NCBI GenBank assembly: GCA_023384575.1
Contig: JAHDVP010000038.1
Span: 1 to 54,625 of the forward strand
Reading direction: 5' to 3'
Length of the DNA stretch: 54,625 nucleotides
Origin: Acidobacteriota bacterium
Lineage (GTDB): Bacteria > Acidobacteriota > Vicinamibacteria > Vicinamibacterales > JAFNAJ01
Both the position numbers and the translations under genes were made by a program. Positions 1 through 54,625 of the stretch are shown piece after piece. The stretch's first letter is position 1; every line of letters starts with the position of its first letter. The notes beneath the pieces were generated by a model. The model did no database searches and had not been told where the DNA came from. It worked only from the letters and a program-made list of their open reading frames with translations.

Positions 1-136
1 CGCTCCGGATGTCGGTGGGCAGTGTAACGGGAAACTCCGCCCGGGCGCAACCCGCGCGCGTGTCATAACGCGGCATCGGTCGGGTGAGCCCGCGCTGGAG
101 GACGACCAGGTCGCGGCGCCTGCCCGGATGCCGGGC

Positions 137-142
137 TATACT
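137..142 (+). promoter_or_regulatory. Putative -10 hexamer (TATACT) 8 nt before a short ORF
   Basis: TATACT is a good match to a sigma-70 -10 element in very G+C-rich surroundings and ends 8 nt before an ATG at 151. That spacing would put the transcription start at or next to the ATG, giving a leaderless message. No convincing -35 element is visible. The same geometry recurs before other genes in this window (10584, 16559, 33704, 36892). Confidence 0.45.
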
Positions 143-150
143 GACGCCTC

Positions 151-237
151 ATGATCGTTCACCGCCCGTCGCGTGGTGCCGTGCGCGGTCCGAGCGTCGC
201 CGGCTCCGGATTGGTGTTGGGGGGCATCGGCCGATGA
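151..237 (+). CDS. Short leader ORF (28 aa), possibly coupled to the protease gene
   Basis: A 28-codon ORF starts with ATG 8 nt after a TATACT hexamer. It ends in a TGA that overlaps the ATG of the downstream subtilisin-like protease gene (ATGA, 4 nt). The product would be a small basic, Gly/Arg/Val-rich peptide that I do not recognise. ATGA overlaps join many genuine gene pairs here, so the arrangement could couple translation of the protease to a leader peptide. It may equally be chance, because the coding evidence is only its position relative to the promoter-like hexamer and the overlap. Confidence 0.3.
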   Translation: MIVHRPSRGAVRGPSVAGSGLVLGGIGR

Positions 238-1388
238 GCGCGACGCCGTTGTCCATCCTGCCGACGCCCGTTCGCTTGAACGCCCCCACCGGCCTGGCGG
301 GCCGCGGCGTCACCGTCGCCTTTCTCGACGCGGGTTTCTACGCGCATCCCGACCTCGTTCGCCCCGTCGACCGCATTGCGCACTACGTGTCGGTCGTCAC
401 TCCCCGGGCCCGTCGCGACGACCTCGAGCGGTCCGACGACTCGAGCTGGCACGGCATGATGACGTCGGTCGTCGCCTGCGGCAACGGCTTCCTGTCGAAC
501 GGGCTGTACCGGGGACTGGCCTCTGAGGCGCGCCTCGTGCTCGTCAAGTGCGGCCACGTCCGGCGGGTGGCGCACGACGACATCCGTCGTGGCCTCGAGT
601 GGGTGCTCCGCCATCACCGGCGGTACGGCATCCGCATCGTCAACGTCAGCTGCGGAGGCGACTACGAGGCGTCGTATCTGGACGACGCGATGTCGCAGGC
701 GGCCGAGCGCCTCGCACGTGCCGGCGTGCTCGTGGTGGCGGCGGTCGGCAACGCCGGCCACACCGCAGGACATGCCGTGCTGCCTCCGGCCTCCGCCCCT
801 TCGGTGCTCGCCGTCGGCGGCCTCGACGACGGCAACCAGTTGTCCTTCCAGGACTACGGGATGTACCACTCGAGCTACGGGCCGACCATCGACGGGCTGC
901 AGAAGCCGGAGGTGATCGCGCCGGGTATCTGGGTGGCCGCCCCCATTCTCCCCGGCACGCCGACGGCCGCGCAGGCGGCCCTGCTCACACGCCTGGCGGC
1001 GATGCCGGCCGAACGTCTCGGGTTCGCGCTCGAGGCACACCCGGGCGTCGACGCGGATCTCGATGCCGCGCGCCACCTCGACCCGGCGCTCATCCGTCAG
1101 CTCGTCCTCGCGAAGATTCGCGACCACAACGTGATCTCCGGGGCCTACAAGCACGTCGACGGCACCAGCTTCGCGGCGCCCATCGTCAGTTCGATGGCCG
1201 CGCAGATGATCCAGGCCAACCCCGCCCTCACGCCCGCGGCCCTGCGCGCGATCCTGATCCGCACCGCGCGTCGCCTGCCGCACGTGCCCATCGATCGCCA
1301 GGGCTGGGGCGTCGTCGATCCGGCGGCGGCCATCGAACTGGCCAGGCGCTGGGCGCCGGGCGCGGGCGGAGCCGAGCCGGGGCGATGA
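234..1388 (+). CDS. S8 family (subtilisin-like) serine peptidase
   Basis: A 384-aa subtilase. The catalytic triad is readable: Asp32 in the strand VAFLDAGF, His73 in SSWHGMM, and Ser312 in GTSFAAP. The oxyanion Asn lies in AAVGNAGH between them. No signal peptide or prodomain is evident from this start, so a cytoplasmic enzyme, or one exported by another route, is possible. ATG 234 is chosen because homology to subtilases begins just after it; the reading frame upstream is Arg-rich non-coding-like sequence. The stop overlaps the ATG of the histidine kinase by 4 nt, so the two are probably co-translated. The substrate is unknown. Confidence 0.88.
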   Translation: MSATPLSILPTPVRLNAPTGLAGRGVTVAFLDAGFYAHPDLVRPVDRIAHYVSVVTPRARRDDLERSDDSSWHGMMTSVVACGNGFLSNGLYRGLASEARLVLVKCGHVRRVAHDDIRRGLEWVLRHHRRYGIRIVNVSCGGDYEASYLDDAMSQAAERLARAGVLVVAAVGNAGHTAGHAVLPPASAPSVLAVGGLDDGNQLSFQDYGMYHSSYGPTIDGLQKPEVIAPGIWVAAPILPGTPTAAQAALLTRLAAMPAERLGFALEAHPGVDADLDAARHLDPALIRQLVLAKIRDHNVISGAYKHVDGTSFAAPIVSSMAAQMIQANPALTPAALRAILIRTARRLPHVPIDRQGWGVVDPAAAIELARRWAPGAGGAEPGR

Positions 1389-3703
1389 GCGATCGAGTCG
1401 GCCAGTCGCGGCGGCGCGAGGAGCGGGCGCTCGAGGCGGCCTCGCCGTGGCGGAAGCTCTTCGACTGGCATCCCGAGCCCATGTGGATCGTCGACACCCA
1501 CACGCTGGCCATCGTCGACGTCAACGACGCAGCGCGCGCGCTGTACGGCTACGGGCGCGACCAGTTCCTGGCACTGACGGCGCGCGATCTCGAGGCGCAT
1601 CCCGACGAGGACGAGGTCGCCGTCCGCTTGCAGATGGCCTTCGGCGGCGCGGAGCCGGCGTTCGTGTCGGCGCATCGCCGGCGGGACGGGACGGTGTTCG
1701 ACGTCGAGCTCCGACTGGTGCCGCTCGAGGTCGACCGCACGGCGTCGGCGGTCTTCGTCGGACGACCGGTCGACGATGCGCGCGCGCTGGCGCTCGCGCT
1801 GCGCGAGGTGAGCGAGCGGTTCGACCTGGCCGCGCGGGCCACGACGGACGTCGTCTACGACTGGAACGTCCCGACCGGCGCCATCTGGTGGAACGACAAC
1901 CTTCACGCCGTGCTCCGGTTCGCCCCCGGGGCCGTCGGTCCGAGCATCGACTGGTGGACCGCGCAACTGCATCCGGACGACCGCGACCGGGTCGAGGAGA
2001 CGCTCGGGCGTTCAATCGCCGAACGCCGACCGGTGTGGGCCAGCGAGTATCGATTCCGCCGCGGAGATGGCACCTGGGCCAGCGTGCTCGACCGGGGCTA
2101 CCTCGTGTTCGATGCCGAGGGGCATCCGCTGCGGATGATCGGGGCGATGGAGGACATCACCGAGCGCCGGGAGGCCGAGGAGGCCCTGCGTCGCAGCGAA
2201 GAGCGCTTCCGGGCGTTCATCGAGCGCAGCTCCGACATCCTGACCCTGCTCGACGCTTCGTCGCGTGTGACCTTCTGCAGTCCCTCGCTCGAGACGTCCG
2301 TCGGCTACCGCCCGGCAGAGGTGATCGGCCGGCCGCTCACCGCCTACCTCCATCCCGACGACGTGTCGCGCGTGACCGAACTGCTCGGCGATCTCGGGCG
2401 GGTGCCCGGTGCCGCCGCACGGTTCGATGCGCGCTTCTGTCATCGCGACGGGTCGTGGCGGACGTTCGAGTCGGTGGCGAGGAACCTCTGCCACGTGCCC
2501 GCCGTGTCGGGTATCGTGGTGAACTCGCGCGACCTCACCGACCGCCATCGACTCGAGGCCCAGCTGCTCCACGCGCAGAAGATGGACGCGGTGGGCCGCC
2601 TCGCTGGCGGCATCGCGCACGACTTCAACAACCTGCTCATGGCCATCGGCGGCTACGCCGAGATGGCCGCCGACCAGCTCGGGCCGTCGCACCCCGTCGT
2701 GCCCGATCTCGAGCACATCAGGTACGCGGCCGCCCGGGCCGCCGGGCTCACCCGGCAGCTGCTCGCGTTCGGCCGCAAGGCGGCGAGCGCGCCAGCGCTC
2801 GTGGACCTCAACGGGGTCGTGCGGGGCGCCCAGCAGTTGCTGCAGCGGCTCATCGGCGAGGACATCGAACTCGCGGCCGAGCCCACGCCGGGCCTCTGGC
2901 CGGTGCGGATCGATCCGCTGCAGTTCGAGCAGGTGCTCATCAACCTGGCCGTCAACGCCCGAGATGCGATGCCGACTGGCGGCCGGCTCGCGCTCTCGAC
3001 CGCCAACGTGCGCGCGCCGGGTTCAGGCGCCGAGCCGAGTCTCGCTCCGGGCGACTGGGTCCGACTCACCGTCTCCGACACGGGGATTGGCATGGACGAG
3101 GCCACGCGGGCGCACGCGTTCGAGCCGTTCTTCACCACGAAGGGACCGGGCAAGGGAACCGGGCTCGGCCTGGCGACCTGCCACGGCATCGTCACGCAGC
3201 ACGGCGGGCACATCGGCCTGGGGAGCGTGCCCGGCGCGGGGACGACGGTGAGCATCTTCCTGCCGCGGGCCCGGGGGACGGTCAGCAGTCAGGCATCGGC
3301 GTCGGTGGCGCCGGCCAGTCTCGACGGAACCGAGACGGTGTTCGTCGTCGAGGACGAAGCGCTCGTGCGAGAGCTGGCCGTGCGTTGCCTCGGAGCCCGC
3401 GGGTACCGGGTACTGCAGGCCGAGGACGGGCTGGCGGCCCTCGAGGTCGCCCGGGCCTTCGACGGTCCGATCGATCTGCTGGTGACCGATGTCGTCATGC
3501 CCCACATGAGCGGGCCCGAGATGGCGAAGCGGCTGGTGGTCGAGCGCCCCACGACGCGCGTCATCTACACCTCGGGCTACACCGACGACGCGTTGATTCG
3601 CCATGGCGCGGTGGATCCGTCGGTCGACTTCCTCGCCAAGCCGTACACGCCCGAAGCGCTGGCCGCGATGGTGCGCTCGGTCCTCGAGCGCGGGGTGCCG
3701 TAG
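1385..3703 (+). CDS. Hybrid sensor histidine kinase (PAS-PAS-PAS-HisKA-HATPase-REC)
   Basis: A 772-aa soluble hybrid kinase. Three PAS domains lie at roughly residues 23-130, 142-265 and 275-395. The dimerisation/phosphoacceptor helix carries His412 in GGIAHDFNNLL. The ATPase domain shows the N box (NLAVNARDAM) and G boxes (DTGIGMDEA, GKGTGLGLA). A C-terminal receiver has acidic residues VEDEA, phospho-acceptor Asp702 in LVTDVVMP, and Lys in AKPY. There are no transmembrane segments, so it senses a cytoplasmic cue through PAS ligands. No separate output regulator sits next to it, so phosphotransfer to another partner is likely. It overlaps the upstream protease gene by 4 nt; the next gene starts 4 nt after its stop. 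Confidence 0.93.
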   Translation: MSDRVGQSRRREERALEAASPWRKLFDWHPEPMWIVDTHTLAIVDVNDAARALYGYGRDQFLALTARDLEAHPDEDEVAVRLQMAFGGAEPAFVSAHRRRDGTVFDVELRLVPLEVDRTASAVFVGRPVDDARALALALREVSERFDLAARATTDVVYDWNVPTGAIWWNDNLHAVLRFAPGAVGPSIDWWTAQLHPDDRDRVEETLGRSIAERRPVWASEYRFRRGDGTWASVLDRGYLVFDAEGHPLRMIGAMEDITERREAEEALRRSEERFRAFIERSSDILTLLDASSRVTFCSPSLETSVGYRPAEVIGRPLTAYLHPDDVSRVTELLGDLGRVPGAAARFDARFCHRDGSWRTFESVARNLCHVPAVSGIVVNSRDLTDRHRLEAQLLHAQKMDAVGRLAGGIAHDFNNLLMAIGGYAEMAADQLGPSHPVVPDLEHIRYAAARAAGLTRQLLAFGRKAASAPALVDLNGVVRGAQQLLQRLIGEDIELAAEPTPGLWPVRIDPLQFEQVLINLAVNARDAMPTGGRLALSTANVRAPGSGAEPSLAPGDWVRLTVSDTGIGMDEATRAHAFEPFFTTKGPGKGTGLGLATCHGIVTQHGGHIGLGSVPGAGTTVSIFLPRARGTVSSQASASVAPASLDGTETVFVVEDEALVRELAVRCLGARGYRVLQAEDGLAALEVARAFDGPIDLLVTDVVMPHMSGPEMAKRLVVERPTTRVIYTSGYTDDALIRHGAVDPSVDFLAKPYTPEALAAMVRSVLERGVP

Positions 3704-3707
3704 CGAC

Positions 3708-5351
3708 GTGATCTTCCAGATCCTCGGCGGTGTCGGGCTGTTCCTGATCGGCATGATCCTGCTCAGCGACGGGCTGAAGCAGGCGGCCGGCGACGCCCTG
3801 CGCCGCGTCCTGGCCCGATTCACCGGCGGGCGCATGAAGTCGCTGCTGTCGGGCGTGGCGGTGACGACCGTGGTGCAGTCGTCGAGCGCCACGACGTTGA
3901 CGACGATCGGGTTCGTCAGCGCGGGCCTGCTGACCTTCCCTCAGGCGGTGGGCGTCATCTTCGGCGCGAACCTGGGGACCACGAGCACGGGGTGGCTCGT
4001 CTCGATCGTCGGCCTCAAGCTCAAGATCGGCGCCGTCGCGGCGCCCCTGGTCGCGGTTGGTGCCCTGATGCGGCTGCTCGGTCGGGGCCGGACCGCGCCC
4101 ATCGGCCTCGCGCTCGCCGGGTTCTCGCTGATCTTCGTCGGCATCGACGCGCTGCAGGCCGGCATGGCCGGGCTCGCCGAGCGAATCGACCCGGCCTCGC
4201 TCCCCGGGGCGACGCTTGGCGGGCGGCTGCTGCTCGTCGCCGTCGGGATGGCGATGACGGTGACGATGCAGTCGTCGAGCGCGGCGCTCGCGACCACGCT
4301 GGCGGCGCTCGACAGCGGATCGATCGGGCTCGAGCAGGGTGCGGCGCTGGTGATCGGCCAGAACGTCGGTACGACCGTCAAGGCGGCCGCCGCATCGATT
4401 GGCGCATCGGTTCCGGCCAAACGCACCGCGCTCGCGCACATCGTGTTCAACGTGCTGACCGGCATCGTGGCCTTCGCGATCCTGCCGCTGATGCTGCGCG
4501 TGGCCGACATCGCCGACGGCGCGTTCGGCGCCGGCGGGCCGTCGACGCTCGCGGCGTTCCACTCGGTGTTCAACGTCCTCGGCGTGGTCCTGCTCCTGCC
4601 ATGGCTCGACCGTTTCTCGGCGTTGATCGAGCGGGCCGTGCCCGAGCGCGGCCGGCTGTTGACGCGCCACCTCGACACCTCGGTGACCGAGCTCTCGCCG
4701 GTCGCCGTCGAGGCGTCACGGCGGACGCTCCGCGAGATCCTCGGCGTCGTGGCGGAGATCGGCCTCGACCTGGTCGACGGCCGTGGTGTGGCGGCGGCCC
4801 GCGCGGCGCTGCTCGACGGAGCCGGGCGGGCGCTCGCCGACACGCGCGCCTTCATGAGCCGGATCCGGTCGGCGCCCGGCGCCCAGGCCGAACATCAGCG
4901 GCACCTCGCCGCGCTCCACGCGGCCGACCACCTCGATCGGCTCATCACCGCCTGCGGGGAGGCGGCAGGCGAGCAGGTGGCGGCCGATGGCGCGCTGCAG
5001 TCGACAGCCCTCGAGCTCCGCCGGGCGCTCATTGCCGTGCTGGCGTGGCCGGGCACGGCGACGTCGCCGCTCGATACCGTCGAGACGATCTCGCGCAGTC
5101 TCGCCGGCGCGCGGCACACGCACCGCCGGGCCTTGCTCGAGCGCACGGCGGGGGGGCTCGTCGAGCCGGAGGTGGCCTCGCGCCAGCTCGAGGCGACGCG
5201 CTGGATCGACCGGGTGGCGTACCACGTGTGGCGGGCCGTGGTGCACCTCGACGATGCGCGCATGTCGAACGGGGCCGGCACGAGCGAAGTGCACGAAGAG
5301 GCCGACGCCGACGACCCCGCTCGCACGCCGCTGCCGCCGGCCGCGCAGTAG
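3708..5351 (+). CDS. Na/Pi cotransporter family protein with C-terminal PhoU-like domain
   Basis: A 547-aa membrane protein starting at GTG, 4 nt after the kinase stop. Two inverted-repeat QSSS motifs typical of Na+/phosphate cotransporter II-type proteins are present (near residues 57 and 188: VVQSSSATT and TMQSSSAAL), each within hydrophobic helices. The C-terminal part (about 340-547) is helical and charged, as in PhoU-like domains fused to NptA-type transporters. It probably imports phosphate or modulates phosphate flux at the inner membrane. The hybrid kinase just upstream could sense a related signal, but that is inference from proximity. Confidence 0.88.
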   Translation: MIFQILGGVGLFLIGMILLSDGLKQAAGDALRRVLARFTGGRMKSLLSGVAVTTVVQSSSATTLTTIGFVSAGLLTFPQAVGVIFGANLGTTSTGWLVSIVGLKLKIGAVAAPLVAVGALMRLLGRGRTAPIGLALAGFSLIFVGIDALQAGMAGLAERIDPASLPGATLGGRLLLVAVGMAMTVTMQSSSAALATTLAALDSGSIGLEQGAALVIGQNVGTTVKAAAASIGASVPAKRTALAHIVFNVLTGIVAFAILPLMLRVADIADGAFGAGGPSTLAAFHSVFNVLGVVLLLPWLDRFSALIERAVPERGRLLTRHLDTSVTELSPVAVEASRRTLREILGVVAEIGLDLVDGRGVAAARAALLDGAGRALADTRAFMSRIRSAPGAQAEHQRHLAALHAADHLDRLITACGEAAGEQVAADGALQSTALELRRALIAVLAWPGTATSPLDTVETISRSLAGARHTHRRALLERTAGGLVEPEVASRQLEATRWIDRVAYHVWRAVVHLDDARMSNGAGTSEVHEEADADDPARTPLPPAAQ

Positions 5352-5367
5352 AATGCCCGGTGTCGCG

Positions 5368-6744
5368 ATGACGCCCGCCGACCTCTTCGCCGCCCTCTCC
5401 CTGATCGTTTCGCTCGCGTTGCTCGTCGGGCTCGTCCTCGTCTGGCGCCGGACGGCCCCAGCCGAGACGACGCCCATCCTGCAGCGGCTCGACGGCCTCG
5501 AGCGCGCCGGCGAGCGCACCGATCGATCGCTGCGCGACGAGCTCGCCCTCGGGCGTCGTGAATCCGGCGACACCCTCGCCACGCTGCGCCAGGAACTGCA
5601 GCAGTCGTTCTCCGCGCTCGGCGAAGCGCTTGGCGGCCGCGTTACGCAGCTCGCCGCGCTTCAGCAGCAGCAGCTCGAGGCTTTCGGCCGCGACCTGAAG
5701 GCCCTCACCGAGACGACCGAGCGCAAGGCCGAGGACCTGCGCCGGACGGTCGACCTGCAGCTCGTCACCCTGCGCGAGGGCAACGAGAGGAAGCTCGAGC
5801 AGGTGCGGCAGACCGTCGACGAGAAGCTGCAACGCACCCTCGAGGAGCGGCTCGGCGAGTCGTTCCGGCTGGTCAGCGAGCGACTCGAGGAGGTGCACCG
5901 GGGTCTCGGCGAGATGCGCACCCTCGCGACGGGCGTGGGCGACCTGAAGCGCGTGCTGACCAACGTCAAGGCGCGCGGCGAGTGGGGCGAGGTGCAGCTC
6001 GGCGCGTTGCTCGAACAGGTGCTCGCGCCCGATCAGTACGCGTCGAACGTCGCGACGCGCGAGGGTGCGGCCGAGCGGGTGGAGTTCGCGGTGCGTCTTC
6101 CCGGCCCCGAGGGACGCGAGCACGAGGCCGTCTGGCTCCCCATCGACGCCAAGTTCCCGCTCGAAGACTACCAGCGGCTGGCCGAGGCGGCCGAGCGCGC
6201 CGACGGCCCCGCCGTCGATCAGGCGGCGCGCGAGCTCGAGTCGCGGGTCAAGCAGGCGGCCAGGGAGCTCTCGGCGAAGTACCTCGAGCCGCCGACGACG
6301 ACCGACTTCGCCATCATGTTCCTGCCGACCGAAGGACTGTACGCCGAGATCCTGCGGCGGCCCGGACTCACCGATACCCTTCAGCGTGAGCACCGCGTGC
6401 TCGTCGCCGGACCGACGACGCTCTGGGCCATCCTGAGCAGCCTGCGCCTGGGGTTCCGGACGCTCGCGATCCAGAAGCGGTCGTCGGAAATCTGGGCGCT
6501 GCTCGGCCAGGTGAAGAACGACTTCAGCCGGTTCGGTCGGGCGCTCGACGCCGTGCGCAAGAAGCTCGACGAAGCCCAGAAGAAGGTGGACCTGGCCCAG
6601 AAGGGCACCCGTCGCATCGAACAGCGGCTGAGCGACGTTCAGGAGCCGCCTGGGCTGGCGCCCGACGTCGGCGCGCCCCAGGGAACGCCGCTGCTCGACC
6701 TCGCCGGCGACGACGAGGTCGAGGACGAGGGCGCCGAGCCGTGA
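5368..6744 (+). CDS. rmuC: DNA recombination protein RmuC homologue
   Basis: About 458 aa. An N-terminal membrane anchor (hydrophobic run starting at LFAALSLIVS) is followed by a long coiled coil rich in Glu/Leu/Arg (roughly 35-190) and the conserved RmuC nuclease-like core (about 190-410, including WGEVQLGALLEQVL, PIDAKFPLEDY and FAIMFLPTEGLY). RmuC limits sequence inversions and recombination between short repeats in E. coli. An in-frame ATG also exists at 5353, but a TAGAAT hexamer (5349-5354) overlaps it, which favours 5368. The gene follows the Na/Pi transporter by a few bases and converges on the lipoprotein gene. Confidence 0.9.
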   Translation: MTPADLFAALSLIVSLALLVGLVLVWRRTAPAETTPILQRLDGLERAGERTDRSLRDELALGRRESGDTLATLRQELQQSFSALGEALGGRVTQLAALQQQQLEAFGRDLKALTETTERKAEDLRRTVDLQLVTLREGNERKLEQVRQTVDEKLQRTLEERLGESFRLVSERLEEVHRGLGEMRTLATGVGDLKRVLTNVKARGEWGEVQLGALLEQVLAPDQYASNVATREGAAERVEFAVRLPGPEGREHEAVWLPIDAKFPLEDYQRLAEAAERADGPAVDQAARELESRVKQAARELSAKYLEPPTTTDFAIMFLPTEGLYAEILRRPGLTDTLQREHRVLVAGPTTLWAILSSLRLGFRTLAIQKRSSEIWALLGQVKNDFSRFGRALDAVRKKLDEAQKKVDLAQKGTRRIEQRLSDVQEPPGLAPDVGAPQGTPLLDLAGDDEVEDEGAEP

Positions 6745-6755
6745 AGGGGGCGCGA

Positions 6756-7601
6756 TCAGCGCCCGGCGAACTCGATCGTCAGGGGCGGCTGATTGACCTT
6801 GATGCCCTTGATGTCCTTCAGCAGTGGGATCATCTCGCTCACGCTGGCCCCGGGGCCGAGCTTCTCGAGCGTCTTCAGGTTGGCGGGATCCTTGAGCAGT
6901 AGGCCGAGATCCAGCTCGAGCACCGTGACGCGTGAGCCCTCGACGAAGGGCGAGCTCGTCTTGACGATCGGGCCGTCGACCTCGACGTCGATCGCGATGC
7001 GGAAGCCGTCGAACATCTGCGCCATCATGGCCTGCATCCCGGGGGGGACGTCGTCGGCGCCAGGTGAGGGGGCGTCGGGAGCCGGTCCCGTGTCCTTGGG
7101 CTCGTCGAAGCGCACGGTGACGAGCGCGTGGCCGTTGGGCTGACGCGTGAGCTGGAAGTCGAGCTTGTCCCTGGCGCTGCCCTCGCCCGGGGGCGCCGCG
7201 TCGCCAAGTGCCGCCGCAGGTGGGTCCTGGTCGATCGCGAGGGCGTTGACGTCGTCGAACGCGTAGATCACCTTCGCACCCTTCAGGTCGCCGCGGGTGA
7301 TCTTCTCCGCCGACACGAAGCGGACGCCCTCGCCGAGGCTCGCCGCCTCCGCGCGCAGCTTCTCCTCGTCGAACGCGTCGAGGGGCGAGGACCCCTTCGA
7401 CGACGACTTCACCTCGCCGCCCCCCATCGCCTCGGCCATCATCTTGGGGATCATCTCGATGGTCTTCTCGTTGACGAGGATCGTCTGCTCGATGGTGCCG
7501 CTGCCGTCGGCCTTGAGCTTGACGAGCGTCTCGCTCGTGATGCAGCCGCCGAGGGCGAGCACGAGCGGCGCGAGAACGACGAGGCGGGTGAGGGGACGCA
7601 T
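6756..7601 (-). CDS. Hypothetical lipoprotein
   Basis: A 281-aa protein with a clear lipoprotein signal peptide: basic N-terminus, hydrophobic core and lipobox LALGGC, so Cys20 is the likely lipidated residue. The mature part begins with LVKLKADGSGTIEQ, a beta-rich pattern seen in other uncharacterised bacterial lipoproteins, followed by a segment rich in Asp/Glu/Pro and a C-terminal domain. I do not recognise a named family. Translation starts from a strong Shine-Dalgarno (AGGAGG on the minus strand, complement of 7609-7614). The gene lies downstream of the CDP-alcohol transferase gene on the same strand (133 nt gap), so co-transcription is possible. Confidence 0.8.
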   Translation of the reverse strand: MRPLTRLVVLAPLVLALGGCITSETLVKLKADGSGTIEQTILVNEKTIEMIPKMMAEAMGGGEVKSSSKGSSPLDAFDEEKLRAEAASLGEGVRFVSAEKITRGDLKGAKVIYAFDDVNALAIDQDPPAAALGDAAPPGEGSARDKLDFQLTRQPNGHALVTVRFDEPKDTGPAPDAPSPGADDVPPGMQAMMAQMFDGFRIAIDVEVDGPIVKTSSPFVEGSRVTVLELDLGLLLKDPANLKTLEKLGPGASVSEMIPLLKDIKGIKVNQPPLTIEFAGR

Positions 7602-7734
7602 GCGGGAACCTCCTGAACGCGGCGCACGCCGCCGCTGATGGATGAGTCGAAGTATAGCGACCTGGCTCCGACAGGGGAAAGGCTTCTTCGATCCCGCCGA
7701 TTCAGGGTGGCCCGTTGCGACCCGCCGGAGTTCA

Positions 7735-8517
7735 TCACCCGCCGAGTGCCCGCATCAGCCACCCGACGAGGCCCGGTCCCGAGGCCGTGGGGTCGCGCAG
7801 CCAGTCGGGTGGCGTCAGCCACACGAAGGCGAGGATGGCGATGACCCACACGTCGTAGGCGAGCGTCGCGCGCTCGTCGCGCCAGAAGAAGGCGCGCCGG
7901 AAGAAGCCGAAGACCCCGGTGGTCCGTGGCATGGGCCGCTTGTTCAACTCGAGGTAGGTGTAGTGGATGCGGTTGGCGACCGTGACGATCGACAGGGCCA
8001 GGATGACCCAGAGCACGCCGGCCATGCGATCGGTGAACGCGCCGATCATGAAGAGCACGATGCGCTCGGGGCGCTCCATGAAGCCGACCTTGCACTTCTC
8101 GACGAGCGACTCGGCCCGTGCCCTGGCGTAGCTCGTCATGATGGAGAAGATGAGCGTCAGCGTCGCAATCAGGACGTAGTCGTGGCGGCCGAGGCGCGAG
8201 TAGAGGATGATGAGGCCGGTGAAGAGCGCGAGGTCGGAGAAGCGGTCGAGCGTCGAGTCCCAGAACGCGCCGAACTGCGACTGCTTGCCGGTGATGTGCG
8301 CGACCTTGCCGTCGATGAAGTCGAAGATGTTCGCGCCGATCATCACGATGCCCGCCAGCACGAAGCGGTCCTCGGCGAGGCACCAGGCGGCGGCCACGTT
8401 GATGAGCACGCCGATGAGCGTGAGCGTGTTCGGGTGAATGCCGAGCGCGACGCTGAGACTGATGATGGCCCGCAGGGGGAACATGCAGGCCGCGCCGATG
8501 AAGCCGGTGAACGTCAT
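7735..8517 (-). CDS. CDP-alcohol phosphatidyltransferase family protein
   Basis: A 260-aa integral membrane enzyme with several hydrophobic helices. The family signature D-x2-D-G-x2-A-x(8)-G-x3-D-x3-D is visible: DFIDGKVAH followed by FGAFWDSTLDR. The Arg usual after the Ala is His here. Such enzymes condense CDP-diacylglycerol with an alcohol (glycerol phosphate, inositol phosphate, serine) to make phospholipids. The substrate cannot be read from the motif alone; PgsA-like or inositol-phosphate-type roles are possible. It is divergent from uvrC, with a plausible promoter at 8583-8612 on the minus strand. Confidence 0.88.
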   Translation of the reverse strand: MTFTGFIGAACMFPLRAIISLSVALGIHPNTLTLIGVLINVAAAWCLAEDRFVLAGIVMIGANIFDFIDGKVAHITGKQSQFGAFWDSTLDRFSDLALFTGLIILYSRLGRHDYVLIATLTLIFSIMTSYARARAESLVEKCKVGFMERPERIVLFMIGAFTDRMAGVLWVILALSIVTVANRIHYTYLELNKRPMPRTTGVFGFFRRAFFWRDERATLAYDVWVIAILAFVWLTPPDWLRDPTASGPGLVGWLMRALGG

Positions 8518-8582
8518 GAGAGGCGGCGCCGATCTCGCACGCGGTCGCCGGAGGCCCGTCGCGCCCCGCGCGCAAACACGAC

Positions 8583-8612
8583 AGTCTAGCGCAGCCGCGC
8601 CGAGCGGCTCAA
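8583..8612 (-). promoter_or_regulatory. Putative sigma-70 promoter for the CDP-alcohol transferase gene
   Basis: On the minus strand TTGAGC (complement of 8607-8612) and TAGACT (complement of 8583-8588) are separated by 18 nt, a good sigma-70-like pair. Transcription would start near 8576, about 58 nt before the ATG at 8517. Confidence 0.5.
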
Positions 8613-8624
8613 GCGCCAGGCCCC

Positions 8625-8655
8625 TATAATCGATCGACGGGGACGAGGCGTCCCC
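8625..8655 (+). promoter_or_regulatory. uvrC promoter -10 (TATAAT) and 5'-end hairpin
   Basis: A perfect TATAAT lies at 8625-8630. Transcription would start near 8637, immediately before an inverted repeat GGGGAC (8639-8644) / GTCCCC (8650-8655) with a 5-nt loop. The stem would form the 5' terminus of the mRNA and end 5 nt before the ATG at 8661. No good -35 element and no Shine-Dalgarno are visible. Confidence 0.5.
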
Positions 8656-8660
8656 GCGGA

Positions 8661-10490
8661 ATGCCCATCCACGACCTCAAGGACCAGATCGCACGGCTGC
8701 CCGAGCAGCCCGGCGTGTACCTCTACACGAACAGGCGGGGCGAGACGATCTACGTCGGGAAGGCCCGCAGCCTGCGCGACCGTGTCCGCACCTACCTCGG
8801 CGCGTACGGCTCGTCTCCGAAGACCGACGCCCTGCTCGACGACGTGACGGGGCTCGAGGTGGTCGTGACCGACTCGGTCGTCGAGGCGCTCGCCCTCGAG
8901 AACCACCTGATCAAGCAGCGGGCGCCGCGCTTCAACATCCTCCTGCGCGACGACAAGAACTACCCCTACCTCCGGCTGACGACCTCCGAGGCGTTCCCCC
9001 GCCTGCGCGTCGCGCGCCGGGTCGAGCGCGACGGCGACGTCTACGCCGGGCCGTTCCTGCCGGCCTCGCTGGCCCGACGGACCATCAGCCTCACGCACCG
9101 CCTGTTCGGCCTGCGATCGTGCAGCGAGGTCATCACGGGTCAGCGCGGCCGCCCGTGCCTCGAGTACGACATCAAGCGATGCCTCGCGCCGTGCGTCGCC
9201 GAGTTGTGTTCGCCCGACGACTACGCCCGCGCCGTCGACGATGCGCGGCTGTTCCTCGAGGGGCGCAACGACGAGCTGACCGCCACGCTGCGCCAGCGGA
9301 TGATCGACGCGGCCGAAGCCGAGCGCTTCGAGCAGGCCGCCCAGTGGCGAGACGCCGTGCGCACGGTCGAGGCCCTTCGCCACCGGCAGCAGAAAATCGC
9401 GACGGCGGGCTTCGGCGACCGCGACGCCGTCGGTCTCAAGATCGGCGGCGACGGCGCCGTCGTCCAGGTGTTCCAGATGCGGGGCGGCAAGGTCATCGAC
9501 CGCGTCGAGCTCGCCGGTCGCCTGGCGGCCCGGGGTACGGAGGCCGACGTGGTCGGCGCGGCGGTCCAGCAGTTCTACGAGGACCACCCGCCGCCGCCCG
9601 AGGTGCACGTTCCCGTACTCCCCGACGAGGCGGAGACGCTCGAGACGTGGCTCTCCGGGCGGGCGGGACGACGCGTCCGGCTCGTGGTGCCGAAGCGCGG
9701 CGGCAAGCGCGGCCTGCTCGACCTCGCCACGCGCAACGCGGCGCTCGCGTACGAGAGCCGCTTCAACGAGGGCGGCACGGCGCACTTCGACGCCCTCGAC
9801 ACCCTGCGGCGGGTGCTCGCCCTGCCATCGCTGCCGCGCCGGATCGAGTGCGTCGACGTCTCGACCATCCAGGGCAGCGAGACCGTCGCCTCGCTCGTCG
9901 TCTGCGTCGACGGCCGCATGAGGCGCGCCGAGTACCGGAAGTTCCGCGTGCGCGGGCCCGGGGGCCTGCGCCGCGACGGTGGCGCGGTCGCGCCGGACGA
10001 CTTCGCCGCGATGCGGGAGGTCGTGGGGCGCCGCTACCGGCGCGTGGTCGAGCAGGGCGACCCGCTTCCCGACCTGCTCGTCGTCGACGGCGGCCGCGGC
10101 CAGCTGTCGGCTGCGTACGAGGCGCTCGAGGAGCTGGGCCTGGGCGAGACGGTCGCCATCGGTCTGGCGAAACAGGAGGAGCTGATCGTCACCCGGGACG
10201 CGGCCGACCCGCTGGCGCTCGACCCCACGAGCCCGGCGCTGCGCCTGCTCCAGCGGGTCCGCGACGAGGCCCATCGTTTCGCCGTGACCTTTCACCGGCG
10301 CGCCCGCGCGATGCGCGACCTGCAGAGCGAGCTCGACGGCGTGCCGGGCATCGGCCCACGGCGCCGCAAGGCGCTGCTCGCGCGGTTCGGCAGCGTCGCG
10401 GGCGTCCGCCGCGCGAGCCGCGAGGAGCTGGCGCGCGAGGTGGGCGCGCGCGCGGCCGAGGCGCTGCTGGCGCACTTTTCGGGAAGATAG
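8661..10490 (+). CDS. uvrC: Excinuclease ABC subunit C
   Basis: A 609-aa protein, the usual UvrC length. The N-terminal GIY-YIG nuclease domain (about 12-92) shows GVYLY and IYVGKA and makes the 3' incision. A UVR motif (about 205-240, around EAERFEQAAQWRD) contacts UvrB. The RNase H-like domain (about 370-520, CVDVSTIQGSETVAS, LVVDGGRGQLS) makes the 5' incision. The C-terminal helix-hairpin-helix (VPGIGPRRRKALL) binds DNA. It acts in nucleotide excision repair in the cytoplasm. The gene is apparently expressed from its own promoter and divergent from the CDP-alcohol transferase gene. Confidence 0.97.
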   Translation: MPIHDLKDQIARLPEQPGVYLYTNRRGETIYVGKARSLRDRVRTYLGAYGSSPKTDALLDDVTGLEVVVTDSVVEALALENHLIKQRAPRFNILLRDDKNYPYLRLTTSEAFPRLRVARRVERDGDVYAGPFLPASLARRTISLTHRLFGLRSCSEVITGQRGRPCLEYDIKRCLAPCVAELCSPDDYARAVDDARLFLEGRNDELTATLRQRMIDAAEAERFEQAAQWRDAVRTVEALRHRQQKIATAGFGDRDAVGLKIGGDGAVVQVFQMRGGKVIDRVELAGRLAARGTEADVVGAAVQQFYEDHPPPPEVHVPVLPDEAETLETWLSGRAGRRVRLVVPKRGGKRGLLDLATRNAALAYESRFNEGGTAHFDALDTLRRVLALPSLPRRIECVDVSTIQGSETVASLVVCVDGRMRRAEYRKFRVRGPGGLRRDGGAVAPDDFAAMREVVGRRYRRVVEQGDPLPDLLVVDGGRGQLSAAYEALEELGLGETVAIGLAKQEELIVTRDAADPLALDPTSPALRLLQRVRDEAHRFAVTFHRRARAMRDLQSELDGVPGIGPRRRKALLARFGSVAGVRRASREELAREVGARAAEALLAHFSGR

Positions 10491-10501
10491 ACGGGCGAGC
10501 C

Positions 10502-10518
10502 GAAGCCCCGGCGCGACG
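10502..10518 (+). repeat. Copy of intergenic repeat GAAGYCCCGGCGCGACG
   Basis: GAAGCCCCGGCGCGACG here, 11 nt after the uvrC stop, matches GAAGTCCCGGCGCGACG at 23203-23219 and the CCCCGGCGCGACGG portion at 23237-23250. The left arm that makes a hairpin at the 23.2-kb copy is missing here, so this looks like a partial REP-like element. Confidence 0.5.
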
Positions 10519-10520
10519 TG

Positions 10521-10534
10521 CAGGCTGCAGGCGA
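10521..10534 (+). repeat. Two CAGGCNN heptamers downstream of uvrC
   Basis: CAGGCTG and CAGGCGA in tandem, 30 nt after the uvrC stop codon and in the same orientation relative to it. They belong to the family of arrays at 14688-14736, 15247-15344 and 22202-22222. Confidence 0.55.
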
Positions 10535-10583
10535 CGGACCTGCCCATCGTGCTGCCCGCTTGCCGCGCGGCGCCCTCTTGCCG

Positions 10584-10589
10584 TACCCT
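10584..10589 (+). promoter_or_regulatory. Putative -10 hexamer (TACCCT) for a leaderless protease mRNA
   Basis: TACCCT ends exactly 7 nt before an in-frame TTG at 10597 that begins the conserved part of the site-2 protease. No Shine-Dalgarno is present. The hexamer alone is weak, but the spacing repeats that seen before cmk and the mutase gene. Confidence 0.35.
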
Positions 10590-10596
10590 GAATCGC

Positions 10597-11241
10597 TTGA
10601 ACGACTTCGATTTCGCCGCGCTGTTCATCGCCCTGCTAGTCATCCTGTTCTCGCTGACCGTCCACGAAGCCGCGCACGCGTGGACCGCGGAGCGGCTCGG
10701 CGACCAGACGGCGCGCCGGCTCGGCCGGGTATCGCTCAATCCCCTGGTGCACATCGATCCGATCGGCACCGTCGTGCTGCCGATCGTGGCGTTCTCCACC
10801 GGGGCGCCCATCATTGGCTGGGCCAAGCCGGTGCCGGTCGACCTCCGCAACCTGACGCACTGGAAGCGCGACTTCATGGTCATCGCGGCGGCCGGGCCCG
10901 CGAGCAACCTGGTGCTGGCCGTGCTGGCCGCGGTCGGGCTGCGGATCGCTGGTGGCGGCACGTTCGGTCTGGCCGGGATCGAGGTCGGCGAGCCGGTGGT
11001 GCGCCTGCTGTTCGTCGGCCTGCAGCTCAACCTGCTGCTGGCGCTCTTCAACCTGATCCCCGTGCCGCCGCTCGACGGCGGCAACATCGTCGGCGGCCTG
11101 CTGCGCGGCGCCTGGGCCGAGCGCTTCGACGCCATCCGGCCGTACGGCATCTTCGTGCTCTACGCGCTGCTGCTCACCGGGACGCTCTCGGCCATCATCG
11201 GGCCGCCGTACGTCTTTCTCGCAAGGTGGTTGATATCGTGA
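10597..11241 (+). CDS. Site-2 protease family (M50) membrane metalloprotease
   Basis: A 214-aa polytopic membrane protein. The zinc motif HEAAH sits in the first hydrophobic segment, and the third-ligand motif reads [11 protein letters not shown] near the C-terminal side, the standard arrangement of short site-2 protease homologues. It would cleave substrates within the membrane. A longer frame opens at ATG 10549, but its extra 16 residues are not membrane-like; TTG 10597 is preferred because it lies 7 nt after a TACCCT hexamer. The stop overlaps the GTG of trpS (GTGA), so the two are likely co-translated. The substrate is unknown. Confidence 0.87.
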
Positions 11242-12236
11242 AGCCGCGCGTCGTCTCGGGCATGCGCCCGACCGGACCCCTCCACCTCGGCCACCTCGTG
11301 GGCGCCCTGCACAACTGGGCGGCGCTCCAGGACCAGTACGACTGCTTCTACTTCGTGGCCGACTGGCACGCGTTGACGAGCGACTACGCCGACACCTCGG
11401 AGATCGTCTCGAGCGCGATCGACAACGTCGCCGACTGGATCGCGGCCGGCATCGACCCGGAGCGCAGCCTGATCTTCGTCCAGTCGCTCGTGCCGGAGCA
11501 CGCGGAGCTGCACCTCCTGCTCTCGATGGTGACGCCCATCCCGTGGCTCGAGCGCGTGCCGACTTACAAGGAGCAGCAGGAACAGCTGGGTCAGGCGGGC
11601 AAGGACCTGTCGAACTACGGGTTCCTCGGGTATCCGCTCCTGCAGACGGCCGACGTCATCATCTACGACGCGCAGTTCGTGCCGGTCGGCGACGACCAGG
11701 TCCCGCACCTCGAGCTGTCGCGTGAGGTCGTCCGGCGCTTCCACAACTTCTACGGCGAGGTGTTCGTCGAGCCGCAGCCGCTGCTGACGAAGTTCCCGCG
11801 CCTGCCGGGGCTCGACAATCGGAAGATGAGCAAGAGCTACGGCAACGCCATCAACCTGTCGGACGACGCCGAGACCGTGCGGCAGAAGGTGCGGCAGATG
11901 TACACCGACCCGAAGCGCGTGCGGGCCGACATCCCGGGCACGGTCGAAGGCAACCCGGTGTTCATGTACCACGACGCCTTCAATCCGAACGCCGACGAGG
12001 TCGAGGACCTCAAGACGCGCTACCGGCTGGGCAAGGTCGGCGACGTCGAGGTGAAGACGAAGCTCGCCTTCGCGCTCAACGCCATGATGGATCCGATGCG
12101 TGAGCGGCGCGCGGCCGCCCTGGCGCGGCCAGGCGCCTTGCGCGACCTGCTCTTCGAGGGGTCGGCGCGCGCGCGCGCGCTGGCCGCCGGGACGATGGCT
12201 CGCGTACGGGACGCGATGAAGATCGGGTACCGATGA
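11238..12236 (+). CDS. trpS: Tryptophanyl-tRNA synthetase
   Basis: A 332-aa class I synthetase. The HIGH-type motif appears as [11 protein letters not shown] near residue 14, and KMSKS as [11 protein letters not shown] near residue 195. [14 protein letters not shown] and the RVPTYKEQ block are typical of bacterial TrpRS. It charges tRNA-Trp in the cytoplasm. The GTG start overlaps the stop of the protease gene (GTGA), and its own stop overlaps the scpA start (ATGA), forming a compact trpS-scpA unit often seen in Acidobacteriota and related phyla. Confidence 0.96.
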
Positions 12237-13027
12237 TGGACGTGCCCGCCTTCGAGTCGATCCTCGAGGAGTATCCCGTTCGGCTCGAGAACTTCGAGGG
12301 CCCCCTCGACCTGCTGCTGCACCTGATCCGCAAGCACGAGGTCGACATCTACGACATCCCGATCTCGCTCGTCACGCAGCAGTACCTCGAGTACCTCGAG
12401 CTGATGCACGAGCTGGACCTCGAAGTGGCGGGCGAGTTCCTGCTGATGGCGGCGACGCTCATTCACATCAAGTCGCGCCTGCTGCTGCCCCGCCCGGCTC
12501 CCGATCAGGAGGCGCTCGACGAAGACCCGCGCGACCAGCTGGTCCGCCGGCTGATCGAGCACCAGAAGTTCAAGGCCGCGGCCGAGCTCCTGCACGAGCG
12601 CGAAACCGTCCGCAGCGCGCAGTGGATGCGCCCGGACGGGCGCGTCGCCGACATCGCCGGCGACGAGTACGAGGACGAGTTGGAAGTGGACCTGTTCAGC
12701 CTGCTCACGGCCTTCCGGGCGGTGATCGAGCGGGCGAAGCAGCGCCCGACGGTGGTCGTGCCGGGTGAACAGGTGCCGATCGAGACGCGGATCGAGCAAC
12801 TGCTCGCGCGGCTGTCGGAGACCGAGGCGTGCGGGTTCGACGAGCTCTTCGCGGACGCGGCCGCCAAGAGCGAGCTCATCGTCACGTTCCTGGCGCTGCT
12901 CGAGATGATCCGGCTGAGGCTCGTGCGCGTGTTCCAGACCGGGCCGTTCGGCGAGATCCGTGTCTACAAGCGGGCCCGACCGAGCGACGCGCCGAGACCG
13001 ATCGGCGACCTCGCGAGCGCGCCCTGA
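12233..13027 (+). CDS. scpA: Segregation and condensation protein A
   Basis: A 264-aa kleisin. The N-terminal signature [15 protein letters not shown] and the following [11 protein letters not shown] are diagnostic. The C-terminal winged-helix region holds the [10 protein letters not shown] block that contacts the Smc head. With ScpB and Smc it forms the condensin complex acting on the nucleoid. The start overlaps the trpS stop by 4 nt; a second ATG codon follows the first directly. scpB follows after a 110-nt gap. Confidence 0.96.
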
Positions 13028-13137
13028 CCCCTGAGCCTTCTCGGGCGGTCAGGCGTGTCGTGTCGGTCGCCTCCACAGGGCTGGGCACCCTCAACACCAG
13101 TGAGATCCGGTATCGTCGGCCGGAACGAGAGAGAGGC

Positions 13138-13932
13138 ATGAACGAGGTGACCGACCAGGACATCCAGCCCGACGCGCCGTCGGTGGACCCGACGCCCGGC
13201 GAGGCCGACGCCGCCCGCCCGTTGCCGCCGGCAGCGGCGGACGCGGACGCGGCTCCGCCTTCCCCCGATCAGGTGCCCGACGATCTCAAGGCGATCGTCG
13301 AGGCCCTGATCTTCGCCTCGCCAGACCCGCTGTCGGTCAAGGCGCTCCGCAAGCTGCTGCCCGACGAGCCGGCCGAGCTCGTCGATCTCGCCGTCGCCGC
13401 GCTCGGCGCGCAGTACGACCACCGCGGCGGCCTGCAACTGGTGGAGGTGGCCGGTGGCTTCCAGATCGTCACGCGCCCGGAGTTGCACGAGTGGGTCCGC
13501 CGGCTCTTCCACGAGCGGACGACGCACAAGCTCTCCGTCCAGGCCCTCGAGACGCTCGCCGTGATCGCCTACAAGCAGCCGATCACGGCCGTCGAGATCA
13601 CCGAGGTTCGTGGCGTCAACTCGTCAGGCGTGCTGGGGACGCTCATCGACCGGAAGCTGATCAAGATCGTCGGTCGCAAGCCCGTGGTCGGCCGGCCGTT
13701 CATGTATGCGACCACGCGCGAGTTCCTGATTCGCTTCGGCCTGCGCGACCTCACCGACCTGCCGAAGGTCGAGGACATGGCCGACGCGCTCGGCTTCGAA
13801 CCGCCGGCACTTGGCGATGCTGAGGCGACGCTGCCGTTTGATGGCATTGTCGACCCGGCAGCGCCGGAGACGGCCGACGGCAGCGTGGCCGCCGACGAGG
13901 AGGACGGTGGTGAGGCCGACAGGGAGGGCTGA
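13138..13932 (+). CDS. scpB: Segregation and condensation protein B
   Basis: A 264-aa protein with an acidic, Pro/Ala-rich N-terminal extension (about 1-45) before the tandem winged-helix ScpB core: AIVEALIFASPDPLS, then SVQALETLAVIAYKQPIT and EVRGVNSSGVLGTL. ScpB dimers bind ScpA and stimulate condensin. ATG 13138 follows a GAGAGAGG purine tract serving as ribosome binding site. The 110-nt gap after scpA has no recognised feature. The 3' end overlaps the rluB start by 23 nt, giving an scpA-scpB-rluB order conserved in many bacteria. Confidence 0.95.
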   Translation: MNEVTDQDIQPDAPSVDPTPGEADAARPLPPAAADADAAPPSPDQVPDDLKAIVEALIFASPDPLSVKALRKLLPDEPAELVDLAVAALGAQYDHRGGLQLVEVAGGFQIVTRPELHEWVRRLFHERTTHKLSVQALETLAVIAYKQPITAVEITEVRGVNSSGVLGTLIDRKLIKIVGRKPVVGRPFMYATTREFLIRFGLRDLTDLPKVEDMADALGFEPPALGDAEATLPFDGIVDPAAPETADGSVAADEEDGGEADREG

Positions 13933-14686
13933 GCGGCGCGCCGACGAGCCGCGCGGCGGTCTCCGGCTGCAGAAGATCCTCGCGAGCGCCGGCGTGGCGT
14001 CGCGCCGAACGGCCGAGGCCCTGATGGCCGAAGGCCGCGTCACGGTGAACGGCGACGTGGTCACCGCGCTCGGCACGAAGGCCGACCCGGCGCGCGACGT
14101 GATTCGCGTCGACGGCCGCCGGATCCAGGCGGCCGAGCCCCTCCGGTACATCCTCCTGTCGAAGCCGAGGGGCTACGTCACCACGCGCCGCGATCCGTTC
14201 GGCCGCAAGACGGTGGTCGACCTGGTGAAGGCCGTGACCGAGCGCGTGAACCCGGTGGGCCGCCTCGACGTCGACTCCGAAGGGTTGCTGATCCTGACCA
14301 ACGACGGCGAGCTCGCCGCGCGGCTCACGCACCCGCGACACGCGATTGAGAAGGTGTACCACGCGAGGGTGCGTGGCGTGCCGTCGCGCGACGCGCTCGC
14401 GCGTCTCGAGCGCGGCGTCGTGCTCGATGGCCGTCGCACCGCCCCGGCCACCGTGCGGCTGGTCAAGGCCTTCACGCGCGGTGGCCGCGAGGAGGCGCTC
14501 GTCGAATTCACGCTGCACGAGGGACGCAACCGGCAGGTGCGACGGATGTGCGAAGCCATCGGGCATCCCGTCCAGCGCCTCACACGCGTGCGGATCGGCC
14601 CGATCGTCGACCCGGACATCAGGCCGGGGTTCTGGCGCGAGCTCACGGCGCGCGAGGTGCGCCTGCTGCAGCAGGCGGCGGGATAG
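13910..14686 (+). CDS. rluB: rRNA pseudouridine synthase (RluB/RsuA family)
   Basis: A 258-aa protein. An N-terminal S4 RNA-binding domain (LQKILASAGVASRRTAEALM) is followed by the pseudouridine synthase domain, with catalytic Asp in GRLDVDSEGLLILTNDG and the C-terminal EGRNRQVRRM block. It likely isomerises a 23S rRNA uridine near the peptidyl-transferase centre. The start is GTG 13910, chosen because AGGAGG (13898-13903) is 6 nt upstream, inside scpB; no ATG fits. The TAG stop is followed after one base by the CAGGCNN heptamer array. Confidence 0.94.
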   Translation: MRPTGRAERRADEPRGGLRLQKILASAGVASRRTAEALMAEGRVTVNGDVVTALGTKADPARDVIRVDGRRIQAAEPLRYILLSKPRGYVTTRRDPFGRKTVVDLVKAVTERVNPVGRLDVDSEGLLILTNDGELAARLTHPRHAIEKVYHARVRGVPSRDALARLERGVVLDGRRTAPATVRLVKAFTRGGREEALVEFTLHEGRNRQVRRMCEAIGHPVQRLTRVRIGPIVDPDIRPGFWRELTAREVRLLQQAAG

Positions 14687-14687
14687 A

Positions 14688-14736
14688 CAGGCGACAGGCT
14701 GCAGGCTTCGGGCGACAGGCTGCAGGCTACAGGTTC
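14688..14736 (+). repeat. CAGGCNN heptamer array (7 units) after rluB
   Basis: Seven consecutive 7-nt units with consensus CAGGCNN. Variants are CAGGCGA, CAGGCTG (twice), CAGGCTT, CGGGCGA, CAGGCTA and a degenerate CAGGTTC. The array begins 1 nt after the rluB stop codon. A longer array of the same units lies in inverted orientation at 15247-15344, on the other side of the four-helix-bundle gene. The interval 14737-14839 shows only a short possible remnant (see findings). Confidence 0.85.
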
Positions 14737-14839
14737 ACCCCGAGCCACGGCCACCGACTGACCACGAGGAGCACACGCTCCAGGTGTGTTGTCCGGAGTG
14801 GAGTCCACCGCGTGGCAGCGAAGTTGCACCAGCTGCGGC

Positions 14840-15205
14840 ATGCCGCGTGACCCACACAACCTCGAGGTGTTCCGTCTCGCACACGAGCTGGCGCTCGAAG
14901 TCTACCGAGCCACGGAGTCGTTGCCCGCAGCGGAGCGATTCGGCCTCCCTGCCCAGATGCGACGGGCTGCGGTCTCCGTTCCTGCGAATCTGGCCGAAGG
15001 CTCGTCACGCCGCCGCACCCGCGACTACCAGCGGTTCATCGAGATCGCGCTCGGTTCGGCCGTCGAGCTTCGGTATCTGCTCGACCTGACGAGAGACCTG
15101 GGACTCCTGCCTCCAGAGGCGTTGGCAATTGGCAGAAAACGCAGCGAGCATGTCGTGCGGTCGTTGCACCAACTACAGCGTGCGGTCGCGAGCTTCTCGT
15201 CCTGA
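14840..15205 (+). CDS. Four-helix-bundle protein (S23 / 23S rRNA intervening-sequence family)
   Basis: A 121-aa all-helical protein starting with MPRDPHNLEVFRLAHELAL and containing the family block FGLPAQMRRAAVSVPANLAEGSSRR and a C-terminal helix ending in LHQLQRAV. This matches the four-helix-bundle family first described from intervening sequences in 23S rRNA genes. Related folds form barrel-like pentamers that bind nucleic acid, as in the Avd accessory protein of diversity-generating retroelements. Here the gene is neither in an rRNA gene nor near a reverse transcriptase. It sits alone between two inverted CAGGCNN arrays, which suggests a small mobile or repeat-associated unit; the function is unknown. 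No clear Shine-Dalgarno precedes the ATG. Confidence 0.85.
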   Translation: MPRDPHNLEVFRLAHELALEVYRATESLPAAERFGLPAQMRRAAVSVPANLAEGSSRRRTRDYQRFIEIALGSAVELRYLLDLTRDLGLLPPEALAIGRKRSEHVVRSLHQLQRAVASFSS

Positions 15206-15246
15206 GGCCGATACCCCAGCCGCGCCGTTCCGGTCCTCGTTCCAGC

Positions 15247-15344
15247 CCGAAGCTTGCAGCCTTCGGCCTGTAGCCGCCTGCAGCCTGTCGCCGGCAGCCT
15301 GTAGCCGGCCGGCCTGTCGCCTGCAGCCTGTCGCCTGTCGCCTG
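15247..15344 (-). repeat. CAGGCNN heptamer array (about 14 units), inverted relative to the first
   Basis: Read on the minus strand the array starts directly after the TAG stop of the hydrolase gene (complement 15345-15347). It runs through about 14 units: mostly CAGGCGA and CAGGCTG, with CAGGCCG, CAGGCGG, CCGGCGA, AAGGCTG, CAAGCTT and CGGGCTG variants and two irregular spacers. It is in opposite orientation to the array at 14688-14736, so the pair forms loose terminal inverted repeats around the four-helix-bundle gene. Both arrays share a TT-CGGGC junction (left 14707-14713). Confidence 0.85.
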
Positions 15345-16490
15345 CTACCGTCTCAGCACCTCCGCCCAGAACGCGATGAGGGCCACGATGTCGTCCACCC
15401 CCGCCGAGCGGTCGACCTCGGCGTGGGTGATGAGCGGCGTCACGAGCAGGCGAACGCGAGTCGACCGTTGCAAGTACGCGGCGAGCATCGTCGATTCGAC
15501 GGCGGGGACGACGTTGTCGTCGGTCCCGTGGAGCAGGTAGACGGGCGTCACGGGTGGCCGTGAGCGCTCGGGTGAGAGCGCGGCATCCATGCTCACCCCG
15601 TCGACGACCGGCAGCAGTCGCGGGCCGAGCGTGGCGACGTCGCGCGCGTTGACGAGGCGAAGCAGCGTGCGTGCCGGCTCGGCCAGGGTCGCCTCCATGG
15701 CGCGGGCGCGCGCGAAGACGTCCGCCGCCCGTGCCTTGTCCGTCATGTCGAGGTGGGACGCGTGGAGGAACGTGCGAATCCCCTCGCGCAGGCCATCGAC
15801 CTGGTCGGGCGGAACGAGCCGGGACACGGCGTTCATCAGGATGACCGCCACGCCGTAGTCGTGCGGCGGCCGCTTCCAGCCGCTTGGCTGAATCCCGGTG
15901 CAGAGGTAGCGCAGCACGCGGCCGAGGTCGCCGTGGCCACCAAACGACAGCGTGAAGGCCAGACGGTTGTCGAGCGACGGTCTGCCGGCGGCGACGATCG
16001 AGAGGCCGCCCGAGAAACTGATGCCGACGAGGCCGACCCGGCCATCGGGCGCGTACCGCGGCTGGCCGGCCAGCCACACGGCGACGTCCTCGATCGCGTC
16101 GGGCAGCGCCGGCGTGATGCCATAGTCGAGCAGGTCGGGGAGTTCGGGCGTGAGCACGACGAGGCCGCTCGCCGCGGCCTGGCGGGCGAGGCCGACGAGG
16201 CGGAACTCGTCGATGCCCTCGGCGTGCACGCCGGGCGTGAGCACGATCGCGCGGGTCACCGTGCCGTCTGGAACGTACACACGCGCGCGCAGCGCACCCC
16301 GACGCGTGGAGACCACGAGATCGGCCGTCGAGAACGAGCGGGCACCCAGGCCAGCGAGGCGGCTCGCGACGGGACCCTCGAGGCCGGTGACACGCGCGAC
16401 GAACGCCGCGGCGCGCGCGTACGGCCGCAGGCCGATCGAGCCCGTCACGACGAGCAGGGCGACGGCGATGAGTACGAGGCGGCGACGCAT
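15345..16490 (-). CDS. Alpha/beta hydrolase (dienelactone hydrolase-like), membrane-anchored or secreted
   Basis: A 381-aa protein with an N-terminal hydrophobic segment (about 5-20) that may be a signal anchor. The alpha/beta-hydrolase nucleophile elbow reads VGISFSGGLS (G-x-S-x-G), an acidic residue follows in LLHGTDDNVVP, and the late His is in PLITHAEVD, consistent with a Ser-Asp-His triad. The substrate is not inferable; dienelactone hydrolase or esterase-type activity is the usual annotation. Its stop codon abuts the heptamer repeat array, and it is divergent from cmk with about 80 nt between starts. Confidence 0.82.
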   Translation of the reverse strand: MRRRLVLIAVALLVVTGSIGLRPYARAAAFVARVTGLEGPVASRLAGLGARSFSTADLVVSTRRGALRARVYVPDGTVTRAIVLTPGVHAEGIDEFRLVGLARQAAASGLVVLTPELPDLLDYGITPALPDAIEDVAVWLAGQPRYAPDGRVGLVGISFSGGLSIVAAGRPSLDNRLAFTLSFGGHGDLGRVLRYLCTGIQPSGWKRPPHDYGVAVILMNAVSRLVPPDQVDGLREGIRTFLHASHLDMTDKARAADVFARARAMEATLAEPARTLLRLVNARDVATLGPRLLPVVDGVSMDAALSPERSRPPVTPVYLLHGTDDNVVPAVESTMLAAYLQRSTRVRLLVTPLITHAEVDRSAGVDDIVALIAFWAEVLRR

Positions 16491-16558
16491 GGACGAGGTG
16501 CGATCCCACGGGGGTGACGGTTGCGTGGAGCCGCCGATCGGGACGCGGGGTCGACGGG

Positions 16559-16564
16559 TAGAAT
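16559..16564 (+). promoter_or_regulatory. cmk -10 hexamer (TAGAAT), leaderless geometry
   Basis: TAGAAT ends exactly 7 nt before the GTG at 16572, so transcription would start at or within a base of the start codon. No Shine-Dalgarno is present upstream of the GTG. No -35 element is evident at the standard distance. Confidence 0.5.
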
Positions 16565-16571
16565 ACTACCA

Positions 16572-17249
16572 GTGACCGTGAAGACCTCGCCGCTCATCGT
16601 GGCCATCGACGGACCCTCCGGCGCCGGCAAGGGCACCGTGGCCCGGGCCGTGGCCCGCGCCCTCGGTTATCGCCACGTCGACACGGGGGCCATGTACCGC
16701 GCCGTCGCCTGGCTGGCCCTTCACGCCGGCGTGGCGCTCGACGACGAGCCTCGCGTGGCGGCGCTCGCGACCCAGGCGACCTTCGACCTCTCCGACGGGG
16801 GCATTCGCATCGACCGGCACGATGTCACCACCGCAATCCGGACTCCGAACATCGACCGGGCGGCCACGATGGTGGCTCGCATGCCGCGGGTGCGCGAAGC
16901 CCTGGTCGCCGAGCAGCGCCGGATGGGGCAGCAGGGCGGCGTGGTGATGGAGGGGCGCGACATCGGGACGGCGGTCTTCCCGAACGCGGACGTGAAGGTG
17001 TACCTGGACGCGTCTCCGGAGGAGCGCGCGCGCCGGCGCGCGAACGACCCCGCTCACACGGGGCGCGAGGCGGGCACGGCGAGGGTCGCGAGCGAACTCG
17101 CCGCGCGCGACGCCATCGACCGCTCGCGGAAGGCGTCGCCGCTCGCCGTGGCGGCCGACGCGGTGGTCGTCGACACGACCGAGATGTCGGCCGAGGCGGT
17201 CACGGCACGCGTCCTGACGCTCGTCGAGGCGGTTGCCGCGCGGCGCTGA
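16572..17249 (+). CDS. cmk: Cytidylate kinase
   Basis: A 225-aa P-loop kinase. Walker A is GPSGAGKGTVAR near residue 13; the CMP-binding and lid blocks include YRHVDTGAMYRAVAW, VVMEGRDIGTAVFP and ASPEERARRR. It phosphorylates CMP and dCMP, feeding nucleotide pools. The length is close to the 227 aa of E. coli Cmk. GTG 16572 is preferred because the P-loop follows at the standard distance and a -10 hexamer sits 7 nt before it. In many bacteria cmk precedes rpsA; here an inverted DUF6335 gene lies between them. Confidence 0.95.
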   Translation: MTVKTSPLIVAIDGPSGAGKGTVARAVARALGYRHVDTGAMYRAVAWLALHAGVALDDEPRVAALATQATFDLSDGGIRIDRHDVTTAIRTPNIDRAATMVARMPRVREALVAEQRRMGQQGGVVMEGRDIGTAVFPNADVKVYLDASPEERARRRANDPAHTGREAGTARVASELAARDAIDRSRKASPLAVAADAVVVDTTEMSAEAVTARVLTLVEAVAARR

Positions 17250-17301
17250 CCGCGCCCCGGAACGTCTCCCGCGAGGGGCCGGCGCGCACGCCCTGCGCCG
17301 C

Positions 17302-18174
17302 CTACCGTCCGCGTGCCTTGTAGTCGTCCGAAGAGGCCGGGTCGAGCTCCCACCGGTGCCGGTCGCGTTCGGCGATCTTGTCCGCGCCCTGCAGCTCTTC
17401 GTTGTCGTCGTACTCGACGCCGAGCGCCCGGCCGATGGCATCGGCGTCGTCCTGGTCGGGCGTCGGGTTGTCGCCTCCGGGGGCCTCGTCGCCGCTCGAA
17501 TACGCGACCTCCCAGTTGGCATCGACGTCACCACCGGTCAGCACGCTCTCCGCCTCGCCGCCTGCCTCTGTCCCGTTCCGGCCAGCCCTGGCTCGGGCCG
17601 GACGCCGGACGTCGGCGCTCAGCGACGAGGGGGTCGCGTTCGACGGCAGGCCGTTGGCGTCCTCGATGGGGGAGATGGCGAGCGGCTCGAGGGGAAACGG
17701 CACCTCGAACCGCGGCCGGGTCCGCCGGGTCTTCGGTTCGCGGGGCGGGGCGGCGGCCGGCGCGGGGCGCGTCGTCGAGGCCTTCGCCCTCGCGCGCGTC
17801 GCGGCCCGAGGCGGGCGCGAGCGCGTGCGGGCCGGGGCCGGCTTCGGCGTGCTCCTGGCGACGCGGCCGGTCTTGGGCGCCGGACGTTTGGCCGCCTGAC
17901 GCTTCTTCGGAGCGACCGTCCTGAGAGCAGCCTTTTTCGGAACGGTCGTCTTCGGAGTGGCCTTCCTCGGAGCGGCGTTCTTCGAAGCGGCTTTCCTTGG
18001 AGCCGCCCTTTTTGGAGCGGTCTTCTTCGGAGAGGCCTTCTTCGGGGCCTTCATCTTGGCGCGGCTCGCGGCACGCGAGGGTCGCGCCTTCTTCGCGGCG
18101 GCCTTGCGCGGGCGAGGCGCGGCCTTGGGGCCCCGGCTGGCGTGTCGGGGCCGCGTCGGCGTGCGCTTGGCCAT
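17302..18174 (-). CDS. Histone H1-like Lys/Ala/Pro-rich protein fused to a DUF6335 domain
   Basis: 290 aa in two parts. Residues 1-140 are very basic (Lys, Arg, Ala, Pro) and include ten pentapeptide repeats of the type A-x-P-K/R-K (residues 42-91), resembling histone H1-like DNA-binding tails. After a Pro-rich linker the C-terminal about 80 residues are acidic and match DUF6335: LTGGDVDANW, GGDNPTPDQDD and RDRHRWELDPASS. The function is unknown; the tail suggests nucleic-acid binding in the nucleoid. A GGGAGAGAG Shine-Dalgarno precedes the ATG at 18174. It is divergent from rpsA and convergent with cmk. Confidence 0.82.
   Translation of the reverse strand: MAKRTPTRPRHASRGPKAAPRPRKAAAKKARPSRAASRAKMKAPKKASPKKTAPKRAAPRKAASKNAAPRKATPKTTVPKKAALRTVAPKKRQAAKRPAPKTGRVARSTPKPAPARTRSRPPRAATRARAKASTTRPAPAAAPPREPKTRRTRPRFEVPFPLEPLAISPIEDANGLPSNATPSSLSADVRRPARARAGRNGTEAGGEAESVLTGGDVDANWEVAYSSGDEAPGGDNPTPDQDDADAIGRALGVEYDDNEELQGADKIAERDRHRWELDPASSDDYKARGR
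17902..18051 (-). repeat. Ten 15-nt tandem repeats encoding pentapeptides in the H1-like protein
   Basis: An exact 15-nt period over 150 nt. Each unit encodes a pentapeptide near (A/T)(A/S/V)P(K/R)(K/T), for example KAPKK, ASPKK, TAPKR, AAPRK and TVPKK. Because the period is a multiple of three, gain or loss of units would keep the reading frame, so length variation between strains is expected. Confidence 0.85.
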
Positions 18175-18190
18175 GATTCTCTCTCCCGTG

Positions 18191-18218
18191 TTGACAGAAG
18201 CTCGTTAAATGTTGTAAT
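18191..18218 (+). promoter_or_regulatory. Strong sigma-70 promoter for rpsA
   Basis: A consensus -35 TTGACA (18191-18196), a 16-nt spacer, and TGTAAT (18213-18218, 5 of 6 matches to TATAAT) lie within an A+T-rich island. Transcription would start near 18225, leaving a leader of about 86 nt before rpsA. This is the best canonical promoter in the window. Confidence 0.85.
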
Positions 18219-18227
18219 TTCGAGTGC

Positions 18228-18281
18228 TTATCGTCCTTGACGATAACACGACCGACAGCCCGCCGGCGCTGAGAGGCCGGC
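18228..18281 (+). promoter_or_regulatory. Two tandem hairpins in the rpsA leader
   Basis: A perfect 8-bp inverted repeat TTATCGTC (18228-18235) / GACGATAA (18239-18246) with a 3-nt loop begins about 3 nt after the predicted transcription start. A second stem GCCGGC (18262-18267) / GCCGGC (18276-18281) follows. The Shine-Dalgarno AGGAGG is at 18294-18299. S1 binds structured leaders of its own mRNA in E. coli, so an autoregulatory role is plausible but unproven here. Confidence 0.5.
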
Positions 18282-18310
18282 AAACGATCGCCGAGGAGGA
18301 CCCGCAGAGC

Positions 18311-20089
18311 ATGGCCAACCTAGAGGACATCGAGAAGACCGACTACGCGCAGGGAGGTGAGCACGAGCGCACGCGCCCGGCGCCGGTCTCCCGTCTCAAG
18401 CGCCTCACGTCACCCGAAGACGACGACCCCGAGACCCAGGAATACGCCCGTCTTCTGGAGCAGTACGATACCAGCTTCCGTACCATTGCGGAAGGAGAGG
18501 TCGTCAAGGGCACGGTGCTGCGTGTCACGGCCGCGTCGGTCGTGGTCGACGTCGGGTTCAAGTCGGAGGGCATGATTGCCGCCGATGAGTTCCTCGACGA
18601 GCAAGGGCAGGTCACCGTGCAGCCTGGCGACGTGGTCGACGTGCTGCTCGAGCGCACCGAAGATCGCGACGGCCACGTCGTCCTCTCGCGCGAGAAGGCC
18701 GAGAAGATGAAGATCTGGGACGACGTGGAGCGAGCCTACACGGATCGCAAGGTCGTCATCGGCCGCGTCATCGAGCGGATCAAGGGGGGGCTGGCCGTTG
18801 ACATCGGCGTGCGCGCCTTCCTGCCGGGCAGCCAGATCGACGTCCGGCCGGTCCGCAACCTCGACGCGCTCAAGGGGCAGGAGCTCCGGATGCGCGTCAT
18901 CAAGGTGAACAAGAAGCGCGGCAACATCGTGCTCTCGCGCAAGGTGCTCCTCGAAGAGGAGAACGCTGAGAAGAAGAAGACGACGCTCGACCAGCTCGCC
19001 GAGGGCAAGGTGATGCGCGGCGTCGTGAAGAACATCACCGACTACGGCGCGTTCATCGACCTCGGCGGCATCGACGGCTTGCTGCACATCACCGACATGT
19101 CGTGGGGCCGGGTGTCGCACCCGTCGGAGATCTTCAAGGTCAACGACGAGATCGACGTCATTGTCCTCAAGTACGATCCGGCGACCGAGCGGGTGTCGCT
19201 CGGCCACAAGCAGCTCACGCCGGATCCGTGGTCGGATGTCGTCGAACGCTATCCGGTCACGGCGCGTGTCACCGGCAAGGTGGTCAGCCTGACCGACTAC
19301 GGGGCGTTCGTCGAGCTCGAGCCGGGCGTCGAAGGCCTCATCCACGTCTCGGAGATGTCGTGGAGCAAGCGGGTCAAGCACCCGTCGAAGCTCCTCAACG
19401 TCGGCGATGTCGTCGAGGCGATGGTGCTCGGCGTCGACCCGGCCGCACGGCGCATCTCGCTCGGCCTGAAGCAGGTGGCGGCCAATCCGTGGGAAGAGCT
19501 GGCCGACCGGTATCCTCCGGGCACCCGCATCACCGGCAAGGTGCGCAACCTCACCGAGTTCGGCGCGTTCGTCGAGGTCGAGGAAGGCATCGACGGGCTC
19601 ATTCACATCTCGGACATGTCGTGGAGCAAGCGGCTCAAGCACCCGTCCGAGGTGCTGAAGAAGGGCGACAAGGTCGAGGCGATGGTGCTCAACGTCGACG
19701 CCGAGAACCAGCGGCTGTCGCTCGGCCTCAAGCAGCTCGCGACCGACGTCTGGGACGAGTTCTTCTCGAGGACCAACGTCGGGGACCTCGTCGAGGGCAA
19801 GGTCGTGCGGCTCACCAATTTCGGGGCCTTCGTCGAGCTGGCGGACGGCATCGAGGGGCTGATTCACGTCTCGGAGTTCGACGACTCGCAGGGCGGGGAG
19901 AAGATCGACCTGCAGGTCGAGCAGTCGTATCAGATGAAGGTGATCAAGCTCAGCCCGTCGGAGCGCAAGATCGGCCTGAGCATCCGCGCGCTCAAGTCGG
20001 ACGAGTACCGCACCGACTGGGAGAGCTACGTCACCGACGCGGCGTCACCCAACGTCACGCTCGGCGACCACTTCCGGCACAACCAGTAG
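18311..20089 (+). CDS. rpsA: 30S ribosomal protein S1
   Basis: A 592-aa protein with an acidic N-terminal extension and six OB-fold S1 repeats (roughly 59-130, 145-212, 232-302, 317-388, 404-475, 490-562). The repeats carry signatures such as ITDYGAFIDLGGIDGLLHIT, LTDYGAFVELEPGVEGLIHV and LTEFGAFVEVEEGIDGLIHI. S1 docks mRNAs on the 30S subunit. ATG 18311 is chosen over the upstream in-frame ATG 18224 because AGGAGG lies 11 nt before it and the predicted transcription start (about 18225) falls at the upstream codon. A GC-rich hairpin follows the stop, before HU. Confidence 0.97.
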   Translation: MANLEDIEKTDYAQGGEHERTRPAPVSRLKRLTSPEDDDPETQEYARLLEQYDTSFRTIAEGEVVKGTVLRVTAASVVVDVGFKSEGMIAADEFLDEQGQVTVQPGDVVDVLLERTEDRDGHVVLSREKAEKMKIWDDVERAYTDRKVVIGRVIERIKGGLAVDIGVRAFLPGSQIDVRPVRNLDALKGQELRMRVIKVNKKRGNIVLSRKVLLEEENAEKKKTTLDQLAEGKVMRGVVKNITDYGAFIDLGGIDGLLHITDMSWGRVSHPSEIFKVNDEIDVIVLKYDPATERVSLGHKQLTPDPWSDVVERYPVTARVTGKVVSLTDYGAFVELEPGVEGLIHVSEMSWSKRVKHPSKLLNVGDVVEAMVLGVDPAARRISLGLKQVAANPWEELADRYPPGTRITGKVRNLTEFGAFVEVEEGIDGLIHISDMSWSKRLKHPSEVLKKGDKVEAMVLNVDAENQRLSLGLKQLATDVWDEFFSRTNVGDLVEGKVVRLTNFGAFVELADGIEGLIHVSEFDDSQGGEKIDLQVEQSYQMKVIKLSPSERKIGLSIRALKSDEYRTDWESYVTDAASPNVTLGDHFRHNQ

Positions 20090-20114
20090 AGCCGGGAGCC
20101 CGGAGGTCCATCGG

Positions 20115-20143
20115 CCGGGGCTGGGCGACGAGCCCGGCCCCGG
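20115..20143 (+). terminator. GC-rich hairpin downstream of rpsA
   Basis: A 12-bp stem CCGGGGCTGGGC (20115-20126) / GCCCGGCCCCGG (20132-20143) with one T-G wobble and a 5-nt loop, followed by a weak pyrimidine tract (TTCTCTC). It is probably a terminator or attenuator between rpsA and the HU gene; the absence of a real T run makes full termination uncertain. Confidence 0.6.
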
Positions 20144-20189
20144 TTCTCTCCGCGCCGCCGGCGGCGGACGCGGCCCGCAAGAGGGACGC

Positions 20190-20552
20190 ATGGCAACTGG
20201 GGGCAGCATGACGAAGGCGGACCTCGTCGAGGAAGTCTCGCGGGTGTCCGACCTCACGAAGAAGCACTCCGAGGTCATCGTCGAGACGGTGTTCAAGAGC
20301 ATCATCGACGCACTGCACCGCGGCGAGAAGATCGAGCTGCGGGGCTTCGGCAGCTTCCGCCTGCGGCGGCGCGAGCCACGGAAGGGCCGGAACCCCAAGA
20401 CCGGTGACAAAGTCGACGTGCCGCCCAAGAAGGTGCCGTACTTCAAGCCCGGCAAGGAACTGAAGGACCTGATCAATCGCCTGCCCGACGCGGCGGCGGT
20501 CGCGGTGGCGCCCCACGAGACCTTCGCGCCCCGGGCCGACCCGCAGGCGTGA
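20190..20552 (+). CDS. hup: HU/IHF family DNA-binding protein
   Basis: 120 aa, slightly longer than the usual 90-100. The core is MTKADLVEEVSRV, then IELRGFGSFRLRRREPRKGR, the beta-arm KTGDKVDVPPKKVPYFKPG and the final helix GKELKDLINRL. About 20 extra C-terminal residues follow. It bends and compacts DNA in the nucleoid. ATG 20190 follows GAGGGA (20181-20186); a second in-frame ATG at 20208 begins the family core. The stop overlaps a GTG that is an alternative start of the HIT gene. Confidence 0.94.
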   Translation: MATGGSMTKADLVEEVSRVSDLTKKHSEVIVETVFKSIIDALHRGEKIELRGFGSFRLRRREPRKGRNPKTGDKVDVPPKKVPYFKPGKELKDLINRLPDAAAVAVAPHETFAPRADPQA

Positions 20553-20554
20553 TC

Positions 20555-21073
20555 ATGGAGCGGCTCTGGTCGCCCTGGCGACTGCAGTACGTGACGGGCG
20601 CCGATCAGGCCAGCGGCTGCGTGTTCTGCCAGGCACTCGACACGGCCGCCGAGTCGCCGCTCGTCGTCTTCCGTGGCCGGCTCGCCTTCGTGATCCTGAA
20701 TCTCTATCCGTACAACAACGGCCACCTGATGGTCGTCCCGACCCGGCACGTCGGGTCGCTCGCGGCCGCGACGCGCGAGGAACTGGCCGAGGTCATGGAA
20801 CTCACCCGGCGCTCGGAGATGGCGCTCGGCGAGGCATACGCGCCGCACGGTCTCAACGTCGGCATCAACCTCGGCAAGGCGGCCGGTGCCGGGGTGCTCG
20901 ACCACCTGCACGTCCACCTGGTGCCGCGCTGGAGCGGCGACACCAACTTCATGTCGGTCGTGGGCGACGTCCGCGTACTGCCCGAGGAACTCGAGCAGAC
21001 GGCCGAGCGCCTGCGTCCCATCTTCGCGCGGCTTGCGGCCGCGGCTGGCGATGCATCTCGAACCGACGAGTGA
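20555..21073 (+). CDS. HIT family hydrolase/phosphorylase (Ap4A-type)
   Basis: A 172-aa histidine-triad protein. N-terminal MERLWSPWRLQYV and the CVFC pair are typical of bacterial AP-4-A phosphorylase-like HIT proteins; the catalytic triad motif is HLHVHLVPRW. It would cleave diadenosine polyphosphates or other nucleotide conjugates. A GTG at 20549 overlapping the HU stop is an alternative start; ATG 20555 fits the family N-terminus better. The 3' end overlaps the next gene by 23 nt. Confidence 0.92.
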   Translation: MERLWSPWRLQYVTGADQASGCVFCQALDTAAESPLVVFRGRLAFVILNLYPYNNGHLMVVPTRHVGSLAAATREELAEVMELTRRSEMALGEAYAPHGLNVGINLGKAAGAGVLDHLHVHLVPRWSGDTNFMSVVGDVRVLPEELEQTAERLRPIFARLAAAAGDASRTDE

Positions 21074-22193
21074 ACAGCTGGCGTTGCGCGACCGGGCCGC
21101 GAGCTTCGCGGCCGCCGAGGTCGCGCCGCGCGCGTCGACCATCGACGAGTCCGACGAGTTCCCGGCCGATCTCGTGCGCCGGGCCGGCGAGCTCGGCCTG
21201 ATGGGCATGACCGTGGCCCGCGAGTGGGGCGGCGGAGGGCACGACTACGTGGCCTCCGCGCTCGCCATCGAGGCCCTGGCCCGCGCGAGCGCGACGGTGT
21301 CGGTCATCGTCTCGGTGAACAACTCGCTCGTGGCCGAGACCATCGAGCGGTTCGGCACCGACGAGCAGCGGGGACGCTGGCTGCGTCCGCTCGCCACCGG
21401 CACGGCACTCGGCGCCTTCGCCCTGTCGGAGCCCGAGGCCGGCAGCGACGCGGCCAACCAGCAGACCCGCGTCACGATGGACGGCTTCGACTTCCGGCTC
21501 GACGGCCTCAAGGTCTGGGTGGCGAACGCCGTCGCGGCCGACATGGCCATCGTGTTCGCGGCGACGCAGCCCGACCTCGCGAGCCGCGGGATCAGCGCGT
21601 TCCTCGTGCCGCTCGATTCGCCGGGCATCACGCGGCGGGCGCGGAACGACTCGCTGGGCGTACGGGGCCTGGGGTGCGTCGACCTGGAGTTCACCGACGT
21701 GCGCCTCGACTCGAGCCAGATGCTCGGCGCGCCCGGGCAGGGCTTCAAGATCGCGCGCTGGGCGCTCGACGGCGGCCGGATCGCCATCGCCGCGCAGGCG
21801 CTCGGCGTCGGGCAGGCCGCGCTCGACGAGGCGATCGCGCAGGCGAAGCACCGTCAGGCCTTCGGCCAGGCGATCGCCAACTACCAGGCCATCCAGTGGA
21901 TGCTGGCCGACATGGCCACCGAGCTCGATGCCGCACGCATGCTCACCCTGAAGGCGGCCGCGGCCAAGGACGGGCAGGAGCGCTGCACGCTCGAGGCCTC
22001 GATGGCGAAGCTGCTCGCCTCGGAGGCCGCCCACCGCGCGGCCGACCGCGCCATGCAGATCTTCGCATCGGCCGGCTATCGCCGGGGCTCGACGGTCGAG
22101 CGGCTGTTCCGCGACGTTCGCGCCACCGAGATCTACCAGGGGACGTCGGAAGTCCAGCGGATGATCATCGCGCAGAACATCCTGGCCGGTTGA
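21051..22193 (+). CDS. Acyl-CoA dehydrogenase family protein lacking the usual catalytic Glu
   Basis: 380 aa with the full acyl-CoA dehydrogenase fold: N-terminal helices, FAD-contacting FALSEPEAGSDAA and VWVANAVAADM, and C-terminal KHRQAFGQAIANYQ and RATEIYQGTSEVQR. The block that normally reads Y-E-G-T, with Glu as catalytic base, has Gln363. The alternative base position of isovaleryl-CoA-type enzymes reads LDGGR rather than LDxER. So it may use another base, have a different activity, or be weak. The start overlaps the HIT gene by 23 nt, implying co-translation. A short CAGGCNN array follows the stop. Confidence 0.9.
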   Translation: MHLEPTSEQLALRDRAASFAAAEVAPRASTIDESDEFPADLVRRAGELGLMGMTVAREWGGGGHDYVASALAIEALARASATVSVIVSVNNSLVAETIERFGTDEQRGRWLRPLATGTALGAFALSEPEAGSDAANQQTRVTMDGFDFRLDGLKVWVANAVAADMAIVFAATQPDLASRGISAFLVPLDSPGITRRARNDSLGVRGLGCVDLEFTDVRLDSSQMLGAPGQGFKIARWALDGGRIAIAAQALGVGQAALDEAIAQAKHRQAFGQAIANYQAIQWMLADMATELDAARMLTLKAAAAKDGQERCTLEASMAKLLASEAAHRAADRAMQIFASAGYRRGSTVERLFRDVRATEIYQGTSEVQRMIIAQNILAG

Positions 22194-22201
22194 GCTGACC
22201 A

Positions 22202-22222
22202 CAGGCCACAGGCGACAGGCCG
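22202..22222 (+). repeat. Three CAGGCNN heptamers after the acyl-CoA dehydrogenase gene
   Basis: CAGGCCA, CAGGCGA and CAGGCCG in tandem, starting 8 nt after the stop codon at 22191-22193 and pointing the same way as the upstream gene. There is no four-helix-bundle gene and no inverted partner within the following 126 nt, which otherwise hold only the GNAT ribosome binding site. Confidence 0.65.
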
Positions 22223-22348
22223 ATGCGCCCGAGTCCTCCGGCGCTCGCCGGGCTGCCGGCGCAGACCACCGACGCTCGACCTCACCCGCGCACCGGTGAC
22301 GCCAGAGCCCAAGGCTGTTGACGCCGAGGGCAGTCGAAGAGGGAGGTC

Positions 22349-23185
22349 ATGTTCGCTGACGTTGTTCTGACCCGCCGCGTCGAGCGGGCCGAAGCCGAGC
22401 TGACCGCGTCGGTCGCGAGGGCCGTGGCCCGCCGCCACCCGGGTGACGGAGCGTTTGCCGAGCCCGTCGGCGGCGGGGTGGCTGCCTACTGCCGGCGCGG
22501 GTCGCCGATGAACAAGATGATCGGGCTCGGTCTCGGCCCCCAGGTCGCCCTCGCCGACCTTGCTCGCGTCGAACGGCGGTTCGCCGATCTGGGCGTGCCG
22601 CTCCAGGCGGAAGTGTCCGCGCTCGCCGATCCCGCCCTCTGGTCGACGTTGACGGGGCGGGGATACGTGCTCGAAGGGTTCGAGTTCGTGCTCGGCGCCG
22701 CGGTGGGCCGGCGGGGCGCCGGTGCGACCTCCTCGTCAGTCGACGTCCGTGTGGCCGGGCCGGAAGACGCTGCGCGGTGGATGGACATCGTGGCGACGGG
22801 CTTCGAGCATCCAGACGTCTCGCCGACCGGAGTGACCGGCGAGATCGTTCCGCGGGCCGCCCTCGAGCAGGCCTTCGTCGACTTCGCCGAAGCCGGCGGG
22901 CTGCGGCGGTATCTGGCCTTCGTCGACGGAGAGCCAGCCGGCGGCGCGAGCCTTCGTCTCGAAGGCGGGGTGGCGCAGCTGTGCGGTGCGGCGACGCTGC
23001 CGGCCTTCCGGCGACGCGGCGTGCAGACGGCACTGCTCCATGCGCGGCTCGACGACGCGGCGGCGCAGAGATGCGATGTCGTCGTCGTGACCACCGCGCC
23101 CGGATCGATGTCGCAGGCGAACGTTCAGCGGCAGGGGCTCGCCCTCTTGTACCCGCGAGCCATTCTCGTGCGTCAGCCCGCCTGA
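22349..23185 (+). CDS. GNAT family N-acetyltransferase
   Basis: 278 aa. The C-terminal half is a GNAT domain: the acetyl-CoA-binding motif A reads ATLPAFRRRGVQTALLHARL (the R/Q-x-x-G-x-G/A loop), and the strand DVVVVTTAPGSMSQANVQRQG follows. The N-terminal half (about 1-130) is probably a second, degenerate GNAT-like domain. The substrate is unknown. GGAGG (22342-22346) is an appropriate Shine-Dalgarno for ATG 22349. A REP-like hairpin follows the stop. Confidence 0.85.
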   Translation: MFADVVLTRRVERAEAELTASVARAVARRHPGDGAFAEPVGGGVAAYCRRGSPMNKMIGLGLGPQVALADLARVERRFADLGVPLQAEVSALADPALWSTLTGRGYVLEGFEFVLGAAVGRRGAGATSSSVDVRVAGPEDAARWMDIVATGFEHPDVSPTGVTGEIVPRAALEQAFVDFAEAGGLRRYLAFVDGEPAGGASLRLEGGVAQLCGAATLPAFRRRGVQTALLHARLDDAAAQRCDVVVVTTAPGSMSQANVQRQGLALLYPRAILVRQPA

Positions 23186-23192
23186 GCGGTGC

Positions 23193-23250
23193 CGCCGGGG
23201 CTGAAGTCCCGGCGCGACGGAACAGCGTCTGCCGCGCCCCGGCGCGACGG
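23193..23250. repeat. REP-like hairpin with repeated CCCGGCGCGACGG
   Basis: A 9-bp stem CGCCGGGGC (23193-23201) / GTCCCGGCG (23206-23214) with a TGAA loop follows the GNAT stop. The right flank GAAGTCCCGGCGCGACGG is partly repeated at 23237-23250, and a related copy lies downstream of uvrC (10502-10518). It sits between convergent genes and may act as a bidirectional terminator or a dispersed REP-type repeat. Confidence 0.6.
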
Positions 23251-23262
23251 GCGGTTCGGGCG

Positions 23263-24003
23263 CTACGGCGGCACGGAGGCGGCTCCGGCGTTGGCTTGGT
23301 CGACGCCTTCGGCGCTGAAGAGCGTCGCCCCTGCGGCGTCGAGTACCGCGTCGTAGTCGGAGAACGCCGCGTGCGGCGGCCAGTCGTGGGCCGCGAGCGC
23401 CGGGCCGTCGAAGCTGGTCGTGATGGCGATGGTGACCATGCCGGCGCGGCGCGCGGCCTCGATGCCCATCGGCGCGTCTTCAAACGCGAGGCAGTGACGA
23501 GGCTCGACGTCGAGCCGCCGGGCCGCTTCGAGAAACACGTCGGGATGGGGCTTGCCGTGTGGCACTTCGTCCGACCGCACGGTACGCGGTTCGAGGTGCG
23601 CCAGGCCGAGCTCCGCCAGGGTGTGCGTGACGTTCGGGGCCGGCGCGGATGTCGCCAGCGCGACCGGGATGCCGCTTGCGTCGAGCCAGCCCAGCAGGCG
23701 ATCGAGGCCGCGGAGCGGCGAGAGCCGGCCCGTCGAGAGCGTGCGATAGAGCGACTCCTTCTCCTCTTCGAGCGCGGTGAGCTCGGGGGCCTCGATCGCT
23801 CGGGCGAACAGGACCGGGAAGATCTCGCGATTGCGCTTCCCATCGAGCTTCGCGCGATCGCGCATCGTGATGGCGGGCAGGTCGTGACGCGCGGCGAACC
23901 GCTCGAACGCCTGGGCGTGCAACGGCATGTTGTCGACGAGCGTTCCGTCGACGTCGAAGACGACAGCACGGGGCCGGAACCCCGGCGGCAGACCAGTGAA
24001 CAT
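23263..24003 (-). CDS. HAD superfamily phosphatase (beta-phosphoglucomutase-like)
   Basis: 246 aa. Motif I is VVFDVDGTLVDN (nucleophile and acid/base Asp), motif II is ALATSAP, and motifs III/IV are GKPHPDVFLEAARRL and CLAFEDAPMGIEAA. The four-helix cap after motif I is the subfamily I type of beta-phosphoglucomutases and sugar-phosphate phosphatases. The precise substrate is not determinable. The start is 5 nt after the stop of the acyl-CoA dehydrogenase gene on the same strand, so they form an operon. Confidence 0.9.
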   Translation of the reverse strand: MFTGLPPGFRPRAVVFDVDGTLVDNMPLHAQAFERFAARHDLPAITMRDRAKLDGKRNREIFPVLFARAIEAPELTALEEEKESLYRTLSTGRLSPLRGLDRLLGWLDASGIPVALATSAPAPNVTHTLAELGLAHLEPRTVRSDEVPHGKPHPDVFLEAARRLDVEPRHCLAFEDAPMGIEAARRAGMVTIAITTSFDGPALAAHDWPPHAAFSDYDAVLDAAGATLFSAEGVDQANAGAASVPP

Positions 24004-24008
24004 GCCGT

Positions 24009-25175
24009 TCAGCCGAGTAGCAGCTTGGCAATGGTCTGCAGCTGCATGTTCGACGTGCCCTCGTAGATCTGGCCGATCTTCTGGTCGCGGTACAGCTTCT
24101 CGACCGGGTAGTCCTTCGTGAACCCGTAGCCGCCGAAGAGATTCACCGCGAGCGACGCCACCCGTTCGGCGACTTCAGACGAGAAGATCTTGGCCATGGC
24201 CGCCTCGGCCAGAAACGGCCGGCCCGCGTCGCGCAGCCGGGCCGCGTTGTACACGAGCAGGCGGGCCGCCTCGACGTCGGTGGCCGCGCGGGCCAGCTGG
24301 AACTGCACGCCCTGGAAGTCGGCGATGGCCCGGCCGAACTGCTTGCGCTCCTTGACGTACCTCACGGCGTGGTCGAGCGCGCCTTGCGCCAGCCCCACCA
24401 TCTGCGCGCCGATGCCGATCCGCCCCTCGTTGAGCGTTTCGATGGCCACCTTGTAACCCTTCCCGACGTCGCCGAGCACGGCGTCCTTGGCCACCCGACA
24501 GTCCTCGAACAGCAGCTCGCACGTGCTGCTCGCGCGGATGCCGAGCTTGTCCTCCTTCTTGCCCACGCTGAAGCCGGGCGTGCCGCGGTCGACCAGGAAC
24601 GCCGTGATCGCGCGGTACCCGGCGGCCGGATCCACCGTCGCGAACACGATGAAGAGGTCGGCCTCGTTTCCGTTCGTGATCCAGAGCTTGCGGCCGTTGA
24701 GCACCCACGCGTCGCCCGCGTCGACGGCCCGCGACGTCAGCGCGAACGCGTCGCTGCCCGATCCGGCCTCCGAGAGCGCGTAGGCCCCCAGGGTCTTCGT
24801 GGCGAGCGCCGGCAGGTAGCGTCCGAGCTGCGGCTCGTTCGCCCATCGCAGCAGCGCGTTGATGACCAGCGTGTTCTGCACGTCGACGAGCACGCCCACC
24901 GACGGGTCGACCTGCGACAACGCCTCGACGGCGAGCACCGCGTGAAAGAACGTACCGCCGCTGCCGCCGAACCGCTCCGGGATCTCGATGCCCATGACGC
25001 CGAGATCGAAGAGCCGGTCGATCAGCTCACGCGGGATCTTCGCGTGCTCGTCCATCTCGCGCACGAGCGGCTTCACCTGTTGCTCGGCGAACTCCCGGAC
25101 GCTGTCGCGGAGCAGCACCTCGTCTTCGAGCAGCGTGGTCAGGGGCGGGGTCTTGACGTCGACAGCTTGGGTCAC
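24009..25175 (-). CDS. Acyl-CoA dehydrogenase
   Basis: A 388-aa flavoenzyme of the short/medium-chain type. It shows GAYALSEAGSGSDAFAL, KLWITNGNEADLFIVFA, KERKQFGRAIADFQGVQF, and the catalytic Glu in GQIYEGTSNMQ, in contrast to the paralogue at 21051. It oxidises acyl-CoA to enoyl-CoA, passing electrons to electron-transfer flavoprotein. GTG 25175 is chosen because GAGGAG lies 9 nt upstream; a longer frame to 25298 adds only Arg/Pro-rich sequence. It is divergent from the VWFA gene and followed by the HAD gene. Confidence 0.94.
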   Translation of the reverse strand: MTQAVDVKTPPLTTLLEDEVLLRDSVREFAEQQVKPLVREMDEHAKIPRELIDRLFDLGVMGIEIPERFGGSGGTFFHAVLAVEALSQVDPSVGVLVDVQNTLVINALLRWANEPQLGRYLPALATKTLGAYALSEAGSGSDAFALTSRAVDAGDAWVLNGRKLWITNGNEADLFIVFATVDPAAGYRAITAFLVDRGTPGFSVGKKEDKLGIRASSTCELLFEDCRVAKDAVLGDVGKGYKVAIETLNEGRIGIGAQMVGLAQGALDHAVRYVKERKQFGRAIADFQGVQFQLARAATDVEAARLLVYNAARLRDAGRPFLAEAAMAKIFSSEVAERVASLAVNLFGGYGFTKDYPVEKLYRDQKIGQIYEGTSNMQLQTIAKLLLG

Positions 25176-25307
25176 GCGTCGTTCTCCTCGATCGGGGCCG
25201 ATCTGCGGGGGTGGCTCCGAGGGCCGGGGCGGACGGCGTCGGTCGATCCGTCCGGCACGGCCGCCTCCCACCGGAGCCGCACGCCCAAATGGTATCATTG
25301 AGTGAAA

Positions 25308-25325
25308 TTCCGTGACTTTCCGTGA
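25308..25325. promoter_or_regulatory. Direct repeat TTCCGTGA in a divergent intergenic region
   Basis: TTCCGTGA occurs at 25308-25315 and 25318-25325, one helical turn apart, in an A+T-richer patch between the acyl-CoA dehydrogenase (-) and VWFA (+) genes. A TATCAT hexamer lies just upstream (25293-25298). This resembles a tandem operator but could be coincidental. Confidence 0.3.
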
Positions 25326-25389
25326 AGTCGGGGCTTCCGGCCGCCGCCGGCCGGCGCGCCGGCGCGAGCGGGACAGGACAGGAGTCGTG

Positions 25390-27522
25390 ATGCGGGGCCC
25401 AGCCCACTCTTTCCGTCAGGCGGTCGACACGCGCCGCGTCTCGCGACGCGCCGCCCTCGCGCTCGCGGTGCTGCTGGGCCTGGCCATCGGACCAGCCCAG
25501 CCGCGCGCGCAGCAGGCCCCGGCGTCACCCGCGAGCCCCGGCCAGCAGGCACCGCAGCAGGAGCCGCAGCCACAGGAACAGCCCGTCTTTCGCACCGAAT
25601 TGACGTTCGTCCGCGTCGACGCCATCGTCACCGACCGGCAGGGCAACCCGGTGACCGACCTGACGCCGGACGATTTCGAGGTGTTCGAGGACGGCAAGCC
25701 GCAGGCCATCGAGACCTTCAAGCGCATCGACGTGACGGGCGAGCCGGCGCCCGGTGCGGAGATCGCCCGGCCGATTCGGACCGCCTACGACGAAGAGTCG
25801 GAGGCCCAGCGGGAAGACGTCCGGCTGTTCGCCATCTTCCTCGACGACTACCACGTCCGACGTGGGGCCAGCCTGAGCGTGCGCGAGCCGCTCATTCGCT
25901 TCATCGAGAACCAGCTCGGCCCGCTCGACATGGTCGCGCTGATGTACCCGCTCCAGCCCGTGGGCGACGTGGTCTTCACGCGCAACCACCGCGCCATCGT
26001 CGACGCGATCAGGAAGTTCGACGGGCGGAAGTACGACTACACGCCGCGCAACAGCATCGAAGAGCAGTACTCGATGTACCCGGCGGAGTGGGTCGAACGC
26101 ATCCGCAACCAGGTCTCGCTCTCGGCGCTTCGAGCCCTGATGGTGAGGCTTGGCGGCCTGCGCGAGGGGCGCAAGTCGGTCATCCTCGTCAGCGAGGGGT
26201 ACACGAATTACCTTCCGCCGCAGATGCGCGACCCGGTCGCGAGCATGCCGGGCATCGGCAATCCCAACCGGCGCAACCCCATGGCCGGCGAACGCGACTA
26301 CGGCGAGGAGCGGTACCAGTTCTTCCAGAGCGTCGACATGATGCGCGATCTGCAGGACGTGTACGCCGAGGCGAACCGGTCGAACACGTCGATCTACGCG
26401 CTCGATCCGCGCGGGCTCGCACCCTTCGAATTCGATATCAACGAGGCGGTGGGGACTGGCGTCGACTCGAGGGTGCTCGGTGAGACGATGGACACCCTGC
26501 GCGTGCTCGCCGACCAGACCGACGGGCGCGCGATCGTCAATCGCAACGACCTCGAGAGCGGGCTCCGCCAGGTCGTCCGCGATTCGAGCGCGTACTACCT
26601 GATCGGCTACAACTCGACGCAGGCGCCGGCGGATGGCAAGTTTCACGAGATTCGCGTGCGCGTGAAGCGGCCAGGCCTGCAGGTGCGGGCCCGCAAGGGC
26701 TACTGGGCCCTGACGGCCGCCGAGATGGAGACCGCGATGGCCCCTCCCAAACCCGGGCCCGACCCGGCCATCGCCGACGCGCTCGCGTCGGTCGAGGCGC
26801 CGAGCCGCGCACGGGTGGTGCGGACCTGGCTGGGCACCGAGCCCGCCGAACACGGGCGCACCAAGGTGACCTTCGTCTGGGAGCCGGTGCCGCCCCTTCC
26901 CGGCGACCGACGCCCCGCGGCCAGCCGCGTCTCGGTGATCGCCGCCGGACAGGAGGAGGCCTATTTCCGCGGTCGAGTGCCCGACGGGGCGCCGGCGGCG
27001 GCGACGAGCGGTGTCGTGTCTCGAGGCGGTGGCCGCGCCGAGTTCGAGGCCGCGCCGGGACGCCTGCAGTTGCGCCTGTCGGTCGAGGGGCCGGCCGGCG
27101 AGGTCATCGACTCCGACCTGCTCGACATCACCGTGCCGGACTTCACCGGGCCCCAGGTCGGCCTCTCGTCGCTCGAGGTCTTCCGCGCCTCGACGGCCCG
27201 TGAGTTCCAGGCAGTGAGCCGCGACCCGCTGGCCGTGCCGTCTGCCGCCCGGGAGTTCCGGCGGACCGAACGCCTCTTGATCCGCTTCAGCACATTCGGG
27301 CCCGGCACCGAACCCGTACAGACGACGGCGCGGCTGCTGAATCGTCTGGGTCAGCCGATGTCCGACCTGACGCTGGAGGCCATCCAGGGAGACGACACGG
27401 AGCGCTGGCAGGTGCAGCTGCCGCTGTCCGGCCTGCCGGCCGGCGAGTACCTCGTCGAGGTCAGGTCGACGGCTGCCGGTGAGCAAGCCAAGCAGCTGCT
27501 CGGGTTCCGCGTCGTGAGCTGA
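25390..27522 (+). CDS. Secreted VWFA-related domain protein
   Basis: 710 aa. The N-terminus has an Arg-rich region with twin Arg (VSRRAAL) and a hydrophobic signal sequence ending near AQA, so Sec or Tat export is likely. A Gln/Pro-rich linker precedes a VWFA-related domain (about 65-400) of the type abundant in Acidobacteriota: LTFVRVDAIVTDRQGNPVTD, DDFEVFEDGKPQ, RLFAIFLDDYHVR and YYLIGYNST. The remaining about 300 residues look beta-rich. It probably acts at the cell surface or periplasm in protein-protein interactions. AGGAG at 25380-25384 supports ATG 25390. Confidence 0.88.
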   Translation: MRGPAHSFRQAVDTRRVSRRAALALAVLLGLAIGPAQPRAQQAPASPASPGQQAPQQEPQPQEQPVFRTELTFVRVDAIVTDRQGNPVTDLTPDDFEVFEDGKPQAIETFKRIDVTGEPAPGAEIARPIRTAYDEESEAQREDVRLFAIFLDDYHVRRGASLSVREPLIRFIENQLGPLDMVALMYPLQPVGDVVFTRNHRAIVDAIRKFDGRKYDYTPRNSIEEQYSMYPAEWVERIRNQVSLSALRALMVRLGGLREGRKSVILVSEGYTNYLPPQMRDPVASMPGIGNPNRRNPMAGERDYGEERYQFFQSVDMMRDLQDVYAEANRSNTSIYALDPRGLAPFEFDINEAVGTGVDSRVLGETMDTLRVLADQTDGRAIVNRNDLESGLRQVVRDSSAYYLIGYNSTQAPADGKFHEIRVRVKRPGLQVRARKGYWALTAAEMETAMAPPKPGPDPAIADALASVEAPSRARVVRTWLGTEPAEHGRTKVTFVWEPVPPLPGDRRPAASRVSVIAAGQEEAYFRGRVPDGAPAAATSGVVSRGGGRAEFEAAPGRLQLRLSVEGPAGEVIDSDLLDITVPDFTGPQVGLSSLEVFRASTAREFQAVSRDPLAVPSAAREFRRTERLLIRFSTFGPGTEPVQTTARLLNRLGQPMSDLTLEAIQGDDTERWQVQLPLSGLPAGEYLVEVRSTAAGEQAKQLLGFRVVS

Positions 27523-27535
27523 GCCGACCGCTGGG

Positions 27536-27557
27536 GCCGCGCGCGTCCACGCGCGGC
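27536..27557. terminator. Bidirectional hairpin between convergent genes
   Basis: An 8-bp stem GCCGCGCG (27536-27543) / CGCGCGGC (27550-27557) with a 6-nt loop lies between the VWFA stop (27522) and the stop of the PPDK-N protein on the other strand (27559). There is no T tract on either side, so its termination strength is uncertain. Confidence 0.5.
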
Positions 27558-27558
27558 G

Positions 27559-30381
27559 TCAGGCCTCCGTGCGCCGGCGGTTGCGCCCGGGGCGCACGGT
27601 CACCTCGGGTGTCACGAGAAGGCCCACCGCCCGGTCGACGTCCCCGTTCATCAGCACCCGGAGCACCTGCCCGCCCGTGGCCTGCGGGACGTCGATCACG
27701 CGAAGCGTGTCGGCGAGGTGCCCGTAGTCGGGCAGCAGGTTCGTCAGGATGCTCGGCGACTCCTTGAGCCAGGCGTCGGCCAACCGCGCCTCCGGATCGT
27801 CCGGAAAGATCGGCAGGTACCGGATGTCGGCTTCGACGAGGTCCTGGAAGAAGTGCGTGCCGAAGGACACCTCCGGCACGTACTGCCCTCGCCGCGCGGC
27901 GATCTCGACGAGCAGCGCCGTGTTGTTGATGTCGGAGTAGGTCACGCTGACGCCGAGCGTGATGTCGCCACGGCTGCCCCAGCGCCCGGGGCCGAGCAGC
28001 GCGAACTGGCGCTTCGGCAGCAGGCCGTTGAGGCGGCCCACGGCCCGGCCGACGTCCTTGAGCGACTCGAGATCGCCGAGCGCGTGGTAGCGCTCCGGAT
28101 CGACGTAGACGAGGTGGGTGAGGTCGGGCACGCGGCCGTTCGAGACGAAGCGGTTGGCGAGGAAGACCACGCGCTCCGCCGGCAGATCGACCGGGATGGC
28201 CGCTGGCGCCGCGTCTGGCGAGAACGACTGTGCCCGGCACTGCAGGATGTAGAAGTCGGTGCCGTCGGAGGCGAACTCGATGTCGACCGGGTAGCCCAGC
28301 TTCTCCGAGAGCACGCGAAGGATGGTGCGGATGCGGGGCATGAAGGAGGTGCCCGCGACGAGCCCCTCGAAGGTCGCGACGAGCCGGCTCGGGTCGAGCG
28401 TCGAGACGAGGCCGAGGGGAGGGTGCAGCCGGCCATCGTCGTACACCGAGAACACTCGTGAGAGCGCGGGGTACTCCGCGGCGCAGGCCGACAGCAGGGC
28501 GTCGATGGGGACCGTCTCGAACCGCCGGCTCTCGAGGTTGATCAGGTCGACCTTGCGGGGGGCATACCGCAGGACCTCGTCGGGCGTTGCGCTCGCGCGC
28601 AGGCCCGGTTGACCCGGCGAGAGCAGCACGGGGTAATCGTCGCTCAGCCGATCGACCGCGCGCGTGCCAAGGCCCGGCACGAGGCGCACCAGGCCGTCCT
28701 CGCGGCGGATGCGGGCCGACCAGCGGTGCTCGTTGCGGCTGAACGCCACCCCGGCGTATGCCGGCAGGAAGTAGTGGCCCACGCGCCTGCCCACGACCTC
28801 TTGAATCAGGATGCCCATCTCCTCGTGCACGTCGAGCAGGCCGCGATCGGCCCGGTATTCGATGGGGTCGGGCCCGAAAATCGACGCCCACACCTCGGCG
28901 ACGGCATCCATCAGCGCCGCGAGCCGCTCGCGCTTGGTGCCCTGGTTCGCGAGGAAGAGGCTCTTGTACTTCCCGGAGAAGGCCGCTCCCACGCGATCTT
29001 CGAGCAGGCTCGAGCTGCGGACGACGAGCGGGCCGTCGACGTCGTCGAGCGCAATCGACAGCCCGCGCGCGATGTCGGGTGGGAAGTCGGAGTTCTTGAA
29101 GACCTGGATGATGTGCGGGTACTCGCGCCGTACCTGGTCGAGCTCGAGGTACTTTCGGTCGTAGACGTCCTCGAGGTGATTGAACTCGATGAACGCCAGC
29201 AGGGCGTCCGACGACAGGTACCAGGTCTTCGGCGTCTTGACGTGGCTCGTGGCGTGCGCGGTCTCCTCCGACCGCCGCAGGACCTGGCCCGCGAGGAAGA
29301 GGCCCGCGCCCTTGCCGCCGATCTTGCCGTGGCTGCCGCTCGGCGCGACGATGCGGCGAACGAGCTCGAGGAAGTCGTCGACCTCCGTGTACTGCTTCGC
29401 CGTGTTGATGTAGTCGACGTCGTCGTTGAGGAACCGCCGCACGAGGGCGACGCGCAGCGCCATCTGCCGCGTGCGCGACAGGTTCCGATCGGTGACGTGG
29501 AGTTGCTGGTATCGTTCGAGGGCGGCGGCAATGTCCGGCAGCGACGTCCCGAGGTTCTCGACCGCCTCCATGAGGAACCCCGACTTGTCGTCCTTCATCC
29601 AGCGGTGAAGGCAGTCGAGGATTTCGCCGTCGCTGAGGTGGCGCGCGGCAATCGCGAACGCCTCGTTGACCACCGCGAGCACCGTGTCGAGGCTGGTCTT
29701 GTCGACCGGGCGGTTGTCGTCGGCGTCCGACGCCGGTCCGACGCGCAGGCTCGACGAGAAGCGCTGGAGCAGCGCCTGCGCCTCGTCGACCCCGTTCCAG
29801 CACAGGTAGTTCAGCATGCGCCGGGAGATGCGCATGAGCAGGTGGTGATCGGCCTGGCGGAGGAAGTCGACGATCACCGCCCAGGCCGGCCGGTCCGGCC
29901 GCGTGCCCTCGACGGCCCCGGGGTCGGGGGCCGTCGGCCGCGAAAGACCCTGCAGGCGGCGCTGGCCGACCCACAGGGCCAGCCGATCGGCGATGGCCGC
30001 GAGCAGCCGGTGTTCCTCCTTGAGGAACGGCCCGTCGTCGTCGGCGGGGCACTCCTCACCGTAGAACACCTCGATGGCCCCCACGGCGTCGCCGGCCACC
30101 ACCACGTCGGCCCGCAGGACCCACGGCGTTTCGGCCGCCCGGGGGGGCTGGTAGACGACGCCATCGAGCACGATGCGTGCCCAGCAGACGGCCGGGTGCC
30201 GCCACCCGAGCGGGATCTCGGCGAGCAGCCCCCGGCACACCTCGTCTGGCGACGCGTCGACCCGCCGGCACACGTCGTGCACCCGATAGAGACAGTTCAG
30301 CTCCTTGGCTCGCTCCTCGAGCCGCGCGAGCACCGCGTCCATCGGGCCGTCGGCAAACGACGGGTCGGGCGGGACCGGCAT
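27559..30381 (-). CDS. GAF plus PEP/pyruvate-binding (PPDK-N ATP-grasp) domain protein
   Basis: 940 aa. A GAF-like domain occupies about 15-145. A helical region follows, then an ATP-grasp domain of the PPDK N-terminal type (about 345-700): KIGGKGAGLFLAGQVL, LVVRSSSLLEDRVGAAFSGKY and PVDIEFASDGTDFYILQCR. The C-terminal about 200 residues carry LLGPGRWGSRGDITLG and YSDINNTALL. The phosphohistidine swivel motif (T-x-H-A) and the PEP-binding barrel of PEP synthase and PPDK are not seen, so it is probably not a PEP synthase. It starts 9 nt after the glutamate dehydrogenase stop, implying co-transcription. Confidence 0.82.
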   Translation of the reverse strand: MPVPPDPSFADGPMDAVLARLEERAKELNCLYRVHDVCRRVDASPDEVCRGLLAEIPLGWRHPAVCWARIVLDGVVYQPPRAAETPWVLRADVVVAGDAVGAIEVFYGEECPADDDGPFLKEEHRLLAAIADRLALWVGQRRLQGLSRPTAPDPGAVEGTRPDRPAWAVIVDFLRQADHHLLMRISRRMLNYLCWNGVDEAQALLQRFSSSLRVGPASDADDNRPVDKTSLDTVLAVVNEAFAIAARHLSDGEILDCLHRWMKDDKSGFLMEAVENLGTSLPDIAAALERYQQLHVTDRNLSRTRQMALRVALVRRFLNDDVDYINTAKQYTEVDDFLELVRRIVAPSGSHGKIGGKGAGLFLAGQVLRRSEETAHATSHVKTPKTWYLSSDALLAFIEFNHLEDVYDRKYLELDQVRREYPHIIQVFKNSDFPPDIARGLSIALDDVDGPLVVRSSSLLEDRVGAAFSGKYKSLFLANQGTKRERLAALMDAVAEVWASIFGPDPIEYRADRGLLDVHEEMGILIQEVVGRRVGHYFLPAYAGVAFSRNEHRWSARIRREDGLVRLVPGLGTRAVDRLSDDYPVLLSPGQPGLRASATPDEVLRYAPRKVDLINLESRRFETVPIDALLSACAAEYPALSRVFSVYDDGRLHPPLGLVSTLDPSRLVATFEGLVAGTSFMPRIRTILRVLSEKLGYPVDIEFASDGTDFYILQCRAQSFSPDAAPAAIPVDLPAERVVFLANRFVSNGRVPDLTHLVYVDPERYHALGDLESLKDVGRAVGRLNGLLPKRQFALLGPGRWGSRGDITLGVSVTYSDINNTALLVEIAARRGQYVPEVSFGTHFFQDLVEADIRYLPIFPDDPEARLADAWLKESPSILTNLLPDYGHLADTLRVIDVPQATGGQVLRVLMNGDVDRAVGLLVTPEVTVRPGRNRRRTEA

Positions 30382-30390
30382 GTCAGCGGT

Positions 30391-31677
30391 TCAGACCCAG
30401 CCCCGGTCGCGGCAGGCCTTGGCGACCCGGCTGATCGAGATGACGTAGGCGGCATCGCGCATGTACAGCTTCTGGCGGCGGGCGAGCTCGCTCACCGCGG
30501 CGAAGGCCGAGGTCATCTTGAGATCGAGCTTGCTGAGGACTTCGTCCTTCTCCCAGTAGTAGTTGGAGTTGCTCTGCACCTGCTCGAAGTAGCTGCAGGT
30601 GACGCCGCCCGCGTTGGCGAGGAAGTCGGGGATGACGAAGATGCCGCGCTCGGCGAGGATCCGGTCGGCCTCGGGCGTGGTCGGCCCGTTGGCGCCCTCG
30701 GCCAGCATCTTCACGCGGGCGTGGATGCGGCCGGCGTTGTCGCCGCGCACCTGGTTCTCGAGCGCCGACGGAATCAGGAGGTCGACTTCCTGCGTGAGCC
30801 AGTCGTCGCCGGGCAGCACCTCGTAGCCGAGCTCGCGCGCCCGGGCCTTGTCGATGCCGCCGAACGTGTCGGTGATCCCGACGAGCTCGTCGACGTCGAT
30901 GCCGGACGACTTGCGGAAGGCGTACGAGGCCTGATCGGCCTGGTCCCACGACGACACGCAGACGACGGTGCCGCCGAGCTGCTGGAGCAACCGCACGGCG
31001 TACTGCGCGACGTTGCCGAACCCCTGCACGCTGGCGGTCACGCTCGACGGCGCGATGCCCATCTCGCGCAGGGCCTCGCGCACCGTGTAGATCACGCCGT
31101 AGCCTGTGGCCTCGGTGCGTCCGAGCGAGCCGCCCATGCCGACGGGCTTGCCGGTGATGAAGCCGGGGTACTTCGCCCCGTGGATGACCTCGAACTCGTC
31201 GAGCATCCACAGCATGTGCTGCGGCGTGGTCATCACGTCGGGTGCCGGGACGTCGGAGAGCGGCCCCACGTTCTTCGCCATCTGCCGGACCCAGCCGCGG
31301 CAGATCTGTTCCTGCTCGCGGGCGCTCAGGTGGTGCGGGTCGCAGATGACGCCGCCCTTGCCGCCGCCGAGCGGGATGTCGACGACCGCGCACTTCCAGG
31401 TCATCCACATGGCGAGCGCGCGCACCGTGTCGACCGTCTCCTGCGGATGGAAGCGGATGCCGCCCTTGGCCGGGCCGCGCGCGTCGTTGTGCTGCACGCG
31501 GAAGCCGCGGAAGACGCGCGTCTGTCCATCGTCCATCCTCACGGGAATGGCGACCTGGTACTCACGAAGCGGCTCGCGCAGCAGCTCGCGCGACCCTCGA
31601 TCGAGCTCGAGGATGTCGGCGACGTGATCGAACTGCCGTTGGGCCATCTGGAACGAGTTGAACTCTTTGGTGGCCAC
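30391..31677 (-). CDS. gdhA: Glutamate dehydrogenase (Glu/Leu/Phe/Val family)
   Basis: 428 aa. The substrate region reads RGPAKGGIRFHP and VDIPLGGGKGG (with catalytic Lys), followed by VPAPDV and the Rossmann block TASVQGFGNVAQYA. It interconverts glutamate and 2-oxoglutarate; cofactor preference is not determinable by eye. GTG 31677 is chosen because AGGAGG lies 7 nt upstream (complement of 31685-31690); the frame continues upstream to 31755 but without family similarity. It leads an operon with the PPDK-N protein. Confidence 0.95.
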   Translation of the reverse strand: MATKEFNSFQMAQRQFDHVADILELDRGSRELLREPLREYQVAIPVRMDDGQTRVFRGFRVQHNDARGPAKGGIRFHPQETVDTVRALAMWMTWKCAVVDIPLGGGKGGVICDPHHLSAREQEQICRGWVRQMAKNVGPLSDVPAPDVMTTPQHMLWMLDEFEVIHGAKYPGFITGKPVGMGGSLGRTEATGYGVIYTVREALREMGIAPSSVTASVQGFGNVAQYAVRLLQQLGGTVVCVSSWDQADQASYAFRKSSGIDVDELVGITDTFGGIDKARARELGYEVLPGDDWLTQEVDLLIPSALENQVRGDNAGRIHARVKMLAEGANGPTTPEADRILAERGIFVIPDFLANAGGVTCSYFEQVQSNSNYYWEKDEVLSKLDLKMTSAFAAVSELARRQKLYMRDAAYVISISRVAKACRDRGWV

Positions 31678-31863
31678 GGATCGGCCTCCTTGGCGGGGGC
31701 GGTCGGAGAGGAAACAGGGGGATTTCGGCCGCCGGAGACGCCCGGCGGCGACCATGTCGATCGAGCGTAGCCCTGCCGCTGGGGCAAGTCAAGCGGCCCG
31801 CTTGTCTGGCGCTGTGGAGCTCCCGTCCCCGCCGCTGCTCTCCGGGCCGCAGTAGAATCGCTC

Positions 31864-32344
31864 ATGGCCGTTGTGTCTCACGGCGAGCCGAACCAGCCTT
31901 CTGGCGGCGTTGGGTCGATGACCGCCCCTCCCGCAGATGCTCCCATTGACGCCAATGGGAACCTCACCGCCGATGGCACGCGTACCTTCGAGTGGGATGC
32001 GCGCAATCAGCTGGTTGCCGTCACCGTCGGCACGCACCGGAGCGAATTCGTCTACGACGGGCTGCAGCGGCGCGTGCGACAGGTCGAGAAAAAGGCAGCG
32101 TCCGCGAAGTGACGGACGCCACCGGGGCGCTGCTGGCGCGCTACGCGTTCGACCCATGGGGCCGGCGCACGCTCACGGCCGGCGCCGACGTCACGACGGT
32201 CGGCTTCACGGGGCATCGGACGCACACGGGCTCTGGGCTCGCGCTGGCGCTGTATCGCGGCTACGACGCGGGGCTCGGGCGCCGGTTCGGTCAGGATCGA
32301 ATTGGATTCTCGGCGGGCAGAATTACTGCGAGGACGTCGATACA
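31864..32344 (+). pseudogene. Decayed RHS/YD-repeat fragment
   Basis: Frame one encodes DANGNLTADGTRTFEWDARN and YDGLQRRVRQVEK, classic RHS sequence, beginning at about 31948 after an unrelated N-terminal stretch. At an A5 run near 32088-32095 the sense passes to another frame with GSVREVTDATGALLARY and YDAGLGRRFGQDRIGFSAG (the RHS-associated core). The roughly 35 codons normally between VEK and GSVRE are missing, and a second frameshift near 32315 precedes an NYxxxVDxRP-like tail. This is therefore a remnant with an internal deletion and at least two frame breaks. A TAGAAT hexamer precedes the ATG (31853-31858). Confidence 0.82.
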
Positions 32345-32427
32345 CGGCCCGGGAGCGCCAACCGATCCGAACGAACGGCGCCCGCCGGCACGCGTGAGCG
32401 GGCCAAGGGCGCCGGATCCATTGGATG

Positions 32428-32652
32428 TCAGGCCGTCCGCTTCGACTGGGCTTGCTTCTCGGCGAGTTCCAGGAGCAAACGCAGCGCTCGGTTCACCGAG
32501 GAGGAGTCCGGGAACGCCTTGGCGACATCGGCATCAAGGAGAACGATGTTCGTGCCAGCCTGGTACGCCACGTGATGCGTGCCGCGGACGCCGCTCGTGA
32601 AGTCGTACTCTGGCCGAAGTTCGTCAGGCTCCCGGTCTTTCGTCTGATTCAT
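32428..32652 (-). CDS. brnA: BrnA-like antitoxin
   Basis: 74 aa, containing LRPEYDFTSGVRGTHHVAYQ and NIVLLDADVAKAFPDSSSVN followed by RALRLLLELAEK, the pattern of BrnA-type ribbon-helix-helix antitoxins (YDF-SKGVRG, then D-x-D-V-A-x-x-F-P-D). It should neutralise BrnT and repress the operon. It overlaps the toxin gene upstream by 29 nt, the normal toxin-first order for brnTA. An AAGGAG tract lies upstream of the ATG. The pair appears intact, unlike everything around it. Confidence 0.86.
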   Translation of the reverse strand: MNQTKDREPDELRPEYDFTSGVRGTHHVAYQAGTNIVLLDADVAKAFPDSSSVNRALRLLLELAEKQAQSKRTA

Positions 32653-32911
32653 AGGCTCTTCGCTCCTTGGGCGCTGCCGCCCGAGCGTGGATGATCCGGA
32701 TTCGACCCTCGCGTTCAGTGTACGCCACGACCAGCACCCGCGCGCGCAGGGATCGCCCGACGCTCAGAAATCGGGCTTCGCCTGCCGAACGGTCGGGATC
32801 GGGAATCGTCACCTCGAGCGGGTCGCCGAAGACGCTGGAGGCTTCAACGAAATCAACGCCATGCTTCTCGAGATTGGCCACCGCCTTCTCCGAATCCCAC
32901 TCGAATTCCAC
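32624..32911 (-). CDS. brnT: BrnT family ribonuclease toxin
   Basis: 95 aa: EFEWDSEKAVANLEKHGVDF, then VFGDPLEVTIPDPDRS, RFLSVGRS, LVVAYTEREGRIRIIHAR and a basic C-terminus, matching the BrnT family (RelE-like ribonuclease fold). The start is GTG 32911; the purine tract GGAGG is only about one base away, so initiation may be weak or coupled. It overlaps the antitoxin gene. It lies in a graveyard of broken genes, consistent with selfish retention of a toxin-antitoxin module. Confidence 0.87.
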   Translation of the reverse strand: MEFEWDSEKAVANLEKHGVDFVEASSVFGDPLEVTIPDPDRSAGEARFLSVGRSLRARVLVVAYTEREGRIRIIHARAAAPKERRAYESDERPGA

Positions 32912-33197
32912 CTCCAGAGTCTACCGTCGTCAGCCTAGATCGAGAACACTGGCGCGGGCCCCCGCTGCGGGGAGGCCGGGGCCGGTCGCGGCGGCGGTCT
33001 AGCCGTTGAACCTGGGCACTGGACGGCGCTGGTCCGGCGGACGGGCGGCCGCCACTTGCCCGCGCGACGCGGGCCCTGGCCGACCAGGTGCGGGCGACGC
33101 GCAGTTCCGGCTGGTAGCAGTGACCGACCCGACGGGGCAGGTGACGCACGGCTGGCGGCGAGCGACGGGCGGCCGGACGTGTGGTGGCCGCCCGCTT

Positions 33198-33299
33198 GCA
33201 CGATGGCGTCGATTCAGTATCGACACGCTGATTGCCATGCTCGGGCATGCGGGAGTCCACGTCGATGTGGTCGTCCGCCGTTCGTCGAAGGTGGCGTAA
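33198..33299 (+). pseudogene. C-terminal remnant of an XRE/HigA-like antitoxin
   Basis: The frame encodes RFSIDTLIAMLGHAGVHVDV and ends VVRRSSKVA before TAA. The pattern F-S-x-D-x-L-I-x-x-L-x-x-x-G-x-x-V-x-V-x-V-R is typical of the C-terminus of small XRE antitoxins. The helix-turn-helix part expected upstream is absent, so this is a truncated relic. Confidence 0.5.
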
Positions 33300-33464
33300 C
33301 CGCGCCTGCGCGACGCCTTCAGGTTCAGGCCGGCGACACCAACCGCTCGACCGCCGCCTTGTGCTCCGGCGAGACTGCGCGGCCTCGCGGCGGCGGCCAA
33401 CGATGCGGTGGGTCGAGCGCAAGAAGGGAGCCCCTCACCGGTCGCGGAGATCCCACGACCGATG

Positions 33465-33582
33465 AATCCTCCGAGGTCCAGATTTCGGAGCCAGTTCCTC
33501 ACGATGTCGATCGTTCTGTCCGGAGATCCCTCATGAGAGTGGATGTCCTGGCCCGCGACGTCCGAGATGAACTGCTTTGGTC
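33465..33582 (-). pseudogene. Fragment of a TIR-like conserved protein
   Basis: On the minus strand the frame encodes KQFISDVAGQDIHSHEG followed by SPDRTIDIVRNWLRN. This strongly resembles the C-terminal segment F-I-S-D-I-A-G-Q-D-I-x-x-H-x-G-x-P-x-x-x-I-x-x-V-R-x-W-L of uncharacterised TIR-like proteins in bacterial accessory regions. The sequence on both sides loses similarity, so only an internal piece remains. Confidence 0.5.
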
Positions 33583-33703
33583 TGAAGGTCACCAACAAGT
33601 CGAACCACACCGTTTGGGTGAAGGAAGAGCACACCGGTAGGACCCACCCCGTTCCTCCACGCGGTACCTGGCCGAGTCGTGCGGGAAGCGTGAAAACGTA
33701 GCA

Positions 33704-33709
33704 TATAAT
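33704..33709 (+). promoter_or_regulatory. Consensus -10 (TATAAT) giving a leaderless mutase mRNA
   Basis: TATAAT ends 7 nt before ATG 33717, so the transcript would begin at the start codon. An earlier in-frame ATG at 33708 overlaps the hexamer and would not be transcribed from this promoter. No clear -35 element is seen. Confidence 0.6.
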
Positions 33710-33716
33710 GGCGCGC

Positions 33717-35396
<1,680 letters not shown>

Positions 35397-35467
35397 GGCC
35401 GCCGTCGCCCGCCCGCGCGGGCCCTCGCGGCCGTGAGGCGATCCTTGCCTGGAGCCAAGAGCCACCC

Positions 35468-35875
35468 ATGCAGAAGATCAGAGTCGTCATCGCCAAGCCG
35501 GGTCTCGACGGTCACGACCGCGGTGCCAAGGTCATCGCGCGCGCGCTGCGTGACGCCGGCATGGAGGTCGTCTACACAGGCCTTCGCCAGACGCCCGAAC
35601 AGATCGTGTCGGCGGCGCTGCAGGAAGACGCCGATGTAATCGGACTGTCAATTCTGTCAGGCGCCCACAACCACATCTGTCCGCGCATCATGGAACTGCT
35701 GCGCGAGAAGGGGCTCGACGACGTCCTCGTGGTCGTCGGCGGCATCATCCCCGACGTCGACATCCCGAGGCTGCACGAGATGGGCGTCAAGGGGGTGTTC
35801 CTGCCGGGCACACCGATGCAGGAGATCATCGACTTCATCAACGGCAGCGTCCGGCCGCGGCTCGAGCGCGTCTGA
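35468..35875 (+). CDS. Cobalamin-binding small subunit of the acyl-CoA mutase
   Basis: A 135-aa B12-binding domain. The motif D-x-H-x-x-G is DGHDRG near residue 16, followed by LSILSGAH and [11 protein letters not shown], the base-off/His-on cobalamin fold. It pairs with the large subunit encoded 71 nt upstream to carry out carbon-skeleton rearrangement of an acyl-CoA. No MeaB/ArgK-type GTPase chaperone gene is seen nearby. Confidence 0.94.
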
Positions 35876-35928
35876 TCCGGCACGGGCTTTGCCTTCGTTC
35901 GACTCGTTGGAACGCGTGGACTTCCGCC

Positions 35929-36795
35929 ATGGCCAAGACACTTCTGCTCGCCGACGACAGCGTCACCGTTCAGCGGGTCATCGAGCTGACCTTCGCGGAG
36001 GAGGGCATGCACGTCGTCGCGGTGGGCAGCGGCCGTGAGGCGATGGCCCGCTTCGAGATCGACCGTCCCGACATCGTGCTCGCCGACGTGAGCATGCCCG
36101 ACGGCGACGGGTACGCCGTGGCCGAACACGTCAAGGCGCTCGCCGGCGACGAGGTGCCCGTCGTGCTCATGACCGGCGCCTTCGAGCAACTCGACGAGGA
36201 TCGTGCGAAGAGCGTGGGGTGCGACGGCGTCCTGGCCAAGCCCTTCGAGCCGCAAATGGCCATCGCCCTCGTGCGCGACCTGCTCGAGCGCGAATCCGGC
36301 ACGCGTTCGGTCGCCGAGCCCATCGCCACGCCGGACGCCGATTCGAGCGCCGCGTTCGCCCCGGCCGTCGACGGGAGCGCGGTCGTGGCCGGCGGGGCGG
36401 GCTCGCTCGACGACTACTTCGACCGCCTCGACGAGGCGTTGGCGTCGGCGGGCTACACGCCGTCGGAACCGGCCATCAGGGGAGCGGAGGGGGGCGCGCC
36501 CTCCACGGCAACCTCTGTCGAGGCCGCGAGCGGGGCCGAGCGACCGGCCTCGCTGGCCCAGGCGTTCTCGGCGCTGCTCGCCGACGAGCTGGGAGAAGCC
36601 CCGCTGCCCGACACCTGGAAGACCGCGCCCGCGCCACGCCTCGAGGTGGACGACGCGCTCGTCGACCGCATCGCAAACCGCGTCGCCGAGCGCCTGGCCG
36701 ACACCGCCATTCGAGAAGCCGTCGAGCGGCGCGTCCTCGACGTCGCCGAGCGCCTCATCCGGGAAGAGATCGATCGGATCAAGACCGGCGTCTGA
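35929..36795 (+). CDS. Response regulator with C-terminal helical region
   Basis: 288 aa. The receiver domain (1-120) has LLLADDSVTVQRV, phospho-acceptor Asp in IVLADVSMPDGDGYA, Thr in LMTGAF and Lys in AKPFEPQ. There is no DNA-binding or enzymatic output domain. A low-complexity acidic/Ala-rich linker leads to a C-terminal amphipathic helix (about 240-288) with VDRIANRVAERLADTAIREA and ERLIREEIDRIKTG. This layout suggests an interaction or polar-localisation output like that of gliding/motility receiver proteins, but the role is unknown. Confidence 0.85.
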   Translation: MAKTLLLADDSVTVQRVIELTFAEEGMHVVAVGSGREAMARFEIDRPDIVLADVSMPDGDGYAVAEHVKALAGDEVPVVLMTGAFEQLDEDRAKSVGCDGVLAKPFEPQMAIALVRDLLERESGTRSVAEPIATPDADSSAAFAPAVDGSAVVAGGAGSLDDYFDRLDEALASAGYTPSEPAIRGAEGGAPSTATSVEAASGAERPASLAQAFSALLADELGEAPLPDTWKTAPAPRLEVDDALVDRIANRVAERLADTAIREAVERRVLDVAERLIREEIDRIKTGV

Positions 36796-36891
36796 CACCC
36801 TGCCGCGTCCCGCGTCCTCCGGGGGCGCCGGGAGCCCCCACGACGCCACACGCGACGCGTCGGCGTGCTTGCGGCCGTTCCCTCAAGCTAC

Positions 36892-36897
36892 TACCAT
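36892..36897 (+). promoter_or_regulatory. Putative -10 hexamer (TACCAT) before valS
   Basis: TACCAT ends 8 nt before the valS ATG at 36906, the leaderless geometry seen elsewhere here. It lies in a short A+T-richer run (CTACTACCATCATCT). There is no Shine-Dalgarno and no clear -35. Confidence 0.45.
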
Positions 36898-36905
36898 CAT
36901 CTCGC

Positions 36906-39506
36906 ATGCTCGACGACCTCGATCCGGCCGGCCCGCGGCCCGCCGCCGTTCCCGACAAGCCTGCCCTCGAAGGGCTCGAAGACAAGTGGATTCCCCGGTG
37001 GGAGGCCGACGGGACCTACCGGTTCGACCGCACCAGGCCCCGCGCCGACGTCTACGCGATCGACACGCCGCCGCCCACGGTCAGCGGGTCGCTCCACGTC
37101 GGCCACGTCTTCTCGTACACGCACACCGACATCATCGCCCGCTTCCAGCGCATGCGTGGCCGGGAGGTGTTCTACCCGATGGGGTGGGACGACAACGGCC
37201 TGCCCACCGAGCGCCGCGTGCAGAACTACTTCGGCGTGCGCTGCGACCCGTCGCTGCCGTACGACCCGGCGTTCGTTCCGCCGGACAAGCCGCCGAAGAC
37301 GCCGGTGTCGGTGTCGCGGCCCAACTTCATCGAGCTCTGCACGCGGCTGACGCTCGAGGACGAGAAGGCCTTCGAGCGCCTCTGGCGTCACCTCGGCCTC
37401 TCGGTCGACTGGTCGATGACCTACGCCACCATCGACCGGCGTGCCCAGCGCATCTCGCAGGTGGCGTTCCTGCGCCTGCTGAAGCGCGGCCAGGCCTACC
37501 AGCTCGAGGCGCCCACGTTGTGGGACGTCGACTTCCGCACCGCCGTGGCGCAGGCCGAGCTCGAGGACCGCGAGCAGACGGGCGCGTACCACCGCCTGCG
37601 CTTCGCCCGCGACGAAGGTGGCGCCGTCGAGATCGAGACGACGCGGCCCGAGCTCGTGCCCGCGTGCGTGGCGCTCGTGGCGCATCCCGACGACGCGCGC
37701 TATCAGCCGCTCTTCGGGCACGAAGTGACGACGCCGGTCTTCGGCGTGCGGGTGCCGGTGAGGGCCCACCCGCTCGCCGACCCCGACAAGGGCAGCGGCA
37801 TCGCGATGATCTGCACGTTTGGCGACCTCACCGACGTGGTGTGGTGGCGCGAGCTGGGTCTGCCCGTGCGGGCCGTCATCCAGCCCAACGGCGCGCTGCG
37901 GCCGGTCACGTGGGGGAGCCCGGGCTGGGAGTCGGTCGACGCGCCGCGCGCGCAGCAGGCCTACGACGAGGTGGCGGGCCTGTCGGCGGCCAAAGCGCGG
38001 GCGAAGCTCGTCGAGACGTTCCGGGCGAGCGGCGACCTCGTCGGCGATCCGAGGCCCATCACCCACGCGGTGAAGTTCTTCGAGAAGGGCGATCGTCCGC
38101 TCGAGATCGTGACGAGCCGACAGTGGTTCATCAGGACGCTCGAACATCGCGAGGCCCTGATCGCGCGCGGCCGCGACCTCGCGTGGCACCCGCCATACAT
38201 GCAGGCGCGCTTCGAGAACTGGGTGAACGGCCTGAACGGCGACTGGTGCATCAGCCGCCAGCGCTTCTTCGGCGTGCCGTTCCCGCTGTGGTACCCCGTG
38301 CGTGCCGGCGGTGAGGTCGACTACCAGTCGCCGCTCGTCCCAGACGAGGCACGCCTGCCGGTCGACCCGTCGACCGACGTGCCCGACGGCTTCGAGCCCG
38401 CTCAGCGCGACCAGCCGGGTGGGTTCACCGCCGATCCCGACGTCATGGACACGTGGGCGACCTCCTCGCTCACGCCGCAGATCGCCGCGGGCTGGGAGCA
38501 CGACGCCGACCTCTTCGCGCGGGTCTTTCCGATGGACCTGCGTCCGCAGGCCCACGACATCATTCGGACCTGGCTCTTCTCGACGGTGCTGCGGAGTCAT
38601 CTCGAGCACGACGCGCTGCCGTGGAGCCACGCGGCCATCTCCGGCTGGGTGCTCGACCCCGACCGCAAGAAGATGTCGAAGTCGAAGGGCAACGTCGTCA
38701 CGCCGCTCGGGCTGCTCGAGGAGCACGGCTCCGACGCCGTCCGCTACTGGGCGGCCCGGGGCGGACCGGGCGCGGACACGGCGTTCGATACCGGGCAGAT
38801 GCGGGTGGGGCGGCGCCTCGCCATCAAGCTGCTGAACGCGTCGAAGTTCGTGCTCGCGCGGAGCGAGCCGGCGGGGCCGGTCGTGACGACGCTCGACCGC
38901 GGCATGCTCGCCAGGCTGAGCGAGGTGGTCGGGGAGGCGACCGACGATCTCGAGGGCTACAACTACACGCGTGCGCTCGAGCGCGTCGAGTCGTTCTTCT
39001 GGTGGTTCTGTGACAACTACCTCGAGCTCGTGAAGGCCCGTCGCTACGGCGACCGCGGCGACGCGCTGGCGGCGTCGGCCAACGGCGCCATGCGTCTGGC
39101 CCTGTCGGCCGTGCTGCGGCTGCTCGCGGTCTACCTGCCGTTCACGACCGAGGAGGTGTGGTCGTGGTGGCGGTCGGGATCGGTGCATCGGGCCGCGTGG
39201 CCGACGCGCGACGACGTCCTCGCGCCCATGGGTGCTGCCAGGCCGCGCGACCTCGAGGCGCTCGACCTCGCCACCGACCTGCTCGCCGAGATCCGGCGCG
39301 TCAAGTCGGAGGCGCAGGTGCCGCTGCGCACGCCGGTCGCGGCGCTCGGACTCACCGCGCCGGCCGAGGTGCTCACGCTCTTCAGCGAGATTGCCGACGA
39401 CGTCTGCGCGGCGGGTCTCGTCGCGCGTGTGGACGTGGCGGAGGGCGCGCGCCGCGTGGTGGTCGACCTCGCCAGTCCGGAACCGGTGAACGAGGCCGGC
39501 GCGTGA
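36906..39506 (+). CDS. valS: Valyl-tRNA synthetase (archaeal/actinobacterial type)
   Basis: 866-aa class I synthetase. The HIGH motif is SGSLHVGHVFS (about residue 60), an editing domain follows, and KMSKS starts at Lys589 (RKKMSKSKGN). GWDDNGLPTERRVQNYFGVR is characteristic of the ValRS type found in Actinobacteria and archaea rather than the E. coli type, and the long C-terminal coiled coil of the latter is missing. It charges tRNA-Val. The stop overlaps the nadC GTG start (GTGA). Confidence 0.94.
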   Translation: MLDDLDPAGPRPAAVPDKPALEGLEDKWIPRWEADGTYRFDRTRPRADVYAIDTPPPTVSGSLHVGHVFSYTHTDIIARFQRMRGREVFYPMGWDDNGLPTERRVQNYFGVRCDPSLPYDPAFVPPDKPPKTPVSVSRPNFIELCTRLTLEDEKAFERLWRHLGLSVDWSMTYATIDRRAQRISQVAFLRLLKRGQAYQLEAPTLWDVDFRTAVAQAELEDREQTGAYHRLRFARDEGGAVEIETTRPELVPACVALVAHPDDARYQPLFGHEVTTPVFGVRVPVRAHPLADPDKGSGIAMICTFGDLTDVVWWRELGLPVRAVIQPNGALRPVTWGSPGWESVDAPRAQQAYDEVAGLSAAKARAKLVETFRASGDLVGDPRPITHAVKFFEKGDRPLEIVTSRQWFIRTLEHREALIARGRDLAWHPPYMQARFENWVNGLNGDWCISRQRFFGVPFPLWYPVRAGGEVDYQSPLVPDEARLPVDPSTDVPDGFEPAQRDQPGGFTADPDVMDTWATSSLTPQIAAGWEHDADLFARVFPMDLRPQAHDIIRTWLFSTVLRSHLEHDALPWSHAAISGWVLDPDRKKMSKSKGNVVTPLGLLEEHGSDAVRYWAARGGPGADTAFDTGQMRVGRRLAIKLLNASKFVLARSEPAGPVVTTLDRGMLARLSEVVGEATDDLEGYNYTRALERVESFFWWFCDNYLELVKARRYGDRGDALAASANGAMRLALSAVLRLLAVYLPFTTEEVWSWWRSGSVHRAAWPTRDDVLAPMGAARPRDLEALDLATDLLAEIRRVKSEAQVPLRTPVAALGLTAPAEVLTLFSEIADDVCAAGLVARVDVAEGARRVVVDLASPEPVNEAGA

Positions 39507-40360
39507 AGTCGCAGCCGTTCGTGCCGCTCGACCCGGCGCTCTACCGCGAGGTCGTGCGGCGCGCGCTCGCCGAGGACCTCGGATGGGGTGACGTCACCAC
39601 CGAGGCCACGGTCGCGGCCGACCTCATGGCGCGCGGGACGCTGTCGGCCGGCGCGCCGTGCGTCATCGCAGGGCTCGACGTGGCCGAGGAGGTCTTCCGC
39701 CAGCTCGACCCAGGCGCGGTCGTCACCAGGCGGCGCCGCGACGGCGAGACCTGTGGTCCCGGCGATGTGGTGGCGGTGGTCGACGGTCGCGCCGCGTGGT
39801 TGCTGACCGCCGAGCGCACGGCCCTCAACTTCCTCCAGCGACTCTCGGGCATCGCCACGCTCACCCGGCGTTTCGTCGACCTCGCCGCCGGTCGTCTGGT
39901 CGTGCTCGACACGCGCCAGACCACGCCGACGCTGCGCGTGCTCGAGAAGTACGCCGTGCGCGCGGGCGGCGGGCTCAACCACCGGGCGTCGCTCGACGAC
40001 GGCGTGCTCATCAAGGCCAACCACGTCCGCCTCGCGGGCGGCGTCCGTGCCGCCCTCGAGCGCACGCGTGCCCTCGGCCAGGAGATGCCCGTCGAAATCG
40101 AGGTGCGCACACCCGAAGAGGCCGAAGAGGCGATGGCGGCCGGTACCACCCGCCTGCGGGTCCTCGACCGGCCCGACGACGTCCTCGCCGAAATCATCAG
40201 GGTCGCCAGGGGGCGGGCGCAGGTCGAGGTGTCGGGGGACGTGTCGCCAGAACGCCTCCCGGCGATTGCGGCGTCGGGCGCCGACTTCGTGTCGATCGGC
40301 CTGCTCACACACTCGGCACCGGCGGTTCCCCTCGACTTCGTGCTCGAGCCCATGCCGTGA
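39503..40360 (+). CDS. nadC: Nicotinate-nucleotide pyrophosphorylase (quinolinate phosphoribosyltransferase)
   Basis: 285 aa. It shows AEDLGWGDVTTEA, ALNFLQRLSGIATLTRRFV, LDTRQTTPTLRVLEKYAV with the catalytic/PRPP-binding residues, GGLNHRASLDDGVLIKANH and SGADFVSIGLLTHSAPAVPL. It converts quinolinate plus PRPP to nicotinate mononucleotide in NAD synthesis. GTG start overlapping the valS stop; its own stop overlaps the birA GTG. No nadA or nadB is adjacent. Confidence 0.96.
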   Translation: MKSQPFVPLDPALYREVVRRALAEDLGWGDVTTEATVAADLMARGTLSAGAPCVIAGLDVAEEVFRQLDPGAVVTRRRRDGETCGPGDVVAVVDGRAAWLLTAERTALNFLQRLSGIATLTRRFVDLAAGRLVVLDTRQTTPTLRVLEKYAVRAGGGLNHRASLDDGVLIKANHVRLAGGVRAALERTRALGQEMPVEIEVRTPEEAEEAMAAGTTRLRVLDRPDDVLAEIIRVARGRAQVEVSGDVSPERLPAIAASGADFVSIGLLTHSAPAVPLDFVLEPMP

Positions 40361-41214
40361 CCGCTCTTCCCGGGGCCCTGCCCCACGCCTGGGGGGTCGT
40401 CGCGGCCGACCTCGGCGTGCCCGCGTCGTGGACGCGCACCACGCACCTCTTCGACGTCGTCACGTCGACCAACGACGTGGCGTCGGCGCTCGCTTCGGCT
40501 GGCGCGCCAGAGGGGACGATGGTCGTCGCCGGCGAGCAGACCGCCGGCCGGGGCCGACGGGGGCGGAGCTGGAGCTCGCCCTCGGCCGGGGGCGTGTACT
40601 TCTCGGTCGTGCTGCGCCCAGGCGCTCGCGCCGAGGGGCCCGACACCGAAACGATGCTGTGGACGCTGATGGCCGCCGTGGCGGTGGCCGACGGCATCGA
40701 ACGCGCGTCCGGGCTCCGGCCCGACATCAAGTGGCCGAACGACCTCGGCGTGGCACGCCCGGCAACCGCGGCCGAAGGGGCCGGCTGGCGCAAGCTCGCG
40801 GGGATCCTCGCCGAAGGGGTCGTGACCGGCGGGACGGTCCAGCACGTCGTGCTCGGCGTCGGCATCAACGTCGCGCGCGCCGAGCGTGACGTGCGGGCGC
40901 CGTCCACGTCGATCGAGGAAGAGACCGGAGTCGTGGTGTCACCCGCGCGTCTCTGGGCCTGCTGCGCCGCGTCGCTCGCGCGGCGCCGCGGGCAGCTGAC
41001 GGCCGAGGGGCCATCGCCGGTGCTCGACGCATGGCGGGCCCGCGCGCCGTCGAGCGTTGGCTCGCGCGTGTCGTGGCGAGGCGAGTCGGGGCCGCGGAAC
41101 GGGTGGACGGCGGGCATCGACGACACCGGGGCGCTGCGTGTCGAGAGCCTGGGTGAGATCGTCACGTTCGTCGGCGGCGAGCTGTCGTGGGAGGACCTCG
41201 GTCGTGACGGCTGA
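40357..41214 (+). CDS. birA: Biotin-[acetyl-CoA-carboxylase] ligase
   Basis: 285 aa. The biotinyl-AMP loop motif appears as GEQTAGRGRRGRSWSS, preceded by VVTSTNDVASAL and followed by IKWPNDL and KLAGILAE. There is no N-terminal helix-turn-helix, so this is a monofunctional ligase, not a biotin repressor. It attaches biotin to carboxylases. The start overlaps the nadC stop (GTGA), and it overlaps the next gene by 11 nt. Confidence 0.94.
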   Translation: MTALPGALPHAWGVVAADLGVPASWTRTTHLFDVVTSTNDVASALASAGAPEGTMVVAGEQTAGRGRRGRSWSSPSAGGVYFSVVLRPGARAEGPDTETMLWTLMAAVAVADGIERASGLRPDIKWPNDLGVARPATAAEGAGWRKLAGILAEGVVTGGTVQHVVLGVGINVARAERDVRAPSTSIEEETGVVVSPARLWACCAASLARRRGQLTAEGPSPVLDAWRARAPSSVGSRVSWRGESGPRNGWTAGIDDTGALRVESLGEIVTFVGGELSWEDLGRDG

Positions 41215-41959
41215 CGAGGACATCGGCCGCTACTGCCGCGCGATCGAGGCGCACCTCTGTCGACGCAACGACGGTCACCTGGTGAGGGTGGTCGGCCCGG
41301 CGTTCGACCTCGTGAGCGGCTGGGCCCGGTGCGGCGTGCCGTTGAGGGTTGCCTGCCGGGGCATCGATCGCACGGTCGAGCGGCGCCGTGCGGGCGCGGT
41401 TCGACGGCGGCCCGTGCGCATCGAGTTCTGCGAGGCCGACGTGCTCGACGCGTTCGACGACTGGCGCCGGAGCATCGGACCGATGCTCGGTCGCGCCGAG
41501 GGCCCGCCCGACGGCGACGACACGTCTGCCGGCGCCGCGGTGGACCCGATCGGCCGCGCCCGGCGCGCTCCGGCGCTCACCACGCACCTCGACCGGCTGC
41601 TCGTCCGGCTCACGTCGGTCGTCGCCGCGACGCCGCTTCCCGCGACGCTGCACGCCCGCCTCGGGCAGGTCATCACCGAGCTGGACGACCTGCGCCGATC
41701 GGCCTCGCGGGCGAGGGGCGAGGTGAGGGCGGCGGTGGTCGCGCGACTCGCGGATCTCGACGCCGAGGTGCTCGACACGGCGGTTGCCGCCGTCGACCGG
41801 GCCACGCTCGACGAGGTCAGGCGCGAGGCGGTCGACGAGCTGGCGGCCTATCGCGCCAGGATGGCGCCCGCAGACTTCGAGGCCGCCGTCGGGGCCGCGG
41901 CACGGCGCCTGCTGCGCGACCGCTTCGGCCTGCCGCGGCTGGCGCTTCACAACCCCTGA
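41204..41959 (+). CDS. Conserved-looking hypothetical protein
   Basis: 251 aa starting at GTG within the birA 3' end. The N-terminal part begins ADEDIGRYCRAIEAHLCRRN and GHLVRVVGPAFDLVSGWA, with CGVPLRVACRGID and FCEADVLDAFDDWRR; the rest is a helix-rich, Arg/Asp/Ala-rich region. I do not recognise a family. The N-terminal pattern of short helices with Cys residues, and its consistent position between biotin ligase and an RNA methyltransferase gene, suggest a real cytoplasmic protein. No catalytic motif is evident. Confidence 0.7.
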   Translation: MTADEDIGRYCRAIEAHLCRRNDGHLVRVVGPAFDLVSGWARCGVPLRVACRGIDRTVERRRAGAVRRRPVRIEFCEADVLDAFDDWRRSIGPMLGRAEGPPDGDDTSAGAAVDPIGRARRAPALTTHLDRLLVRLTSVVAATPLPATLHARLGQVITELDDLRRSASRARGEVRAAVVARLADLDAEVLDTAVAAVDRATLDEVRREAVDELAAYRARMAPADFEAAVGAAARRLLRDRFGLPRLALHNP

Positions 41960-41994
41960 CGCCGGAGCCGGCGTACGGCTCGCCAGGAGGCCTC

Positions 41995-43296
41995 GTGGGT
42001 GGTGACCTGATGCAGATCGGGACCGAGATCACGCTCGTCGTCGAGAAGCCCGTCGCGGGCGGGCGCATGCTCGCGCGACACGAGGGGCGTGTCGTCCTCG
42101 TCTCGGGGACGATTCCCGGAGAGCGCGTCGTCGCGCGGGTCGAACGCGTGCAGTCGCAGCTCGCGCAGGCGGCGACCATCGCCGTGCTCGAACCTCATGC
42201 CGCGCGGCGCGACGACAACCCCGATCCCGCCTGTGGCGGCATGACGTACGCGCACATCGCGTACGACCATCAGCGTCACCTGAAGGCGCTCGTGGTTGCC
42301 GACGCCTTTGCCCGGCAGGCCCGCGTGGCGCTCGACCCGCTGCCGCCGGTCGCCGCGTCGCCCGAGCGGGGCTACCGGATGCGCACGCGCCTGCACGTGC
42401 GGGGCGGGCGCATCGGCTCCTTCAGAGAGGGTTCGCACGACCTCTGCGACATCGCGGTGACCGGACAGGTCCTGCCCGAGACGGTCGCCGTGCTCCGCGA
42501 TCTCGAGGCCGGCCTGTCGCAGCACGGCGTCGAGCGGCTCGAGGCCGTCGAGGTGATGGAGAACCTCGATGCGACCCAGCGCGTGCTGCATTTCGACGAT
42601 GGTCCGGCCCGTGAGCGTCTCGGCCGCAGCCTGCTCGACCGGCTTGCCGCCCTGCCGGGTGTCACCGGGGTGTCGCACGCGCGAGGCGGACGGCGAGCCG
42701 GCGCGGCCGCGCGCGTGGGCGACCGCCTCGACGCGTTCACCGGTCCCGGCACCGACGCCGGCGACACCCTCGTCGGGCGTCAGGCGCAGGCCTTCTTCCA
42801 GGCGAACCGCTTCCTGACCCCGCCGCTGGTCCAGGCCGTCCTCGCGCGCCTCGAGGCCGGGCCGGTCGTCGACCTGTACGCCGGGGTCGGGCTCTTCGCC
42901 ATGGCGGCTGCGGCCGCCGGGCTCGGCCCGGTCGTGGCCGTGGAGGGCGACGAGGTCAGCGCGACCGACCTCGTGGCAAACGTCGCGCCGCTCGCCGGGC
43001 GGGTCACCGTGGTGCACGCCGCCGTCGAGACCTTCCTCGCGCGGCGGCGGGACCGCCCGATCCGTTCGCTGATCGTCGACCCGCCGAGGACCGGCATGTC
43101 CCGCGAGGCGATGGCCGGAGTGCTGTCCGCCGGCGCGCGCCGCCTCGTCTACGTCAGCTGCGATGTGGCCACCCTCGCGCGCGATGCCCGGCGGCTGCTC
43201 GATACGGGGTACGACCTGGCGTCAATCGAGGCGTTCGACCTGTTCCCGAACACGCCGCACGTCGAGGTGCTGGCCGTCTTCGACCGCCAGGCCTGA
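41995..43296 (+). CDS. Class I SAM-dependent RNA uracil-5-methyltransferase (TrmA/RlmCD family)
   Basis: About 433 aa. An N-terminal TRAM-like domain (about 10-65) precedes the methyltransferase fold with PVVDLYAGVGLFAMAA (SAM binding), IVDPPRTGMS, and the catalytic Cys in LVYVSCDVATLARD. In family members an N-terminal C-G-G-C segment holds an Fe-S cluster. Here it reads PACGGMTYAHIAY with the other expected cysteines missing, so the cluster is probably absent. GTG 41995 follows AGGAGG (41985-41990) at 4 nt; ATG 42010 is an alternative start. The modified RNA position is unknown. Confidence 0.85.
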   Translation: MGGDLMQIGTEITLVVEKPVAGGRMLARHEGRVVLVSGTIPGERVVARVERVQSQLAQAATIAVLEPHAARRDDNPDPACGGMTYAHIAYDHQRHLKALVVADAFARQARVALDPLPPVAASPERGYRMRTRLHVRGGRIGSFREGSHDLCDIAVTGQVLPETVAVLRDLEAGLSQHGVERLEAVEVMENLDATQRVLHFDDGPARERLGRSLLDRLAALPGVTGVSHARGGRRAGAAARVGDRLDAFTGPGTDAGDTLVGRQAQAFFQANRFLTPPLVQAVLARLEAGPVVDLYAGVGLFAMAAAAAGLGPVVAVEGDEVSATDLVANVAPLAGRVTVVHAAVETFLARRRDRPIRSLIVDPPRTGMSREAMAGVLSAGARRLVYVSCDVATLARDARRLLDTGYDLASIEAFDLFPNTPHVEVLAVFDRQA

Positions 43297-43348
43297 CGAC
43301 GGCTGTCAGGTCGCGGGTCTTGGCCAGCAGCGCGCAGCCGCCGGTGGA

Positions 43349-44071
43349 TCAGCCCCGCCGGCGCGACGCCGCCTCGGCGCAGGCCGCGACGAGGGCGTCA
43401 AACAGCACGTCGAACTCGCCGGTGCGCCAGAAGTTCTCCGGGTGCCACTGCACGGCCAGGCAGAAGCGCGAGTCCGGCCGCTCCATGGCCTCGATGACGC
43501 CATCGGGGGCCGTGCCGGCGACCGTCCAGCCCGGCGCGAGGTGCTTGACCGCCTGGTGATGGCGGCTGTTGACCGGGACCCGCCCGTCGCGGGCTCCGGG
43601 GGCGCGTGCGAGGATGCGCCCGATGCGCGTCTCCCCGTCGAAGGCGACGTCGTGGGCGACGGCGTCGAGCGGCGTCGACACCTTGTGGTCGAGCGGCGTA
43701 CCGGTCAGCTCGCTCGGCAGGTCCTGCCAGAGCGTCCCGCCGCAGACGACGTTCAGCAGCTGCATGCCGCGGCAGATGCCGAGCACCGGCAGGTCGCGCT
43801 CGAGGGCCAGTCGGGCGAGCTCGATTTCGAAGTCGTCGCGCCCGGCCTCGGCCCGCTGGTAGGTCGGGTGCGGCGCCTGTCCGTAGTACCCCGGGTCGAC
43901 GTCCCTGCCCCCCGTCAGCAGCAACCCGTCGACCCCGTCGAGCAGGAGGGCGGCATCGCACTCCGTCCAGTCGGCGACGATGGTGACGGCCCCCGTCTTG
44001 TCGACGGCCTCGAAGTAGTCGTTGGGCCGCCGGAGGTGCGAGACGGCGATGCGCGTGGGCATGGTCTTCAC
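43349..44071 (-). CDS. Gamma-glutamyl-gamma-aminobutyrate hydrolase family (class I amidotransferase, C26)
   Basis: About 240 aa. The nucleophile motif is VLGICRGMQLLN and the His-Glu pair is in AVQWHPENFW; DGLLLTGGRDVDP is the typical oxyanion/GGRD block. Such enzymes hydrolyse gamma-glutamyl amides, as PuuD does in putrescine breakdown. No polyamine genes are adjacent, so the substrate is open. GTG 44071 overlaps the argS stop; ATG 44062, three codons later, is an alternative. It is last in a mobA-argS-C26 operon. Confidence 0.88.
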   Translation of the reverse strand: MKTMPTRIAVSHLRRPNDYFEAVDKTGAVTIVADWTECDAALLLDGVDGLLLTGGRDVDPGYYGQAPHPTYQRAEAGRDDFEIELARLALERDLPVLGICRGMQLLNVVCGGTLWQDLPSELTGTPLDHKVSTPLDAVAHDVAFDGETRIGRILARAPGARDGRVPVNSRHHQAVKHLAPGWTVAGTAPDGVIEAMERPDSRFCLAVQWHPENFWRTGEFDVLFDALVAACAEAASRRRG

Positions 44072-46089
44072 ATTCGCGCCGGCACGTCGCAGCCGAACAG
44101 CCCGAGGGCCTGCGTCAGCTGACGGCGGAAGTACGCCACGATGCCTGCCCGCCACCGGCGGACGTCGGCGCGCTCCTCGTTGAGAATCGGGTAGCGGTGA
44201 TAGAAGGCGTTGAAGAGCTGCGCGAGGCCGAACATCCACTTGGCCACGAGCGACGGCTCGAGGGTCCGGATCGCCTGTTCGACGACCTCGTCGAGCCGGC
44301 CCGCCTCGAGTACCAGGTGCCACACGTCGTCGGCCTCGTCACCCGACACGATCGACTCCGCGGGCGTGTCGCCGAGCGCCGCGATCACGGCCGCCTCGTC
44401 GAGGCCGTCGCGGTCGCGCAGCTTGTTGAAGATGTTGTTGGCGCGCACCACGGAGTACTGCAGATACGGGCCGCTCTCCCCCTCGAAGGCCAGGGCCTCG
44501 TCGATGTCGAAGACGATCACCTTCGTGCGCGAGAACTTGACCATGAAATAGCGCAGCGCGGCGACGGCGATGGCGCGCGCGATGCCATCGCGCCCGGCGG
44601 CGTCGAGGTCGGGATTCCGCGTGGCGACCTCGTGCGCGGCCTTCGCCACGAGCCGATCGATCAGGTCGTCGGCCTTCACGCCCAGGCCCTTCCGGCCGGA
44701 CACCTCGACGAACGGCCGGCCGGCGTCGGTCGAGGCGTCGTATCCGAGTTCGCGCGCCGTCGAGTGCGACAACGCCACCATCTCGTACGAGAAGTGCGTC
44801 GAGCGCTCGGCCTCTCGCCGGTGGCCCATCGTCCAGAGCGCCTGCTTCAGCAGCTGCTGCAGGTACGACTGGCGCGTGTCGATCACGTTGAACACGCGGC
44901 CGGCGCCGCCGAAGGGCGGTACCCCGCCCGTCCCGGACTGCGGCGCCGCGTCGTCGGTCGTCGTCGCCCACAGGGGCGACCCGTCGTGACGGTGCGTGAA
45001 CACGCGGTAGTGGAAGTCCTTGCCGAGCAGGCCGAACTTCCAGAACTGGTAGGCGATGTCCTTGCCGACGTAGGTGACGGTGCCGTTCGAGCGCACGATC
45101 ACCTTCTCGCGCCGCTCGTCGTCGTTCTCGGTGTCGCCGGTGTCCGGGGCCTCGTCGCCAGGGCTCTCGTCGATGCGCATCACCCAGCACCCGGCGAGCG
45201 GGCCCTGGTCCTGCAGGAACACGCTGCCGTTGGCCTTCAGGATGTCGAAGGCCGTGGACCAGAACCGGAGGCGCAGGATGTCGCCCTCCCACGACAGCAG
45301 GTCGTAGTCGATGTTCAGCCGCCGCATCGTCTCGAGGTGGCAGCCGACGATGCGCTCGGCGACGAGGCGACCGATGGCGGCGCTCTCGTCGTGCCCCTCT
45401 TCGATGGCGTGCAGGGTGCGCGCGCGGAGCTCGAGCCGGCTCCTGTCCGCGTCGTACCATTGCGTCACGCGGGCGTACAGGTCCCAGCAGTAGTGATCGA
45501 ACCGCGTCCGGTCCGCGACCGCGCGCACGGCGTCGAGCGACAGGCCCTCGAGCGCCTGAAGGCCGACGACCACGTCGGCCACCTGCACTCCCGTGTCGTC
45601 GATGTAGTTCTGGATCTCGACGGGCGTTCCGGCGAAGCGCAGCAGGCGGCCGAGGGTGTCACCGAGCGCGGCGTTGCGCAGGTGCCCGATATGGGCCGCC
45701 TTGTTCGGATTGATCGCCGTGTGTTCGACGATGGTCTTCTCCGGCCACGCCGACGAGGCGGCCGCGGCCCCACCCGCCGGCGACAGGCGGCCGACGAGAA
45801 ACGCGGGCCGGTCGAGGAAGACGTTCAAGTACCCATTGCCGGCGACCTCGATGCGGGTGACGCCGTCGAGCGCACCGAGGTGGTCGGCCACCTCCTGGGC
45901 GATGGCCCTCGGCGCTCTCCTGAGGCGGCGCGCCAGCTCGAACGCGAAGGGGAACGACAGGTCGCCGAGCGCGCGGCGTGGCGGCATCTCGGCGACGAGC
46001 GCCGGCTGGTCGGCCGGGGCCAGGTCGAAGCGCGAGGTGAGGACCGCCGAGATGCGGGCCCGAAGCGCCTGTTGAATCGGGAGGATCAT
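44068..46089 (-). CDS. argS: Arginyl-tRNA synthetase
   Basis: 673 aa, longer than E. coli ArgRS (577). The N-terminal additional domain (LGDLSFPFAFELAR) is followed by the HIGH-type motif INPNKAAHIGHLRNA, the ArgRS-specific YIDDTGVQVADV, and a C-terminal anticodon-binding helical domain (ARM terminus). Two acidic/Gly-rich inserts (around GDEAPDTGDTENDD and APQSGTGGVPPFGG) account for some of the extra length. It charges tRNA-Arg. The start overlaps the mobA stop by 4 nt. Confidence 0.94.
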   Translation of the reverse strand: MILPIQQALRARISAVLTSRFDLAPADQPALVAEMPPRRALGDLSFPFAFELARRLRRAPRAIAQEVADHLGALDGVTRIEVAGNGYLNVFLDRPAFLVGRLSPAGGAAAASSAWPEKTIVEHTAINPNKAAHIGHLRNAALGDTLGRLLRFAGTPVEIQNYIDDTGVQVADVVVGLQALEGLSLDAVRAVADRTRFDHYCWDLYARVTQWYDADRSRLELRARTLHAIEEGHDESAAIGRLVAERIVGCHLETMRRLNIDYDLLSWEGDILRLRFWSTAFDILKANGSVFLQDQGPLAGCWVMRIDESPGDEAPDTGDTENDDERREKVIVRSNGTVTYVGKDIAYQFWKFGLLGKDFHYRVFTHRHDGSPLWATTTDDAAPQSGTGGVPPFGGAGRVFNVIDTRQSYLQQLLKQALWTMGHRREAERSTHFSYEMVALSHSTARELGYDASTDAGRPFVEVSGRKGLGVKADDLIDRLVAKAAHEVATRNPDLDAAGRDGIARAIAVAALRYFMVKFSRTKVIVFDIDEALAFEGESGPYLQYSVVRANNIFNKLRDRDGLDEAAVIAALGDTPAESIVSGDEADDVWHLVLEAGRLDEVVEQAIRTLEPSLVAKWMFGLAQLFNAFYHRYPILNEERADVRRWRAGIVAYFRRQLTQALGLFGCDVPARM

Positions 46090-46697
46090 CGTCCCACGAC
46101 CTCGTCGTAGTCGGCGGCCGAGTTCAGGTTCGCGAGCAGGAGCCCGTCGGGGTCGAAGACCTTCAGGGCGTCCGGTCCGAACGCGACGGCGTCGATGGCG
46201 TCGACGAGCGCGTGCAGCGCGCGACGCCCCTCCTGCAGGTGCCGTTCGACGACGGGCAGGATGCGCGTCGAGTAGACGGCGCAGAGCGGGTGCCAGCCGT
46301 CGGCCGTACGCGGCACGACCGCGTCGCGATCGCCACGCGCGCCGACGAGGGCCTCGAGCAGGGGTCCCGTCACGAACGGCATGTCGCAGGCCAGGACGAC
46401 CACCTCGGTACGCGGTGCGGCGTGGAGCGCGGCGTGCAGGCCGCCGAGCGGACCCGCGCCGGTCACGACGTCCGCCACGACGGGCACGCCGAGGTCCCGG
46501 TACCGTTCGACATCGTTGGCGACGACGAAGACCTCCTGCGCGACCGTGCGCAGTGCGGTCACCGCACGTTCGATGATCGGGACGCCCCCGATCACCAGGC
46601 GGCCCTTGTCGCGTCCATCGAAGCGCGTCGCGGCGCCACCCGCGAGGATGGCGCCACAGGTGCCGTCGATGCGGCGTCGATTCCCGTCTTTGAGCAC
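46086..46697 (-). CDS. mobA: Molybdenum cofactor guanylyltransferase
   Basis: 203 aa. The nucleotide-binding signature is GAILAGGAATRFDGRDKG near the N-terminus, followed by VVLACDMPFVTGPLLEAL with the metal-binding Asp. It attaches GMP to molybdopterin. It begins at GTG 46697 with an AGGAG tract too close to be ideal; an alternative start could lie slightly downstream. No other Mo-cofactor gene is in the window; it leads an operon with argS. Confidence 0.88.
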   Translation of the reverse strand: MLKDGNRRRIDGTCGAILAGGAATRFDGRDKGRLVIGGVPIIERAVTALRTVAQEVFVVANDVERYRDLGVPVVADVVTGAGPLGGLHAALHAAPRTEVVVLACDMPFVTGPLLEALVGARGDRDAVVPRTADGWHPLCAVYSTRILPVVERHLQEGRRALHALVDAIDAVAFGPDALKVFDPDGLLLANLNSAADYDEVVGR

Positions 46698-46770
46698 TCC
46701 TGCGCTACCCTTGTCCTGTCGATTCCCGCCGGCAGGTTCGCTGCACCCTTCGCGTGGGCCGACACAAACC

Positions 46771-46782
46771 GATAACGTTATC
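46771..46782. promoter_or_regulatory. Perfect 12-bp palindrome GATAACGTTATC
   Basis: GATAACGTTATC lies 7 nt before the ATG at 46790 in the short divergent region between mobA and the V4R-like gene. It is a perfect palindrome in an A+T-rich patch. It may be an operator, or the A+T-rich part of a promoter. Confidence 0.45.
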
Positions 46783-46789
46783 AGAAAAC

Positions 46790-47383
46790 ATGCGTGAGGC
46801 GAGAGTCGGCCGGATCGTGGCCGCGTCCGTTCATCAGGGAGTCGCCGACGTGCTGCCGAGCCGCCTCGAGTACTACGAGGACTGGCTGAAGCCGATGGCG
46901 CTCAGGCGGGGTGGTGTGGGGCTCGCGGCGTTCTCGGCCGTGCTGAGCTTCCTCCGGCACGAAGGGGCGTACGACGAAGTCATGCACGTCGCAGGACGTC
47001 ACGCCGCCGAGTGGCAGTATGTCGGGTCGTCCCCGACGTGGCGCGGTCTCTGCCGCCGGCTGCCGCAGCGGTTGCGGGTGCGCGTGGCGCTCGGCCGCGT
47101 CCGGGCGCTCGTGGCCAGTACCGTCGTCGGTGGCGACGCGCGCGCGTCGGCATCACGCGGGCCAGCCGGCCTGGTCGTCCGCCACTCGCCGTTCTGCGTG
47201 GTCCGCGAACCGGCGGCGCAGCCGCTGTGCCGTTTCTACGCATCCGCCGGCACCCGTTTTCTCGAGCTCTTCGGTCTGGCGCTGTCTCTCGAGATGACGC
47301 AGTGCGCCGGCGTGACGCGCGGACCATCCTGCACGCTCACTGCGGGGCCGCCCGCGGGTCGGGCTGACGGAGACGCGGAATGA
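46790..47383 (+). CDS. V4R-like (4-vinyl reductase domain) protein
   Basis: 197 aa. The N-terminal half has LPSRLEYYEDWLKPMALRR and GLAAFSAVLSFLR. The C-terminal half has CRFYASAGTRFLELFGLALS followed by EMTQCAGVTRGPSCTLTA, which resembles V4R/hydrocarbon-binding domains (an F-x-x-G helix, then conserved cysteines in C-x-G-x-x-x-C). This is a weak similarity call. It may sense a small hydrophobic ligand. ATG 46790 is preferred; a GTG at 46754 is in frame. The stop overlaps the TPR gene (ATGA). Confidence 0.6.
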   Translation: MREARVGRIVAASVHQGVADVLPSRLEYYEDWLKPMALRRGGVGLAAFSAVLSFLRHEGAYDEVMHVAGRHAAEWQYVGSSPTWRGLCRRLPQRLRVRVALGRVRALVASTVVGGDARASASRGPAGLVVRHSPFCVVREPAAQPLCRFYASAGTRFLELFGLALSLEMTQCAGVTRGPSCTLTAGPPAGRADGDAE

Positions 47384-49023
47384 CCGCCGCCCGGGGTTGG
47401 GCCCCTGTGGCCGTCGGCGCGCTGGTCCTCTCCGCCGCCCTGGCGTGTCAGGCGATCGATGCCGGCGCCGAGGTGGCGGGACCCGGCCGCGTGCTCGTCG
47501 TGCCCTTCGAGGCCGATGCCTCGTCGGGCAGAACGTTCTGGCTGGGCGAAGGGGCGGCGCTGCTCGTGGGCGACGAGCTGCGGGCGCTCGGCGTGGCGAC
47601 GGTGAGCCGGCGCCACCGCGTCCGCGCCCTCGAGGAGTTGAGCTTGCCCGCGGCAGCGCCGCTGTCGCGCGCGACGGCCATTCGCGTGGGCCAGACGCTC
47701 GGCGTCGATGCGCTCGTGCTCGGGGGCGTCGAACTCGACGATCGGGTCGTCACCCTCCGGGCGCGGGTGCTGGCGATCGATGCCGGCCGACTCATGGCGG
47801 AACTCACCGAGTCGGGCGAGGTCGCCGAGCTCGACGAGGTGTGCCGCCGCCTGGCCCGGCGTCTCGGCGACACGGCGGGCGACCTGCTGGCGCGGGGCGC
47901 CCCATCGGCGGCATCGCCCCCCGTTCCGCTCGAGGCCCTCGAGGCCTACGTCAAGGCCCTGCTCACGCCGACGCCGGCGCCGCGCCGTCAGCTGCTCGAA
48001 GCGGCGCTCTCGCGCCATCCCGCCTACGGGCGGGCGCGCCTCGTGCTCTGGGAGACGCTGCGCGAACTCGGCGAGCACGACGCGGCCCTCGAGGCCGCGC
48101 GCGCCGTGCCGGTCGAGGGCCCGCTCGCGCGGCGGGCGCGATTCGCCCAGGCACTCTCGCAGCTCGACCTCCAGCGCCACGACGACGCGTTCGAGACGTT
48201 GAAGAGTCTGCTCGACGAGGAACCGTCGGGGCCGGTCCTCAACAACCTGGGCGTCGTGCAGATTCGGCGCGGATCGACCGCCCACACCGGGACGCCGGCC
48301 TACTACTTCACCCGGGCGACCGAGACCGATCCCGACGACCCGGCGTACTACTTCAACCTGGGGTACGCGTACTGGCTGGCGAACGATCCGCCGGCGGCGG
48401 TCTACTGGCTGCGCGAGGCCGTCAGACGACAGCCGTCCGACGCCGATGCGCACTTCGTGCTGGGGCAGGCGCTGACCGCGCTCGGCGCGTCGGCCGAAGC
48501 CACCCGCGAGCTGGATCTGGCCCGACGACTCTCCGCACGCTACGAACGGGTGACGACCCCTGACGTGCCCCGGGGGCTCGAACGTCCGAGCGACGATCTC
48601 GACGCCTGGCAGCCCCTGAGATTCGAGGCGAGCGTCACCCGGTCGCTCCAGCAAGACCGGCGCGAGCTCTCCGCGTTCCATCTGGATCGCGGGCGCCGCC
48701 TGTTCGACGGGCAGAAGGACAGCGAGGCGCTCGGCGAACTGCGGCGGGCGCTCTACCTGTCGCCGTACCTGGCGGAGGCCCACGTGCTGCTCGGACGGAT
48801 CCTGCTGCGAACGGGGCGGACCGACGCGGCGATCGACGCCCTGCGCATCGCGCTCTGGAGCGAGGAGAGCGCTGCCGCCCACCTCGCGCTCGCCGAGGCA
48901 TGGCTCGACGCGGGCGATCCCGCCGAGGCGCGCGCGGCCGTCGAGCGCGCGCTGGTCCTCGAGCCCGATCTCGCCGGCGCGAAGGCCCTGCTCGAACGGC
49001 TCGGGGGCAGTTCGGTGCGTTGA
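47380..49023 (+). CDS. TPR-repeat protein, probably exported
   Basis: 547 aa. The N-terminus is hydrophobic with a Cys ([12 protein letters not shown]), consistent with a signal peptide and perhaps a lipoprotein. Residues about 35-170 resemble a TolB-N-like alpha/beta domain of the adenylate-cyclase-associated type ([20 protein letters not shown]). TPR-type helices fill about 190-540 ([40 protein letters not shown]). It likely scaffolds protein complexes in the envelope. It is translationally coupled to the V4R-like gene. Confidence 0.8.
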
Positions 49024-49077
49024 CACCCGCGCGTGTCCGGCATACCGTACCGGTAGGCACTTCCGGGTCGACTCGCC

Positions 49078-50436
49078 ATGCGAACGAAGATACATTGCTG
49101 CGTCGTGCTCGCCGCGGGGCTCTGGGCCGTGCTCTCGGCTGCGGCCCTCGCGACCGACCCGGTCGACGATCCGGCCCCGGCGGCGCCCCGCGTGCTGTCG
49201 GCCGAAGTCGACAGCATCATCCACCCCGTGTCGGCCGAGTTCATGATCGCGACCATGGAGCGGGCCGACACCGAGGAGGCCTCCCTCGTCGTCTTCACGC
49301 TGCGCACGCCCGGCGGACTCGTCGACTCGACGCGCGACATCGTGACCCGGATGATCGGCGCGAAGACGCCGGTGGTCGTCTTCGTCGGACCGAGTGGCGC
49401 GCGGGCGGCCTCCGCGGGGTTCCTGCTGACGATTGCCGCCGATGTCGCCGTGATGGCGCCTGGCACGTCGATCGGGGCGGCGCACCCGGTCACCGGCGAC
49501 GGCCAGCAGACCAGCGAGACGGTGACGCAGAAGGCCGCGTCCGATTTCGCGGCCTACGCTCGGTCGATCGCCGGCAAGCGGGGCCGGAACGTCGAACTGT
49601 CGGAGGCGGCGGTCACCGAGAGCCGGGCGTTCACCGAGCAGGAGGCCCTCGAGGCCGATCCGCCGCTCATCGACCTCGTGGCGTCGAGCGTGGCCGACCT
49701 GCTGAAGGAGCTCGATGGGCGCGAGATCGGGCGCTTCGACGGCCAGCGGGTCACGCTGCGGACGGCCGGTGCCGAGGTCGTCGAGGTGCGCATGTCGACC
49801 CGGCAGCGACTGTTGAGTGCGATTGCGCACCCCCAGATCGCCTACCTGCTGTTCAGCCTCGGGACACTGGGGCTCACCATCGAGCTGTGGAACCCCGGCG
49901 CCATCCTCCCGGGCGTTGTCGGCGGCCTCTGCCTGCTGCTGGCGTTCTTCGCCTTTCAGATCCTCCCCGTCAACTACGTGGGCCTGCTGCTGATCGCCTT
50001 CGGCATCGTGCTGCTGGTGCTCGAGATCAAGGTCGCGAGCTTTGGCCTGCTGGCAGCCGGGGGCATCGCCGGCCTGCTGCTCGGGTCGATGATGCTCATC
50101 GACTCGCCCCTGCCGGAACTGCAGATCGGCCTGCAGTTGATTCTGCCCGTGGTCGCCGCCGTGGCCGTCATCGTGCTCGGCCTGGTGCGCCTCGCCGTCA
50201 GGGCGCTGATGCGGCCGGCGACGACCGGCTCGGCCGGCATGCTGCAGGAGCGGGGACGCGCCCTTGGCGATTTCGGGCCGGGCGTCGAGGGGCGGGTCGC
50301 CACCCACGGGGAGATCTGGACGGCCGTGGCCGAGACGCCGATAAGAGAGGGCGACCCCGTCGAGGTGGTCGCGGTCGACGGTCTGACGTTACGGGTGCGC
50401 CCGACCACGCCCCCGACTGGAGGGACTCCGTCATGA
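49078..50436 (+). CDS. nfeD: NfeD family membrane serine protease (ClpP-like plus NfeD)
   Basis: 452 aa. A signal peptide is followed by a ClpP-like protease domain with the Ser-Lys dyad: Ser112 in [11 protein letters not shown] and Lys152 in TQKAASDF, spaced as in the archaeal PH1510 protease. Transmembrane helices occupy about 240-390, and a C-terminal OB-fold NfeDC domain ([15 protein letters not shown]) ends the protein. It is adjacent to the slipin gene, and the two are a known functional pair in membrane protein quality control. The stop overlaps the slipin ATG. Confidence 0.92.
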
Positions 50437-51194
50437 TTACACCGCCGCTGCTGGTGTTGCTCATCGTCGTCCTCTACGTCATCAGCTCGATCAAGGTGCT
50501 GAACGAGTACGAGCGAGGGGTCATCTTCCGTCTCGGCAAGCTGCTGCCCGAGCCGAAGGGCCCCGGCGTCATCCTCGTCTTCGCCCCGATCGACCGCATG
50601 GTCCGCGTGTCCCTGCGCACGATCGTGATGGACGTGCCCCCCCAGGACATCATCACCCGCGACAACGTGTCGGTGAAGGTGAACGCGGTCGTGTACTTCC
50701 GCGTCATCGACCCCCGGCGCGCCATCGTCGAGGTGGAGAGCTTCAACTACGCGACATCGCAGCTCGCGCAGACGACGCTGCGAAGCGTGCTCGGCCAGGT
50801 CGAGCTCGACGACCTCCTGTCGCAGCGGGAACGGCTCAATCACGACCTGCAGAACATCCTCGATCGGCAGACCGACCCATGGGGCGTCAAGGTGTCGGCC
50901 GTCGAGGTGAAGCACGTCGACCTGCCGCCCGACATGCAGCGGGCGATGGCCCGGCAGGCCGAGGCCGAGCGCGAGAAGCGAGCCAAGATCATTCACGCCG
51001 AGGGCGAGATGCTGGCGTCGCAGCAACTGGCGAACGCCGCGAAGGTGATTGCGTCGGAGCCCGTCACGATCACGCTGCGTTACCTGCAGACGCTCAACGA
51101 CATCGCCTCGGAGCGCAACTCGACGATTATCTTCCCGCTGCCCATCGAGTTGCTCAACCTGCTCCAGCCCAAAGGGAAGTCCACCGAGCCATGA
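50433..51194 (+). CDS. Slipin (SPFH/band-7 stomatin-like protein)
   Basis: 253 aa. One N-terminal hydrophobic hairpin ([19 protein letters not shown]) is followed by the SPFH domain: [33 protein letters not shown] and [18 protein letters not shown], then the charged helix [19 protein letters not shown]. It oligomerises at the inner membrane. GGAGGG (50419-50424) lies before the ATG, inside nfeD. It overlaps nfeD and the SPOR gene by 4 nt each. Confidence 0.95.
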
Positions 51195-51907
51195 GTTCAG
51201 ACGTGCGAGACGCGCGTGGTTCGTCGGAAGACGGATTCCACGAAATCCAGTTGAGCGGGAAGCAGCTCGTCTTCCTGTTCATGGCCACCACGGTCGTGTC
51301 GATCGTCATCTTCCTGTGCGGCGTGCTCGTCGGGCGCGGCGTCCGGGCCGAGGCGTCGATCGGGGCGGGTGCGCCGCTCGGGGCGGAGCCGATGGCCCAG
51401 GCGACCCCGGCCGAGGAGGCGACGCCCATCGACGAGGAGGTCGTGCTGCCCGAGGCCACGACGGTGGCGTCGGGAGAGCTGAGCTACCACGAGCGTCTCA
51501 ATCGTCCAGACGGGGCCGCCGAGCGGGTGCCGCCAGAGTCGGGTCCGGCAGCCGCGAGAACGGCGCCGGTGGAACAGCGTCCGGCCGCCTCGCCGCCGCC
51601 TCCGGAGCCGCCCGCCGAGGCCGAGCCGGCGCCCGCCCCACCCGCGGCTCGCGCCGGGCGCGCGCCAGTCGCCGAGGGGTTCGCCGTCCAGGTCACGGCG
51701 CTGCGCGAGAAGAAGGACGCCGAGGCGATCGTCCGCCGCCTCATGAGCCGGGGGTACGAGGCGTACGTGCTCGACGCCGAGCCCGGTCAGGCGCCGCTCT
51801 ACCGCGTCCGCGTCGGCAGCTACGCCGACCGACGAGAGGCCGAGCGCGTGCTGCGACGCCTCGAGCAGGAAGAGAAGTTCAAACCCTGGATTACGCGTAC
51901 GCGCTAG
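51191..51907 (+). CDS. SPOR domain membrane protein
   Basis: 238 aa. A cytoplasmic N-terminus ([16 protein letters not shown]) leads into one transmembrane helix ([17 protein letters not shown]), a Pro/Ala/Glu-rich periplasmic linker, and a C-terminal SPOR domain ([20 protein letters not shown] to [17 protein letters not shown]). SPOR domains bind denuded peptidoglycan at division sites. It overlaps slipin by 4 nt, and its 3' end overlaps the predicted lnt start. Confidence 0.9.
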
Positions 51908-53433
51908 CGTTCCTCTCGGGCGTCCTCCTCACGCTCGCGTTCCCGAAGTTCGGGCATCCGGAGGTGGCCTGGCTGGCGCTCGTGCCGCTGCTGGCCGCGC
52001 TGGGCGGCGCCGCCGGCCGTGTCGCGCCCGCCCCTTGCCGCGCGCTCCGTCTGGGCCTCGTCACCGGGCTCGTCTACTTCGGCGGCACCGTCTACTGGAC
52101 CGCCGACGTCATGGTGACCTTCGGCGGGCTCTCGCGCCCGGTGGCCGTGGGGGTGTCGGCTCTCCTCGTCGGCTACCTCGCGCTCTTCGTCGCCCTCTTC
52201 GCCTGGCTCGTCGCCCGCGCCGTGGCCAGGTACGGTCTGCAGGGCCTCTGGGCCGCCCCATGCGCCTGGGTGGCCGTCGAGTTCCTGCGCGCCCACTTGT
52301 TCACCGGCTTTCCCTGGGTCCCGCTCGGCAACAGCCAGGTGTCGGTGTCGTGGCTGGCGCAGATCGCCAGCGTGTTCGGTGTCTACGGCCTCTCGGCACT
52401 CGTGTGCCTGGTGAGCACCGCCGGCGTGATCGCGTGGCTCGCGCCCGGCAGACGGCGCGGCGTGGTCGCGGGCGTGGGCGCGGTGCTCCTGCTCGTCAGC
52501 GGCTGGGGCGCCTGGCGGGTGGCCGACGGGCGACTGACCCGCGAGGGCGAGCCGCTCGCCGTCGGCATCGTCCAGGGCAACGTGCCCCAGGAGCAGAAGT
52601 GGGATCCGGCGTACGGCCGCGACATCCTCCAGACGTACGTCGCGTTGACGCGAGAGGTCGCCAGCCGCGGAGCACGGCTGATCGTCTGGCCGGAATCGGC
52701 GACGCCGTTCTTCTTCGAGGAGGAGCCCGCGGGGAACGCCGTCATTCGAGCGCTGGCGCGCGAGACGGCCACCACGCTGATCTTCGGCAGCGACGAGGTC
52801 GAACGCGCCAGTCCGCCGCGGTTCTACAACAGCGCCTTCCTCATCGGGCCAGACGGCAGCACCGGCGGACGGCACCGCAAGTCGCACCTGGTGCCGTTTG
52901 GCGAGTACGTGCCCCTGCGGCGCATCCTGTTCTTCGTCGCGCCGCTCGTGGACTCGGTGGCCGATTTCACGGCGGGCGAGGGCTTCACGATGCTGCCGGT
53001 CGACGGGCACCCGGTGAGCGTGGCGATCTGCTACGAAGCGGTCTTTCCGCACCTCGGCCGGAACGCGGTGCGCGCGGGCAGCCGGTTGCTGGTGACGGTG
53101 ACCAACGACGCCTGGTACGGCTGGAGCTCGGCGGCCTGGCAGCACTTCGACCAGGCCGCGATGCGGGCCATCGAGCAGGGCCGGTACCTGGTGAGGGCCG
53201 CCAACACCGGCGTGAGCGGCATCGTCGACCCCTACGGCCGCGTGGTCGCCGCGACGGGGCTCTTCGAGACGACGACCGTCCGCGGCGACGTGCGCCTGCT
53301 CGCCGGGGGGACGCTCTACGCTACAATCGGAGATTCGTTCGCGTGGGCGGCCGCGGCCATGGCGGTGTGGATGGCCTTCGCGCCGGGACGGGGACGTCGA
53401 GGAGAGGAGACCGACCGTGGCCGTGACTCGTGA
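51886..53433 (+). CDS. lnt: Apolipoprotein N-acyltransferase (apparent CTG start)
   Basis: 515 aa. The N-terminal part has several membrane helices; the nitrilase-like catalytic domain carries the triad Glu270 (VWPES), Lys332 (KSHLVPFGEY) and Cys382 (AICYEAV), close to E. coli E267-K335-C387. It N-acylates lipoproteins at the inner membrane. No ATG, GTG or TTG in this frame precedes the first helix [15 protein letters not shown]; the nearest candidate is CTG 51886, with AGGAAGAG (51867-51874) 11 nt upstream. A GTG at 51964 would remove that helix. Confidence 0.92.
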   Translation: MDYAYALAFLSGVLLTLAFPKFGHPEVAWLALVPLLAALGGAAGRVAPAPCRALRLGLVTGLVYFGGTVYWTADVMVTFGGLSRPVAVGVSALLVGYLALFVALFAWLVARAVARYGLQGLWAAPCAWVAVEFLRAHLFTGFPWVPLGNSQVSVSWLAQIASVFGVYGLSALVCLVSTAGVIAWLAPGRRRGVVAGVGAVLLLVSGWGAWRVADGRLTREGEPLAVGIVQGNVPQEQKWDPAYGRDILQTYVALTREVASRGARLIVWPESATPFFFEEEPAGNAVIRALARETATTLIFGSDEVERASPPRFYNSAFLIGPDGSTGGRHRKSHLVPFGEYVPLRRILFFVAPLVDSVADFTAGEGFTMLPVDGHPVSVAICYEAVFPHLGRNAVRAGSRLLVTVTNDAWYGWSSAAWQHFDQAAMRAIEQGRYLVRAANTGVSGIVDPYGRVVAATGLFETTTVRGDVRLLAGGTLYATIGDSFAWAAAAMAVWMAFAPGRGRRGEETDRGRDS

Positions 53434-54551
53434 GGATCTGTTCAGACGCTATCAGGACCTGGTGAAGCGCGCCTCAGACCTGCGGAGTTATCTTTGAGGC
53501 CGCACGCCTCGACGACGCGCTGACGAAAATCGAGAGCCGGGTCGCCGACCCCGGCTTCTGGAAGGATCAGGCCGAGGCGCAGAAGACCCTCCAGCGCCGC
53601 CGCCGCCTCGAAGAAGACCTGAACGTCCTGGCGGCGCTCCGCAAGCGCGTCGACGACCTCGCCGTGCTGAAGGAGTGGCTCGAGCAGGGAGAGGCGGTCG
53701 AAGACGAGCTGCTGCGCGCCCTCGACGAGCTGCAGGTCGACGTCGAGGCCGCCGAGGTCAAGAAGATGCTCGGCGGCGAGCACGACCGCCGCAACGCCAT
53801 CGTCACCATCCATCCGGGAGCGGGCGGCACCGAGTCGGCCGACTGGGCCGAGATGCTGCTGCGGATGTACCTGCGCTGGACCGAGCGCCGCGGCTTCAAG
53901 CGGGAAGTGATCGACCTGCAGCCCGGTGACGAGGCCGGCATCAAGAGCGCCACGATGACGGTGGGCGGCGAGTACGCCTACGGCCTCCTGCTCGCCGAGG
54001 CCGGTGTGCACCGGCTGGTGCGGATGTCGCCGTTCGACCCGGCCGCGCGCCGGCACACGTCGTTCGCCTCGGTGTTCGTCTGGCCGGAGCTGCCCGACGA
54101 CATCGAGATCGTCATCGAGGACAAGGACCTGAGGGTCGACACCTACCGGTCGAGCGGTGCCGGCGGCCAGCACGTGAACGTGACCGACTCCGCCGTGCGC
54201 ATCACGCACCTGCCGACCGGCATCGTCGTCTCGTGCCAGAACGAGCGCTCGCAGCACCGCAACCGCGACGCGGCCATGAAGGTGCTCAAGGCGCGGCTCT
54301 TCGACCTGCGGATGAAGGAGCAGCAGGCGAAGCTCGATCAGCTCGGGGGCGAGAAGAAGGACATCGCCTTCGGGAGCCAGATCCGCAGTTACGTGCTCCA
54401 CCCGTACCAGATGGTCAAGGACCACCGGACGAAGGAAGAAGCGGGCGACGTCACCCGCGTGCTCGACGGCGACCTCGACGCCTTCATCAAGGTCTACCTG
54501 ATGAAGAAGGCGAGCGGCACCCTCGGGCAGGCAGTGGCCGACGACGACTGA
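53417..54551 (+). CDS. prfB: Peptide chain release factor 2 with programmed +1 frameshift
   Basis: The first 26 codons (GTG 53417 to CTT 53492-53494) end at an in-frame TGA (53495-53497). Reading resumes in the +1 frame from 53496, giving 377 aa in total. The classical site is intact: a GGAG tract, then TAT CTT TGA. RF2 motifs follow: anticodon-like S-P-F in RMSPFDPAARR and catalytic GGQ in SGAGGQHVNV. RF2 releases peptides at UAA and UGA and controls its own level through this shift. It overlaps the lnt end by 17 nt; GAGGAG (53399-53404) serves as Shine-Dalgarno. Confidence 0.96.
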
Positions 54552-54554
54552 GGC

Positions 54555-54593
54555 GGCGCGCTCGCGCCTAAACTAGCCAAGGGCTGCGCCCTT
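54555..54593. terminator. Two hairpins downstream of prfB
   Basis: GGCGCG (54555-54560) / CGCGCC (54563-54568) and AAGGGC (54579-54584) / GCCCTT (54588-54593) are two short perfect inverted repeats beginning 4 nt after the prfB stop. Neither has a following T tract. They may mark the 3' end of the long lnt-prfB transcript. The remaining 32 nt to the window end hold nothing recognisable. Confidence 0.4.
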
Positions 54594-54625
54594 GATATCC
54601 GTGTCAGCGATGAGCGTTGAGCCGT

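Follow-up and report, generated by a model that had tools for sequence, protein, structure and literature searches.

The window (the whole stretch of 54,625 nucleotides analysed here) carries, flanked by genes for a pseudouridine synthase and a hydrolase, a 658-bp unit that we interpret, with a probability of roughly 0.6, as a cassette: an S23 gene with its own inverted arms of heptameric repeats, located in a gene–gene junction, constituting one evolutionary object and representing a widespread class, for which we infer a mechanism below. The cassette is probably selfish. In our best reading it is a relative of the intervening sequences that encode S23 within 23S rRNA, sited instead between protein genes, and the REP-like arrays dispersed in genomes are its derivatives. 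No earlier description of an S23-heptamer cassette was found in the open-licence literature; one may exist elsewhere.

Table 1. Features of the cassette, its neighbours and a solitary array in the window.
Feature	Position	Strand	Remarks
Left neighbour, RluB/RsuA-type pseudouridine synthase (S4 + PseudoU_synth_2)	13811..14686	+	
Whole cassette, 658 bp	14687..15344	+	hairpin with the S23 gene inside, closed by the paired arms
Left heptamer array, 7 units	14688..14736	+	begins one base past the rluB stop codon
S23-type gene (23S rRNA intervening sequence protein, TIGR02436)	14840..15205	+	four-helix bundle, 121 aa
Right heptamer array, about 13 recognisable CAGGCNN units	about 15246..15344	-	two phase slips
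Right neighbour, alpha/beta hydrolase	15345..16490	-	weak peptidase S9/S15 match, under Pfam cut-offs
Solitary short array, about 3 CAGGCNN units	22195..22220	+	just past the stop of an acyl-CoA-dehydrogenase-like gene

The gene enclosed by the arrays was classified by profile searches. Matches to PF05635 (106.5 bits, E=1e-30; Pfam cut-off 33.8) and to TIGR02436 (96.7 bits, E=8.6e-28; NCBIfam cut-off 24) place it in the S23 family by the curated cut-offs of both Pfam and NCBIfam, and its nearest solved structure is 2gsc_A (XCC0516; phmmer E=2.6e-20, residues 5-110), an S23 protein whose pentameric state is taken from PMC4990558. In Pfam only PF05635 was matched, and identity as a Y1/HUH transposase was discarded. 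As originally predicted, the unit has neither transposase nor reverse transcriptase: no transposase, recombinase or reverse transcriptase was found between the arms, where S23 is the only reading frame with a recognised family, which rules out a transposon with an encoded recombinase.

Oppositely oriented CAGGCNN arrays, framing the S23-type gene and adjoining the stop codons of rluB and the hydrolase, had been predicted from the letters of the window, and this layout was confirmed: the left array follows the rluB stop codon (14684-14686), and the right one abuts the complement of the hydrolase stop codon (15345-15347), the two flanking genes being convergent. Other details had been drawn too regularly. 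The seven units on the left (CAGGCGA, CAGGCTG, CAGGCTT, CGGGCGA, CAGGCTG, CAGGCTA and CAGGTTC) had been counted correctly, but the fourteen or so claimed on the right were reduced to the number in Table 1. At the threshold used, the window has no period-7 runs besides these two arrays. The claimed strictness of the period fails in the right array, which slips phase around 15270 and at 15301-15312; likewise, several units are degenerate and depart from the supposedly near-invariant CAGGC, with CGGGC and CAGGT occurring in the left array. When up to 2 mismatches were allowed, triple CAGGC at 7-nt spacing was counted 16 times in the window, mostly within the two arrays, versus 0.43 expected from shuffles. 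Folded as RNA, the unit (664 bases) formed a single hairpin closed by its arms, with z=-4.66 (20 shuffles). The solitary array, which has no S23 nearby, is a dispersed copy of the heptamer of the window cassette.

That S23 genes elsewhere would be accompanied by heptamer arrays, and that these would be inverted, was borne out by a strong and specific association. From the same order, 72 S23 loci were fetched, each oriented on its S23 gene; related loci were sought with a single S23 protein as query, and a cross-phylum set comprised 80 S23 loci from named genomes of Acidobacteriota, Gemmatimonadota, Planctomycetota, Alpha-, Beta- and Deltaproteobacteria, Chloroflexota, Bacteroidota and others. 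Many of the genomes compared are draft MAGs. A period-7 array lay within 350 bp of S23 in 49 of the 72 same-order loci and in 71 of the 80 cross-phylum loci, versus 1 of 30 PIN-domain control genes from the same relatives (Fisher, p=4e-10 and p=1e-17, respectively), some counts being swollen by orthologous loci, notably those of the Rhizobiales nuoC–nuoD group. Across the 72 loci, period-7 arrays numbered about 2-4 per kb up to 200 bp from S23, their density dropping mostly to 0.05-0.5 per kb beyond, and no comparable enrichment around S23 was seen in same-order loci for periods 5, 8, 10, 11 or 13. Where two arms were present, they were inverted in 29 of 31 same-order loci (p=5e-7; the exceptions are L091 and L093) and in all 43 cross-phylum loci (p=2e-13). 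About a third of the S23 genes of the order, including most of the NIVEG subfamily, had no detectable arrays.

The distribution of S23 is patchy: it was present in 42 of 60 relatives and in 98 of 199 genomes of the phylum, at 0 to 17 copies, and the single-protein query found no S23 relatives in phage records and viral contigs. On cyanobacterial plasmids, S23 with heptamer arms was found in several cases, at cas6/cas4, at cas10/cmr3 and between two ribonucleotide reductase genes. At three such plasmid loci (L240, L244 and L248) S23 lies between cas genes with its own repeats on both sides; the reported link between 23S_rRNA_IVP and CRISPR loci may thus be a case of hitchhiking.

The two arms of a locus have a heptamer in common that is private to that locus and differs even inside one genome. 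Arm-arm heptamer similarity in the same order was 0.635 versus 0.440 in shuffled loci, and loci within one genome were no closer to each other (0.43) than loci of different genomes (0.45), so that genome-specific heptamers were rejected for the S23-flanking arrays. Of the two arms, the upstream one is rich in G when read on the S23 sense strand, and duplexes of the arms have energies of -22 to -144 kcal/mol. In the loci tested, the order of unit variants was mostly not conserved between arms, indicating that precise arm pairing is not strongly selected and that the arms have one word in common, not exact text. This word follows the protein: at non-orthologous loci, closer S23 proteins had closer heptamers (Mantel r=0.35, 0 of 1000 permutations), with r=0.342 after correction for GC and r=0.195 inside the order alone, and the correlation still held without orthologous pairs and, in one test, without alphaproteobacteria. 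Such co-variation implies that the S23 gene and its arms travel or evolve together.

Junctions were compared across relatives, with genes named by inspecting the terminal parts of the adjacent reading frames. The rluB–hydrolase junction varies: it is empty in the family member G002, where the two genes abut, it holds arrays and no S23 in G014 and G059, and in G028 it holds S23 in the opposite direction with no arrays detected. In another genus, nine genomes were compared. There, G197 has full cassettes at pdhA–pdhB, clpP–clpX and scpB–rluB; G225 has a hairpin of the same heptamer without S23 at scpB–rluB and a short remnant of the same heptamer at pdhA–pdhB, and at clpP–clpX almost nothing (19 bp) is present in G095. 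At rpsG–fusA a full cassette occurs in G218 and a same-heptamer hairpin without S23 in G158. Some relatives of the same genus carry, at those junctions, hairpins built of other words. Full, arms-only and empty junction states all exist. Among the loci compared, no insertion between near-identical strains was caught and no target-site duplication was defined; target-site duplication was rejected as the origin of the arrays, since the arms are inverted, not direct. Further cassettes are hosted by nuoC–nuoD in Rhizobiales, carA–carB in Ramlibacter and ruvA–ruvB. The arrangement nuoC–S23–nuoD is common to several Rhizobiales species and looks like long vertical inheritance, which speaks against the reading as a mobile cassette.

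Some loci showed additional traits. The scpB–rluB cassette of G197 (L409) lies just upstream of rluB, and that of the window just downstream of rluB. At rpsG–fusA, L418 (G197) and L404 (G095) have hairpins of 8-nt-like repeats (GCAGAGAC, ACAGAGAA), not heptamers. L002 and L003 (G000) and L053 (G015) have in common a divergent gene upstream of S23, with about 70-81% DNA identity and a 139-aa start without Pfam match; at L002 and L003 a (GCTCANN)n array follows S23.

Arrays are also dispersed away from S23 genes, and their abundance depends on S23 in the genomes sampled. Per 400 kb, 80 and 48 arrays were counted in the S23-positive genomes G006 and G018, versus 0 and 1 in the S23-negative genomes G040 and G021. 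Another 20 genomes, each represented by 20 kb, showed a modest contrast (8 arrays in ten S23-positive versus 2 in ten S23-negative genomes), so the effect on array abundance differs between genomes. S23 was present in all 13 genomes that had (CAGGCNN)4 arrays (p=0.006). In G018, 25 of 48 dispersed arrays match heptamers of its own S23 loci and 5 of 48 those of G006; over all genomes, 39% of 208 dispersed arrays lay above the 95th percentile of the other-genome null, a figure that is partly circular for G000, whose arrays were found via the heptamer itself, those of G006 and G018 having been mostly sampled blind. Most CAGGCNN arrays of the window's genome have no S23 alongside.

Period-8 arrays were also commoner in S23-positive genome samples. 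At L009, L017, L018 and L024 (G000) a CAGGCNN array is directly followed by a second word, (CCAACNN)n or similar, so that a single intergenic region holds consecutive arrays of different heptamers. At L007 (G000:C4 near 8262) a CAGGCNN array lies on both sides of an assembly gap (a run of N), indicating that arrays may break MAG assemblies and be undercounted.

The unit of the window had been described as a minimal one with heptamer ends, and this is supported by the association of S23 with arrays elsewhere and by the variable rluB–hydrolase junction. Its supposed mobility gains indirect support from the empty, arms-only and full alleles, from heptamers that follow the protein at unrelated sites and from the concentration of dispersed arrays in S23-positive genomes. 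The heptamers had also been proposed as possible binding or recombination sites; no recombinase was found. With neither a nuclease nor a recombinase encoded, any movement would have to rely on the host's replication, repair or reverse transcription. We envisage that the S23 pentamer would recognize its own heptamer arms, as a transcript hairpin or as single-stranded DNA, and that this protein-repeat pair would spread and keep the cassette and its S23-less derivatives, as RAYT does with REP. The arms would fold the transcript into an excisable hairpin, as in the S23 intervening sequences of 23S rRNA, and such excision would render insertion right after a stop codon inside an operon tolerable. 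Extended beyond the window, this tentatively points to an unrecognized class, present in many bacterial phyla, in which a nuclease-free pentameric four-helix-bundle protein would recognize a private 7-nt repeat and drive the birth, spread and turnover of arrays.

An explanation confined to RNA, compatible with the cassette interpretation and in itself possible if rather doubtful, would take the cassette as an intervening sequence of mRNA, with the arm stem cut by RNase III and the S23 mRNA released, the heptamers mattering only as easily made complementary arms. S23 is the protein encoded in 23S rRNA intervening sequences, as in Coxiella and Leptospira, which have complementary ends and are cut by RNase III (PMC4990558); the window unit folds as a whole hairpin, and at junctions such as pdhA–pdhB the arms directly adjoin the stop codon upstream and the start codon downstream. 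Cross-phylum S23 genes mostly read with both neighbours (47 loci ++ versus 11 --), but orientations were assigned here by a simple ORF caller and about 18 of the loci are orthologous nuoC–nuoD ones; in the same-order set the figures are 19 ++ versus 16 --, and the neighbours in the window converge. Moreover, precise pairing would keep the order of units, which is unconserved in most loci, and both the 7-nt tandem arms and the heptamer that follows the protein are left unexplained. The G-richness of upstream arms on the S23 sense strand would be accounted for if that strand were the functional one and the arrays acted as quadruplexes, as proposed for the GGGAATC arrays of Xanthomonas, and GGGNATC arrays do form quadruplexes in vitro (PMC4692102). 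This is very improbable here: many arms contain no G-tracts of three, such as CAGGCNN in the window and AAAAATC, GAATTCA and AATCGTA elsewhere, and as a general explanation it is refuted by the A-rich and CAGGC arms.

Two further alternatives were considered. The arrays could be independent, slippage-prone repeats in which S23 only inserts, or beside which it persists, and the abundance of S23-less CAGGCNN arrays in the window's genome and the arrays without S23 at the rluB–hydrolase junction of G014 and G059 agree with this. It is nonetheless unlikely, since 400-kb samples of two S23-negative genomes contain hardly any arrays, arms are inverted and built of one private heptamer, and even at unrelated sites this heptamer varies with the sequence of the S23 protein. 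Alternatively, S23 could be a resident host gene, not mobile, that regulates itself through the flanking arrays as operator or attenuator. Long-retained loci such as nuoC–S23–nuoD of Rhizobiales, where arrays are kept and keep changing on both sides, would fit, but the patchy distribution and variable copy number, the existence of empty and arms-only alleles, the very different operons acting as hosts and the dispersal of arrays away from S23 make this quite unlikely.

S23-heptamer cassettes probably represent a widespread, apparently undescribed kind of small selfish DNA that slips between genes. S23 proteins have been known for decades from many bacteria and their structures have been solved, and to our knowledge no function has been assigned to them; heptameric repeats have, as far as we know, been catalogued without a cause. 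The link between the two joins a protein family lacking a function to repeats lacking a cause. If correct, it would unify the heptameric arrays of cyanobacteria, Xanthomonas and Beggiatoaceae with 23S rRNA intervening sequences and with 23S_rRNA_IVP genes in cas loci, and CRISPR, nuo, clp and ribosomal operons would likely contain S23 genes as hitchhikers, not as functional partners. With the cassette, a small element that encodes no recombinase also becomes available for study.

Among known systems, REP/RAYT consists of a protein gene between inverted repeats, of which many copies are dispersed in intergenic space. The S23 gene of the window likewise has inverted repeats on either side, further copies of which are scattered over its genome; however, S23, a four-helix bundle, has no known catalytic residues, whereas RAYT is a Y1/HUH transposase, and the S23 repeats are 7-nt tandem arrays with several families per genome. 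Avd, from diversity-generating retroelements, is a related four-helix-bundle family whose profile matched the window S23 weakly (E=1e-4), but the 22.5 bits obtained fall far below the equivalog cut-off of 80, and the unit lacks a reverse transcriptase and a template repeat. Heptameric repeats are on record as GGGAATC and GGGGA(C/T)T in Xanthomonas and Nostoc (Rehm et al. 2015, PMC4692102), with about 70 inverted pairs in Xanthomonas and no mobile-element association reported, and as TAACTGA in Beggiatoaceae and cyanobacteria (MacGregor 2015, PMC4679880). They resemble the arrays described here in their period of 7, intergenic position, variable copy number and proximity to stop or start codons; the searched text of both papers contains no mention of S23, and a link to S23 may explain these heptamers. 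S23 genes have in turn been reported in cas loci as 23S_rRNA_IVP (PMC3936711) and in rRNA insertions of CPR bacteria (PMC11270868), with no link to heptamers in the text searched. Closest among known elements are the intervening sequences of 23S rRNA that code for S23. They have the same protein family, complementary ends that close a hairpin around the gene and a patchy distribution, and are regarded as selfish; the cassettes described here differ in lying in junctions of protein genes, the window unit not being located in an rRNA gene, and may also differ in their locus-private tandem heptamer arms and dispersed arrays of the same heptamer.
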